Shown here one piece after another: positions 1-64,000 of a stretch of DNA of 64,000 nt. A program made the position numbers and the translations under genes. The notes under the pieces are model-generated. The model had not been told where the DNA came from and searched no databases. It saw only the letters and a list, made by a program, of their open reading frames with translations. Numbering within the stretch: the stretch's first letter is position 1; every line of letters starts with the position of its first letter. The DNA is from Xanthostigma xanthostigma (lineage: Eukaryota; Arthropoda; Insecta; Raphidioptera; Raphidiidae), in assembly GCA_963575645.1 (NCBI GenBank), contig OY754468.1, positions 13,516,001 through 13,580,000 on the forward strand, read 5' to 3'.

Positions 1-57
1 ATTTTCACTTATGGCAAGCATACGAACTAGTAAACTCTAGTTACTTATATCTCTATG
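1..57. mobile_element. 3' end of an 8-bp-TSD MITE (family A), cut by the window edge
   Basis: The first 57 bases match one end of the complete family A MITEs at 8261-8489 and 15838-16065: the segment reading cacttatggcaagcatacga followed by the terminal ATATCTCTATG. Only this end is in the window. Confidence 0.75.
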
Positions 58-918
58 ATTGTGACTCAATTGCCTTGAATTTTTGTAAAACATTGAAAAT
101 CTAATTGATACTTTTGAAGAGTAGTTGCTGCGCAATGCACATGGCTGTATTTCCATCCCTTGCGTAAGGATGAAGTGACAGGGAAGTATGGTTGTGAAAA
201 TAGGGTAGCGAGGAGGGCATTAAAGCGGACTGGATGGAGACAGATTAGCATGTTTTAAACCTTTTGTAAATAAGTATTATGAAAGGACACTCCATAGACA
301 GCCGTGCGACATTGTCGTTACGTTACAACGTAACGACTAAAACCGTTTATACAAGCGACATTACTTTATCCCTGCAGCCCCGTAGCTTTAAAGTAGTGAT
401 GCGTCGCTCCTGAGCGATTTCTCAGAGCGGAGCGAGTCGCTCTTTTTTGTGAATGACTCACTCCGAGCGCTATTGCCCTGTGCTGAGCTATTTTGTACTG
501 TTGCATTCGCACATTTACAGAGCGCACATAGCACAGGCCACAAAGGCACTAGTGAATTTTGCACGTACGGAGTTATCTTTGCTGAGTCATTTAATGTTGA
601 ATGACATACTGTAAATGTAATAGTACTAAGCTTACAGTGACTTAAATAATTCACATTGACGCCGTTGACAAAGATATAATATAGTAACAATAAACATTAT
701 TATTGTACGCTAGTGTGGGTAAGACGCTACGGGTGGGTTGAAGTGTGAGTGAGAGAGAGCGTAGACGTACTGAGTTGAAGCGTGTTTCGGTGCGATATAT
801 GCCGATATATGCTCTCTCTCACACTTATGCTGTGATTCTATTGTAAATCGTGTGGATCGTTTTTAGAAGCACCCTTAAAAAAGTAAATTCAAAACAAAGC
901 AATAAAAATTGAAACCTG
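58..918. other. No gene recognised
   Basis: I see no supportable gene here. Positions 385-475 hold clustered GAGCGA/TCGCTC words that can fold, and 740-830 holds short GA- and CT-rich stretches. Short open frames on the minus strand have no recognisable domain and are probably chance. Confidence 0.5.
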
Positions 919-1577
919 AGAAAAATTCCAGCCAATTGAACGACGAGACCATTCTAACCTCAAAATGTTGACATTTGATATATATCTAGTATAATAAATA
1001 AAATAAAATTTCTGATATCGCGAGAGGTGACGCGGGTAATGGCTAGTATTCAATGTGATACAATTGTTATTCGTTGTCATGGTTACCTACATAATATGTT
1101 CCACGTCATCTAAAAATTAATCAAAGCATGTTTAACTAGTTTATTTCTGACAGATCAATCAAAACAAAAGAACAGCTGATTTTTTTATTTTGAAAATAAT
1201 TACGAAACTATCAACTTTAGGAAAAAAAATTAACGAAACTTTCTTGAAAAAATAAATAGAATAATAAGCCGTTATGAAAAGTATACGATTATCATATAAA
1301 AAACACCGTTATAACATATATCTCTTCTGCGCATGCGCCGATTTTCTCCAAAAACAATAGGGCTCTTCATATTTGCTTACTAAACATACTCCTAAAATTT
1401 GGTTTCAATTCAATCTGTTGACCTGCATCGTGCTCACAGACAAACAGACGCTCAGAGTTTTTCCAAAAAATAAGTTTTTTAGATTTGGGGGACCTCAAAA
1501 CGAAACGATATTGTAAAATTGTGTTTTATGACCTAAACTAGTACCTATCATTACTTGTGAGTTGAAATGGTAAAATA
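919..1577 (+). mobile_element. Family B TIR element, copy 1 (degraded)
   Basis: Non-coding element of about 0.66 kb. It starts near ATTCCAGCCAATTG, continues with ACCATTCYAAC, and ends with GTTGAAATGGTAAAA; the ends are imperfect inverted repeats around ACCATTCCAAC. Internal landmarks shared with the other copies are GACGCGGGTAATGGCTAGT, the palindrome GCGCATGCGC and CAAAATTTGGTTTCAAT. This copy has diverged more than those at 2944-4355. Confidence 0.75.
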
Positions 1578-1960
1578 TCGAGAACGACGAGTTTTAAATT
1601 TTTCTGCCTATAGTTTGCCCACTTCCAGTTTAGTGCTAATTAAAAATGAATTAAAAATCAGCCATTTTTATGTTAAATCTATAACGCCATACATACAGAT
1701 TTAGATGATACGACTATATTATGTTTCGTTTCAATATTCAGCCTTCTAGTAGGGCAGTGTTTTAATCTGACATGACAACTGACAAGAGATTATTGCAAGC
1801 AGGATTTAGACGTTTCAGTGACCCTGGTGTGTTTGGGTGATGGCGCGACGTGTTGGAGTAATATGTGAATAGTACACGATTTGCATACCGCTTCAGCACT
1901 TAATATGCACACCAGACACCAGATGTAGTTGGAGCTCCTCAACTAGGAGTTGAGATAAAT
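1578..1960. other. No gene recognised
   Basis: AT-rich stretch between two mobile elements, with no convincing open frame, repeat or RNA. Confidence 0.5.
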
Positions 1961-2498
1961 TAGAGATGGGAAAAACGGGTCTTTTTAGTGATCTGCATCT
2001 TTGCATCTGGATCCCGTATATGAGCCGGCTCACTGAACCGGTTCAAAAAGAACCGAGTTCTGAATATGTTATTCGAGTCAACTGAGCCACTGAGTTAGTT
2101 GAGTCAAGTCAATCATATCACCTAATATTATGCCAGTGACTGACTCACATATTATAAGGCGGGGTTTTACAGGTTGCTACTTGCTATGTTACAGAAAGCA
2201 TATTGCAATATGCAATACAATACCTTAATTAGTTGTGACTTAAGTGAAACACTGTAATAACTGTACCGCCTGTGCGTAGTGTGTACACTGTATAGTTGTT
2301 GATTGTATAATGTATACCTGTATAGAATGCATGAGTCATTTGAGCTGACAGATACTTATTGCTTCTGTGTGTTAAGTGTTTCACTGAGTTATGCGGATCC
2401 GTTGATCCGTCGGCTCAAAAAAAAGTAAGTCGGCTCTCACGGATCTTCTGTCGGAGTCGGCTCTTTGAACCGGTTCAGATCTGAGTTACCCAACACTA
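1961..2498. mobile_element. hAT-type MITE
   Basis: The left end TAGAGATGGGAAAAA and right end TTACCCAACACTA match the usual hAT pattern (TAGNGNTGGG...CCCANCNCTA). GGCTC/GAACCGGTTC segments inside both ends are in inverted orientation. The flanking octamers AGATAAAT (1953-1960) and AGATAATG (2499-2506) share their first six bases, as an aged 8-bp target duplication would. There is no transposase frame, so it is non-autonomous. Confidence 0.7.
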
Positions 2499-2943
2499 AG
2501 ATAATGATTTTCGAATGCTCATCTGGTCCGCCATATATAAAAGTCTTATTATTTTCCAGGCGACTAATAACTTAAAGGGCAAAAATTATATTAGACGAGT
2601 TTCAAACGCAAGATATCATATTGACATTTTAAAAACCGCCATACAATTTTCGTTTTTACTATCAGTGATGATCGGTGTCCTAACTCTTACATGAGGAACT
2701 CTAGTTAAAGCTAACAGACATTACACTATGGTCATAATATACTACTGCAATATTACGGTGTTGGCAGCATACCTACAGTGTTAGAGTAGTGAGACGAAAT
2801 TTCACAGTAACTGCTGTTCCTGTTACATGATTATTACCAGAAAATATCCGAAACGGTAGATATAGTTGTTTCGCACGTTTATATTTCTATACGGTTTTAT
2901 TATAGTATAGTACAATTGAACAAAAAATCCCCATACTAACAAA
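2499..2943. other. No gene recognised
   Basis: AT-rich sequence between a hAT MITE and a family B copy, with no supportable feature. Confidence 0.5.
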
Positions 2944-3618
2944 TAAAAAAAAATCTAGCCAATTGGGCGACGGGACCACTCCAACTTCAAAAATGTTGGC
3001 ATTTGATTATAATAAAGAAAATAAAATTTGTGATATCGTGTGAAGTGACGCGGGTAATGGCTAGTATTCAATATGATATTTGCTATTCGTTCCCATGGTT
3101 ACCTACGTAATATGTTCCACGTCATGTAAAAATTAATCAAAGCATGCCGAACTAGTTTATTTCTGACAGATCCATAAAACAAAACCCGGCCGATTTTTTT
3201 TTTTATTTTCAAAATATTTCCGAAACTATAAAGTTTAGAAAATAATTTAACGAAACTCTTGAAAAAATAAATATAATAATAAGCCGTTATGAAAAGTATA
3301 CCATTATTATAATATAAAAAAACACCGTTATAGCATGTATGTCTTCTGCGCATGCGCCAATTTTCCCCAAAAACAATAGGGCTCTTCATATTTGCATACC
3401 AAACATCCTCCCAAAATTTGGTTTCAAATCCACTCACTCGTTTGAACTGTATCGTGTTCACAGACAAACAGACTAACAGACGCACAGAGTTTTTTCAAAA
3501 ATATGTTTTTTGGATTCGGGGGACCTCAAAACGGAAAGAAATTGTAAAATTTTTGAAAAGTGATTTTTGACATAAACTAGTATCTACCATTCCTCACTTG
3601 TGGGTTGGAATGGTAAAA
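2944..3618 (+). mobile_element. Family B TIR element, copy 2
   Basis: Nearly complete copy with the family's 5' block (CCAATTGGGCGACGGGACC), internal GCGCATGCGC, CAAAATTTGGTTTCAAAT, the CAGACTAACAGACGCACAG block and 3' end GTTGGAATGGTAAA. It abuts copy 3 directly in the same orientation. Both strands have short open frames, but copies do not keep a common frame, so they are not genes. Confidence 0.85.
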
Positions 3619-4355
3619 AAAAAATTCCAGCCAATTGGGCGACGGAACCATTCCAATTTCAAAAATGTTGACATTAATTGATTTTAATAAAGAAAATAAA
3701 ATTTTTGATATCGTGTGAGGTGACGCGGGTAATCGCTAGTATTCAATATATTTGCTATTCGTTGCCATAGTTACCTACATAATATGTTCCACGTCATGTA
3801 AACATTAATCAAAGCATGCCGAACTGTTTAGGTATTTCTGACAGATCCATAAAACAAAAGAGCGATTGATTTTTTTTATTTTCAAAATATTTCTGAAACT
3901 ATAAAGTTTAGGAAAAAAATTTTTTAACAAAACTTTCTTGAAAAAATAAATAGAATAATAATCCGTTATGAAAAGTATACCATTATTATATAATAGACAC
4001 CTTTTTAGCATATATCTCTTCTGCGCATGCGCCGGTTTTCCCCAAATACAATAGGGCTCTTTATATTTGCATACCAAACATCCTCCTAAAATTTGGTTTC
4101 AATCCGTGCATCCCTTTGACCTGTTTGTTGTATTGATTTGTTATTTTTCATTTTGTCAATATATTGGTCTGAGAAAAATTGGTCGACAATTTTATTTATT
4201 TGAAGACTAACAGACGCACAGAGATTTTTCAAAAATATGTTTTCTGGATTCGGGGGACCTCAAAACGGAAAGATATTGTAAAATTTTTGAAAAGTGACTT
4301 TTGACATAAACTATGTAGTACCTACTATTCCCCACTTGTGGGTTGGAATGGTAAA
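3617..4355 (+). mobile_element. Family B TIR element, copy 3, head-to-tail with copy 2
   Basis: Starts at the end of copy 2 (the shared run of A separates GGAATGGT from ATTCCAGCC) and ends with GTGGGTTGGAATGGTAAAA. Relative to the other copies it has about 70 extra bases near 4125-4200, between the ATCCGTGCATCC block and the CTAACAGACGCACAG block. Confidence 0.85.
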
Positions 4356-6490
4356 AACAAAGATTTGAATGTCACAAATTGTTTACTACCTTTTGCTCAA
4401 AATGTGGTGAAAAGTCTTTGCGGAAAGACGGTCGGGTTTAGCAAAAGGGGAATAGGGAAGGCGTCAGATCTGTGCTTTTTCTCAGTTTTTTTGCAAAATG
4501 CTGGGAAACCATTACACTATACAAAATTAAAGTTCGTTAAATTTCCCATAATAAGGCTTAATATATTTTTTTGTTGCGCTCAATAGTTTCGGAGACATGA
4601 AGGGGTGAAATATAGTTTTTTTGTTTTTATTTGCATTTTTGCACGTTTTTTGAAATTCTGAGTTTACGCGAAGTACTCTAGAATGAATAGTGTTTAAAAA
4701 ATATCAAATTCTCAAATCTGGATTATGGATCTACAGACGGGCTTCTTAAATGCCTCAAACAAAATAAGAAAACTCAGAGCGACTACCCTAAATATTTTAT
4801 TTGAGATAGGAATTTCTGGCAAAAAATGGAAACACTTGATGTGAAGTTCTCTAGTAATAAGGATGTTCAATACATATTAACTTCCCGTGTAATGGGTTAT
4901 AGACATATCCATGGGCTAACTAACTGTTGTAACGTTGAGGCCGTATATGATTCGAGCAAACGGCTGTTGATTAAAAACGAGTTGCTGGGTCCAAATAAAA
5001 ATATTCGCTCGATAAAAAAAAATATATTTATCATAAATCCAAAATAATAAAAAAGAATGTTAATAAATTAACCCAAAGGGTAAGTATATTTGAATAAAAA
5101 TAAACATCAAAATAAAATCGTATAAATACAAAATTGCTCACAGAAACCAAAAATAATTCTTAAAACATTAAAATACACAAAGGAAATAAAATAAGAATAT
5201 ATTTCGACTAGAAATTGAAAATTTAATAATAAATTTTTTGTAGGAATTTTATTAATGATTTTGCTAAGGCAGGAGATACGCGACAGATCGCATCTTTTAA
5301 TAATCAGACACCAAGACAATTATTCATGCAAAAATGATTACATCATTATTTTAAACTGGAGATACAAATGAGTTGTGGCCTTACAGGGGCAAGATGTATA
5401 TAAAAAAAAACAAACATTTAGCCAATTAATATGATAAACATATTATTTCGAAAAAGGTTCAACAATTATGCGTATGGTTGCACTGTGCAAAAAATTCGGA
5501 AAATTTGTATGCGGCCACCTTACAAAAGCAATTTTATTTTTGAAATAGTTCTATCCGGCTTAAAATGGAAACACTTGACACCAAGTTCTCTGGTAAGAAC
5601 AGTGCTCTTTAAATATGAAATTCCCACGTAGGGTTTGTGGAACTAACTATAAATTGAGTAAAAAAAAATTGGAAAGTTTGTTCGCGGCCACCCTACAGAA
5701 GTCATTTTTTTATAAGAGAGAACTTTTCGGTTAAAAATGAAAACACTTGACGCGAAGTTCTCTAGTAAGACGGGTGGTCATTAAATATCCATAGTATACA
5801 GTATAGATATATTAATTGTGAGCTATCAAACTCAGTCGATCTAAGAATCGATTAAACCTCGTTATTTACAGCAACCTATTTTATACCTGGAGCTAATGGC
5901 CTGACAGGGGCGTACCGATCGTAACATTTTTTTCAAAATCGTATTTTTAAAGTTAAAAAGCAAATTCTCTGAAAAATTGATTTTTTAAGGTAACCGCTTT
6001 CAGGTTTTACACATTTTTTTACTCAATTAGATAGCCTATGGATAGGTTTAGAAAATTTGTTCACGAGCACCCCACAGAGGTAATTTTGTTAAGATAGCAC
6101 TTTTTAACTAAAAACACGAAATTCTCTAGTAAAAAGGTTGTTCATAAATATTCAATTCTCATTCAGATATTATAGACATCTATTAAACTCTATCGAACAT
6201 TTTGGAAACTCTGAAATCGGTAACAATCTTTTCAAAATCGTATTTTTAATGTAAAAAGTAGTCTATGAAAAATTGCTTTTTAAGGGTGACCACTTCCAAA
6301 TTTCACAAATGTTTTTAACTGTTTTAATTCATTTAGATACTTAGTCTATGAATGTAAAACGTAGATGGGAATTTTAAAGTTTATAAATACCTTTCATATT
6401 AGAGTACTCCACGTCAAGTGTTTATATTTCTAGTTGAAAAGTTCTATAGGTAATGAAAAAAATTACTTCTGTAAGGTCGCCGCCAGTTAT
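4356..6490. repeat. Decayed direct repeats; no gene
   Basis: Degenerate repeats are recognisable by recurring words: GGAAACACTTGA followed by AAGTTCTCTRGTAA (about 4827, 5569 and 5745) and GCGGCCACC...ACAGA/CAAAAG (about 5508, 5680, 6060). Two adjacent occurrences lie 172 bases apart, others about twice that, consistent with an old tandem array with gaps. No open frame is preserved across units. Confidence 0.5.
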
Positions 6491-6501
6491 GGTTGTTGGT
6501 T

Positions 6502-6742
6502 AAAATAAAAAATATTTTTAACAAAAAAATTGAACCGACTTCAAAATATGCACTAAAAAGTAATAAAATAATTACAATTACTATTGTTATTTTTGGAGTC
6601 GATGTTATTATTGCTAGGTATATTGTAGTGTTTCCTTGGCTGACACCGACTCCAAAAATAACAATAATTGTAATTATTTTATTACTTTTTAGTGCATATT
6701 TTGAAGTCGGTTCAATTTTTTTGTTAAAAATGTTTTATTTTT
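6502..6742. mobile_element. Foldback element with ~100-bp arms
   Basis: The left arm (6502-6604) is almost the exact reverse complement of the right arm (6643-6742). Landmarks are GAACCGACTTCAAAATATGC on the left and GCATATTTTGAAGTCGGTTC on the right, with a ~38-base loop. The 105-codon plus-strand frame through it is a by-product of the palindrome. Confidence 0.85.
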
Positions 6743-6967
6743 CTCTTTTTAGTGTTAGATATTTACTCAATAAATTATGCAGTTATTTTATGAAGTATTG
6801 CAATGGGTAAAATTTGAGAGTTTCCCTCGATTTCTCCTGACTTGGTTCCGATGGGACCACCTCGGAAGTGCACTCTTTTGAATAAAAAAAGAATTTTGAA
6901 AATCGGTCCATAATTGACGGAGAAATCGGTGAACATACATAAAAAAAATATACAGTCGAACATAGAA

Positions 6968-7223
6968 TGCTATCCGATTTCGATTACATTAACCCCTATT
7001 TAGCCACCCCCCAAACCTCATGTAAATAACAATAATGCCATACGCTGGAAAAAATTGTTGAAAATCCTTTTCATGCACAGACCTTTTAAAAGTGCAAGCA
7101 GTCGTTAAATAGTCATTGAAAAGGATTTTTAACAATTTTTTGCAGCGTATGGCATTATTGTTATTTTCATGAGGTTTGGGGGGTGGCTAAATAGGGGTTA
7201 ATTTAATCGAAATCGGATACCAT
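6968..7223. mobile_element. Foldback element with ~110-bp arms
   Basis: The left arm runs from ATGCTATCCGATTTCGATTA through CCCCTATTTAGCCACCCCC to GAAAATCCTTTTCATG. The right arm repeats this in reverse complement and ends TAATCGAAATCGGATACCA. The central spacer is about 35 bases. No coding capacity. Confidence 0.85.
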
Positions 7224-8115
7224 TGATCCACACCATTATTTGTACTTAGTACAATATAAATCTCGAATGCCATCCGATTTGAACAATTTTTAGTGTGTTT
7301 TTTACTAATTGTTGAAACAATCGAAAATAAGGGTTTTCCGGCGACTTTGAGCGGTTGTTTCTCCGAAACTGCCCATCAGGATCGAATGGCAATTTTTTCC
7401 CAACGTTTGGTGGTGTCAATAAGTATGCTCACTAATTTTGAAGCGGTTGCCTTTTCAGTTTTTTTTTTAATTCGCTAGTGCAAAAACGGCCCGCGTGTTA
7501 CGGATGGAAAAAAAAATTATTATATAATTAGGGTATTTCCTTCAATGCTACCGCATTTTTATCCGGTTGCCTTTTCAAAATTTTTTCGATTTTGCCCCAC
7601 CCCCATATTGCCGTCCCTGTCCATTTGGGGTCACTTTGGCCGCTACCGGGGGGTTCTGTACCACTCATAGGCCCAGATTACCACTTGCCATCCGGTTGCC
7701 TGTCCGACACCGGATTGACGTGCCACTGCTTTGAATATATATATATAACACGCGAACACATTTTTCAAAATTGTCTACACTAGGTTAACCAACAGTGTAG
7801 AAAATTTTTAAAAATTTGTTCTGGAAAGTTATTAACGTTTGCAGGTTGATCATGTCAACATTATAACGTGTCTTAAAATTAACATTGAATCGTTGTTGTT
7901 CTATATTTCTAATAGTAATAATATTATGGTTGTTGTTCACTAAAAAATATAAACTTACTAATGTGTTTGTTTACGTATATTTCCATTTAAAATTAGCATA
8001 TTTTTTGACCGTTGATTTTTTCAGAAAACATGTTGCACAATATTATAGACCGAGAGCTATTGAACTTTTTGGAAGCTGATTCAGGCATGGAATTACAATG
8101 TAGCTTAATCAGTGT
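7224..8115. other. No gene recognised
   Basis: Unassigned sequence with a GC-richer patch at 7590-7725. Short open frames exist, but none shows a domain, signal peptide or repeat. Confidence 0.45.
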
Positions 8116-8248
8116 AAACAACGAAAATGACACATTATGTCATTAATTCCAGTCGTTTTTAGGGGTAATCGATCCATAAAGTTGTCAAAAACTATTCAAA
8201 AAAGGTGAGAGTTGCAAAGCTAAATTTTTGTCTAGTTTTTATACCAAT
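8116..8248 (+). repeat. Left arm of a widely spaced inverted repeat
   Basis: Matches the reverse complement of 10767-10906, sharing AACAACGAAAATG, CCAGTCGTTTTTAGGG and TTTTTGTCT. The two arms bracket about 2.5 kb holding a MITE, a broken mariner-type transposon and another insertion. They may be ends of an older composite element. Confidence 0.65.
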
Positions 8249-8260
8249 GTGTGTCATAAC

Positions 8261-8489
8261 CATAGAGATATAAGATACTAGAGTACGCTAATTCGTATGC
8301 TTGCCATAAGTGAAAGTGTCCTTAGCTGAGAGAGAGGACGCTGCAGCGGGTTTAGAAAACCAGATATTTGTTTACTCAAACCAGCATTGTTTTGTATCAT
8401 TAGTTACTATAGAGATAAGGAACTGTTCACTGTCTGTATTGCAGACACTTTCACGGCTCACTCGCGTACTCTAGTCTAATATCTCTATG
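8261..8489. mobile_element. Complete MITE, family A, with 8-bp target duplication
   Basis: A 229-bp element with terminal inverted repeats CATAGAGATATAAGA / TCTAATATCTCTATG extending to about 27 bases (through TAGAGTACGC). It is flanked by a perfect 8-bp direct repeat GTCATAAC (8253-8260 and 8490-8497). An 8-bp duplication fits hAT or P-superfamily mobilisation; the CA...TG ends do not decide between them. No open frame. Confidence 0.9.
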
Positions 8490-8633
8490 GTCATAACTCA
8501 TATGACACAGAGGCAGTCGCTAAAAGGTGGCAGGGCATCCCTAACATGCAAAACAGGGTTTTGAATTTAAACTAATTTTGACAATGGTAAAACTTTGACA
8601 GCATTTAAGTGTTTCAATTTCTAAGCGAAAATT

Positions 8634-8997
8634 AAAAAGGCAGATCAAAATTTCAACCGAAACACCCTGGTAGAATGCCTTTATCATCCCATAATCAATT
8701 TCTCACGAAAAATTTATAAAAAAGCTAGTAGAAATAAACGGTGAAGCTATTTTTTTTTGTAGACGAGTCTCTACACCAGGATGTGCTATACAGGGTGTAT
8801 CACAGAAAACATAACATAGGGAAAACTCCACTGTGCAAATTAGTTAGGATCAACGATTACTTTGGACACATATTAGAATGGATACCATGGTAATTAACCA
8901 TTATTTAATAACAATAATAGCTAATAATGAACAATTACCTATATTAAATAAATATGTTTTTATTAATGAAACAATTTTTTATAAAGAACATATTTTT
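8634..8997 (-). mobile_element. Terminal part of a mariner/IS630-type transposon plus flanking repeat
   Basis: Matches 13291-13567 in the same orientation. Both copies share CATCCCATAAT, then TACAGGGTGTATC followed by CAGAAAAC and GATTACTTTGGACACATATT. TA followed by CAGGGTGT is a typical terminus of Tc1/mariner-like elements in insects. A transposase remnant lies beyond the inserted element at 10166-10470, so this is read as its transposon end. Confidence 0.6.
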
Positions 8998-9171
8998 AAC
9001 TTCCCGCTTTCAAAAAAAAAAAAAAATTTTTTTTCAAAAATCGGGATGTCATTGGTTTTACCCCGATTTTCGAAAATCGAGTTTTCGCCAGATCTCGACG
9101 TTTTGAGGTCCTAGGAAGCTATTGAAACTATTTTGGCCATGATGTCCGTAGGGCTGTATGTATGTGTGTTG

Positions 9172-9204
<33 letters not shown>

Positions 9205-10077
9205 AACCTTCTATATCTTTTGAATGGAGTGTCCGACTGAAACGCGGTTTGCGGCATCTGACGTGATCTTGGTGAACTTAGACTTCCGGAAAATTTGAAA
9301 CGATTCGGCCCAAAAAATTTTGAGAAATCTTAAAAAAACAAGTTTCAAAAATTTTTAAAAATTTGTTTTTGTAAAATATTTTCTAAACTACTAAACCGAT
9401 CAATTCCATAATCTAATCAGCTCTTCTCCTTAACAAACTGCGTCGATTTCCGCAAACCGCATAAAAATCGGTTTATTTGTTCATGAGATACCGTTAACGA
9501 AAAAATCGTAAAAAAGTGTTTTTTTAAAATGACTCTTAAAATTGTTATCAGATCGATTTTTTTGTAATAAATTACTTCCTTAGGCTAAAAAAACTGCGTC
9601 GATCGCCGCAGACCAAATCAAAATTGGTTCATTTGTTCATGAGATAACGTGAACGAAAAATTAGGAAAAAAGTAATTTTTTATAATTACTCGTAAAATTC
9701 TTATCAAATCGATTTTTTTGTAATAATTTGCTTTCTTAGGTTAAAAAAACTGCGTCGATCGCCGCAAACCGCATCAAAATCGGCTCATTTGTTCACGAGA
9801 TATCGTGAACGAAAAATTTGTAAAAAAGTGTTTTTTTAAATTGCTCGTAAAATTCCTATGAGATCGATTTTTCTGTAATAAATTACTTTTTTAGTTTAAA
9901 AAATTGCGTCGACTGTCGCAAATCGCATCAAAATCGGTTCATTTGTTCATGAGATATCGTGAACGAAAATTTCGTAACAAAGTGATTTTTTTTTTGAGCT
10001 CGAAGAGCTAAAAATTAAACTTTTTGCTATATTTTATATATTTTTGAGCGTTTTGAACTCGAAAATAACGGGAAGTT
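8998..10077. mobile_element. Inserted element with an internal 155-bp tandem array
   Basis: Bounded by AACTTCCCG on the left and its complement CGGGAAGTT on the right. It interrupts the mariner-type element. It carries a (TG)n tract (9163-9190), the stretch TATATCTTTTGAATGGAGTG and a tandem array. No open frame of note. Confidence 0.65.
9336..10005. repeat. Tandem repeat, about 155-bp unit, four copies
   Basis: The marker AACTGCGTCGA/AATTGCGTCGA recurs at 9436, 9592, 9748 and 9902 (spacings 156, 156, 154). Each unit contains AAAATCGGTTYATTTGTTC, ATGAGATA and GATCGATTTTT. It lies inside the element at 8998-10077. Confidence 0.85.
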
Positions 10078-10165
10078 ACAGGGATGGCCTGCAGGGTCAA
10101 ACTTCTTTTCAAATTTTTTTAAATTAATAATTATTAAGCGAAACTAACAGTTAAAATTAAAAAAT

Positions 10166-10470
10166 AAAGCAAATGGTCAAATAAACTTCCATTTTGAATT
10201 ACGTAGTGGCTTAATCGGTTATAAAAACCTTGTCCCACTTTGTCTAACATTACAGGAGTCACATTGAAACATACTTCAGCGATTTTGTCTTTAGTTCATT
10301 CAGATTTTTCCACCATCTCGAATAGATTTCATTGTGCAAATAACCCCAAAAAAAGGTCGTTCGGGGCTAAATCCGGAGAATGACCCGGCCACTCTATACT
10401 ACCTCCACGACCTATCCAACCGATGAAGGTTTGATTCAAAAACTCTCTAACATATCTCTACCATGGTAAC
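10166..10470 (-). pseudogene. Mariner/IS630-type transposase, C-terminal remnant
   Basis: Read on the minus strand, this stretch encodes RDMLESFLNQTFIGWIGRGG, then SIEWPGHSPDLAPNDLFLG, and later ACFNVTP-like and NGSLFDHL segments. This matches the C-terminal catalytic region of insect Tc1/mariner-type transposases, where the aspartate of SPDL is the third metal-binding acidic residue and the protein normally continues DFFLWG...FYYRL...HFEHL. In-frame stops occur after DLFLGLFAQ and again in the following helix region. The N-terminal HTH domain and first two catalytic acids are missing, so this is a dead fragment. The family assignment is by motif recognition only, but several motifs fall in the expected order. 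Confidence 0.75.
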
Positions 10471-10766
10471 GATCTATGAATAGAGGGCAAAGCAATCGCT
10501 GATCTTAACTAATTTGCGCTGTGCATTGCACATACCGCTGAACTGCGGTGTGTGCTCTATTATCGCTTTGTGCGCCAGAGCTGACTTTCATTCATAAAAA
10601 AATTTATATTTAGGTTAATTTCGCACGAAATCCATTCAAATTGTAGCTTCTTTTGAATAGCTTCGCACCCAGCCTACCAGCTAGCAGAACTCCTAGCAGC
10701 GTTTCTAGCCTCATGCGCAGCGGTCTTAAGCTTTAGCACTATCTTTATTCTATAATGATATTTGTT
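10471..10766. other. No gene recognised
   Basis: Contains a short dispersed word (ATTCAAATTGTAGCTTCTTT at about 10636) also present in reverse complement near 18795-18815. No coding signal. Confidence 0.45.
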
Positions 10767-10906
10767 GGTATAGTCACTCACCAGACAAAAAAGTAGTTTT
10801 GCAGATTTCAGCTTTTTTTTTAAATTTTTGATAACTTTAGGAGTTGATTAGCCCTAAAAACGACTGGAGTTAGTTAAGCAAAATGGCATTTTCGTTGTTT
10901 GCGTTG
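10767..10906 (-). repeat. Right arm of a widely spaced inverted repeat
   Basis: Reverse-complement partner of 8116-8248; landmarks are CCAGACAAAAAAG, CCCTAAAAACGACTGG and CATTTTCGTTGTTTGC. Confidence 0.65.
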
Positions 10907-11404
10907 ATTTTTCTGCGTTATAAAGTATGTCACTTCTATGTGTAAATCAGTTTCCAAAAATTCAAATCTCTGATTAATGTCTGATTACTTTCGGTAAATA
11001 AAATTATCGACCAATTTTTCAAACACTATATTAACAAATTATTTAATTATAATTCAATTAATTAATCACGTTTCCTTCCGGATTTGGAGCGTCTTCAGAA
11101 TTAAGCTAAAAATATATATAGTTTTCCGCTAGTGCAGCGGTATGTGCAATTAATTTGTTTATAAAAGAATTCAAGTTGAGTCTAATAGCTCTTGGCCTAT
11201 TATAGCAAAACAAATAAAATGCATTATTGAGGTAGGTATACTAATGCATATTCATTAAATATAGCGTTGTACCTTTTTGCGTCACTGTGCTCAAATTTGT
11301 AAACAAGGTATTTTTTTAAATTAATTTTTATCTTTTGAATCTTAAAATTTCCAGTGTTCGTTGATGGGTGATAAATAACATCCTGTGTATGTAAAATTGC
11401 CTTG

Positions 11405-11460
11405 AATAGCCAACGGCTGGGGTTATATATATTCTAGGGAGCTCAGTCGATCTCACCAGT
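11405..11460 (+). promoter_or_regulatory. TATA/initiator core promoter of antifreeze gene 1
   Basis: TATATATAT at 11424-11432 is followed by the arthropod initiator TCAGT at 11443-11447 and a second candidate, TCACCAGT, at 11453. With the A at 11455 the TATA lies about 31 bases upstream, the classical spacing; with 11445 it is 21. The 5' leader would be 56-66 bases without introns. The same block is conserved upstream of gene 2. Confidence 0.7.
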
Positions 11461-11510
11461 CGAGTGAAGTAAACAGCAAGATAAATAACATAATAATATA
11501 TATTTTCAAA

Positions 11511-11801
11511 ATGTTTGGTGGAAATTCTTTTACAAAAAAATGGCTTGTAATAGCAGTCGTAGTGATGTGTTTGTGTACCCAGTGCTATTGCCAATGCACT
11601 GGTTCTGACTGCACCGCATGTACTGCAGCCTGCACTTCTTGTGGAAACTGCCCAAACGCCGTAACATGTACCGATTCTGCAAATTGTGTGAAGGCAACAA
11701 CATGCACAGGCTCAAAAGACTGTCATAATGCCGTGACCTGCACTAAGTCAACCAACTGTTACAAGGCTGTAACGTGTACTGATTCAACAGGATGTCCTTA
11801 A
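11511..11801 (+). CDS. Beta-helical antifreeze protein, short paralogue (Tenebrio type)
   Basis: A 96-residue secreted ice-binding protein. Residues 1-27 are a signal peptide: basic FTKKW, hydrophobic [11 protein letters not shown], cleavage expected before Gln28 of QCTG, as in the known beetle proteins. The 69-residue mature part has 14 cysteines, an even number fitting the disulphide ladder inside the helix. After an irregular N-terminal cap ([17 protein letters not shown]) come three full 12-residue coils and a C-terminal partial coil, giving four TCT motifs. In this family the stacked TxT threonines form the flat ice-binding face and the protein acts in haemolymph. The start at 11511 gives a full signal peptide and has an AAA-ATG context. 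The gene is intronless, with AATAAA at 11977-11982. It has one coil and one residue fewer than the paralogue at 16669, so activity may be lower. I am very sure of the family; species and isoform are unknown. Confidence 0.95.
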
Positions 11802-11976
11802 GTTTTTCGTTTTTACGTGGTGATTGCAATATTAATTTTTTTATTTAACGCTTCTATTAGCTAGCAAGGGGACAACTCCTACCCATGAAATTTTTACATT
11901 AAAAAAATTTTGAAAACCCGTTTAATTTTTAATTGATATTTTATTTTACTTCATCTAAAATCTTAATTGACAAAAA

Positions 11977-11982
11977 AATAAA
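11977..11982 (+). terminator. Candidate poly(A) signal of antifreeze gene 1
   Basis: AATAAA 176 bases after the stop codon, conserved in position and context at 17173-17178 downstream of gene 2. Confidence 0.55.
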
Positions 11983-12089
11983 TATTTTTGATAATTAAAT
12001 TCTTTATATGAAAACAAGGCAACACGATTTCGTCTACCATGGTGTCTGCAAATGTTGCAATGTTTATTACTGGCTGACGCTGCGAGTGT

Positions 12090-12509
12090 CAAGTAAAATA
12101 TACTTGAAAAAATGTGCATTTACATATATTGGAAATAAACGAAGTTTTGTAATTGGGACTTCTTCCTGCTGCCCCTCGCCGCGAAACGGTAATTCCTGTA
12201 CCGGCCATCTTGTTGAGGTTTTCCATGGTTTCCCTCAATAATTCCAGATAAATATCGAGATGGTTGCTTAATCAAGGCCATGGCCGATTACCTGTCAAAA
12301 TCCTGTGCTCAAAATTTGCCTACCTTATCCTAATATCCTAAAATTTCCTCATTCGCCCATTGCTATTAATTAAGTAGAAGTTTAAAAATGTAGAAAATAA
12401 CGGGAAGTGTGATAGTTAGAAATTGTAATGGTGCGAATGGCGTCTGTTATGACATATAGTCGAGAACCGGACGTTAAACGCATTATTATTATTATTATTA
12501 TTATTATTA
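12090..12509 (+). mobile_element. Retroposon 3' end with (ATT)n tail, copy 1
   Basis: The segment ends GTCGAGAACCGGACGTTAAACG followed by (ATT)n at 12482-12509, the kind of simple-repeat tail seen on non-LTR retroposons. Its counterpart in the duplicated copy ends at 17664. The minus-strand frame has GNHGKPQQDGRY and FAARGSRKKS, conserved in both copies, but this may only reflect duplication. Confidence 0.5.
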
Positions 12510-13290
12510 ATCTATCTTTCGATAATTTCGTATTTGTCAGTGAGCAAAAATTTAAACTATCAAGATCGTATTGACTACATGTGCAATATCCTTTGTTGTG
12601 CTATAAGATAGTTGAAATCTATTTTATCGTAATTTTAGTTTATTCACACCTTCACTTTCATATCGTTTGGGGCCAATCTCTTCAATAAAAAAATATTAAA
12701 AAATAAATATTTGGAATGACTTACAAATATTTATATAGACTGAGTTTTTTATTCAATTTTTATTTTAATAGTTCACTGTATTGTCCTCTACAAACTTCTT
12801 GTGAATCTTATAGAAAGTGGAAGTAATTTTTATGTTTTAGAGCTCAAGACAGCTAACTAAAATTCAAATTGGGAAGTATAAAACTTTATTTTGTAAAAAG
12901 TGGCCCCACTGTGCTGGGTGGTACCTTTTTAATCACCTTCCGATTAAATTGCAACAAATTACAACCAACAAAAGAAATTAAAATTATTTTTAGCACAACA
13001 CTGTTATTGTTCAGTAGCCGAATTCTTAAACTGGAAATTTTAAATAGAATATACCTATTTCAAATTAATTGTTCGCAATGTATTGGTCAACATCAATTTA
13101 ATATTATGACATTATATTACATTATTGTAACATTTTATTATATACTTTCTATTGTCAAAAACCACGAAATGTATCAAAAATATTGTATTCTATCTATCAA
13201 TAATAAAGATTATTAATTTTGAACATGTATTAATTTATGTATTGCAACCAAAACAATTTCAGTCAATTACATCTTTCCAAGCGACAACTA
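12510..13290. other. 3' flank of the antifreeze duplication; no gene
   Basis: AT-rich sequence paired with 17665-18245, apart from a copy-specific insertion at about 12676-12880. The 115-codon plus-strand frame is not kept in the paralogue and has no domain. Confidence 0.55.
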
Positions 13291-13567
13291 AAAAGGCAGA
13301 TCAAAATTCCAACCCTGGTAAAATGCTTGTATCATCCCATAATTAATCGTCACTCGAAAAATTTATAAAAAAGCTGGTAGAAATTAACGGCGAAGCTATT
13401 TTTTTTGCATCAGTAGTGTTATACAGGGTGTATCGCAGAAAACCTAACATAGGGAAAACTTCATTGTGCAAATTAGTTAAAATCAACGATTACTTTGGAC
13501 ACATATTAGAATGGATACCTTGGTAACGCTGATTAACCATTATTTAATAACAATAATCATTACATAA
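13291..13567 (-). mobile_element. Mariner/IS630-type transposon end, second copy
   Basis: Matches 8634-8930: AAAAAGGCAGATCAAAATT..., GAAGCTATTTTTTTT, TACAGGGTGTATCGCAG and GATTACTTTGGACACATATT. No transposase remnant follows; a tandem array begins almost at once. Confidence 0.6.
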
Positions 13568-13579
13568 TGTAAAATAAAG

Positions 13580-14640
13580 TCCCTGATTCCCTCTGTCTGT
13601 TTCTCCGCGTTATTCTTCTAAATCACGTAACGGATTTTGAAACGGTTTTCACTAATAGAAAGAGCGATAAACCGGGAATGACTGTGTTTTGTCATCACTA
13701 CATACTATTAACACCAAGTTGCCGTTTCCCTCTGTCCATGGTTTCCGCTTACTTCTTCTAAACAACGCAATGAATTTTGAAACTGTTTTCACTAGCTGAA
13801 AGAGTGATAAACAAGGAAGGTTTGTATATATAGTTTGTAAATATTTTGAACTAAATATGGCTGAATTATAAGAGTGTTTTGTCAAAAAACACTATCACTA
13901 CATAGTACAGGAAAAAAAGTCGCTGTCTGTTTCTTCACTTACTTCTTCTAAACCACGCAACAGATTTCCAAACGGTTTTCACTAACACAAAGAGTGATAA
14001 ACGGGGACGATTTGTGTATATAATTTGTAAATATTTTGTACAATATATGACTGAACTATGACGGTGCTTTGTCATCACTACATACTATTAATACCAAGTT
14101 GCTGTTTCCGTCTGTCCATGGTTTCCGCTTACTTCTTCTAAACAACGCAATGGATTTTGAAACGGTTTTCACTAACAGAAAGAGCGTTTAACGAGGAAGG
14201 TTTGTATATATAATTTGGAAATATTTTGAACTAAATATCGCTGAAATATGACGGTGTTTTTTCAAAAATCACTATCACTGCATATTATAGAATATAAGTC
14301 GCTGTCTGTTTCTCCGCTTACTTTTTCTAAACCAACCAACGGATTTTGAAACAATTTTCACTAACAGAAAGAGCGATAAACGAGGAAGTATTGTGTATAT
14401 AATTTGTAAATATTTTGTACAAAATATGGCTGAACTATGACGGTGTTTTGTCATCACTACATACTATTAATACCAAGTTGCCGTTTCCCTCTGTCCAATG
14501 TCCATGCTTTCCGCTTACTTCTTCTAAACAACGCAATGGATTTTGAAACGGTTTTCACTAATAGAAAGAGCGTTAAATGAGGAAGGTTGTAAATATTTCG
14601 TACTCAATATCGCTGAATACAGGAGTGGTTTATTAAAAAA
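13580..14640. repeat. Alternating ~190-bp tandem array (~380-bp dimeric unit)
   Basis: The marker TTTTCACTA recurs near 13648, 13787, 13977, 14168, 14357 and 14551, about 190 bases apart except for one shortened interval. Two unit types alternate: one with GTCCATGGTTTCCGCTTACT..AAACAACGCAATG, the other with CTGTTTCTCCGCTTACT..AAACCACGCAAC. This indicates a dimer as the amplified unit. A single monomer in reverse orientation lies at 45125-45340. Confidence 0.8.
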
Positions 14641-14756
14641 AAATAAAATTACAAAGGAACAGCCGAAAAATAGAAGAATTCGATATTTTTTTGTATATGT
14701 TCATGATAGTCCCAATAAGATTTTTGTGGAAAGAAAAACTGGAATATAAACTCAGA

Positions 14757-14930
14757 ATATGGTGGAGCCGTAGGCTCTACTAGCTAGTATCGTCACAGCC
14801 CCGTGAGGCGAAACCGTTATATGGGTTACGGTGGAGCCGTAGGCTCAACTACTGTTATTGCTGCCGAGCGGGACACAGCCCCGTGAGACAAGAATGTTTC
14901 GTCTTAATCGCGTGCGAAATATATGACAAC
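14757..14930. repeat. Two-copy short repeat, GGTGGAGCCGTAGGCTC
   Basis: GGTGGAGCCGTAGGCTC occurs at about 14762 and 14830, each followed by a CACAGCCCCGTGAG block. The ending (GTTTCGTCTTAATCGCGTGCG) resembles the tails of the SINE/RTE-like repeats at 40000 and 49640. Probably the tail of the array-bearing retroposon to its left. Confidence 0.5.
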
Positions 14931-15357
14931 GCTCTGCAAATACGGCTATTAATAGCTCTTGGCCTATTATGGCAAAACAAATAAAATGCATTATTGAAGT
15001 AGGTATACTAATGCATTATATAGCGTTGTACCTTTTTGCGTCACAGTCCTCAGATTTGTAAACAAGATATTTTTAAATATTTTTTTAAATATACCGGAGC
15101 ATTATTAAAAACTATGTGTTGCATCTCATCCATGTTAAGTTTAATGTAAATAATTTACTCGGGAACTTGGATAAATATGGAAAAGTTGGAACTAACTAAC
15201 GAAACTTTTGTATAATTTGAAAAAATAAGCATTAAATCATATTTTTCCAAGTTCCCGAGAAAACTATTTATATTATTAAAAACGTAATTTAAAACGCCTG
15301 CTCTAAGATACCTTGTATTTTTATCTTTTTTCCGAGTATTTATGTTTTGATATATTT

Positions 15358-16115
15358 GCTAACACAGGCATTGTGGCTTTATTACGTGAACTTAAGTTTT
15401 TTTTTTGGGACAAAATGAAAAAATATTAACATTTTTTTTCTTAATTTCAATATTATTATCAATCCAACGTCTGCACCCAATTTAATACACACTTCAGTTG
15501 TAAACCCATACCCACAAACTAGCGTTTTCATAAAATTTATAAGTCCGGTCTTGTTGAAACGATTCTGAGAATTTTTATCGGTATTTTTGGGCCCGAAAAT
15601 TTTTTTCAACCCCTGAATACCCCCTTAAAACGGCCCGGTTGGGCCCATTTTAAATAGGCTTCGTGCTGTGATGGATTCCAAGACGTGGACCAAATTTCGT
15701 CAAAATCAATTAACTCTTTCAAAAACTATTGCTTGCACACATTATACATACATACACATTTCCATAAATGGTGCCAAACTTCTTAGGAGGCTATGAAATG
15801 TCGAGAAATTGTGGTCTGGTCCCTAGGTCGCGCCATCCTAAGGGATATTAGACTACAGTGCGCGAGTGAGCCGTGAAAGTGTCTGCAATTCAGACAGAGA
15901 ACAGTTCCTTATCTCTATGGTAACTAATGATACAAAACAATGGTGATTTGAGTAAACAAATATCTGGTTTTCTGGACTTTCCGCAGGGTTCTCTCTCTCA
16001 ACTGAGGACACTTTCACTTATGGCAAGCATACGATTAGCGTACTCTAGTTACTTATATCTCTATGGTGCCATCCGACCAACGCCAATAATGTAAGTGTCT
16101 TATGGCAAATACACT
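15358..16115 (+). mobile_element. Repeat family X, interrupted by a family A MITE
   Basis: Matches 55838-56564. Shared landmarks: GCGTTTTCATAAAATTTRTAA, GAAACGATTCTGAGAATTTT, GGTGCCAAACTTCTTAG, ATCCGACCRACGCCAATARTG and CTTATGGCAAATACACTAA. The copy at 55838 lacks the MITE and so serves as the empty site. No open frame. Confidence 0.8.
15838..16065. mobile_element. Complete MITE, family A, nested in repeat X
   Basis: 228 bp, opposite in orientation to 8261-8489. Ends CTAAGGGATATTAGA and ATATCTCTATG. Flanks are GCGCCATC (15830-15837) and GTGCCATC (16066-16073), an 8-bp duplication with one change. The uninterrupted CGCCATCCGACCGACGCC in the X copy near 56510 confirms the insertion site. Confidence 0.9.
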
Positions 16116-16561
16116 AATAACAAACTAGCCATATTAAAAATGTCTATGCACATGAGTACGCAAATCATATATTATTTCTTGGAAGAGCCTCCTGTGTCTT
16201 CTCTTCTAGGCGAAGTCGACGTGTGGAAAACTGTTCACGTTGAAGGACATCGAACGTCCGTGAAAATTCTGTTCCATCACCAAATCGGATTTAATACAAT
16301 TAATACAATAAAAAATAACTTTATCGAATTAATTGTTTCAAGTTAAAATAAAAATTAAATATTTCCTGCAGTATCTGAAAATGGTGCAATTTGCTGACGA
16401 AACGTCGTACAAAAGCTTAATAAGGTGTTATTAAATTCATTAGTACCTGACCTCATTCCTGTGAATAATTATTTTAAAATTGATTTTTATCTTTTGAATC
16501 TTATAATTTTCAGTGTTCGTTGGTGCGTGATAAATAACATCCTGTATGTAAAATATCCTTC
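16116..16561. other. Upstream flank of antifreeze gene 2
   Basis: 16116-16475 is insertion-derived sequence without a gene; it includes TGCTGACGAAACGTCG near 16395, similar to the hairpin core motif found elsewhere in the window. 16480-16561 is the conserved proximal upstream region, alignable with 11325-11405. Confidence 0.5.
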
Positions 16562-16616
16562 AATAGCCAACGGCTGGGGTTATATATATTCCAGGGAGCT
16601 CAGTCGATCTCACCAG
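16562..16616 (+). promoter_or_regulatory. TATA/initiator core promoter of antifreeze gene 2
   Basis: TATATATAT at 16581-16589, TCAGT initiator at 16600-16604 and TCACCAGTCGA immediately after, the same architecture as gene 1. The preceding AATAGCCAACGGCTGGGGT is conserved in both copies and may include a proximal control element. Confidence 0.7.
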
Positions 16617-16668
16617 TCGAACGAAGTAAACAGTGAGATAAATAACATAATAATATACTTTTCAAAAA

Positions 16669-16998
16669 ATGTTTGGTGGAAATTCTTTTACAACAAAATG
16701 GCTTGTAATAGCAGTCGTAGTGATGTGTTTGTGTACCCAGTGTTATTGCCAATGCACTGGAGGTTCTGACTGCACCGGATGTACTGTAGCCTGCACTTCT
16801 TGTGGAAACTGTCCAAACGCCGTAACATGTACCGGTTCTGGAAATTGTGTGAAGGCAACAACATGCACAGACTCAAAAGACTGTCATAATGCCGTGACCT
16901 GCACCGGCTCAACCAATTGTTACAATGCTAAAACCTGCACTAAATCAACCAACTGTTACAAGGCTACAACGTGTACTGATTCAACAGGATGTCCTTAA
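16669..16998 (+). CDS. Beta-helical antifreeze protein, long paralogue (Tenebrio type)
   Basis: A 109-residue secreted ice-binding protein. The 27-residue signal peptide ([11 protein letters not shown] plus a hydrophobic core) differs from the neighbouring paralogue at residue 9 (Thr for Lys). The mature chain has 82 residues, beginning QCTGGSDC. It contains 16 cysteines, the count expected for the eight-disulphide Tenebrio fold. After the cap there are four full 12-residue coils and a partial fifth, giving five TCT motifs in register (mature residues 26-28, 38-40, 50-52, 62-64, 74-76). The extra coil relative to the paralogue is [12 protein letters not shown] or its neighbour [12 protein letters not shown]. 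Family members bind ice through the TxT face and lower the haemolymph freezing point. The reading frame is intact, without introns, and AATAAA lies at 17173-17178. Its upstream region has been separated by a 1.4-kb insertion, so regulation may differ from gene 1. Confidence 0.96.
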
Positions 16999-17172
16999 GT
17001 TTTTTGTTTTTACGTGGTGATTGCAATATTAATTTTTTATTTAGCGCTTCTATTAGCTAGCAAGGTGACAACTCCTACCCATGAAATTTTTACCTTAAAA
17101 AAATGTCGATATCCCGTTTAATTTTTAATTGATTGTTTATGTTACTTCATCTAAAATCTTACTAAACAAAAA

Positions 17173-17178
17173 AATAAA
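17173..17178 (+). terminator. Candidate poly(A) signal of antifreeze gene 2
   Basis: AATAAA 175 bases after the stop codon, in the same context as the signal after gene 1. Confidence 0.55.
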
Positions 17179-17214
17179 TATTTTTAATAATTTAATTCTT
17201 TGTACCATGGTGAT

Positions 17215-17664
17215 TGCAAATGTTTATTACTGGTTGACGCTGCGGGTGTCAAGAAATATATTTGAAAAAATGTGCATTTACATATATATTGGAAATAAAC
17301 GAAGTTTTGTGATTGGGACTTCTTCCTGCTGCCCCTCGCCGCGAATCGGTAATTTTTGTACCGGCCATCTTGTTGAGGTTTTCCATGGTTTCCCTCAATA
17401 ATTCCAGATAAATATCGAGATGGTTGCTTATTCAAGGCCATGGCCGATTACCTGTCAAACTCCTGTGCTCGAAATTTGCCTGCCTTATCCTAATGTCCTA
17501 AAATCCTTCATTCGCCCATTGCTTTTAGTTAAGTGTAAGTTTAAAAATGTAAAATAACGGGAAGTGTGATAGATGGAAAATAGTAATGATGCGAATGGCG
17601 TCTGTTATGACATATAGTCGAGAACCGGACGTTAAACGCATTATTATTATTATTATTATTATTA
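17215..17664 (+). mobile_element. Retroposon 3' end with (ATT)n tail, copy 2
   Basis: Duplicated partner of 12090-12509, ending GAACCGGACGTTAAACG and (ATT)n at 17640-17664. It was already present when the locus duplicated, because both copies sit at the same distance from the gene. Confidence 0.5.
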
Positions 17665-18329
17665 ATCTGTCTTTCGTTAATTAATTTAATGTCAGTGAAC
17701 AAAAATTTAAACTATCAAGATCGTATTGACTACATGTGCAATATCCTTTGTTGTGCTATAAGATAGTTGAAATCTATTTTATCGTAATTTTAGTTTATTC
17801 ACATCTTCACTTTCATATCGTTTGGGGCCAATTTTATAAAAAGTGGCTCCAATGTGCTGGGTTGTACCTTTTTAATCACTTTCCGATTAAATTGCAACAA
17901 ATTACAACCAACAAATGAAATTAAAATTATTTTTAGCACAACATTGTTTTTGTTCGGTAGCCGAATTTTTAAACTGGAAATTTTAATTATAATAATATAT
18001 TTCAAATTATTAATTGTTCAATTTTTGTATGTTCGCAATGTACCTATAGGTCAACATCAATTTAATATTGTGACATTATATTATATTATTGTAACATTTT
18101 ATTATAAGTATACATTCTATTATTGTCAAAAACCACGAAAAGCATCAAAAATACCTAATTTGTATTCTATCCATCAATAATAAAGATTATTAATTTTGAA
18201 CATGTATTAATTTATGTATTGCAACCAAAACAATTCCAGTCAATTGGGCGACGCATTGCAACTTCAAAATATAGTTGGCAAAACCAAAAGTGCACATCCT
18301 ATAAGTTTTCTAGTGTATGATAAAAAAAA

Positions 18330-18460
18330 ACAATTGAAAAAAATATTTATATATATAATCAATTATTCCGGCAGGAATCGAACCCAGAACCTTCCCTTGC
18401 TGATCTAATGGCTTATCCACTACGCCACGAAGGTTGGTGGATGTGCCGGTGTTATTATGG
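18330..18460 (-). mobile_element. tRNA-derived SINE, minus strand
   Basis: On the minus strand a pol III A box (TGGCGTAGTGGA, plus-strand 18415-18427) is followed at normal distance by a B box (GGTTCGATTCC, plus-strand 18374-18384). The acceptor and anticodon stems do not pair well, so this is not a functional tRNA. An AT-rich tail (18315-18360) follows on the side expected for a SINE. Confidence 0.55.
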
Positions 18461-18859
18461 TATAGAAGTGTAGCACTTATTTTATGGCAATTTACACAGT
18501 AATTATTATATTGTTTTTTCAAATTATTAACTGTCAAAAAATAATAAAATAAAAATTAAATTATTGAACGCATTTTATTGAATTTAAATAGGGTTCTACT
18601 CTGATAGTAAACAAAGTGCACAAAATATAAACCAAGGTGATCCGACCAAAATTGCGATCTGTAGAGTACGTACATACGTACAGACCAACTGACAACTGCT
18701 ATTCGAAATTTTTAATTACAATTTTAGAACAAATTATGAACCTGAATCAATCTAAAAATGGTTCCGTTTTATAGAACAGAATCTCCTCTCAAAAAAGCTA
18801 CAATTTGAATGGATTTCGTGCACGCTAGTTTAGCGGTATGTGCAATATAATAGAGAAAA
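18461..18859. other. No gene recognised
   Basis: Unassigned AT-rich sequence. It includes a short word shared in reverse complement with 10630-10660. Confidence 0.45.
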
Positions 18860-18918
18860 TAAAATTTCTAATATCGCGTGAGGTGACGCGGGTAATGGCT
18901 AGTATTCAATATGATATT
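18860..18918 (+). mobile_element. Family B fragment
   Basis: Contains GAAAATAAAATTTCTAATATCGCGTGAGG and GACGCGGGTAATGGCTAGT from the 5' third of the family B element, broken off at ATGATATTTGCT. Confidence 0.75.
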
Positions 18919-19002
18919 TGCTACAGTTTATTAAAATACGGTATTACAAACTGGGGACGATCAACGGAAGTGGATAGAATATTTAAAATCGAAAAAAAAT
19001 AG
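18919..19002 (+). pseudogene. LINE ORF2 C-terminal scrap
   Basis: Encodes CYSLLKYGITNWGRSTEVDR followed by IFKIEKK and a stop. This aligns with the post-RT region of the LINE at 41528-43980 (there SKMQYGITLWGSAPEAKRV). Jockey/CR1-type elements carry such a Y-G-I-x-x-W-G motif after the polymerase. It is too short to assign further. Confidence 0.6.
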
Positions 19003-19039
19003 GGTACATTTTTAACTTACAATCAGGGTAGCGAATTTT

Positions 19040-19174
19040 TTAATGCAAAAAATTTTAATTAAAAATTGGATTTTTTAATCCCGATGTTGGGATAAAAAAT
19101 TTAAAAATATTTTTTAATCCCAACGTTGGGATTAGAAATTAAAAAAAATATATTTTAATCCCAATGTCAGGATT
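19040..19174. repeat. Short palindromic AT-rich repeats
   Basis: Three variants of the palindrome AATCCCAACGTTGGGATT (the middle one, about 19110, is perfect) spaced by runs of A/T. A related AGTGTACGGGATTAA/AGTGGTCGGGATTAA pair lies just past the other end of the E120-A element, at about 23485 and 23525. Confidence 0.6.
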
Positions 19175-19469
19175 AACCAGTGGGAGTATATGCCCAAGTA
19201 ATTCAAGAATTACAAGGCGCGAAATTTTACGTCATATACCCCGGTGTTTTGTTTGAAAATCGGTGTATATATAATTATATTTAACGACACTTGGAGAATA
19301 ATATAGTATAACTTAATTTAATTATTCTAAGAAAAAAATAACAGTTGAAAATAATGAAACACAGAAAGGAAAATATAATTTTAATAATTTCATGGTTCTC
19401 TATGTAATATGTTATTGTGTCATGCAAAAATTAAACCTAACTAACATCTTCAGAACAAAAGATCAACAG

Positions 19470-19960
19470 ATTTTTTTTCAAAATATTTCTGAAATTATGA
19501 GTTTAGAAAAAAAATTTCATAGCTTTCTTGTAAAAACAGATAGAAAAATAAACCGTTATGAAAAGTACCCAATTATTATATAAAAACAACTTTATAACAT
19601 ATATGTGCCGACTTTAGCTCAAAGAATTTTTTACAAAACTTTCTTTAAAATAAAATAATAAAACATTATAAAAAGTACACCATTATTATATAAAAAACAA
19701 CGATGGCATGTATCTCTTTTGCGCATGCGCCGATTTTTCCCAAAAATTATACAAAACTCTTGTAAAAATAGATCGAATAATAAACAGTTATAAAAAGTAT
19801 ACCATTGTTATATACAAACAACTTTATAACTTATACCTCTTTTGCGCAAGCGCCGACTTTCCCTCAAAAAACATTTTACAAAACTTTCTTGTAAAGTAGA
19901 ATAATAAAACATTATAAAAAGTACACCATTATTATATAAAAAAATTGGATGTCTGTAAAG
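19470..19960 (+). repeat. Imperfect ~120-bp units containing GCGCATGCGCCG
   Basis: The word ATTATTATAT or its variant recurs at 19572, 19682, 19804 and 19928 (110-124 apart). Each unit has ACAAAACTTTCTTGTAAA, ATAATAAAC.GTTAT, AAAGTAYACCATTATTATAT and GCGCATGCGCCGA. These units share ancestry with the central part of family B. Confidence 0.7.
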
Positions 19961-20127
19961 TCGGTTTACGGACGATAGTTTTACGTGATAACGTATTCCG
20001 CTCGAATATCATGTTTAATAATACATTACTGCGCTCTCGCTTGCGCGCACAGGGACAGGCGGAACGTTACACTTTTTCGTGCGTGCAGCTGGTGTTTCAT
20101 CAATTTATAAGACGTTATCACGTCAAA

Positions 20128-22578
20128 AACTTAGTCCACCATCTTTAGAAGTCCGCCATATTGGATTTAGAGTGACGTCACTTTATTTTTCGAGTTATTC
20201 TCAGCAAGCCCTTTCATTTGATACCCATATTGTAGGAAAGCATAATAAAATTAGTCCGCCATCTTTAGAAGTCCGCCATATTGGATTTAGAGTGACGTCA
20301 CTTTATTTTTCGAGTTATTCTCAGCAAGCCCTTTCATTTGATACCCATATTGTAGGAAAGCATAATAAAATAAGTCCGCCATCTTTAGAAGTCCGCCATA
20401 TTGGATTTAAAGTGACGTTACTTTATTTTTCGAGTTATTCTCAGCAAGCCCTTTCATTTGATACCCATATTGTAGGAAAGCATAATAAAATTAGTCCGCC
20501 ATCTTTAGAAGTCCGCCATATTGGATTTAGAGTGACGTCACTTTATGTTTCGAGTCATTCTCAGTAAGCCCTTTCATTTGATACCCATATTGTAGGAAAG
20601 CATAATAAAATTAGTGCGCCATCTTTAGAAGTCCGCCATATTGGATTTATAGTGACGTAACTTTATTTTTCGAGTTATTCTCAGCAAGCCCTTTCATTTG
20701 ATACCCATATTGTAGGAAAGCATGATAAAATTAGTCCGCCATCTTTAGAAGTCCGCCATATTTGATTTAGAGTGACGTCACATTATTTTTCAAGTTATTT
20801 TCAGCAAGCCCTTTCATTTGATACCCATATTGTAGGAAAGCATAAAAAACTTAGTCCGCCATCTTTAAAAGTCTGCCATATTGGTTTTAGACTGACGTCA
20901 CTTTATTTTTCGAGTTAATCTTAGCAAGCCCTTTCATTTGATACCCATATTGTAGGAAAGCATAATAACATTAGTCCGCCATCTTTAGAAGTCCGCCATA
21001 TTGGATTTAGAGTGACGTAACTTTATTTTTCGAGTTATTCTCAGCAAGCCCTTTCATTTGATACCCATATTGTTGGAAAGCATAATAAAATTACTCCGCC
21101 ATCTTTAGAAGTTCGCCATAATGGATTTAGAGTGACGTCACTTTATGATTCGAGTTATTCTCAGCAAGCCCTTTCATTTGATACCCATATTGTAGGAAAG
21201 CATAATAACATTAGTCCGCCATCTTTAGAAGTCCGCCATATTGGATTTAGAGTGACGTCACTTTATTTTTCGAGTTATTCTCAGCAAGCTCTTTCATTTG
21301 ATACCCATATTGTAGGAAAGCATAATAAAATTAGTCCGCCATCTTTAGAAGTCCGCCATATTGGATTTAGAGTGACGTCACTTCATTTTTCGAGTTATTC
21401 TCAGCAAGCCCTTTCATTTGATACCCATATTGTTGGAAAGCATAATAAAATTAGTCAGCCATCTTTAGAAGTCCGCCATATTGGATTTAGAGTGACGTCA
21501 CTTTATGTTTCGAGTTATTCTCAGTAAGCCCTTTCATTTGATACCCATATTGTAGGAAAGCATAATAAAATTAGTCCGCCATCTTTAGAAGTCCGCCATA
21601 TTGGATTTATAGTGACGTAATTATTTTTCGAGTTATTTTCAGCAAGCCCTTTCATTTGATACCCATATTGTAGGAAAGCATAATAAAATTAGTCCGCCAT
21701 CTTTAGAAGTCCGCCATATTTGATTTAGAGTGACGTCACTTTATTTTTCAAGTTATTTTCAGCAAGCCCTTTCATTTGATACCCATATTGTAGGAAAGCA
21801 TAAAAAACTTAGTCCGCCATCTTTAAAAGTCCGCCATATTGGTTTTTGACTGACGTCACTTTATTTTTCGAGTTAATCTCAGCAAGCCCTTTCATTTGAT
21901 ACCCATATTGTAGGAAAGCATAATAAAATTAGTCCGCCATCTTTAGAAGTCCGCCATATTGGATTTAGAGTGACGTAACTTTATTTTTCGAGTTATTCTC
22001 AGCAAGCCCTTTCATTTGATACCCATATGGTTGGAAAGCATAATAAAATTAGTCCGCCATCTTTAGAAGTTCGCCATATTGGATTTAGAGTGTCGTCACT
22101 TTATGATTCGAGTTATTCTCAGCAAGCCCTTTCATTTGATACCCATATTGTAGGAAAGCATAATAACATTAGTCCGCCATCTTTAGAAGTCCGCCATATT
22201 GGATTTAGAGTGACGTCACTTTATTTTTCGAGTTATTCTCAGCAAGCTCTTTCATTTGATACCCATATTGTAGGAAAGCATAATAAAATTAGTCCGCCAT
22301 CTTTAGAAGTCCGCCATATTGGATTTAGAGTGACGTCACTTCATTTTTCGAGTTATTCTCAGCAAGCCCTTTCATTTGATACCCATATTGTTGGAAAGCA
22401 TAATAAAATTAGTCCGCCATCTTTAGAAGTCCGCCATATTGGATTTAGAGTGACGTCACTTTATTTTTCGAGTTATTCTCAGCAAGCCCTTTCATTTGAT
22501 ACCCATATTGTAGGAAAGCATAATAAAATTAGTCCGCCATCTTTAGAAGTCCGCCATATTGGATTTAGAGTGACGTCA
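20128..22578 (+). repeat. Main 120-bp satellite array, about 20 units
   Basis: Unit of exactly 120 bp in most copies: AGTCCGCCATCTTTAGAAGT, CCGCCATATTGGATTTAGAG, TGACGTCACTTTATTTTTCG, AGTTATTCTCAGCAAGCCC, TTTCATTTGATACCCATATTG, TAGGAAAGCATAATAAAATT. Because 120 is divisible by 3, long repetitive open frames of 40-residue periods occur; these are incidental. Diagnostic variants recur 960 bases apart, indicating an eight-unit higher-order repeat. Confidence 0.97.
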
Positions 22579-23460
22579 CCGATTTTCCCCAAAAAAATTA
22601 CAAAAATTTCTAGTAAAAATAGATAGAGTAAAAACCGTCTTAAAAACTATATTATTATTATATAAAACAGCATTATAAGAGATATATTCTTTTACGCATG
22701 CGCCGATGTTCCCCAAAAACAATAGGCCAATTCATATTTGCATATCAAACATCCTCCCAAAATTTGGTTTCAATCCGCTCATCCTTGGTGTCGGAATGAT
22801 AAGAAATGTCAAAAGTGACGTTTGCTTCTGTCAAAGTATTAAGTTCTAATAATTAGTTATTCAAATTGTTAACTTAGAAGGCGTTGCATTTCAGAAATAT
22901 TCGAAACGGCATCCGTTTTTGAACAAATGCTATCTTTTAATTTCATTATTGTCATAAATAAAATTATCGACCAATTTTATTTTAAGACTGAACATACGCA
23001 ATACTTATATTACCATGTTATGCCGTGCAACAGAGAGAGATAACCGAAAGATGTTTGCTATCGGTTATATCAGATTGAATTTATTTCTATATAAATGTGT
23101 ATAAAAAAACTGATTGGGCGAATTCTATTGTACGAAATTTATGTAAAATTTTCTCCTCTTTCGTTTAAGACAGGTTTCGAACCGATCTGATTTAAATTGA
23201 GCGAGTTATAAGCGAAAAACTTCGTTTTTTCTAAATTGCTCCCCTCTGGAGCAAAAATTCAAAAATCGGGCGACGTTAGGATCTAAGTTACCCGGAGACA
23301 AATCGAACAAAAAAAAGTTTTTTAAAATCGGTTAAGTCGTTTGGGCTGTACGCTGGATACAAAATTCGGGATCACAGATTCACAGATTCACAGATTCACA
23401 GATTCACAGACAAAGCGAGTACATATAGGCGCTTTAGCTTACGCTATTCGCGCCTAAAAA
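22579..23460 (+). mobile_element. Right module of E120-A
   Basis: Continues the GCGCATGCGCCGAT units, then CCAAAATTTGGTTTCAATCC (shared with family B), GTCAAAAGTGACGTTTGC, TCTCCTCTTTCGTTTAAGAC, a four-fold ACAGATTC repeat and the folding terminus. Alignable with 59630-60543. Confidence 0.75.
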
Positions 23461-23887
23461 TTAAAAATCTATTTTTTAATGCAGTGTACGGGATTAATAA
23501 TTAAAAAACTATTTTTAATGCAGTGGTCGGGATTAATTTTTTTTTAAATTTTTTAATCCGACTGCTAATTCAATTACTTTTTTAATGAATTATTTGCAAC
23601 CCTGCTTACCATATAGGCAAACTTGTCGTGGAATATAAAAACACAGAATGTTAACATTATATGGGATATATATTTTTGAACTCCTAAAGAATATGTACTC
23701 ACTAAATTATTTTGATCGAAGTATAGATAAATATTACAATACAAGAGAAAACAACTATACCATACCACATAGAACAACGTTCTACGAAAAAATGTCGAAT
23801 TATACCGGCTTAAAAATATTTGAGAAATTGCTTAAAAATTAAAAAAAATCCTATAAAGTTTAATAAAGAGCTAAAAGAATATTTAAT
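23461..23887. other. No gene recognised
   Basis: AT-rich flank with two TTTTTAATGCAGTG..CGGGATTAA repeats at 23480-23540. Short frames in this stretch have no domain. Confidence 0.45.
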
Positions 23888-23889
23888 AT

Positions 23890-24560
23890 ACAGGGTGTCC
23901 CATAAGTCGACGTCCAAACGAAGAGAGGTGATGGAGGAGGTCATTTCCTATCAAAATAACCATAAATGTGGCTATCCAATTGTTTACGGTTCGAAAGTAA
24001 TTTCAATTTTTGTATTTTTCTCTGAAATCGTGTAGTGCTTATACTAAAAAATTAATTTAAAAAAATCTATTGTTTAGTTGATTTTTTTTAATAGGATCCT
24101 GAAGGGTCTGCCTTTCCAAAAAAAAATAATTTTCATGAGCTCTGTTATCATCTGTGAAATAAAAAAACTGGTTTTGTAAACACTTTTCGGTGGCAAGAAA
24201 AATACATTTGATTTTAAATTCACGTTGACAGAAAAAAAGAGTTATAAAAAAAATTGGCCAATTATCAGAAAAACTTGTCCATTTAATAGAGATTCTATTG
24301 CGGTATAATACAACCCGTTATTCAGGAGAGTTTTTTTATATCAATTTTTTTACATGCAAGTCGTGTTTGTTAAAAAATACATTTTCGAAAATTTCAAAAT
24401 CTAAGTTGGCTGGTCTAACACAAATGAACCAAATTTTATTTAAAGTTACAACAAATCTTCGAAATTTCTACCACGTGCCCTAATACTTTGAACGATATGA
24501 ATAACTTCGAATCCGATGTGTTCAGGAAGATGTCAAATAGTCCAATATATTTTTTTCTAC
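23890..24560 (-). mobile_element. Mariner/IS630-type transposon remnant
   Basis: Starts with TA-CAGGGTGTCCCATAAGTC at 23890, a classical Tc1/mariner-type terminus. The interior is decayed, but a transposase C-terminus is recognisable on the minus strand (24446-24530). The far terminus was not found. Confidence 0.6.
24446..24530 (-). pseudogene. Mariner-type transposase C-terminus
   Basis: The minus strand encodes a short open stretch ending IVQSIRARGRNFEDLL and a stop codon. This resembles the conserved C-terminus of insect Tc1/mariner-family transposases (R-A-x-G-x-x-F-E-x-L-L). Upstream, toward higher coordinates, the frame is broken by several stops and shifts. It belongs to a different subfamily from the remnant at 10166-10470, whose end reads NGSLFDHL. 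Confidence 0.55.
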
Positions 24561-24768
24561 TAATTAAACACATGAAATTTTTTATGTTCGTTGTCTTAAC
24601 TTTTCCAAGAACTAACCGACTTATATGATTTCAATTCCGATGTGTTCGTGATGTTACCTATATCCCAACAAAAATATAAGTGTGAAAAAAACAGATCGAA
24701 CTTTGCGTCTAGAAAGAAGAGCTCTGCCGTAATAAAAGTTTAGATATAAATGGGTGCCCAAGCTTTCA

Positions 24769-24822
24769 AAATGTCTGACACCTCGTATATGTTCGACATA
24801 TTCGAGGTGTCAGACATTTTAA
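24769..24822. repeat. Perfect short hairpin
   Basis: AAAATGTCTGACACCTCG and its exact reverse complement CGAGGTGTCAGACATTTT with an 18-base spacer that is itself partly self-complementary. Confidence 0.85.
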
Positions 24823-25636
24823 ATGGTTCATGTTATTTGTCAGAGAACATTGAAGTTTTTAAGCTATCCAATTAAAAAAACAAATATTATTTATAAATTT
24901 TTATATGTCGTCAAAATGACATGTTTCGGAAAATTTAGAGAGAAAACGCCCCAAAATCAAAAAAAGTCATAGAGGAAATAGGTGTCAGACTAGGCCTAAT
25001 GAAGCCATATACAAAGTTTGGGGAGAGTATGTGTCAGTAAAATTTTTGCCGACGAGCACTCTGACTATACGTACTTCAGACCTCAATTTTAAGGTAGAAA
25101 GCCTCATATTTACGCATTGATGGGATTATACACGCACTGGTGCGGGAAGTACGTACGTTTGAGCGGCATTAAAGAAAAAATAATCTATCAACTGTTTAGT
25201 TGTCATTTCCATAGCAACTCTGTTACATTTTAGCTAATACTCGCATTCGTGTTTTACGTATAACCTCAAGGCTGCTTGCTTGTAATTTATCTGTGTTTTT
25301 ATGTAATTAATATAATTAATTAATTAATTAATGTGCTGAATAAGCGTACTAACGACCGAGGTATAAAGGAAAATAGTATACACCACACTGGCAGAAAGTA
25401 TGAGAGCCTTGAACTGCCCGTCACAGTGCAAGAATATCAATTGTTTTGCCCTTGTGGTGTAATATACTATTCGGTTTCATGAGTGCGTGGATAGTTTTCT
25501 GAAATCTGATCGACATTGTCAGAGAAAATCTTGTAACTGTTATTGACATCCAGTTATTTTTAATTTATAGTAACAGTTATAATAGAGACCCTATGCTGCC
25601 AATACCGCACTGCTATGTACACTGTATATTATAATT
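24823..25636. other. No gene recognised
   Basis: Unassigned AT-rich sequence with a short (TAAT)n stretch near 25310-25330. No supportable coding region. Confidence 0.45.
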
Positions 25637-25937
25637 CCATTAAAAACATAAATGTGAAAAAGGACGCCAAGTTCAATTTTAAGAATATTATTTTCATATC
25701 ATTCTCAATACAAAAAGAATTCAGATCTACAAAGGTGCGAAGTTATCACTTGGCAAGTTTTCGTGTTTTATTTTATGATTTATACGTAAACTTCATGTTT
25801 ATATGTGTAAAAACTTGGCACACTTTTTAGATCTCAATTCTTTTTGTATTGATGTGTGACTCAATTTTTCACAGTATGAAAATAATATTCTTAATATTGA
25901 ACTTGGCTCCCTCTTTCTCATTTATGTTTTTGATGGG
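25637..25937. mobile_element. MITE family C, copy 1 (long TIRs)
   Basis: Ends are complementary: CCATTAAAAACATAAATGTG on the left and CATTTATGTTTTTGATGGG on the right. Complementarity continues through CAATACAAAAAGAATT to about 110 bases per arm. The second copy is at 32401-32637. Confidence 0.8.
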
Positions 25938-26326
25938 ATATCATTGCTGTTTGTAAAGAAATTATTATTATTTATCATTCAAAAGCGATTTGTAAAATTA
26001 ATGTTTTTTTTCTCTATAGTTTTTCATTTTCAAATTTGATCTATATGTCAGTGAGTCAGTGAATCAGTCAGTTAGTGATAAAAATGCCGATATTTAGATG
26101 TTCATTATCTCAATAACCGTTTGAGCTGTATTTATGAAATTTGGAGTGCTATAGTTATTCCACAGGGTTTTAATAAATGAACCAAATTTCATGTGTTTAT
26201 GTTAAATAGATTTTGAGTTATTAAGGAGTCAAAAGTGGCTCCAAATGGTTCGTGTAATATAACACATGGCTGTTGCTTCCTTTTTCTTTGTCGAACTTGG
26301 CTTGACACGCTGCCACGTGTCTAGAT
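25938..26326 (+). mobile_element. Dispersed repeat R5
   Basis: Matches the reverse complement of 31487-31735 plus 32285-32400. Landmarks: ACCGTTTGAGCTGTATTTATG, ATGAACCAAATTTCATGTG and GACACGCTGCCACGTGTCTAGA. The MITE C copy sits at the same position in both, so the two travelled together or the MITE is part of R5. Confidence 0.7.
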
Positions 26327-26440
26327 GGGCGAAACTGTTACTTTTAGCTGTTATGATATTATAACTGTTATAATAATAATAAATTCCTCTCCCTCCTAAC
26401 AGTTATAATATCATAACAGCTAAAAGTAACAGTTTCGCCC
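26327..26440. mobile_element. 114-bp near-perfect hairpin element
   Basis: The left arm beginning GGGCGAAACTGTTACTTTT is matched exactly by the right arm ending AAAAGTAACAGTTTCGCCC; arms are about 43 bases with a ~28-base loop. This is a snap-back element or a small MITE. Confidence 0.85.
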
Positions 26441-26961
26441 ATTATAATATACAGTGTACATAGCTGTACGATATTGGCAGCATTCAGCGCACCTCGGGGT
26501 GGACTTCGAAACGCGGACGTCTCGCTTTATGAATATTTTATCTTTTATCTCAGTAACGCTGCCAGGTCGATACACCTCCAAGCTAGTTTTGTAGACTGAA
26601 ATTATAAAATATACATACAGCATGTTACACCAACTACCGAACTGTATTAACATTTTGGTATTGATTTTCTACGTACTCCACGCTGCTTTAAGTTAAAGCG
26701 TCTGTGTTGCCTAGGCAACTTACTAGTTGCAACGCATACACACAAGCTATCAGTCTGAACAGAGCGACATTTCGTGCTTCGCTCTTTTTATAGTTCGTTG
26801 TGCGATGTACATTGGTTTGTGCGACACACGGTATATATTATTATATTATTTGCATACTACCTACACAGTCTCGACTGTGCATACATATTACGTATACTTA
26901 TTTTGGTAAACCTCCTAAATTCAAAATAGCTCATGTAGAATTTGCTAATTTTTGAATCGCT
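26441..26961. other. No gene recognised
   Basis: Unassigned sequence with only short open frames and no domain. Confidence 0.4.
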
Positions 26962-27179
26962 TCTCACCTCTGCAGCGTCATAGCGTCCTGCTCTAGAACG
27001 TCGATGTAAAAGTGCAACGTTTCGTTACACACTCAAATCCAATTCACACAATTGTCGTAAAGAAAAGTAAAATTTCTTTACGCACTATTGTGTGAATTGG
27101 AATTGAACGTGTAACGAATCGTTGCAATTTCACTTGGATCTAAAGCAGGACGCTATGAAAGCATTGCTGTAGAGGTGAG
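26962..27179. mobile_element. Foldback element with ~95-bp arms
   Basis: CTCACCTCTGCAG...ATAGCGTCCTGCT on the left pairs with AGCAGGACGCTAT...CTGTAGAGGTGAG on the right. Complementarity runs through CAATTCACACAAT and GTAAAGAAA into a short loop. Confidence 0.85.
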
Positions 27180-27296
27180 ATGTGATTTGTGTGTATGATA
27201 GATAGTTTATTCATCATAGCGTCAAAACATAGTTTGAATATGACAAAGCAACATACAAAATGTGTGTATTAACAATCGACGCGACTAATGTTTAGC

Positions 27297-27655
27297 TGCA
27301 GAAAGCATTGTCAGGAAATTTGATTTAACAATAACCTTAGATTGTGAAAAGCACGGAAGCACTGTAGAGTTTTAAATTGATTCTGCTCGAAAAGTAATAA
27401 CCAATCAAAACGTTATTTTTCTTAAACTGTGTATACATGTATTTGGCATCTTTTTTTGTAGTTTCCACTTTGAAACCTTTTTCTAAACATTTAGATCAAA
27501 ATTTTGATTGAAAAACGATCTTTTCTATGTAGAACAATCATTTGTTTTTTTCTGAGTACAATCCAATGTTCTACATGCTTCCTCTTATATGACATTAGAT
27601 TGCGTTTGATGTATGGAAATTGTAGTTATTTGTCAAATGCAACATCAACACTGTC
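27297..27655. mobile_element. TIR element family D, short copy
   Basis: The left end TGCAGAAAGCATTGTC and ATTTGATTTAACAAT and the right part GACATTAGATTGCGT...TATTTGTCAAATG correspond to the two ends of the longer copy at 39359-40307. The interior differs and is shorter. Confidence 0.6.
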
Positions 27656-28674
27656 TATATTTTATTTTATTTTATTTGTAAACCTGTCTGTTAGACAATG
27701 AATGTCCAATAACAAGCCTGCTCTCAATAATACAATAATCCCTATATTATTAAACGAGCTAATCTTGTATCGACCTATGTACCTAACGATTTGGATGAAA
27801 TTTACTGAAAAGGGATTTTGTGGGGCAAAAAATCGTTTTAGCTAGGTCTCATCTCTCGAAAAAATCGTTTTCTTACAAATTTTATCATTATAAAAATCAA
27901 TTTTTTGACGTATGAAAATACTTAAATATTGTAAGTAGGTTTTGGAATTTTATACAAACAATGAGCATATCAGTATTTTATTTAACTTTCCGAGCAAAGC
28001 TCGGTCACCCAGGTACTTATACATTTATGCGAGAATGACAATTCTAAAGTGTCTATATCACTCTGATCTGCAGATAAGCCACCATTTTGAAATAAATGGC
28101 GTCAAAATTAGACTTCCGAAGACATTTTTTCTATTATAATGAAACCAATTAAATATATGTATAATCATTTATAAAATGCTTTCAGCACGTTAACGTTTTT
28201 TATAACCGCTGCTTTAATATAAATTAATTTTTTGTGAAATATCTTACCTTAATTATCACTATACTAGCTTCAAAATTTTCAAAAGAGAAAAAAAGCGCAA
28301 GAGTTAAGACAAAGATGCCATATTTAGCCGAAACAATGAAAGGGAGAGTAGTGGAAATACGCATGTAGGTACTTTTAAAAATTAACGTAAATAATAAAAT
28401 TTGTAACATAAGCAATAAACGTGAACAAAAAAAAGAAAGATAATAAAAATAAATATCAAATTTTAATTTATAAATGTATATGCTTTTCGCTATAATGTTT
28501 ACTTTTTCTTTATAACACAAATTCTAAAATTCATAAACTGTTGTATATTTCCTTTCAAAGTGTGTGTTCTGCTTAGAGACAATAAACGACCACTTTTGTT
28601 ACCGTTCTATCACTGCGCGCGCACCAAATCTACCTTGAAAAGACGTCTCATGTAAAGCGAGCACATAATAGTAA
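27656..28674. other. No gene recognised
   Basis: AT-rich, unassigned. 27950-28140 contains AACTTTCCGAGCAAAGCTCGGTCACC, similar in kind to SINE/RTE-type tails. The 98-codon minus-strand frame at 28224-28520 is hydrophobic by composition and has no recognisable family. Confidence 0.4.
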
Positions 28675-29352
28675 TAAAAAAATTGGTTGTCTGTAATGTC
28701 GGTTTACGGACGATAGTTTTACGTGATAACGTATTCCGTAATACATAACCTAAACCTCCCAAAATTTGGTTTCAATCCGCTTATCCTTGGTGTCGGAATG
28801 ATCAGAAATGTCAAAAGTGACGTTTGCAACTGTCAAAGTATTATGTTCTAATAATAATTAGTTATTCCAATACTTAACTTAGAAGGCGTTGCATTTCACA
28901 AAATACTAATGTCAAAAAATTGAATTAAACATTAGAAATGCAGCCGTTTTCATGTTAAGACAAGACATACGTTATCTTCTAATTTTCATGTACGGCAAAC
29001 AAAGACGACCGACCGCGTCGCGCCATGCATTAGACAACATTGCATTTATACAGCTATTTTTCTATATAAATTTGTATAAAAAAACTGTTTAGGCAAATTC
29101 TGTTATACGAAATCTATGTAAAATGTTCTCCTCTTTCGTTTAAGACTGGTTTCAAACCGATCTGATTTAAATTGAGCGAGAAATTAGCAAAAAGCACGCA
29201 CAGGGTCAGGCGGAACGTTACGCGTTACGCGTTACGAACGTTAGGAACGTTAGGATTTAGGAACGTTACACTTTTTCGTGCATGCAGCCGGTGTTTTATC
29301 AATTTATAAGATTGGTGATTCATCAATTTATAAGACGTTATCACGTCAAAAA
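28675..29352 (+). mobile_element. Rearranged E120 fragment without the satellite
   Basis: 28680-28737 matches the block before the satellite in E120-A (GTCGGTTTACGGACGATAGT); 28757-29190 matches the right module (AATTTGGTTTCAATCCGC, AAGTGACGTTTGCAACTGTC, CTCCTCTTTCGTTTAAGAC). At 29195-29352 the left block resumes (CAGGGTCAGGCGGAACGTTA, ATAAGACGTTATCACGTCAA). The order left-right-left with no 120-bp units points to template switching or circle-type rearrangement. Confidence 0.75.
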
Positions 29353-30126
29353 AACTAGCGCTAGAAAACTAGTAGTGAAATCTAGCAAGGAACCTAGCGC
29401 CAAATCCAGTTTCGTGTGCAGCGGACTTAATGTACGTACTAAGAAGTTTCATCTCAGAATTCTGCTTGATTTGCATTTTTTTTGAGTTGAAATCTTTATT
29501 CAGTCAGCTAACAAAAAGAATCACATTGATCACATTTTTGTGTGTGGTTAAACGAAACGAATGGTGTCATAACTCGTCGCATATCTGATTTCACTAAAAA
29601 GCTGACATAATCCTTTTTGGCCTATGACCAATATGATAGCCATGTTCATGAGTCTGGCACTAAAAAGACGATTGTTTATTTTAGTTTCAGACATGGTGAA
29701 TTTTCTCATGCATAAGTTTTTCAATGAAATGTTTTGTTGATACTTCTACATAAGCTTCTAACGAGGCTCAAAAGTCTAAACTGTTTATATTGATGAAAAG
29801 GAAAAGTTTTAGAATACATCTGGCGAATAAACTGGGTACGATGAATAAAATGATTGATGGTTTGAATGGAAACAACTTTAGTTTTATCTTTTATTTTTAA
29901 TACCTACAGCGAAGTTTTTAGTACATTTAAATTGAACCTTATATTTAAAAGACTAAGATTAATATACGGATATCAAATATATTTTACAGATAAATGGAAA
30001 TAACTGGTACCGGTTCACCGTACTGACAGTGCCGGATTAGCCACGTAGCAAAAGTAGCAATAGGTCATATGCATGTATTTTTAAAATTATTTTAATAGAT
30101 TATTATGTGTTCAACCATAATACAGG
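29353..30126. other. No gene recognised
   Basis: Unassigned. 30060-30126 is homologous in reverse complement to about 46130-46210 and forms the left flank of the family B insertion that follows. Confidence 0.45.
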
Positions 30127-30768
30127 AAAAAATTCCAGCCAATTGGCCGACGGGACCATTCCAACTTCAAAAATGTTGACATTTGATTATAATAAAGAAA
30201 ATAAAATTTCTGATATCGTGTGAGGTAACGCGGGAAATAGCTAGTATTCAATATTATATATTAGTTGCCATGGTTACCTACATAATATGTTCCCATGTAA
30301 AAATTAATCAAAGCATGTCAAACTAGTTTATTTCTGACAGATCCATAAAACAAAGGAGCGGCTGATTTTTTTTTATTTTCAAAATATTTCCAAAACTATA
30401 AAAAAATTTTTTAACAAAACTTACTTGAAAAAATAAATAGAATAATAAGCCGTTATGAAAAGTATACCATTATTATATAAAAAAATACCGTTACAGCATA
30501 TATCTCTTCTGCGCATGCGTCGATTGTCCCCAAAATCGATAGAACTCTTCATATTTGCATACCAAACATCCTCCCAAAATTTGGTTTCAATCCGCTCATC
30601 GGTTTGACATGTATCGTGTTCACAGACTAACAGACGCATAGAGTTTTTCCAAAAATATATTTTTTGGATTCGGGGGACCTCAAAACGGAAAGATATTGTA
30701 AAATTTTTGAAAAGTGAATTTTGACCTAAACTATTACCATTCCCCACTTGTGGGTTGGAATGGTAAAA
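30127..30768 (+). mobile_element. Family B TIR element, copy 4, with a paralogous empty site
   Basis: Complete copy from AATTCCAGCCAATTGGCCG to GGGTTGGAATGGTAAAA, with a GCGCATGCGT variant of the internal palindrome. Flanks ACCATAATACAG / TTGATAA are contiguous across a poly-A run in the reverse-complement paralogue at about 46100-46140, which lacks the element. Confidence 0.85.
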
Positions 30769-30892
30769 TTGATAAACATTTAATTATTATCATAAGAAAA
30801 AAAGTTTACATTCAAAACTAGACAGTTTAACGGCCATGTTGGTAGGCCATGTGGAGGATATACAATGCATGTCAACCTTGATGTCAAATTTT

Positions 30893-31043
30893 CAATGTTT
30901 TTTGCCATCTTCAGAGATTATAATATAGTGGTCAAATGATGAAGTACATACCTAGTCCAAAAATTTAAAAAAATGTAAAATTTTTTTGACTATGTACTTC
31001 ATCATTTGACCACTATATAATCTCTGAAGATGACAAAAAACCT
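30893..31043. repeat. Foldback with CTGAAGATGAC...GCCGAAACGTT core
   Basis: Arms GCCATCTTCAGAGATTATA..., GGTCAAATGATGAAGTACAT and their reverse complements, followed by CTTTTCGCCGAAACGTTAG. One of several unrelated palindromes in this window sharing this core. Confidence 0.8.
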
Positions 31044-31247
31044 TTTCGCCGAAACGTTAGATATATATAAAAAGAAAAATATCAAAAGTACAGTATTTAA
31101 TTGATCCATAAGCTACACTTTTCATCCAATCATTTCGATACAAAGGATCGCAATTTCTACTAATAGTAATAACACATAAAGTTTTGTAATGAAGCTTTTG
31201 TCCACAAATGTGACATCGCAATTTTGTTATATTATTATTGTTTATAT

Positions 31248-31487
31248 TACTAGCAGCCCAGTCTGGCTTTGACCGAATTTGGGGATTGCCACGGTTTTTT
31301 CGTCGACTTACGTTGGAAAATTGGTATCCGCGAAAAGCGTTTTTATTTTAACGCTATTATAGTATATAGCCTATGTCCAATGTCCTTTCTGAAGGTTCAT
31401 TTTAAAAATTGGAGAAAAATTTTTGAAATTGGATTAGTAGTTTCAGAGATTACCTCCTATATCCAAACTTACCTCTTTATAATGTCT
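31248..31487 (+). mobile_element. SINE/RTE-tail-like repeat, copy 1
   Basis: Begins TACTAGCAGCCCAGTCTGGC and continues with ATTGCCACGGTTTTTTCGTC and GATTAGTAGTTTCAGAGATTA. Related copies lie at 33853-34047 (reverse), 39598-40033 and 48908-49140. Confidence 0.6.
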
Positions 31488-32400
31488 GTATCTAGACACG
31501 CGGCAGCGTGTCAAGCCAAGTTCAACATAGAAAAAGAAAACAGCAGCCGCATGTTATATTAAACGAATCATTTGAAGTCACTTTTGACCCCTTAATAACT
31601 CAAAATTGATTTAACATAAACACATTAAATTTGGTTTATTTATTAAAACCGTTTAGAAACTAGAACCCCAAATTTCATAAATACAGCTCAAACGGTTATT
31701 GTGATATTAACTCACTGACATATAGATCAAAAACCTAACCCACTTCCAGATGACCTAGAAAGTTAAAATTTGGCGTCCAGCTAGGTAATTGTTTGTATAT
31801 AAAGGAAAAAAAAAGAAAACAGTGAATTTTTAAGAGTATTCGTCCCTGCAAATACCCCCTGCACCTTTCATCTCAAATCTTTTCCCCTCGCCTAAAAACG
31901 GTTCGCGCTCTCCCGACGCTATTTTTAAAGCTAGAGGGTTCTGGTAAACGCCAAATGAAAGACAAAGAATCAGACTACAGATCCTTCAGGCGAATTTTTT
32001 GAAAAACAGTTTCGCCTACGTGTGAAAAATTACGTAACTTATTATTTTTTTCAAAAAGTTGTAAGTTTTTTCAGGAATTTTTTTTCAAAAAATTCGCCTG
32101 AAAGATCTGTAGTCTGATTCTTTGTCTTTCATTTGGCGTTTACCAGAACCCTCTAGCTTTAAAAATAGCGTCGGGAGAGCGCGAACCGTTTTTAGGCGAG
32201 GGGAAAAGATTTGAGATGAAGGGTGCAGGGGGAATTTGCAGGGACGAATACTCTTAAGGTTTGACTATTTTCCAAGCAATCGATTTAGTAACACTTGGAG
32301 CCTTTCAAAAATGAAAACTATAAGTACAGGAAGAAAGATTAATTTTAGAAATCACTTTTGAATGATAAATAATAATAGTTTTTTTACAAAAAGTAATGAT
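31488..32400 (-). mobile_element. Dispersed repeat R5, second copy, interrupted
   Basis: Reverse-complement copy of 25938-26326. Homology runs to about 31735 (CTGACATATAGATCAA), breaks for about 550 bases containing the palindromic element at 31829-32257, and resumes near 32285. Confidence 0.65.
31829..32257. mobile_element. 429-bp foldback element with ~170-bp arms
   Basis: TTAAGAGTATTCGTCCCTGC at the left and GCAGGGACGAATACTCTTAA at the right are exact complements. Pairing continues nearly unbroken through GCGAACCGTTTTTAGGCGAG to GACTACAGATC...CAGGCGAATTTTTTGAA, leaving a ~90-base centre. Confidence 0.95.
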
Positions 32401-32637
32401 ATCCCATCAAAAACATTAATGTGAAAAAGGAACCAAGTTCAACATCTAATACAAAAAGAATTGAGATCAAAAAAGATGACAAGTTTTCACACCAAAACAC
32501 ATAAAGTTTAAGGTAAATCGTAATATAAAACATAAAAACTTACCAAGTAAAAACCTGGCACCTTTTAGATCTCAATTCTTTTTGTATTGGATATTGAACT
32601 TGGCTCCCTTTTTCACATTTATGTTTTTGATGAGATA
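32401..32637. mobile_element. MITE family C, copy 2
   Basis: TCCCATCAAAAACATTAATG at the left pairs with CATTTATGTTTTTGATGAGA at the right. GAACCAAGTTCAA and CAATTCTTTTTGTATT are shared with copy 1 at 25637-25937. Confidence 0.8.
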
Positions 32638-33852
32638 GATTGTTTGTTTTATTTTTTTGATCAATTATTATCATCACTCCTTACAATTTCGACGGGGTCG
32701 GCTTAGTCGTGTTATTATTGATTTTGGTATTGCAGTGCAAACACTCAGTTTGTCATAACTATAGTTATTGTCGTGGGTAGAATGCTTTGCGAGGACATCA
32801 ACGTAACGTGTGAAGTAGTACGTACAAAAGCGCGAAATCAACGTCCCGTGTCTAATACAATAATACGAGTTACAGTGGAGTGGAGTGGAGTGCAACTGGA
32901 GTGTAGAAACAAGGGGAGCTCTCATCCCCCATATTCTCCACAGCTGTAGAAATTCTCCTGAATGAAGCTGGTGACCCACCGTATTGGACATTGCAGGACT
33001 TAACGTTTGAGTTGCTGTAGCAGATGTGACCAACTGTTGACCACTGGGCACTGGTACTGCATTGCACTTTCTGAATTTAATATGCCCAATGCAATTGTAT
33101 GTGCTATCTGCAGTTATGTGCCAATAACAAAAATCTTTAATGGGCAAGAAAAAATAATAGTCTAGCTATATAAAGTTTATTACGAGATGTATAGGGAAGA
33201 AATTCGGGGACAAGTTCTTTAAAAAGGCACCTCGAAATATGTTGCAATCGTGCATCTTCGGGGCTTCTCACTCTTTGATCGCTAGACTTGTAAAAAAAAC
33301 GACAGCTACAGCTACATTGAGATTTGACTACGAAAATGGGCTAGATACATACAACGTTATGATTCTAATATTATGATGATAATTACACATAACCTTAAAA
33401 ATGAACAGCTAACCATGGAGGATAATTGCAACTAACATTTCAACGAGTCACTAGCAAAATTTTGATAAGGGGATTGGAAAAGTCGAGATATTTATAAATA
33501 AACAAGAAAAATATGTAATGTAGATTGTGTTAAATGATTATACACTGATATTATGAAATATTTTCTCGCGTTATGAGCCTTATTTTGTAAGAAAAGCAAC
33601 CTCGAAGAAAAAATAATTTCCACTATAATATTGTACTTCGACGGTAATATCGCATAAAAAGAAAGATCTCTTTTAACTAAAGGAATTTTTTCCTTCCTTA
33701 CATAATGTTTTTTTTTATAAAAATCTTAGATCATCGGTTCAGGATTAGATGGAGGATTGCTTATTAATTATCAGATAATGAAAGAGAAATTTTTAAATAT
33801 TCATTTTTTCAAATTATTTAAATTTGCAGTATATCGAGTAGTTATTTATTTT
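32638..33852. other. Unassigned; one long minus-strand frame
   Basis: The minus strand at 32674-33147 is open for 157 codons, which is long for this AT-rich DNA, and the stretch is GC-richer than its surroundings. It begins MPIKDFCYWHITADSTYNC. I recognise no domain, and part of the frame crosses a GGAGTGGAGTGGAGTG low-complexity run. It could be an exon of an unidentified gene or chance; I lean to chance. Confidence 0.3.
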
Positions 33853-34047
33853 TACTAATATTATAAAGAGGCAAAGTTTGTAAGTTTGTATGTAGGAGGT
33901 AATCTCCGAAACCAATATTAAAAGAATGGAAATTCAGGATGCACATAGTCTATTTATAATCATGTTAAACCAATTTTTTAACGTAAGTCGACGAAAAAAT
34001 GGTGGTAATCTACAAATTCAGGCGAAACCGGACCGGGCCGCTAGTTT
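33853..34047 (-). mobile_element. SINE/RTE-tail-like repeat, copy 2, reverse
   Basis: Starts with ACTAATATTATAAAGAGGC and ends ACCGGACCGGGCCGCTAGTT, the reverse complement of the ACTAGCGGCCCGG... head. Contains TAAGTCGACGAAAAAATGG, matching copy 1. Confidence 0.65.
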
Positions 34048-34251
34048 ACTATAATTTATTTAAAAATATATATAATTGAAATTTTATGTATGCAGAATGG
34101 ACTATTCACATAAAAAAAACTGAAAATAAGTCTTTATTATTTATTTTTAAACATTTTTATATAATCCTTTGAGTGAAATTTTACCAACGCAAGTTAAGTA
34201 AAATATCCAGTTTTACTATGGATTATACAAATTTTGTCATTTTTAGGGTTC
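34048..34251. other. No gene recognised
   Basis: Short AT-rich spacer between repeats. Confidence 0.4.
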
Positions 34252-34965
34252 CGTACTTCAAAAGGAAAAAAGAAACCCTTATAGGATATGTCTATCAAGA
34301 CCCTTTTTCTCATGAGCGCGGGGAGGTATCAAGTTGAAATTAATATCAAATACTCAGGTCTGCAATCCCTTGGAGCTGTGAAAAAATCAAACTTCTAAGT
34401 CAACCCAATCAAAATATACGGCCGTTTATGCCGCATATTTTGACACTTGCAAGGGAATCAAAACCTACAGGGTACTTAGAATCGAAAAATTTTACAAGAA
34501 GCATTGTCTTATGCCACAAGTAAAGAAAAAGTTACGCCACAAACATTTTTTTTTTCCATAATAATATCTACATTACTATACATACACAAAACCGCACCAA
34601 CGTGCTACGCACTTACACAGTAACAGTCCTAATACAAAGCAAGCGTCCGCTAACGGTGCGTTTATACAGCAGTATATAAGTCGAACTTTTATTAAAATAC
34701 AATTATGAGATCTCTCGCATACAGCACGGTACGACCGCTAGTTTTATACTGACTCACTTATCGAAACCTTTAATATTTCTCGTTAACCTAGAATCTTGTT
34801 TAGCGCGAAAGAAGGTTGCATAGCACAAATAAAGAGAAAAAATCCGAATGTCATAAATTTCTGATTCTATATAGAATTACTACGTATGACAAATTTAATT
34901 TTTATGAAATAACGGTGAGGAACCCTCAGCGCGCAAGTTCTACTCACACTTGTCCGTCTTTTTTT
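34252..34965 (+). mobile_element. GGGTTCCGTA-type insect repeat
   Basis: Begins TTTAGGGTTCCGTACTTCAA and ends with GGAACCCTCAGCGCGCAAGT, TCTACTCACACTTGTCCG. This start and end pair is recurrent in insect genomes as a dispersed non-coding element. No open frame is kept. Confidence 0.55.
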
Positions 34966-35293
34966 AAACCCCTTTTTAAAATATTTCGTTAGTCTACTAA
35001 TGAAATTATGGAGTCCGGCTGCGGGATCAGCATGCAAATGATTGCCGTCTTATTAAGAATACGCATAATGTATAAGAGTGAATTTTTTATCGAATAAATG
35101 CGGTCGAATTGGTGTTTGAACGTGACACCAGCTGCAGCGTGGGTATTATCTCTTCAATATATTTTAGGGTGGGGGTTGTAGGGAGATTCTAATTAATCAT
35201 TTAAATCGAGCCAGTAGAATGCAGCTTTATTTATGTCAAGGTTCTTAGGTTCCAGTAGCAATTCATTTTTTTAATTTAGATATTTTTACATTT
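34966..35293. other. No gene recognised
   Basis: Unassigned sequence; no repeat partner seen in this window. Confidence 0.4.
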
Positions 35294-36079
35294 TCAACTC
35301 CACAATGGGAATGATACTAATTTAGGTCAAAATTCACATTGCAAAATTTTACAATATTTTTGGTTTTGGGGTTCTTCGGGTAAAAACAAAAATTTTTGTA
35401 AATAAATCTGTGCGTTTATTTGTCTGTTTTTCTGTGAACACAATACAAATTGCACCATTCTAACTTCAAATATTCTAACGTTTGCATATTATTATAATAA
35501 ATAAAAAAAAATCTGTTAACGTGCGCGGTGCTGCGGGTAACGGCTAGTAACAAATATTATGATATTTGCTATTCGTTTGCATGGTTATATAATATCGTTT
35601 AACATGTTAAAATTAATGGAAGCATGCTTGTCAATTACCTAACAAATTTCTTTTTGACAGATCTTCAAAACGAATGAGCAGCAGATTTTCTTTATTTTCA
35701 AAATATTTTCCAAACTAAAATGCTTAGAAAAATTTTATTAACTAATTTTTCCTTGAGAAATAAATAGAATAATAAACTACTATAAAAAGTATACTATTAT
35801 AATTAAAATAACATCGCGCATATCTCTTTTGAACCTGTGTTCTGAAAAATAATAGGGCTCTTAATAATATTTACTTGTTAAACATCTTAATTTGAATTAG
35901 AACTGCTTAGCCGTTTGACTTGCATCGTGCTCACAGACAAAGAGACAAACAGACTCTTTCCAAAATTATCTTTTTCAACTTGGGGGACCTTAAAACCAAA
36001 AAAATATTGCAAACTTTTAAAAGTGAATTTTGATCTAAATTAGTACCACTCCTCTACCTGTGGAGTTTGGATGGTAAAA
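35294..36079 (+). mobile_element. Family B copy 5 with an inverted 3' end attached to its 5' side
   Basis: 35451-36079 is a diverged forward copy (GCACCATTCTAACTTCAAA ... GTGGAGTTTGGATGGTAAA). Just before it, 35294-35450 is the reverse complement of the family's own 3' end (CAACTCCACAATGGGAATG, TAGGTCAAAATTCAC, GTGAACACAATAC). The result is a foldback with 3' ends on both sides. Confidence 0.75.
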
Positions 36080-36174
36080 AAATTGTTCGTGTAAATCTTA
36101 CGCGTCTGAAGTGAAACATCAAGTAAACACTAAACAGAAATGTTTCCAAAGTACGGTTTCCCGCAAGCAGGAGA

Positions 36175-36735
36175 TTATTCTTCAAACTATGATACTGCTT
36201 TCTTCCTTGTTCTATAACTTCTTCACGAACAGTTCTTCTCCAGATATTTTTGGTCTTCCTTTTTTATGATATCCCTGTGGGTTCCAATCAAAGACTCTCT
36301 TCGCTATGTCGTCATCTGTATTTCGTAGCACGTGTTTTATCCAACTCCATTTCCTACGTTTTATAGTTATCCAGATGCACGTTTCCAAAATTCGCTGTTC
36401 GAGACGTGTTTGTACTATTTCACTTGAGGACTGTTTAAAGACATTTCTTTATGAAGATTTGCAGTTTAGTTATTATGTCCTTCGTTACTTTTCAGGTTTC
36501 AGATCCATACAGAAAGACCGATTTGACATTCGGCTTAAAAATAGATTACTTCGTTTTTTTCAAAAACTATGTTTGAATGCCAAACTTCCAAACGCTTGGA
36601 TCATTTTTTTGATTGTGCTGTCTATATCTGCTTCTGAACCCTTAAATGACGAGCCTCTATAATCTGGAATCTGATCTAGTGGCATAGTTTGAAGAGTAAC
36701 CCCCCGGATGTTGTACGAAACAACTGGTACAAAAA
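36175..36735 (-). pseudogene. Non-LTR retrotransposon (endonuclease-reverse transcriptase) C-terminal remnant
   Basis: Read on the minus strand, and allowing for stops and shifts, the order is DYRGSSFKGSEADIDSTIKK, then VFLYGSET-like, then ITKLQIFIKKCL, then RRKWSWIKHVLRNTDDDIAK and WNPQGYHKKGRPK. This is the recognisable sequence after the polymerase domain in many invertebrate LINEs (Y-L-G-S..., L-L-Y-G-x-E-T-W, K-L-x-x-F-x-x-R-C-L, R-x-x-W-x-G-H-x-L-R, W-N-P-Q-G-x-R-x-x-G-R-P). Catalytic motifs are not in the fragment. Plus-strand frames here are shadows. Confidence 0.7.
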
Positions 36736-38499
36736 ATACAATTTTTCACTGTATATAAATTAAAAGCTCTGTTTTATTAAATTTTAAATGTAAATTACTA
36801 CAACTTTGTCGTTTTTAAATGTTGAACACATCTTGTATACTGAATAACAAACTAAATGTGAGAGTTTCGTTTGAAGTAGATACCCAGTCGGTTTCACTGA
36901 ATATTGATCAAGGTTCTTTGCGAAGATTTCGTTATACGCGCGATGCACCGGTGCATTGTTGTGATTATATGGCGCTTGAAAGGATTCCCCTTTACAATAT
37001 TATAACCTCGGCTTTAAACCGGAGATCTCGGATATTCTGACTGACTGATATACGTCCATGTCGATCAATGGCTTGTGGTGAGTGGCTTTGATGTTCTGAA
37101 CATCCTACTTGTACTTCCCCATTTCGGTGGCTTTATCTATATTTTTTAATTTAATTTGATATGCTGGGAAGCCCCTATTGATTTTACTACTATACGCACT
37201 TTATTAAATTGAGGAAAGAACTTTTTTTCATTTTCATTGTAACGAGATTACCGGGGTAGTTTGATATTATATTGCGGAATTAAAAGTAAAAAATCTGCTT
37301 TTAACTGGAACATATTAAAAGGTGGGCAACTACAAAAACTTTGCATGTGATCTCTAAGCGCGGTTGAAGTAAAACATCCAAACAATACATATATTATAAT
37401 TTGCACTGATTTTTCACTCAGCACTTGGTGGAACATGATTAATAACAAATAGTAAAAACAAAAAACACCTGAAAATTCTACAAAATATTTTCTCTTTTAA
37501 ACGATCGTTTCGGACATTTGTACGATAAATGAGAGTTTTATCAACTATATGTTTAAACATTTTATGTATTTCTATTTTACTTTTATTTATGACATAAACT
37601 CACAATGTTTTTAATTTTTAATAAAATTATCTATGTATCTAATCATCTACTTCGTATAGTTTTATGTGATATAAAGAAAATGCGAAAAGTTTTGGATTAG
37701 CCTATAACAACAAAAAGATAAATTCGGTCTTGAAAGCAGTACCTACTATTATCACTTTTCACTTAAAAAACTTCAAACAAAATAAATAAGATCTGTTCAC
37801 TAATAGGTACAAGGTCGTCCGTATATACTGTCCGTATATATGAAACGCCATCGCGCACTGTTTCGTACGTTAGGTCACAGTGAACACTGCCGTACCGATT
37901 AAGAAACACCCTTTTTAAAAATATATTTTTAAATTAAAAAAAGAAAAATTGTCATTAAGGTGAAACTTTGAAACTTCAACTTATATATGAAAAAAATTTA
38001 AAATGGTAAAATTGAAAAATATTTAAAAGCAATATTTATGATGTCGTTGAATTTCGGTGATTGTATCTGGAAAAGAGGAAATTGATGCCCAATGCGTCGG
38101 GTCGTATCTAATATTAATTTATAAATAAAATGAAACCTTTTTTAACGCAATCTGTATATTTAAACACATGAAAGTCTGTATAATAAATAGAATATACTTT
38201 TATTTAAAAATTAAACCATGAAAATTAATTAATATGCGTAATTCCTAAAACGGTTTCATAGTTAGGACATTGTTTCACGATCGGGCCTTTTACCTTAAAT
38301 GTAATAATAACATAGGTATTCGGTTGTCGAATTGGATGTCGTTATTTCGGGAAATGTCGATCGAGATAACGCGACGGTACGTAATAATTTGTCGCCACAG
38401 TGAATGAATGTATAGGGTGTCGATTCTAAGAGCAGTTTCCAGACGAAAATCGAAAAATTTAATATTATTTATGGATATTTCTTACATTTAACTAAATTA
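36736..38499. other. No gene recognised
   Basis: About 1.8 kb of AT-rich sequence with only short open frames. No repeat partner in the window and no domain. Confidence 0.45.
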
Positions 38500-39058
38500 A
38501 AAAAAAATCAGCCAATTGGGCGACTGGACCATTCCAACTTCAAAATGTTGACATTTGATATAGTATAATAAAGAAAATAAAATATATGATATCGCGTGAT
38601 GTGACGCAGGTAATGGCTAGTGTTCAATATTATATTTGCTATTCGTTGCCATGGTTACCTACATCTACAAAACAATAGAACAGCTGGTTTGTTGTTATTT
38701 TCAAAATATTTCCGAAACTATAAAGTTTCGAAAGAAAAAATTTTAACGAAACTTTCTTGAAATAATAAATAGAATAATAAGCCGTTATGAAAAGTATACC
38801 ATTATTATATAAAAAACATCGTTACAGCATACCAAACATCCTCCCAAAATTTGGTTTCAATCCGCTCATCCGTTTGACCTGTATCGTGTTCACAGACTAA
38901 CAAACTAACCGACTAACAGACGCACAGAGTTTTTACAAAAATTATGTTTTTTTTTAGATTTGGGGGATCTCAAAACAAAAAGATATTGTAAAATGTTTGA
39001 AAAGTGATTTTTGACCTTAAATAGTACCATTCCCCACTTGTGGGTTGGAATGGTAAAA
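38500..39058 (+). mobile_element. Family B TIR element, copy 6, internally deleted
   Basis: Has both ends (CAGCCAATTGGGCGACTGGACC and GTTGGAATGGTAAAAA). It lacks the stretch between GTTACCTAC and the ACAAAACAA block, and the whole GCGCATGCGCC module between GTTACAGCAT and ACCAAACATCC. Confidence 0.8.
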
Positions 39059-39358
39059 AATTGGTATGAAGTCTAGTCTCTATAAGCTTCCATATCTGTC
39101 AAAGTTTGTCAGTGAGCTAATAAATCATAGCCTAGTAATCTTTATGGCAAAATATTTGTCTGGAAACTATTGCCGCGTAATTAAAATGAATTTGTATTGT
39201 GCAAGGAAGTTATACACGAGTTACTCTCTTTATAGTGATTTATACTTGATAATCAGTTCAATTAGATTTGAGCTTGGGGTTTGTAAGTGGCGAGTCATCG
39301 AAACACCATACAAGCGATTTTGACTATATCGAAGCTGATAAACTTCGCCTGACTAGTT

Positions 39359-40307
39359 CTGGGTTGCAGAAAGCATTGTCAGAAAATCTGATTTGACAAT
39401 GACCTCGGATTGTGACCACACATATTGCTCAATATGAATAGCATTGTTAACTTTTAAATCTATTCTAGTTAAAAGGTGACTGATCAATTGAAACTATATA
39501 TTTTTTTTAAACCTGTACACTTATTTAACAAAGCGTAGGTACTAAATTAAGTTCCTACTTTGAATAAATAAAACACTTTACATTTGAATTATAAACAATC
39601 CTTACTAATATTATAAATGCGAATGTAGGTTTGTTTGTTTGTTACGCTTTCACACGTAAACCGCTGAACAGATTTTGATAACATTTAGCAAGGAGATAGA
39701 TTGCATCCCGAGGAAGGACATAGGCTACCTTTTGTCTAAAAAAACAACTTGAAGGGAGTGAAATAGAGAATAGAAGTTAGGGATATGAAAATTCATATTT
39801 AGGCTTTTGGTAAGAAATAAACGATTATGTAATTCAGCGTTTCATGCAAAATAATATCTTTAAAGGATAAAATAGGGGATGATTTTAAAACCCACACGTA
39901 TTATATACATATAGCATGCAAAACTGCTGGAACGTGTATGAACATTGTTTTTTAAAGTGGTACGGCTCCACTAGTGTCATCGCTGTCCCGTTTCATCTCA
40001 ATAGCGTGCGGAGCCGCGGGTAGCAGCTAGTTCGTAATAAATTGTTTTCTCTGGATGTAATCGTGAGATTATTTTTTTTTAAATTAATTGACAATTTTAC
40101 TTCAGAGAGCGAAAGAGAGACAGAAATAAAATTTTTATAGGCACAAAATTTAGCTTAGCGATCTTTTCTATGTTTGTTTTTGTGTGAGAGCAATTTAATG
40201 TTCTATATGACAGGGAGTTTCATAACGACAATAGATTGCGTCTACTGGTATGAAAACCGTAATTATATGTCAAATCAAATTTTGTGAGAAGGCTTTCTGC
40301 AATTCAG
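39359..40307. mobile_element. TIR element family D, long copy
   Basis: Left end CTGGGTTGCAGAAAGCATTG, AAAATCTGATTTGACAATG. The right end reads TGTCAAATCAAATTTTGTGA, GGCTTTCTGCAATTCAG, giving inverted repeats of about 40 bases. A SINE-like repeat (39598-40033) is nested inside. Related left ends are at 27297 and 46941. No transposase. Confidence 0.75.
39598..40033 (+). mobile_element. SINE/RTE-tail-like repeat, copy 3, nested in family D
   Basis: Starts TTACTAATATTATAAATGCG with GTTTGTTTGTTTGTTACGC, contains GGAAGGACATAGGCTACCTT and ends GGAGCCGCGGGTAGCAGCTAGT. This is a very widespread type of insect dispersed repeat. Confidence 0.7.
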
Positions 40308-41054
40308 CATAAGTAAGTGAAATATATATAAGATCTTAAATCTCCTCGCAACTGTTCTTTGATGAGAAGTAGGTACTTCTACCGTTTGCGGAATATGGAA
40401 ACTGCTTTTGAGCACGTAGTACGTATTCTGTACGTAATACATTTCATAAACACATGTACGTTAGGCATGTGAAAAAGCGTGTAAAGCAAGCAGTGAGGAA
40501 CGAGAGAACAGCTGTGTTCTGCAGGTTAAAGTTCTGAAACTGTCCGAAATGTAGCGAGCAAAGGGCGTAACTTGGCCCAAGGGAGTTCGGATTACAGCCT
40601 GTGGCCATTATTGAAATTTATAGCATCAAAGTTGTATGATTCCTCTTATATTCTGCACAGGTTCACTTCTAAGTGAAAAATAAAATATAGAAAAGCAAGA
40701 AAGTGAAACTTTTCAGAAATAAAATTATGGGATTCTAAATTGCAGACATGAAGGTAGGTATATTTATAGTTTTTAAGAATATAATAATTTTCTGATAAAT
40801 AAAATTTCCGACTATTTTTTCATACTAAGCTTTATTAATAATCAATAACCAATTTACGTTTCAGTCGGGATTTAGATCTTTATCAAAATTTTCTTATATA
40901 AAAAATATTTTAAATTAGAAATTCTTATGGAAAAACTTCTCAAATTTATTTTTAAATATTTTTTTAATATAAGCGCTTTCGACATTTAAAATGTCATCTT
41001 CAGATATTATTTTATAATAGTTAAATATAATTCAATGAAAATATTAAATGTGAG
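40308..41054. other. Unassigned; contains a hairpin-family left arm
   Basis: 40905-41027 resembles the left arm of the palindrome at 46462-46620 (AATTAGAAATTCTTA...AAAAAC, then AAGCGCTTTCGACATTTAAAATGTCATCTTCAGATATT). No gene. Confidence 0.5.
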
Positions 41055-41283
41055 AAAATTATACGGGATGCAAGGCTAAAATATTAAAACAATTTTTATT
41101 CACTAGAACATTATTTATTGGCCAACGTTTCGTCAGTTTTTCTTGTCTTCTTCAGGATCTTAAAAATCTTTGGTGAAAAGTCACAAACTGAAAAACATCA
41201 CAAATGAAACATTGGCCAATAAATAATGTTCTAGTGAATAAAAATTGTTTTAATATTTTAGCCTTGTATCCCGTATAATTTTA
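41055..41283. repeat. Foldback with CTGAAGAAGAC...GACGAAACGTTGG core
   Basis: The arm beginning AAAATTATACGGGATGCAAGG is complementary to the arm ending CCTTGTATCCCGTATAATTTT, through AACATTATTTATTGGCC. The core on the minus strand reads CCTGAAGAAGACAAG...GACGAAACGTTGGCC. Confidence 0.85.
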
Positions 41284-41527
41284 CCATATCATAATATCAA
41301 GATGTCTTATTTTATTTTGTTGAAAATATTAAAACTAAACAACAAATAAATATCTAACAAATAAATTGTAAAAGTTTTTTTATAAGAATTTCTAATTGAA
41401 AATAAATATGAATCCAAATTTCTTTGATACTTCTTTAATAAAAATATAATAGTAAAGATTAACAGGAAAATAGCCAATAAATACACAGATGAAATATTAT
41501 ATATTCATATATTTTTTAATAAGTTCG

Positions 41528-43980
41528 ATGTTTCGTGGTTATAGACCACCAAGCGGAAGCCAAGACATTTTTTTAACAAATTTTAACAACGTTGTTGAAA
41601 TATTATATAAAACAGGAAAAAATTTTGTGATAGCAGGTGATTTTACATAAATTTTCTAAAAAAAACGGATGTGATACTTAATATATTAACCGAAATTTGC
41701 AATTCTTTTAATCTACATATCCTATTTAAAGATGCCTCACGTGAAACAGAAAATACATCAACATGTATAGATAACTGCCTCACAAATATAAAAAAAACAA
41801 AGTGCGAAACCACAACGAAAGATGTTTATATGTCAGATCACTACGCGCAATTCGTTTCCATTGAGGTGCAATCCACAAAAAATGTGACTAAAAACTACAC
41901 ACGCAAACGGGTCATAAATGAAGAAAACACCGAACTTTTCAAATACCTGTTACAAAGAATAAATTGGGATCACTGTTTAACTTATTCGAGCTGTGAAGAT
42001 GCTTTTAATGCTTTACAGGATATGCTATTATATTGCTATGAAAAAGCTTTTCCAGAAATCAACATAATAATAGAAAATCCGCGGAAAACCAGACCCACCC
42101 CATGGATAACGAAGGAACTCTTATGCATAAAAGAAACTCTGTCTCTACTACATGAATCATATAAAATTTCAAGAAGTCCTCAAATGAAAAATTTGCTTCG
42201 TGAACATCAAATAAAATACAAAACAGCCATAAAAACAGCAAAACAAAACTATTATGATAAATATATAACGGAAACAAGCAACAAGTCTAGAGCAATATGG
42301 AATATTGTAAACATGGAAAAAAATACTGGAAAATCAGACAGAAACACGCCACTCACTGCAGACACTTTAAATAATTATTTCACCAATCTGGGAAAGACAA
42401 TAAATGATCACCTTCCTCAAACAGACATAGATCCCTATAGTCTGCTAAAAAATCGCAACATTACAATGTCAAATAGCTTTTTTCTCATGCCGGTGGACAG
42501 TGTTGAAATTTTCGATATCATAAAACATTTAAAAAACACCACTACTAAAGATATCTATGGTCTTGATGTTAAAACTCTCAAAATAGCAAACGAATATATA
42601 TGCAGCACCTTAGCAGAACTTATTAATAAATGTTTCACTGACAGTCAGTTTCCAGCATGCCTAAAAGCTAGTCGCATAGTTCCAATATACAAAAATAAAG
42701 AAAAAACAAATCCAGCGAATTATAGACCAATATCCATTTTACCTGTACTATCAAAAGTGATTGAAACGGCTACTAAAAACCGATTAGAAAGTTATTTTGA
42801 CGCCTTTAAACTACTTTATGAACATCAATATGGTTTTCGCAAAAATTCATCTACTACACTTGCAATAACACAATTAGTACAACAAATCTTAAAAGAACAT
42901 AAAAAAAAATCTAATGTCTCATTAACAATGTGTGATTTAAGCAAGGCTTTCGATAGCGTGAGTCACGATCTGCTACTTAATAAATTAGACTATTATGGCT
43001 GTAAAGGAAACTCCTATGAGTTTTTCAAATCATATTTTACAAATAGAACCCAGAAAGTAAGTTTAGAAAACGGCGACTCAAGCTATCAAGTGAGCAATTG
43101 TGGAGTCCCACAGGGCTCAATATTGGGGCCTCTCTTATTTGTGATTTACATAAACGATATAAGTGTAAATGTAAAATGTAATCGTACGTATCTATATGCT
43201 GACGATACAGTTTTTCTGAATAGTGACGAAAATGTTAACTGCCTAGACCAACTCACCAAACATAGTGTCGAAAGTGCAAATAACTGGTTTACACCTAATA
43301 AACTACTATTAAATATCGATAAAACACAGCATTGCAACTTTCAAGCAATAGGTACACAAACCCATGACTCAGTAAAATTCTTAGGAGTACACATCGATAA
43401 TCATCTTAAATGGTCTACTCACATAGATATATTATGTTCTGCTTTATCTAAAACATTATATCTGTTACGCAAGGTAGCATAGTATGCATCTTTTCACGTC
43501 TCAATTAATACATACTACGGACTATTTCATTCCAAAATGCAATATGGAATCACCTTATGGGGCTCTGCTCCTGAGGCAAAAAGAGTATTTTTACTTCAAA
43601 AAAAAGCTATACGCATTATATGTAAAACAAACAAAATTGAACACTGCAAACCACATTTCCAAATGAATAACATACTAACATTACCATCCCTTTTTGTATT
43701 TGAAAATCTAATTTATATAAAAAAAAACATAAACAAATTTCAAATTGTTGACAGTACACACGAGCACGACACTAGACAACGACAAGACATTAAAATTCCG
43801 TACTATAGTACTAATAAGCAAACAAATGGACCAAATTATTGGGCTTTGAAATTTTATAATAAATTACCAAATGAGATAAAACATCTCCCTATGAACAATT
43901 ACAAACAAAAAATTAAAAAAATTCTTTTAGAAAACAGTTTTTACGATTTTAAAGACTTTTTAAAAATCAAATTAACATGA
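41528..43980 (+). pseudogene. LINE ORF2 (endonuclease fragment + reverse transcriptase), inactivated
   Basis: ORF2 of a non-LTR element, which copies element RNA at a nicked target. 41528-41650 encodes the end of the apurinic-type endonuclease (FRGYRPPSG, then IAGDF). A one-base loss near 41645 shifts the frame to that of the long open reading frame at 41671-43482 (603 codons; its first codon is GTG, and it is simply the next open stretch). That frame has the endonuclease C-terminal SDH (residues 55-57). RT motifs follow: NYRPISILPVLSK, YGFRKNSST, CDLSKAFDSV (catalytic Asp422), CGVPQGSILGPLLF, YADDT (Asp511, Asp512) and FLGVHIDNHLKW. A single TAG at 43480-43482 interrupts an otherwise continuous frame that runs on to 43980 through MQYGITLWGS and YWALKFYNKLP. 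All RT catalytic acids are present. With two lesions and a missing 5' half, this copy is dead but young. Confidence 0.93.
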
Positions 43981-44066
43981 ACGTTAACTATTATATTTTA
44001 AATTTTTTTTACATATTGTGTGACGATTGTCAAACTTTGTATTTACTTAGTTGAGACAAAATAAAT

Positions 44067-44124
44067 TATCTATATCTATATCTATATCTATATCTATATC
44101 TATATCTATATCTATATCTATATC
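44067..44124 (+). repeat. (TATCTA)n LINE tail
   Basis: About nine to ten hexamers of TATCTA at the LINE 3' end, ending at TATCTTTATCC. Confidence 0.95.
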
Positions 44125-44128
44125 TTTA

Positions 44129-44895
44129 TCCACTTTATCAGGAATCTAAAATTTATAATTAAAAAATTTTACAAAACAAGAAAAATAACTTATATTGACA
44201 TAACAATAATACTTACGATGAAATATATTACTAATAAATTAAAAATTAAGTAAAAATTTTAATTAAATTTTTTACCTTATTTTTAATTAATACTTACGGT
44301 AGGTACGTAACTATTTTTTATATTATAATGTAGGTTTGAGTTTTTGATAACTTAACACGTTTTATTAGAACCAAAAACTCAAAAAATTGTTAAAAAATGA
44401 ATTAATTTAATTTAATAAATTGTTTAGCTTTATTTTGAAAAGTTTTGAAATTTGACGGAGATATTTGTTTCATTGTGAATGTAAAAAGTCTTAGAAAATT
44501 TAAAATGATGGTTGCAACCATCTTAGAAAATGTGTTGCAAATGGTTGTCAAATATTGACAATATCGGAAAAAAATATCTATCATAAAAGTTACGACAACA
44601 AAGTTATTTTTATTTCTTTTTTATTACTTTCATAGTTTTTTTTATAAGTGACTTACAGAATCATACAATATTTGATTTCAACTTTTTTATAAAAGTTCTT
44701 TATTGTTTAGAGCATATTTCGTATACAAGCAACAAAAATCTATAAATGTCAAACAAAAAATATACAATTGTAGTTAATTCTTTACACTCAAAAATGATGT
44801 GGAATTTGAATATTATATCACTTCAAAAATTGTAAGGTTAATATAATTTTGAACAAGCTTCTAATCAAATTTCATCAAAATACTTTTGAGAACAA
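44129..44895. other. No gene recognised
   Basis: Very AT-rich. A 60-codon minus-strand frame at 44402-44584 has no domain. Confidence 0.45.
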
Positions 44896-44974
44896 ACTAG
44901 CGGCCCGTCCCGGTTTCACCCGGGTGCAAAACTGTAACATTTATTAATACATAGTCTCCCTTCCTCTCTCCCTG

Positions 44975-45049
<75 letters not shown>

Positions 45050-45340
45050 AAATATTATATTGACTTTCCCATCTATTGTTTTTGATGTATCTCTAAAGAT
45101 TTGGCCAGCGTTAGCGATGTAAGCGTACGAAAACAGTTTTTTTTGTCAAAACACCGTCATAGTTCATCCATTTCGTGCAATATATTTACAAATTATATAG
45201 GTACACAGACTTTTCTCCTTTATCGCTCTTTCTATTAGTGAAATCCGTTTCAAAATCCATTGCGTGGTTTAGAAGAAGCAAGCGGAGAAACAGACAGGCA
45301 AACAGCGACTTTGTTTTATACTATGTAATGTTGATGAGAA
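44896..45340. mobile_element. SINE/RTE-like head, (CT)n tract and one ~190-bp array monomer
   Basis: ACTAGCGGCCCGTCCCGGTT starts the unit; (CT)n spans about 44984-45047. 45125-45340 is the reverse complement of one monomer of the array at 13580-14640 (AAACACCGTCATAGTTCA, CGCTCTTTCTATTAGTGAAA, GAAACAGACAGGCAAACAGCG). This links the array to a dispersed retroposon. Confidence 0.65.
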
Positions 45341-46461
45341 AAATGAACTGACTTACATCATTTCTTAGAGCGTCATGGGCGCCGATCTTAAAATTTATTT
45401 TGTTTTTTTATCAAACGTTAAAAATTGTTTCCTATTAGATACTTTTATTTGAATAATGTAATAATTTTTCGAAACATTGTTAAAGAATCGAAAAAGTGAA
45501 CACATCTTTGAAGAGGGGTTGAATAATTTTTATACTTTCAATTAGAAGTAAATGCTGACAAATTTTGGAAATATCTTTATTTTCAGAAATTTGATATACC
45601 TAACTATTTAATATTAATTGTAAATTAGAATGGAGTTGCCAATAAAAAGAAACGCGTTTTATAAACTAAGATGATTTAGACTGAGTTAACATTCTTAGAT
45701 TTGTACGTTGTATTAAGTCATATGAGTGAGACTCCAAATTGGTTTAAATTTTTATTTCGAAACATATTTTAGTTCCTGATCGTATTGTAGGTAATAGTTA
45801 TTTTATTAACTATAATAACTGAAAAAAATACAAATAATAAGATAATATGTAGAAAATACTAGGTATTTTCTAATTATCAAAACGCAACGCGATTGCTCAG
45901 ACCAATATCAGACGTCAGAGTATATATCAACAAGAATTTCCATGATGACTGTGTCGTCTCACAGTAAGATTATTAAGTATTTAAAGAAAACAACAAATCA
46001 ATTTCATGAAAAAGCTTAGAACATTGACAATTTGACATCAAGGTTGGCATGCATCTTTAAGTTTTAAATGAGAAATTTAATTTTTTTTTCTTATGATAAT
46101 ATTACATTTTTAAATGATTATCAATTTTTTTCTGTATTATGGTTGAATAAATAATTATCTATTAAAAATAAAAAAAAAAAACATGCATATGACCTTTTGC
46201 ATAGTTATTCCATATGAAAACGCTGTTTTCTATGTTAAACTTCCAACATCATCTACTATAGTCACACGTGGTACGAACCGGTATTAATTTCAGTAATTGA
46301 ACCTACTGTCCTGTGGGGAATTAAAAACGTTCCGAATGTAAAGCAGATTATATATAGGTAAATATACAGGATGTAAAATCAGCATATTATAGGTACTCAA
46401 AGAAGCATTATTCGTATAAAAGAAATTTGGATTCATATTTATGGTAAATTAGAAATTCTTA
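45341..46461. other. No gene; contains the empty-site paralogue of family B copy 4
   Basis: 46020-46210 is homologous in reverse complement to 30055-30126 joined to 30769-30900. Landmarks are GACATCAAGGTTGGCATGCAT, TTTCTTATGATAATATTA and GTATTATGGTTGAATAA. The family B element is absent here. The rest is unassigned. Confidence 0.6.
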
Positions 46462-46620
46462 AAGAAAAACTATTTCAAATTATTTATTAAATTCTCTATT
46501 ATATATTAGCGCTTTTGATTTTATATAGTCATTTTCATTATATATTAGTATAATCAATATCTGAAGATGACTACATAAAGTCGAAAGCGCTAATATAATA
46601 ATTTGAAATAGTTTTTCTTG
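46462..46620. repeat. Foldback with CTGAAGATGAC...GTCGAAAGCGC core
   Basis: Left arm GAAAAACTATTTCAAATTAT, right arm ATAATTTGAAATAGTTTTTC. The core reads ATCTGAAGATGACTACATAA, then AGTCGAAAGCGC. Confidence 0.8.
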
Positions 46621-46940
46621 TAGAATGTCTAATTTACAATTATCATAGGTACGTTTGAAAATAAGAAGAATAATTTCTCTAAATGTGCTTCTAAAAATGC
46701 CTCCTTAAAACTTGTAAGCAAAATTCTGATGCAGATAAATATAAACAAGCAAAAACGACCAAAACTGAAAATTCTTTCTAGGAATCTTTAAAACTGTACA
46801 AAATTGTTAACCACCATTTGTAATCACTATTGTTTAACATACTATTAACGTAATCACTTTGCTTAGCAGAATAGAAAATAAGCAAAAGTGCTTATTTTGC
46901 TAAGCACTTGCTAATCACTGTAGTTATCGTTAGTAGAATT

Positions 46941-47040
46941 CTGGATTGCAGAAAGCATCGTCAAAAAATCTGATTTGACATTGACCTTAGAGTACGATCA
47001 CAATCATTTGTTCATAAGAAAATAATTGTAAAATTTTTAA
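46941..47040 (+). mobile_element. Family D left-end fragment
   Basis: CTGGATTGCAGAAAGCATCG and AAATCTGATTTGACATTGACC match the left end at 39359. The right end was not found nearby. Confidence 0.6.
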
Positions 47041-47209
47041 TCCGGCTTACAAAAAAAAAAAAAAAAATAAATTTCTAAAATAATAGTAAAAAAAAAACTT
47101 TGTGTAACTTGAAAACAAAAATATTTTCTAAAAATATGTGAAGAGCTCAAGTAATAGTTAAATTAAAATAATAATATATAGGAATTTATGGACTAAAAAT
47201 ATTAAAATA

Positions 47210-47493
47210 TTATTTTTCAGAGGATAATAGATCAATAACGAAAAATGTTGTTAAGCTATATTTTTAATCGGAACGTTTCGTTTTAATTATTAAAACTTCC
47301 TCAGGCTCTTAAAGAATAACTTAACGTAATATTATGCATTTCATTTATAATATGTAATTTTTATAATAAACGGAGACATTCAGTTAATTTAAATTGAAAA
47401 TAAAATGACAAATAATTAAATAATTAAAACGAAACGTTGTGATTAAAAATATAGCGTAACAGCATTTTTCGTTATTATCCTCTGAAAAATAAT
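47210..47493. repeat. Foldback with CTGAGGAA-stem-GAAACGTT core
   Basis: TTATTTTTCAGAGGATAATA pairs with TTATTATCCTCTGAAAAATAA at the other side. On the minus strand the core is CCTGAGGAAGTTTTAATAAT, TAAAACGAAACGTTCC, containing a perfect 8-bp inner stem. Confidence 0.75.
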
Positions 47494-47494
47494 A

Positions 47495-48360
47495 CAGGGT
47501 GAGTCAGACCACCCGTATCAGTCGTTTTTTTCGAAAACGGTTAGTCGTAGAGAGTTGTCTCAAAAATCTGTATTATAAAAGCCCTAATGAAGAATCGAAT
47601 GGTGATATTTTTTCCCCCCGGAAAGGTCGGCTTCCCTGTTAGTTTGCTCCGGAATGTTCAGAACTGCGGAATGTTAAATGGCACGATAGGTCGAAAGTGG
47701 TATTGTTGAAAAGATCTTAAAAAATAAGCAAGTTTTGTAGGACATTTTTTTTTTGTTACTGCAACCCCTGTTAAGTAATATTCGTTTGAAATTATGATAT
47801 TAACATATCAGAATAACAAAAAGTCGGCATTTAAAATCTAGTTACCTAATTAAACAATGTCACAATAAGTTTTCAATAATTGCAATTGTTTTTTTTGCCG
47901 GAAAATACTTCCAGGTACTCATAACATATCTAGAAGAGCTCTGCAGTGTTTAGAAGTAAATTGAAGACAGTTTGAACATTTGTGACATTGTTTAATTAGG
48001 TAACTAGATTTTAAATGCCAACTTTTAAAATTAAGTTTGTTTTTCTTACATGTTAATTTAATAATTTCAAACGAATATTACTTAACAGGGGTGGCAGTAC
48101 CAAAAAAAATATCCTACAAAACTTGCTTATTTTTTAAAGATCTTTTCAACAATACCACTTTTGACCTATCGTGCTATTTAACATTCCGGAGTTCTGAACA
48201 TTTCGGAGCAAACTAACAGGGAAGCCGACCTTTCCGGGGGGAAAAAATATCACTATTCGATTCTTCATTAGGGCTTTTATAATACAGATTTTTGACACAA
48301 CTCTCTACGACTAACCGTTTTCGAAAAAAACGACTGATACGGGTGGTCTGACTCACCCTG
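47495..48360. mobile_element. Complete 866-bp foldback MITE, TA target site (mariner-like)
   Basis: Terminal inverted repeats CAGGGTGAGTCAGACCACCC / GGGTGGTCTGACTCACCCTG extend for roughly 330-400 bases each. It is flanked by TA on both sides (47493-47494 and 48361-48362), as expected for Tc1/mariner-type insertion. It sits at the edge of the foldback at 47210-47493. No transposase. Confidence 0.93.
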
Positions 48361-48575
48361 TATATTATAATAATTACTAGATCTAAAAATATTTATTTAT
48401 TTTGGGGGTCATGAAGCTTCAATTTCTGTAGCACAAGATAATCGACTGTGATAAAAAGTTCAAAAAATTCAGAAACAGATATTAGTATAGTATGTACTAA
48501 ACTAATGTACCTACTATGTATTTATTGTGAAGAATTATAACTCTAATAATTTAGAGTGATGATGATCCTGTTTAA

Positions 48576-48772
48576 ATGTTGGAAGATTAAAAAGGAAGAA
48601 TCCTGATGGCATAGGATCGATGAAGCAAATACTGAATGTTTTTATTGCATTTTATTGTCTGACGTTTCGGCAATCTTTATGTCGTCAGACAATAAAATGC
48701 AATAAAAACCTTCAGTATTTTGCTTCATCGATCCTATGCCACCAGGATTTTTCCTTTTTAATCTTCCAACAT
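48576..48772. repeat. Foldback with GACGTTTCGGC core
   Basis: ATGTTGGAAGATTAAAAAGG pairs with CTTTTTAATCTTCCAACAT. Near-complete pairing continues through GGCATAGGATCGATGAAGCA to AATAAAATGCAATAAAA, with GACGTTTCGGCAATCTTTAT in the centre. Confidence 0.85.
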
Positions 48773-48907
48773 GTATTTATGTAGAAAGAAATTTTGCAGC
48801 TCGATTTTCACCCCTTTCTCAATGTTCAATTGAAGTGAAATTTTGTATTCTTATGTAGTTTTGATGACAGCGCAATATTATGATTTATTGGTTATAATAA
48901 TATTATA

Positions 48908-49140
48908 TACTAGCGGCTCGGTCCGGCTTCTCCCGAATTTGTAAATTGCCACCGTTTACTCGTCGATTTACGTTGCAAAATTAGTCTCCACGAAAAGCGA
49001 TTTTTTTAACGCGATAATTTAATATAGGCTATGTTCATCCTGAAGATCCATTCCAAATATTGAAGAAAAAAAAATTGAAATCGGATGAGTAGTTTTGGAT
49101 CAAAATTTGCTCTCTCTCTCTCTTTATAATATTATTAGTA
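48908..49140 (+). mobile_element. SINE/RTE-tail-like repeat, copy 4
   Basis: TACTAGCGGCTCGGTCCGGC, ATTGCCACCGTTTACTCGTC and ATCGGATGAGTAGTTTTGG, ending in (CT)n and TAATATTATTAGTA. Same family as 31248-31487. Confidence 0.65.
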
Positions 49141-49888
49141 ATTTGTAATTAGTGTTAGTATAGATAAGACGTTAGAAAAATGAAAACACAAAACTAGTGG
49201 TGGGAGTATCTCCAGCCTTCTAAAAATTTAAATTATATAATAGGTAATAGTGACAAAAAATTTGAAAATGAAATTTAAAATTTTACAAATATCTAAAAAA
49301 CACGCTGATATTAAACTGAAAAATAGGAAATACATTTATTTCTCTTCTATAACTTTTAGAAGCATAGGACACTCTATGAAATAAATTAAATATAGGTAAA
49401 GTAAATGCCTACGTTTGCAATAGAGAAAGAAAATTATTTTCTACTTTTAAGTGTGTTGTTATACGTGTTTTTTTCAGAGAGTGAAAAGAGGTAAATAGTC
49501 TATAAACATCAACATGGGTGTCATTTTCAAGGTTTGTCGGGACGTTGATCACGTAAATGTTTTCAATTTTTAAATTTTTTAGGGGGTCTACGTGAACGTC
49601 AAGAAAGGAGTAACTATGCCAAATAATGGAAATCCATCCGTGTTTCGTCTCGATTGCGTGCGAAGTCGCGGGTAACGGCTATTGTAATACAATTTTTAAA
49701 GTATTTGTTAACTACCCAGTACCTATATTAGGAAGTTATTGTAATGGAATCAAAAATTTAAATAAAAATATTTAATAAGTTTTTATGTCACTTCACTATT
49801 TTTAAACTATTTTTTAAAAGATGTCTATCTGCGTGCGTGCGTACGTACGGACATACATACGTAGATACGTGATTTTTTCTTTCTAAGT
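49141..49888. other. Unassigned; short SINE-like tail near 49620-49682
   Basis: TCCGTGTTTCGTCTCGATTG and AGTCGCGGGTAACGGCTA resemble SINE tails of copies 3 and 4. The rest has no assignment. Confidence 0.4.
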
Positions 49889-50410
49889 GGAAATCTCTCG
49901 AATAAAAATAATATCGATTACGTTAGGGTGCCCTAATCGACTCGTATTAACGTAAATATGATCTGAAAGTTTTTTTTTTTCCAAATCGGTTCAACCAAAA
50001 TTTTGTTAATCCTAAAGATTCCAAAAAAGTCGATTTTACAGAAATATCTTGCGAAAAAATTATATCGACTTAGGGTGTCGATTGAAGCGTTTTAACGTCA
50101 TTTTGATCCGGAGGAAATTTTGTCAAAATCGGTCCATTCGTTTAGTTTGTTCATACAAAAATATGACAAAAAGTGGATTCTACACGAAATCTTGCGAACA
50201 AAAAATTATATGGACTTCGTTAGAATATCAATCGAAGCGTGTAAACGTCATTTCGAACCGAAAGAAATTGTATCAAAATTAATTCAGAAGTTCTTTTGTT
50301 TAAACAAAAATAATGCAAAAAGTGGATATTACACGAAATCTGGCGAATAGAAAACGACATCGACTTTGCTATGGCATCAATCAAAGCGTACTTCGATAGG
50401 TTTCGAAAAA
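49889..50410 (+). repeat. Tandem repeat, ~148-bp unit, about 3.5 copies
   Basis: CGAAATCTTGCGAAYAAAAA recurs at about 49890, 50040, 50187 and 50335. Each unit has TCGATTGAAGCGTTTTAACGTCA and AAAATCGGTCCATTCG-like words. The array type resembles 9336-10005, but the unit sequence differs. Confidence 0.75.
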
Positions 50411-50955
50411 AATCGTTTTGTATTTAAACAAGAAGGAGTAAAATTCTTGGGTTATCACCTACAGAAGGTAATAAATTACACACTAGAATTTGTATTTATT
50501 ACCTTATGTAGGTAATAAATTACACCCAAGAAAATTTTATGTAAAAATATTCAATATTCAATATTGATCATACTGGAAAGCTGGTCGTGTGGACCTCAAG
50601 GATCCAATTAACCCCCCCCCCACCTTACGGCTTGTTTTTTTTTTTTAATTTGTCCCGCATTGTGCACCTAAATCTCGATTTTTTGACATGCCAAAATTTT
50701 TTACCCGATAAATGATTACCTACTAACGCTTTGGTCAATTGCCTAGCTTGGGCACCAATTTTTGAACAGCCTGTAACTATGTAGGTATGTATTTGTTAGC
50801 CGCTGACAACGAGATTGGGAATGGAAATTTAAAAATGTAATCACTAATTTCAGGTAGGGTTTTCACGAGATGTGTTGATGAATTATACATCTCTGATAAT
50901 TACTAAATATTTTTCTCGTATCATACATGATTATTTTTAAAAAGCATGTACATAC
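50411..50955. other. No gene recognised
   Basis: 50465-50540 holds two copies of GGTAATAAATTACAC. The remainder has no feature. Confidence 0.4.
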
Positions 50956-51327
50956 TAGGGATGCTACGGAGGTGGTTTTATCGGAACCGAAGTCGGGGTC
51001 GGAGTTTTTAAATTTGGTTTTTCGGAGTCGGAACCGGAATCGGAGTCGGAGATGGTGGCAGAAGATTATTATCATTATTAATCGATGACAGAAAGCGTGC
51101 AATGTGCATGTGGGAATAGCACATGCACAAACCTGTTCATACATGTTGACCGCAGCCGCATGCTTCGACCTCTGATTAAAAACCTCCGATTTAAAAGTAT
51201 CGGAACCGAAATCGGAACCGGAGGTGTAAGACCGATCGGATCGGAACCGAAGCCGGAACCGGAGGTGTAAGATCAATCGGAAGTTCCGACATATCGGAGT
51301 CGGAGTCGAAGCTCCGTAACATCCCTA
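50956..51327. mobile_element. hAT-type MITE with GGAACCGAAGTCGG subrepeats
   Basis: Ends TAGGGATGCTACGGAG and CTCCGTAACATCCCTA are inverted repeats of hAT type. Flanking octamers GTACATAC and GTAGGTAC agree at six positions. The interior is made of GGAACCGGA/TCGGAGTCGGA subrepeats near both ends, in inverted orientation. Confidence 0.8.
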
Positions 51328-51385
51328 GTAGGTACATACCTATATTTTATAATAATAGTAGGTACTTATTGGGACTTATGTATAT

Positions 51386-52002
51386 TGTAACACACGCGTC
51401 CTGGCCTTGGTCTTCCGACGGTGTCGGTCTAAAATTAATAGCACTCAAAACCGCGGCATGAGGCTTTGTTGTACAAGCAGGAAGCCAAACTTCTTTGTAT
51501 TGCCTGAAGAACTAGATGCCGGCAATGGCGGGTTTTGCCGGCTGAATTGCGTAGAAGAAATCTTGCGGCCGGAAATGTTTGACCCACGGGGCGAAGAGGA
51601 TATAAATAGAATGCGCCTACAGTCAAGAGAGAGAGAGAGAGAGACACAATTTGAATGCGACGAAGTAAAGACGAAATTAATATAGTGGTGTGGTTGTTAG
51701 ACCATTAAGTTTAAATATAAATTTACTAAGTGCAGATATTTTATAAGTGTGCGAAGATAAATTTTGGTGTATATAAACATTCAGTCCTGTTATCATTTTG
51801 TGTGTATGTGGACTTTCAGTAGTGGCGAGTTTTGCGTAAATAGACATAAAAGTAGTGAAGTATTTTTGTGTACATAGATTATTATTAGTAGTGACTTTAA
51901 ATTTTTACTTTATTACTTAGTTGTTTTTCTGTTACGGTAGTATTTTATTTTATTTTACAAGAAAAGTATTTTTTCCACGACATAAAGAACAGTTTTGTTA
52001 CA
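51386..52002 (+). mobile_element. Solo LTR (617 bp) with 4-bp target duplication
   Basis: Starts TGTAACACACGCG and ends TTTTGTTACA, so the TG...CA ends form the inverted hexamer TGTAAC/GTTACA. It is flanked by ATAT on both sides (51382-51385 and 52003-52006). TATAAATA at 51601-51608 and an arthropod-style initiator ACAGTC at 51619 suggest the internal promoter. No gag or pol follows, so it is a recombinational remnant. The 92-codon frame inside it is not a gene. Confidence 0.8.
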
Positions 52003-52006
52003 ATAT

Positions 52007-53542
52007 GTATATGTAAATCCATACATATTAAATAATAGTCGACAGGATTGTAGGTATATAGCGAATTTCATTTAAGCACAATTTTCAATTTGAATTAAAT
52101 CAGTTCATTGAATTCGTAGGTATTTCCAAATAATTTTTATTATGTAAAGATGACGACGTCAATCAATAAAATTAATCAACTTTGTAATACTGCCTTCCGA
52201 ACTTACAAGACAGTATTTCCAAATTGCTTCTTTCGTTAAAACGCGCCTTTAAGTTCTTTTAAAGTATTAAAAATATTCCATAAAAAAAGTTGTCTCATCT
52301 TCAAATATTCGAAATAGCTGCACGATTTATTATTATGGATTGATGTCAGCTCGTACAGATTTTTATACTGTAAAATGACATGAAAAATAACACATAATTT
52401 ATTTTCAACATGTTCATTGCCTTTTATAGCGTTTTTACAAACAAAAGCTTTCAGAACGGTATTGAAGTTAAAATGACTTTTCAGTTTTCATCATTATAAT
52501 TTTTTCCCATTTCAATTCATGACAAAACAAATTAATCATAAATTATTTAATAAAACAGATTACCGTTTGAACCAGCTCGCTTTTGAAATTAAAACACAGA
52601 GGTGCTATAAATTAAAAAAAAAACAACAAAATAAATTTATTGTGGGGAAAGGGATTTCGTTTCATTTAGGTCTTCGCATGTACAAAGCACGCCCAGCCTA
52701 ATAATTATAGCGGTCCGTTTTTTATGAAAACGTAAAAATTTGCCTTTCACATCGCATTATGCCTTTGTAGAGGTAATGCGTTCAAACATGGAGCGGCACA
52801 TGTTTCCCGGGAGAAAAGTTATATGGAAAGTTAATTAGTCTAAATTAAAATTTTACTCTATTATAACGCCTTCGCGTTTTGATAAGGTTATATTGACAGT
52901 GCGTCTTCTGTGTTGCTTCAATGCTTCACACATCAACTTTTTCAAGTCGGCTCTTTCAGGCTATTAAACTTCTGAGCACAAAAGTAAAAGAAAGTGAAAC
53001 ATGAGGGGCACCCTTATTAAATAAGATTGTTTTATGAATAGCTGAAAGCTTGCATTAACCCTTATGTGTACACCCAACTTTATCTACGTTGTTAAGCAGG
53101 TTATCTACTTTCCGTAATATTCCAATTTTGGATTTTTTAGAATAAAGAGCCGGTTCTTTATTTCGCTACGAAATCATCGTTATTGAATATCTAAATAATT
53201 ACTTACAGGAAAATAAAGTTGTAAAATAGACATAAAAGGCGACACAAACCAGGTACAGGCAGCGTAAATCTGCAGCTCTATGTGTGTCAACTGCCTGTTT
53301 GAGATGAACACTCGTAAATATTGAAAAATGTAATAATTGCCATAAATAATAATAATTGTTGTTTTTTTTTATATTCAAAATAATAATTTACCTGCATGCT
53401 TCATAAAAATATTTTTTTATGTACGAAGTATGAATACATATAGTGGGTACCCGGGTACCCTGGGTGTCCATATGGCGATGTCTTAAGTAAATAAATTTAA
53501 TTTATAATTTGCTAGATTTTGAGCTAAAGAACGATGATTTAG
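52007..53542. other. No gene recognised
   Basis: About 1.5 kb of unassigned AT-rich sequence with short open frames only. The palindrome GGGTACCCGGGTACCC is at about 53446. Confidence 0.45.
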
Positions 53543-53660
53543 AACAGTGATTCCCAAAGTGGTCTATATCGACCCCCAGGGGTCGGCGACAACTTGCAAA
53601 GGGTCTATTTTAGCAGGAAAAAAAATTGGGGGTCCGTGAAATGAAAATGGGGGTCAACGG
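53543..53660 (+). mobile_element. hAT terminus fragment
   Basis: CAGTGATTCCCAAAGTGGTC and GACCCCCAGGGGTCGGCGAC match the common hAT end CAGNGGTTCCCAAAGTGG. The other terminus was not seen. Confidence 0.6.
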
Positions 53661-54290
53661 TAGTGAATCTCCTAACAAATAAAGAAACAAACTGGACATC
53701 GTTAACCGTGGAGATTTAAGATTAAACCTAACTAAATTGATGCTAACTGTTGAAAATTTATTATTAAAGCATCAGGTTCATCCCTCACACTAAAAGCATT
53801 TATTTTTTGCTTAGTTATTTTATGTAACAGAAAGTAAATTTTAATTTGATTCGTTATAATGTGAATCTAATTAATAAAGGTTTAAAACTAAACATTTCAC
53901 ACTACACTTCACTACCGTTATAAATTTAAATCGTTCAAAGTGAGTAGAACTATATCGGTTGTCAAAAATACATTTGAAATTAACGAATTTGCAAAAAATC
54001 AATATCAGATAATCAGGGGGTTTACCCAAAACCGAAAAACATGGCAAGTGGTCTACGAGACAAAAAAATCTGTCGGTCTGTCTGAAATCAAATCTTGCAA
54101 GTTAAATTTGACCCCGTTTCCGATTTCCGATTGATCTGAAATTGTGCATACGTATGTAGTTCCGATGACAATACAATATTATAATAACTAACTGAACGGT
54201 CCGGATTTCTTCCGGTTGCGAATCGCACTTTTAATAAAGCACACTAAAAACTTAAAAATAAATAAACCAACATTTAAAAAAAAACAAGCT
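53661..54290. other. No gene recognised
   Basis: Unassigned sequence. 54190-54230 (GGTCCGGATTTCTTCCGGTT) recalls a SINE-like head. Confidence 0.4.
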
Positions 54291-54540
54291 TTTATTGTTA
54301 ATAAAAAGGAACTAAAAAGTTAAAAATAATTGTATTCCGATTAGAAATAAGCCGTTTTATACGTACTTATCACAGTTTGAATTTTTCAAATAAAAGCGTG
54401 TTACACACTCTTTTTTTCTCTGTTGCTATTAAAATATAACGCGCTTTTATTTGAAAACTTGAAAATGTGATAAGTACGTATGAAACGATTTATTTCTAAT
54501 CCGGATAACTTTTTAGTTTTTTTTATTGATAACTGATAAA
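54291..54540. mobile_element. Foldback element with ~110-bp arms
   Basis: AACTAAAAAGTTAAAAATAA, ATTAGAAATAAGCCGTTT and ACGTACTTATCACA at left are mirrored as TGTGATAAGTACGT, AAACGATTTATTTCTAAT and AACTTTTTAGTTTTTTTTATTG at right. Confidence 0.85.
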
Positions 54541-54578
54541 AGTTATTATCTATTAATAAAAATATTTTCACTTAAGGT

Positions 54579-54935
54579 AGTACGAGCACCAAGGCAATTA
54601 CAAGACTTGATTTTTTTTACATGAAGTTGGACTAAGTCTAAACCAAGTCTGAAAATTTTAGGGGGGTTGCCCGATTATTTAAATAAATAAATGTCTTCAA
54701 AAGTAGGCATATTTAACATTGGCTTTATGGTAAAACGGTAGATGGATGATATGTTTTCATTGATTTCTCCAAAACTAGTCGGTGGAAATTAAAAAAAAAC
54801 TATTTAAATTAAAGTTAAAACCTTAATTTAAATAGTTTTTTTTTTAATTTCAACCGACTAGTTTTGGAAAAATCAAAGAAAACTTATCATCCATCTACCG
54901 AAATATAAAAAAAATCAAGCCTTGGTGCTCGTACT
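54579..54935. mobile_element. Asymmetric foldback element
   Basis: The outer arms AGTACGAGCACCAAGGC / GCCTTGGTGCTCGTACT and an inner palindrome around AACTAGTCGGTGGAAATTAA / TTAATTTCAACCGACTAGTT are both complementary. About 100 bases near 54635-54735 on the left have no partner, as if one arm gained or lost a segment. Confidence 0.8.
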
Positions 54936-55514
54936 TTTTAACTTTTAATATCACAGGTATAGGGTATAGCTGTGGTCAGCTGTTCACAGTGTAGATAATA
55001 ATATACATCAGTGTCTAGTAATTGAGATAGTATGTGTGGTATTTGTTAAAGGAGATTTTCTGAGAATGAATTCTGCAAAAAATAAAAAAAATATTATTTA
55101 CGGTAGTAGCTTAGTTTTATTTGAGTATTATTAAAATCATGTAAACACGATTTTGTTCCATTTCTGTTTTAAAAGCGATTTATCAACGCTTTTTCATATC
55201 ATAGCAATATTGCACCGCTGTCTGCTAGTAATTCGACGTTATATTTATCAGTAAGCGTGACTAACACAAAATTGACAGACTTAACAAGATTACAAGTCGG
55301 TAACCAATATTCAGTAAGTAGCGGGAACATTTATAACAATCAGTGCCCGACGTACATGTCTCTGTGTCGCGTGAACCGACACACGCTCTTACACGGCGGG
55401 ACCAGTGTGCTGGTGTCACGAATAGGGTAGAATGGTAGATAATACGAGGGTAGAAAAAAATTACTAAAAAAATAAAATACTTGATCCGAAATAAGAATCA
55501 TCAAATCACAGGCC
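54936..55514. other. No gene recognised
   Basis: No supportable feature between a foldback and a family B copy. Confidence 0.4.
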
Positions 55515-55837
55515 AAAAAATTACAGTCAATTGGGCGACGGAACCATTTCAACTCCAAAAATATTGACTTTACAGGTGGCGGTTGATTGTTTTAATTTGC
55601 ATACCCTGGAATTACATTTATTAAGTATAATAAAGACAATAACATTTCTAATGTCGTGATGCGGGTAATGGCTTGTTTTAAATATAATATTTGCTATTCG
55701 TTAGCATGGTTACCTACATAATATGTTCCACGTCGCGTAAAAAATTTTCAAATCATGCTTAGCTACTTTCTTTTTGACAGATCTACAAAACAAAAGAACA
55801 GCAGATTCGTTTTTATTTTCAAAATATTTTCGAAACC

Positions 55838-56362
55838 AAGTAAAAAAACTCGGGTCGCAGTGCGAAACCCTGCCGACAATATAGTGTATTTGCTTTTATA
55901 AGCTGTGTGGCTCTATTGTATGAACTTAACTTTGTTTTCGGACAAAATAAAAAAAAATACACCTTAATACACCCCTTAGAACAACATTTTTTACTTAATT
56001 TGAATAGTACACACCAATTCAACATCTGTACCAAATTATATACACCCTTCAGTATGTAAATCCATATCAGTAAACTTGCGTTTTCATAAAATTTGTAAGT
56101 CCGGTCCTGTCGGGCCGATTTTATTAAAATTTTAGCAGCACATTTCAATACTTACTAAAGGGTTAAATTTCAAATTTGAAACGATTCTGAGAATTTTTTC
56201 CGTATTTTTGGGCCCAAAAACATTTTTAAACCCCTAAATACCCCCCTTAAAATAGCCCGATCGAGCCCATTTTAAATAGGCTTCTTGCGATGATGGATTC
56301 CAACATGTGGACCAAATTTCGTTTAAATCGATTAAGTCTGTCGAGAGTTATCGTGCTAACAC

Positions 56363-56427
<65 letters not shown>

Positions 56428-56564
56428 TATATAAACATTTCCAAAAATGGTGCCAAACTTCTTAGAAACTTATGAAACGTCGAGAAATTTTGGTCCGACC
56501 CCTAGGTCCCGCCATCCGACCGACGCCAATAGTGTAAGTGCCTTATGGCAAATACACTAAAAAT
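55838..56564 (+). mobile_element. Repeat family X, uninterrupted copy
   Basis: Matches 15358-16115 without the MITE. Includes GGCCCAAAAACATTTTTAAA, ACCAAATTTCGTTTAAATCG and a (TA)n tract at about 56370-56420. The 109-codon minus-strand frame has no domain. Confidence 0.8.
56370..56432. repeat. (TA)n microsatellite
   Basis: About 25-30 TA dinucleotides with a single ACATATATATATAA interruption. The X copy at 15740 has a (TACA)n tract here instead. Confidence 0.95.
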
Positions 56565-57580
56565 ACTTAACAAAACATTCTTGAAAAAATAAATGGAATA
56601 ATTTAACCGTATGAAACGTATACCATTATTATATAAAAACAACGTTATAGCTTATATCTCTTTTGCGCATGTGCTGATTTTCAAACAATAGGGCGTATCA
56701 AACATCCTCCCAAAATTTGGTTTTAATCTGTTCATCTGTTTGACTTGTTCACAGTTAAACAGACGAACAGACAAACAAACAGACGCACAGAGTTTTTCCA
56801 AAAATATGTTTTTTGATTTCGAGGGTCCTCAAAAGGAAAAAAATATTCTAAAATTTTGAAAAGTGAATTCTGACCTAAACTAGTACCATTCCCTGCTTGT
56901 GGGTTGGAATTGTAAAATGGAGTACCTACTATTAAACTAACCAGGAGACAATTACTAACTAATTACTGGATTACGAACACATTCTTACCTATTTAAAAAA
57001 GAAGCATCTTTGAAGTGTATCATCTGTGATATTCGAAAAGATATTCAGTAAGTATCTACTAGTAGACATTCCTTTATACGACTTCTACAGGGCAGCAACT
57101 AGCAACAGAGCTAATAGCAAACCATTTTGAATAGTTCTGAAAACAATATGAACCAGTGGAAGTATATGCCCAAGTAATTCAAGAATTACAAGGCGCGAAA
57201 TTTTACAGCATATACCCCGGTGTTTTGTTTGAAAATCGGTGTATATATTTAACGACACTTGGAGCTTAATAATATAACTTAATTTACTTAATCTAAGAAA
57301 AAAATAACAGTTGAAAATAATGAAACACAGAAAGGAAAAAAATAATTTTAATAATTTCATGGTTCTCTATGTAATATGTTATTATGTCATGCAAAAATTA
57401 AACAAAGAACTACCTAACTAACATCTTCAGAACAAAAGAACAACAGATTTTTTTTAAAAATATTTCTTAAATTATGAGTTTAGAAAAAAAATTCATAACT
57501 TTCTTGTAAAAACAGATAGAAAAATAAACAGTTATGAAAACTACCCAATTATTATATAAAAACAACGTTAAAGCATATAT

Positions 57581-57759
57581 GCAGTGAAACGCGATGGGGC
57601 AGAGGTGGAGTTTTAAAAAAAATAATTCCGGGGTGAACGATAAACGGGTATGCGAATTGTAATTCCGGGGTAAACGATAAAGGGGTATGCGAATTGTCTC
57701 GCAGTGAAACGGGAAGGGTCAAATGTGGAGTTTTTAAAAAAACAATTCCGGGGTAAAAA
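57581..57759 (+). repeat. Second unit type with exact 120-bp spacing
   Basis: GCAGTGAAACG occurs at 57581 and 57701, exactly 120 bases apart. Each is followed by GTGGAGTTTTTAAAAAAA and CAATTCCGGGGT-type words. The word AATTCCGGGGTRAACGATAA also repeats within the unit. Confidence 0.8.
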
Positions 57760-59109
57760 ACTAAGTCCACCATCTTTAGAAGTCCGCCATATTGAATTTA
57801 GAATGACGTCACTGTATTTTTCGAGTTGTTCTCAGCAAGCCCTTTCATTTGATACCCATATTGTAGGAAAGCATAAAAAACTTAGTCCGCCATATTGAAT
57901 TTAGAGTAACGTCACTTTTATTTCGAGTTGTTTTCAGTTAGCCCTTTTATTTGATACCCATATTGTAGGAAAGCATAAAAAACTTAATCCGCCATCTTTA
58001 GAAGTCCGCCATATTAGATTTAGACTGACGTCACTTTTTTTTTCGAGTTATTCTCAGCAAGCCCTTTCATTTATACCCATATTGTAGGAAAGCATAATAA
58101 AATTAGCCCGCCATCTTTAGAAGTCCGCCATATTGGATTTAGAGTGACGTCACTTTATTTTTCGAGTTATTCTCAGCAAGCTCTTTCATTTGATACCCAT
58201 ATTGTAGGAAAGCATAATAAAATTAGTCCGCCATCTTTAGAAGTCCACCATATTTGATTTAGAGTGACGTCACTTTATTTTTTGAGTTAGTTTCAGTAAG
58301 CCCTTTCATTTGATACCCATATTGTAGGAAAGCATAAAAAACTTAGTCCGCCATCTTTAGAAGTCCGCCATATTTGATTTAGAGTCACGTCACTTTTTTT
58401 GAGTTAGTTTCAGTAAGCCCTTTCATTTGATACCCATATTGTAGGAAAGCATAAAAAACTTAATCCGCCATCTTTAGAAGTCCGCCATATTGAATTAAGA
58501 GTGACGTCACTTTATTTTTCGAGTTATTCTCAGCAAGCCCTTTCATTTATACCCATATTGTAGGAAAGCATAATAAAAATTAGCCCGCCATCTTTAGAAG
58601 TCCGCCATATTGGATTTAGAGTGACGTCACTTTATTTTTCGAGTTATTCTCAGCAAGCTCTTTCATTTGATACCCATATTGTAGGAAAGCATAATAAAAT
58701 TAGTCCGCCATCTTTAGAAGTCCGCCATATTTGATTTAGAGTGACGTCACTTTATTTTTTGAGTTAGTTTCAGTAAGCCCTTTCATTTGATACCCATATT
58801 GTAGGAAAGCATAAAAAACTTAGTCCGCCATCTTTAGAAGTCCGCCATATTTGATTTAGAGTGACGTCACTTTTTTTTTGAGTTAGTTTCAGTAAGCCCT
58901 TTCATTTGATATCCATATTGTAGGAAAGCATAAAAAACTTAATCCGCCATCTTTAGAAGTCCGCCATATTGAATTTAGAGTGACGTCACTTTATTTTTCG
59001 AGTTATTCTCAGCAAGCCTTTTCATTTGATACCCATATTGTAGGAAAGCATAATAAAATTAGTCCGCCATATTTAGAAGTCCGCCATATTGGATTTAGAG
59101 TGACGTCAC
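57760..59109 (+). repeat. 120-bp satellite array in E120-B, about 11 units
   Basis: Same unit as at 20128-22578, with more length variants (114-121 bases). Variants beginning TAATCCGCCATCTTTAGAAG recur at about 57985, 58460 and 58940, a four-unit (~478-base) higher-order repeat different from the eight-unit one in E120-A. Confidence 0.95.
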
Positions 59110-59335
59110 ACAGCTAACCATGCATTGTCATCCAAACTAAATGTGTATACAAATCTTCATTTCAATCGGTTGAAGATATCTGCTTCAAAATTACCGAAGG
59201 CATTCTAGTCAGTCACTTAGTAATTCAGTCGCTCACTTATTAATTTAGTCACCCAACTATTATTTTAATATCTCAAATTATTGAAACAGTACCTATCTCA
59301 TCATCAGTCACCAAGTTTTTTTTTATTCGATCGTT
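59110..59335. other. E120-B-specific insert
   Basis: Contains GAAGATATCTGCTTCAAAAT and several imperfect AGTCACTTAGTAATTCAGTC-like repeats. No counterpart in E120-A. Confidence 0.5.
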
Positions 59336-60847
59336 TTATAATTCTCCTATAAAAAACAACTATGGCATGTACCTATCTCTTTTGCGCATGCGCCGATTTT
59401 TCCCAAAAATTATACAAAACTCTTGAAAAAATAGATCGAATAAAAAACCGTTATGAAAAGTATACCATTCTTATATACAAACAACTTTATAACTTATACT
59501 TCTTCTGCGCATGCGCCGACTTTCCCTCAAAAAAAAACATTTTACAAAACTGTCTTGTAAAATAGAATAAAAAACTATTATTAAAAGTACACCGCTATTA
59601 TTAAAAAAAAAAAACAACGACGGCATTTATCTCTTGCGCATGCGCCGATTTTCCCCAAAAAATTTACAAAAATTTCTATTAAAAATAGATAGAAGAATAA
59701 ACCGTTTTAAAAACTATATTATATTTTTTATTATATAAAACAACATTATAAGAGATATATTCTTTTACGCATGCGCCGATGTTCCCCAAAAACAATAGGC
59801 CACTTCATATTTGCATATCAAACATCCTACCAAAATTTGGTTTTAATCCGATCATCCGTGGTGTCAAAATGGTAAAAAATGTCAAAAGTGACGTTTGCAT
59901 CTGTCAAAGTAGGTATTACCTATGTTCTAATAATTAGTTATTCAAATTGTTAACTCAGAAGGCATTGCATTTCACAAATATTCGAAACGGCATCCGTTTT
60001 TGAACAAATGCTATCTTTTAATTTCATTATTGTAATAAATAATATTATCGACCAATTTTATTTGAAGACAGAACATACGCAATTTTTAAATTGCCATGTT
60101 AAACCGTGCAACAGAGAGAGATAACCGAAAGATGTTTGCCATCGGTTATATCAAATTGAATTTATTTCTATATAAATGTGTATAAAAAAACTGTTTGGGC
60201 ATTTTCTGTTGTACGAAACTTATGTAAAATTTTCTCCTCTTTCGTTTAAGACAGGTTTCGAGCCGATCGGATTTAAAATGAGCGAGCTATAAGCAAAAAA
60301 CTTCGTTTTTCCTAAATTTCTCCCCTCTGGGGCCAAAATTCAAAAATCGGGCGACGTTAGGATCTAAGTTACCCGGAGACGAATCGATCAAAAAAAAGTT
60401 TTTTAAAATCGGTTAAGGCGTTTGGGCTGTACGCGTGACACAAAAAATGGGACGTACAGATTCACAGATTCACAGATTCACAGACGTACAGACAAAGCGA
60501 GTACATATAGGCGCTTTAGCTTACGCTATTCGCGCCTAAAAAATGATTAATATTTATCGAGATTTCCCGATTACTGTATAAAACATAATAACGATCTGTT
60601 CAAAATATAACATTAAAAGACCAGCACGAACCTGCACCCTGCATGATTTCATATACAGACCAGCAACTTTTAGTGCAGATTCCGTGTGCGGCAGACAATT
60701 AATAGTTTTCAACATAGGCGTGTGTAATTGACGATGTTGTGTGAAGAAGAGAGGGAGGAAATAAAGATGGTTTTAGGCTCCCCCTATCGATGGCAAGAGG
60801 AAATCATGTGATGAATTTCATTATTTATTTCCTGAATTATTATCAAA

Positions 60848-61554
60848 TGTCACATTTCGTGAGGCAACAATCGACTTGTCATTCTAACAATGACACACAG
60901 ATTGTTGTGGGACAACAATCGGCTTGTTGTTCTAACAATGATACACATATTGTTATGGGGTAACAATCGGCTTGTTATTCTAACAGTGACACACGGATTG
61001 TTGTGGAACAACAATCGGCTTGTTTGTTCAAAGAATAACAATGTGCGTAGCTAAAAAGGCTTTGTTGCCAAATTCAAGACAACAATGAATACAAGAAAAA
61101 GAAAACTATCCAGCGCATATATATACCACCGCGATAGCTCAGGGGACGGACAGTCCTGCATCGAGTTAGCAATCGACAAATAGTTGTGACATAAATTGAC
61201 AGTCAGTACCGTGAACTGTACTGAGGTAACTGCTGAGATAAATAGATAAATGAACTGTGTAAATAAACAGTGCGCGAAATAAATAGTGCGGAGTGGTTAA
61301 TAGACCATTGATTTCAATTATATATATCTAGTCTAAAATAAATAATCTTTTGTATATAGTCATACAGTGTTTAGTGTACATAAATAGTGACTTTGTATTC
61401 TTTGTTACTTATTCTTTTATTTTATTAGTTAGAATTTGTTGTTTTGTTTCTGTTACGTTATAGAGAAGTGCTTTTAGTTTGTTTGTTTGTTTTGTTAACG
61501 TTTCACTATTGTAAATTAATATTTTTCACCACGCACTAGAACAGTTTTATTACA
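60848..61554 (+). mobile_element. LTR-like segment related to the solo LTR
   Basis: The last ~350 bases resemble the right part of the solo LTR at 51386-52002: GTGGTTAATAGACCATT versus GTGGTTGTTAGACCATT, GTGTACATAAATAGTGACTT, and CTAGAACAGTTTTATTACA versus AGAACAGTTTTGTTACA. TATATATA at 61118 may be its promoter. The proposed left edge TGTCACATTT is uncertain because no target duplication is seen. It could be a solo LTR or a 5' LTR whose element was lost. Confidence 0.55.
60865..61030. repeat. 48-bp tandem repeat, about 3.5 units
   Basis: CAACAATCGGCTTGTTNTTCTAACA-type units start at about 60865, 60913, 60961 and 61009, exactly 48 apart. Each unit contains ACAAT..ATTGT inverted words. The minus-strand open frame with 16-residue periods (TSRLLPHNN) follows from 48 being divisible by 3. 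Confidence 0.9.
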
Positions 61555-62589
61555 ATAAGATTAAATCGGTCCGGTACGGCCATACATAGAAATTGTATGT
61601 CAGAATTGTACCCAGATCGACACGATTCGCTATGACGGTCGTTGCTCGATGCTGGTTCCTGGTTGCAGGTGCTGATCTAAGGTGCTGAACTCTTTTAAAT
61701 AACATGGATCCTTCACGATCAGGCTTTTCTGGTTCGTGGCGGTAAATAGCATGTGCGTTCTTTTATTCCAATAATTGTACATATCTGCTAATATCGTCAA
61801 TATTTGTTATTTACTCATCATTTGTATAGTACTAAAATAACCTGAGGGGCTGAAGTCCATTTCTTTGTTTTGTTTAAAATAAAAAAAAAACGAGCATGTT
61901 TGCATTGCTATCTGTAGCCACAAACCAAAGCCACTTATTCCGATTTTATTCTTCATCTTCAGATAGGTATATTTTATAGTATATTTTATATACTGTTCCA
62001 GACATGACGTTTCAGGCCTTGTATATCAATTACTTTTGAAGATAACCCCATAGATATAGAAAACGGCAATGTATTGTAGGATTAATTACTTATTAAGGAC
62101 ATGTCGATTTATAAAATATGATGGAAATCATTTAAGTCGTTTCGAAGAAAATCGTAATTTTTTATTTTTGTTTATCAGTAAACTGCCGTTATCTAGAGAA
62201 GTATGGAGAAAATAAGAAAAATCTTATTGTGGAAATGCGGAATCCCGTGATAACCTTTTTAAAATTTTGTTTTGATTATTGAACGGCGAGTCACATGGAT
62301 CTTTTCATTCTTGAATTCTTGCTGTAATAGAATAATTTCTAAAATACAGAATAATAATAATTATTATTATTCACTCTTGAATCAAATTAAACTTTCATAT
62401 TCCCCACCTCCAAATACGAGAATGACTATCTCGATTCTAATTACCATCTCCTTTTAGGTTTTAGATAAACCCCTGATAATAATATTTTATTATTCTGACA
62501 AATTTTCTAAACAAAAGGTTAAAAATGTGCATAACTAAATAACCTATCATATAGAAACAACGAATTTTGTATCTAAAAAAATCAGAAGA
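61555..62589. other. No gene recognised
   Basis: Unassigned flank of the LTR-like segment. ATGGATCCTTCACGATCAGG at 61704 opens a short frame that stops after a dozen codons, so no gag can be claimed. Confidence 0.4.
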
Positions 62590-63282
62590 GTAGACTAGGT
62601 CACATGTCCCTTTTTGATGAATTCCAATCCTCCTTCGCCGAGAATTATGATCATGGTGTCATTCGGTTCGGAATGACATCTAGAAACGTTTTAAAAAAAT
62701 TGAAGTGTGGGACGAAAAAATTGCTAAAGTTATAAACATTTTGGTAAGAAAAAGAAGATGGGTTTGGTTTTTTGCCAATATCTCAAAACCTATTGCAGAT
62801 ATCTGAAATCACAAAAAATATTTTGAAAGAGCAGTACAAAAAAGTGCCACCTCGCGGAGCTCTACCACCAATATTTGCAATTTTAATTTAGAGATGAAAA
62901 TGGGGTTAATTTTTTTTTATCTTTTATACGACAAGCTGAAAAACAAGAAATATTGAAAATTGTATATAAAAAAATTAGCCCTATATTTACCTTTAAATTA
63001 AAATTAGAAATATTGGCGGTAGAGTTCCTGGCGATGGGACTTTTTTGTATAAAATTTCTTGCTCTTTCAGAACATTTTTTTTTATTTCAGATCTCTGCAA
63101 TAGTTTTTGAGATACCCCTCTTTTTTTACTAAAATGTTTATAACTTTTGAAAGTTTTTCTTCCCCCACTTCAATTTTTTCAAAAAGTTTCTAGGTGTCAT
63201 TCCGAATCGAATGACACCATAATCATAATTTTTGGGAAGGCGGACTGGAATTCATCAAAATGAGACATGTGAACGAGACTAG
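62590..63282. mobile_element. ~690-bp foldback element with ~300-bp arms
   Basis: AGTAGACTAGGTCACATGTC at left and GACATGTGAACGAGACTAGT at right are complementary. Imperfect pairing continues through TGATGAATTCCA, GGTGTCATTCGRWTCGGAATG, TTTATAAC and AATATTGGYGGTAGAG. No coding potential. Confidence 0.9.
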
Positions 63283-63488
63283 TGCAGAAAATAGCATATT
63301 TATGATTTTACATGTTAAAATTGAATGGGGTAGGGTGTGTTTTTCGTGTTACAGTATTGCTGATATTTTCACTAAGCGAAACACAAATGAAATAAACCCC
63401 ATTTCACGCCACAAAAATCTGTAAGAATATATAAATTTCAAATGAGTGTCACAAAGCGAACGAAATTGTTTAGCAACTAATATATGCA
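63283..63488. other. No gene recognised
   Basis: Short AT-rich spacer before the 384-bp tandem repeat. Confidence 0.4.
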
Positions 63489-64000
63489 TACGAAATCAAT
63501 CTGAAGAAATCCAATTGCAGTATAATTATTTCACTGAAATAGTGAAAGCATAATAATATTAAACGAATATTATCGTCATAATATTTTTTTTAGAAGGCTT
63601 ATATATAAGAAAAATTTAAATGTCACTGTCGGGACTTGAACCCGAAACAACCAATTTCGCGTTGGCTGAGTTGCATTACTCTACAGTGCCCACGACAGTT
63701 AATTCATGATTTCTCTTATATATAACACAATGCACCGCAGAATCCACTACCTGCGAGAGCTAATAATTTTAATAACAACACTACAAGAGTGTTGACTTTC
63801 TCTAATTAGCCGGACATGCTGATGTAACTAATAAACAATGAGAAAGATTTAATAAATACTTGCAATATTATATACGAAATCAATCTGAAGAAATCCAATT
63901 GCAGTATAATTATTTCACTGAAATAGTGAAAGCATAATAATATTAAACGAATATTATCGTCATAATATTTTTTTTAGAAGGCTTATATATAAGAAAAATT
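63489..64000. repeat. 384-bp tandem repeat containing a tRNA-like sequence; second unit cut by the window edge
   Basis: 63489-63616 is repeated at 63873-64000, including GAAATCAATCTGAAGAAATC, TTCACTGAAATAGTGAAAGC and AGAAGGCTTATATATAAG. The offset is a constant 384 bases. The first complete unit contains the tRNA-like segment at 63621-63699; the second unit's would lie beyond the window. Confidence 0.9.
63621..63699 (-). ncRNA. tRNA-like sequence (pseudo-tRNA or SINE head)
   Basis: On the minus strand: a 7-bp outer stem ACTGTCG/CGACAGT, a short D-like arm (GCA..TGC), an anticodon-like hairpin CCAA-CGCGAAA-TTGG and a B box GGGTTCAAGTCCC. The anticodon loop lacks the universal T33, and the T-stem and acceptor stem compete for the same bases. 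A canonical tRNA is therefore unlikely; a tRNA-derived repeat fits better. Confidence 0.5.

Follow-up and report, generated by a model that had tools for sequence, protein, structure and literature searches.

The window analyzed here, a 64,000-nucleotide stretch of the Xanthostigma xanthostigma genome, contains two copies, A and B, of an outer element that we call Y and that resembles a Helentron-associated interspersed element (HINE). Both hold a tandem array with a 120-bp unit, together with modules of a second element, X. The features are as follows, with coordinates counted from the first letter of the window.

19175–23460, minus strand (its own 5′-to-3′ direction): copy A of Y, with sharp ends common to copies that have other flanks
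23427–23460, minus strand: 5′ end of Y, comprising a T run, a subterminal inverted repeat and a GGCGC...GCGCC hairpin (fold z −2.03)
23372–23410 in A and 60456–60484 in B, no strand assigned: 8-bp microsatellite near the 5′ end of Y (tandem-repeat call)
20127–22579, no strand assigned: array of A, 20 units with an 8-unit higher-order pattern (TRF and unit comparison), entering Y at TGACGTCAC
19944–20129, minus strand: X left module in A, made of the X 3′ end and an inner X 5′ end (end comparison)
19607–19942, no strand assigned: 124-bp repeats of Y, the site of X entry (TRF and copy comparison)
19214–19223, no strand assigned: 3′ subterminal inverted repeat of Y, 39 nt from the 3′ end
19198–19213, no strand assigned: 3′ palindrome of Y, GTAATTC-AA-GAATTAC, with 7-bp arms, 23 nt from the 3′ end
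28682–29352, minus strand: X copy with both ends and without the 120-bp array (end comparison)
57151–60542, minus strand: copy B of Y, from a different subfamily (sharp ends; flank comparison with A)
57781–59109, no strand assigned: array of B (TRF extent), 11 units with a 4-unit higher-order pattern (TRF and unit comparison)
59098–59129, no strand assigned: start of the X right array flank, kept in B (flank comparison)

Other tandem arrays are present in the window. Positions 9435–9992 hold 3.6 units of a 156-bp repeat, another dispersed array; the DNA around it is about 93% similar to the left flank of locus L039 and to a stretch inside the Y copy of L042. A 190/380-bp array at 13678–14596 shows partial similarity to the L041 left flank.

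The termini of Y are sharp in both copies (left AACCAGTGG..., right ...CGCGCCTAAAAA). Homology between copies sets in at AACCAGTGG and stops after TAAAAA, and the DNA beyond both ends of A and B is unrelated. The original prediction that the two copies have the same ends was confirmed, except that the end of B had been placed one base too far, at 60543 instead of 60542. The window has two matches to the right block; 100 shuffles gave none. When the genome (623 Mb, 28 contigs) was searched by exact patterns, the left block (a 17-mer) was found 987 times and the right block (a 28-mer) 1192 times, with no occurrence of either reversed control. In the first 38.95 Mb of contig C1, the 91 left blocks include 60 that are followed on their own strand, within 12 kb, by a right block, at a median span of 3829 bp; for the same 91 blocks, the opposite-strand control gave 2 pairs and the wrong-side control 1. 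The other 31 lack an exact right block inside 12 kb, which counts against a simple picture of the element.

For closer comparison, we used 22 Y copies selected for having both blocks, namely A, B and 20 further copies, the latter being every left/right pair among the listed matches on C1 up to 15.3 Mb. The array is present in 22 of 22, in a single orientation, with 6–36 units (mean 18.1). With its defined ends, about a thousand copies and this constant cargo, Y is a non-autonomous mobile element, as had been proposed. A and B represent separate subfamilies, the right 720 bp being 93% and the left 360 bp 96% alike. Among 30 right-block loci, units lie within 1.5 kb inward in 18 and are absent there in 12; L011, L014 and L018, which belong to these 12, have units deeper inward, as does L013 (the same locus as L042). 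Five loci (L017, L021, L029, L031 and L034) have the 5′ terminal block of Y, yet Y interior sequence is scarce or missing from them; these are other families with the same end as Y.

Target sites bear on how Y spread. L044, a B-like copy, and L047, an A-like copy, are inserted at the identical position of a dispersed repeat whose pattern occurs 6300 times in the genome; this repeat, the target of two Y copies, is also seen at C1:574250–574600 (L063). The filled site reads CAAAATT-[AACC...TAAAAA]-CGAATTG, and the empty form in most listed places of the pattern is CAAAATT-AGAAA-CGAATTG. There is no target duplication, and the break falls inside the A run. Filled sites are without the G found in the commonest empty form, which counts against our account; an empty form with A in place of that G is also among the listed places. 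Two stretches of the window are diverged empty relatives of L055 and L052 and are consistent with a T-rich target without duplication. L034 and L056 were considered as empty sites for L054 and set aside, as their right sides diverge.

Segmental duplication or ectopic recombination in place of transposition might be read from the roughly 100 bp of flank that L044 and L047 have in common on both sides. That flank is itself the dispersed repeat, however, and differs between the two loci at several bases. The remaining flanks shown are unrelated, with homology stopping at the element ends, and an empty site of X, described below, is clean. We therefore regard this alternative as highly improbable. 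Two outcomes that had been named as damaging to the original prediction do not occur: the flanking blocks do co-occur with the array, and homology does not extend past the ends.

In minus-strand orientation, Y is built like the HINEs described in the consulted passages of PMC4067079. Its order is TTTTT, a subterminal inverted repeat, the 8-bp microsatellite, central repeats, the matching subterminal repeat, the palindrome and 23 nt to the end. The subterminal inverted repeat, AGGCGCGAA, lies 5 nt from the 5′ end, with its inverse 39 nt from the 3′ end, and its GGCGC pairs with a GCGCC further inward to form the 5′ hairpin. In the mite HINEs of those passages, the corresponding distances are 2–4 nt (5′) and 38–60 nt (3′), so the 5′ distance of Y differs slightly from that of the mite families. 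All 22 copies have the 3′ palindrome at the same offset; its fold is weak against shuffles (z −0.97 in A and −1.47 in B), which counts against our account. A search of the 22 copies with two Helentron proteins (tblastn) gave no match at E up to 1, as expected of a HINE, which lacks coding capacity. A canonical Helitron, with 5′ TC, 3′ CTRR and insertion between A and T, was ruled out, as the ends of Y are TTTTTAGGCGCG and CCACTGGTT and its insertion sites are A/T runs. So was a MITE of a cut-and-paste transposon, there being no target duplication beyond the ambiguity of the T run.

The arrays themselves agree with the original description of about 20 and 11 units with higher-order repeats of eight and four. 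TRF, run with a longest period of 500, reports 120 bp and 20.5 units in A, and for B it lists periods of 120, 239 and 477. Unit identity in A peaks at lag 8 (mean 0.977, against 0.932–0.940 at lags 1–7) and in B at lag 4 (mean 0.944, against 0.892–0.909 at lags 1–3). Further Y copies have different higher-order lags or none.

Across the genome, an exact 37-base unit core occurs 8087 times (reversed control, 0), or 8.2 cores per left block (8087/987), compared with 8.6 per copy in the 22-copy sample. Unit counts thus match element counts, and a large free satellite outside the elements is not needed to explain the exact cores in the assembled DNA. The first 100 cores listed, from C1 0.15–6.43 Mb, form 18 unit clusters, all of which tie to X or Y modules. 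No long array outside the elements was seen among exact unit cores in the assembly. The idea that such an element seeds satellite DNA is accordingly borne out for dispersed short arrays, and not for long free arrays.

Arrays change length faster than the adjoining DNA. When 210 copy pairs were compared over the right 720 bp (omitting L047, the right end of which falls in another locus), 11 pairs were at least 99.5% identical, and 10 of these 11 differed in unit number, by 1–12 units; the mean difference over the 11 is 5.3. Flank identity and unit difference are uncorrelated (rho −0.02, from 210 pairs that are non-independent). For unit order, 13 of the 18 pairs compared within groups outperformed every one of 20 shuffles and 5 did not, with alignment costs of 76 for L040/L058 (shuffles at least 153) and 25 for B/L042 (shuffles at least 58). 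L048/L045, at 173 against a shuffled 171, is one of the five. Neither of two between-group pairs beat the shuffles (A/B, 121 against 117).

The 4-unit pattern of B is common to L042, save for one extra unit, so this pattern predates the move of B, or the split between B and L042. Because A and B belong to different subfamilies, their comparison alone is no proof of independent expansion; the within-subfamily pairs do show it. This part of the original prediction thus holds for unit number, in which nearly all near-identical pairs differ, and fails for unit order, which is often inherited. Since tandem arrays can collapse in assembly, the differences in unit number might be attributed to assembly errors. 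We find this quite unlikely, as the units carry ordered variants, and L040/L058 and B/L042 align far below their shuffled minima while differing by whole-unit blocks.

The satellite is carried by X, a second HINE-like family that is far commoner than Y. Its left end, ATTGGTTGTCTGTAAAGTCGG..., has 20,094 exact occurrences in the genome, compared with 565 for the X–array junction, so the array appears to be absent from most X copies. Array-free X copies with both ends occur at L006 as well as in the window. T runs and subterminal inverted repeats are present in X too, as is a weak 3′ palindrome; against shuffles, its folds reach z −1.40 (3′) and about −2 (5′), the weak 3′ fold again counting against our account. 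An X copy near a Helentron (L059) is missing from the paralogue L072, where a bare T run is found, without duplication. X thus shares with HINEs the subterminal inverted repeats, the palindrome and the T-rich target without duplication. A strand bias of X was entertained and dropped: the listed places are plus-only after C1:547 kb, yet an exact minus copy that they omit lies at about 579.5 kb (L001), so this listing is incomplete and is used here for its totals alone.

Twelve of the 18 unit clusters adjoin a Y block. Four of the other six were fetched, and the remaining two adjoin exact X–array junctions. All four fetched arrays, which lack Y ends, carry the same array flanks as Y copies, and each has one X left end, ATTGGTTGTCTGTAAAGTCGG..., and two X right ends, ...GACGTTATCACGTC-A-run. 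On its own strand, array-bearing X therefore has two 5′ ends and one 3′ end, with the satellite between the 5′ ends. Among 44 exact X–array junctions in the first 38.9 Mb of C1, both Y blocks accompany 24, a single block accompanies 4 and no block accompanies 16; the junction at 3903756, among the four, was assigned by proximity only. The original prediction had treated the satellite as Y's own. Instead, it came with X, which carries the array alone at all four solo loci.

How the two elements came together is preserved at L041, where a complete X lies within a Y 124-bp repeat. The filled repeat reads CCGAATTTCCCTC-A run-[X]-A run-CATTTTACAAATC, and an unfilled one in A reads CCGACTTTCCCTC-AAAAAA-CATTTTACAAAAC. 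A and B are eroded versions of an L041-type nest. Twelve of the 22 Y copies, including A, keep the left side of X, and the array enters Y at TGACGTCAC-CGATTTT. Nine, including B, keep the X right array flank and have lost the X left end. Both X ends occur in just 1 of the 22, which counts against our account. The entry points of X in the Y repeat differ between A and L041, suggesting more than one entry. In B, the left side of X is replaced by 37-bp repeats (window 57623–57697), relatives of which are found, in one orientation or the other, at L040, L042, L043, L049, L053, L056 and L058.

The opposite direction of transfer was also weighed, in which the array was originally Y's, X obtained it from Y by recombination and the solo X arrays are derived. 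Exchange between the families does happen, as X and Y have a common internal module (by eye, the X copy at 28682–29352 resembles the right part of Y). Both array flanks stand together in 4 of 4 solo X copies, however, and in only 1 of 22 Y copies, and the Y 124-bp repeat is also seen unfilled. Transfer from Y to X is therefore unlikely.

The account we consider likely is that Y is a HINE, that an array-bearing, HINE-like X became nested in it, and that the composite spread as Y and was then eroded, with its array turning over in whole-unit blocks. Y would be a non-autonomous transposon of the rolling-circle Helentron type, presumably moved by a Helentron Rep-helicase-endonuclease. Read-through copying may have captured the satellite that, in some X copies, is now enclosed by a pair of X 5′ ends; such a capture would be expected to leave X with two 5′ ends and a single 3′ end. 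Array-bearing X would then have entered the A/T runs of Y 124-bp repeats, the whole nest being visible in L041. The composite would have propagated as Y, deletions taking the right side of X in A-type copies and the left side in B-type copies. Unit number would shift in whole-unit blocks while the flanks stay almost constant, by either unequal exchange or rolling-circle slippage.

A broader reading is possible but doubtful: that satellites are relayed among rolling-circle families as these nest in one another's A/T-rich repeats, which would generate the mosaic of ends and arrays already known from HINEs, and that unit number is re-set at or near transposition and does not drift with age. The suggestion of re-setting comes from the lack of correlation between flank identity and unit difference in the non-independent pairs above.

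A profile search for the autonomous partner placed Helitron_like_N at 89 sites in the genome. The Rep-helicase encoded at L059 is 2391 aa long and has a UCH domain, and that at L068 is 2241 aa long; both show a sub-threshold endonuclease match. The Rep-helicase of L060 has an OTU domain and no endonuclease match. Y or X ends enclosing the Helentron frame were absent at L059 (14.4 kb) and L068 (12.4 kb), at L060 (9.9 kb read, with 2.0 kb before and 0.3 kb after the frame), and in the two flanks read of a fourth Helentron (L071 and L072). The Helentron stretches read thus contain no autonomous element with Y or X ends, which counts against our account. The X beside L059 was rejected as a terminus of that Helentron, being an insertion missing from L072, as was a Y piece beside L068, which has the opposite orientation. 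An 8-unit, 265-bp tandem array lies 3′ of the Helentron frame with the UCH protease domain (L059/L062, C1:60102500–60116900). Elsewhere in the genome, 34 open frames of 1498–1620 aa score above 200 bits for Helitron_like_N, suggesting a recently active Helitron family. A PF03260 search gave a single match, weak and partial (E 2.4e-4).

Several published systems resemble this one. In the parts of PMC4067079 consulted, HINE/DINE-1 elements likewise have subterminal inverted repeats, a 5′ inverted repeat, a 3′ palindrome, a T-rich target and a microsatellite, and some copies have central repeats; the sequence is different, and a partner Helentron is proven there and not for Y or X. Cg_HINE of the Pacific oyster (PMC7492417), as far as the available portion describes it, comprises non-autonomous Helentrons with subterminal inverted repeats, a microsatellite, a 3′ palindrome and an oligo-T target without duplication, and shares with Y a central satellite-like array and mosaic pairing of ends and arrays. 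For that family, recombination or cut-and-replace was proposed, and the word "nested" is absent from the same portion of text, whereas in the present case the array belongs to X, which is inserted into Y, and one copy retains the complete nest. Xiong et al. 2016, as described in the accessible sections of PMC12628747, reported Helitron arrays that combine multiple 5′ ends with a single 3′ end. Array-bearing X is alike in its two 5′ ends and one 3′ end and unlike in that its satellite lies between the 5′ ends and its units are not truncated element copies. The same sections describe shuffled oyster loci, arrays common to Helitron elements and elements within others. Our literature search, with subscription papers largely outside its reach, returned no account of Y or of a hand-over with the whole nest preserved. 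Satellite-carrying HINEs and mosaic pairings are thus known already; the clean nested hand-over is new.

Together, these findings present a clear case of how a satellite-like repeat is dispersed: it rides an abundant transposon and is passed to another by nested insertion. Satellite length changes while the flanks of the carrier hardly differ. As the roughly one thousand copies fall into several subfamilies, this genome allows a direct measurement of when arrays change in relation to transposition.
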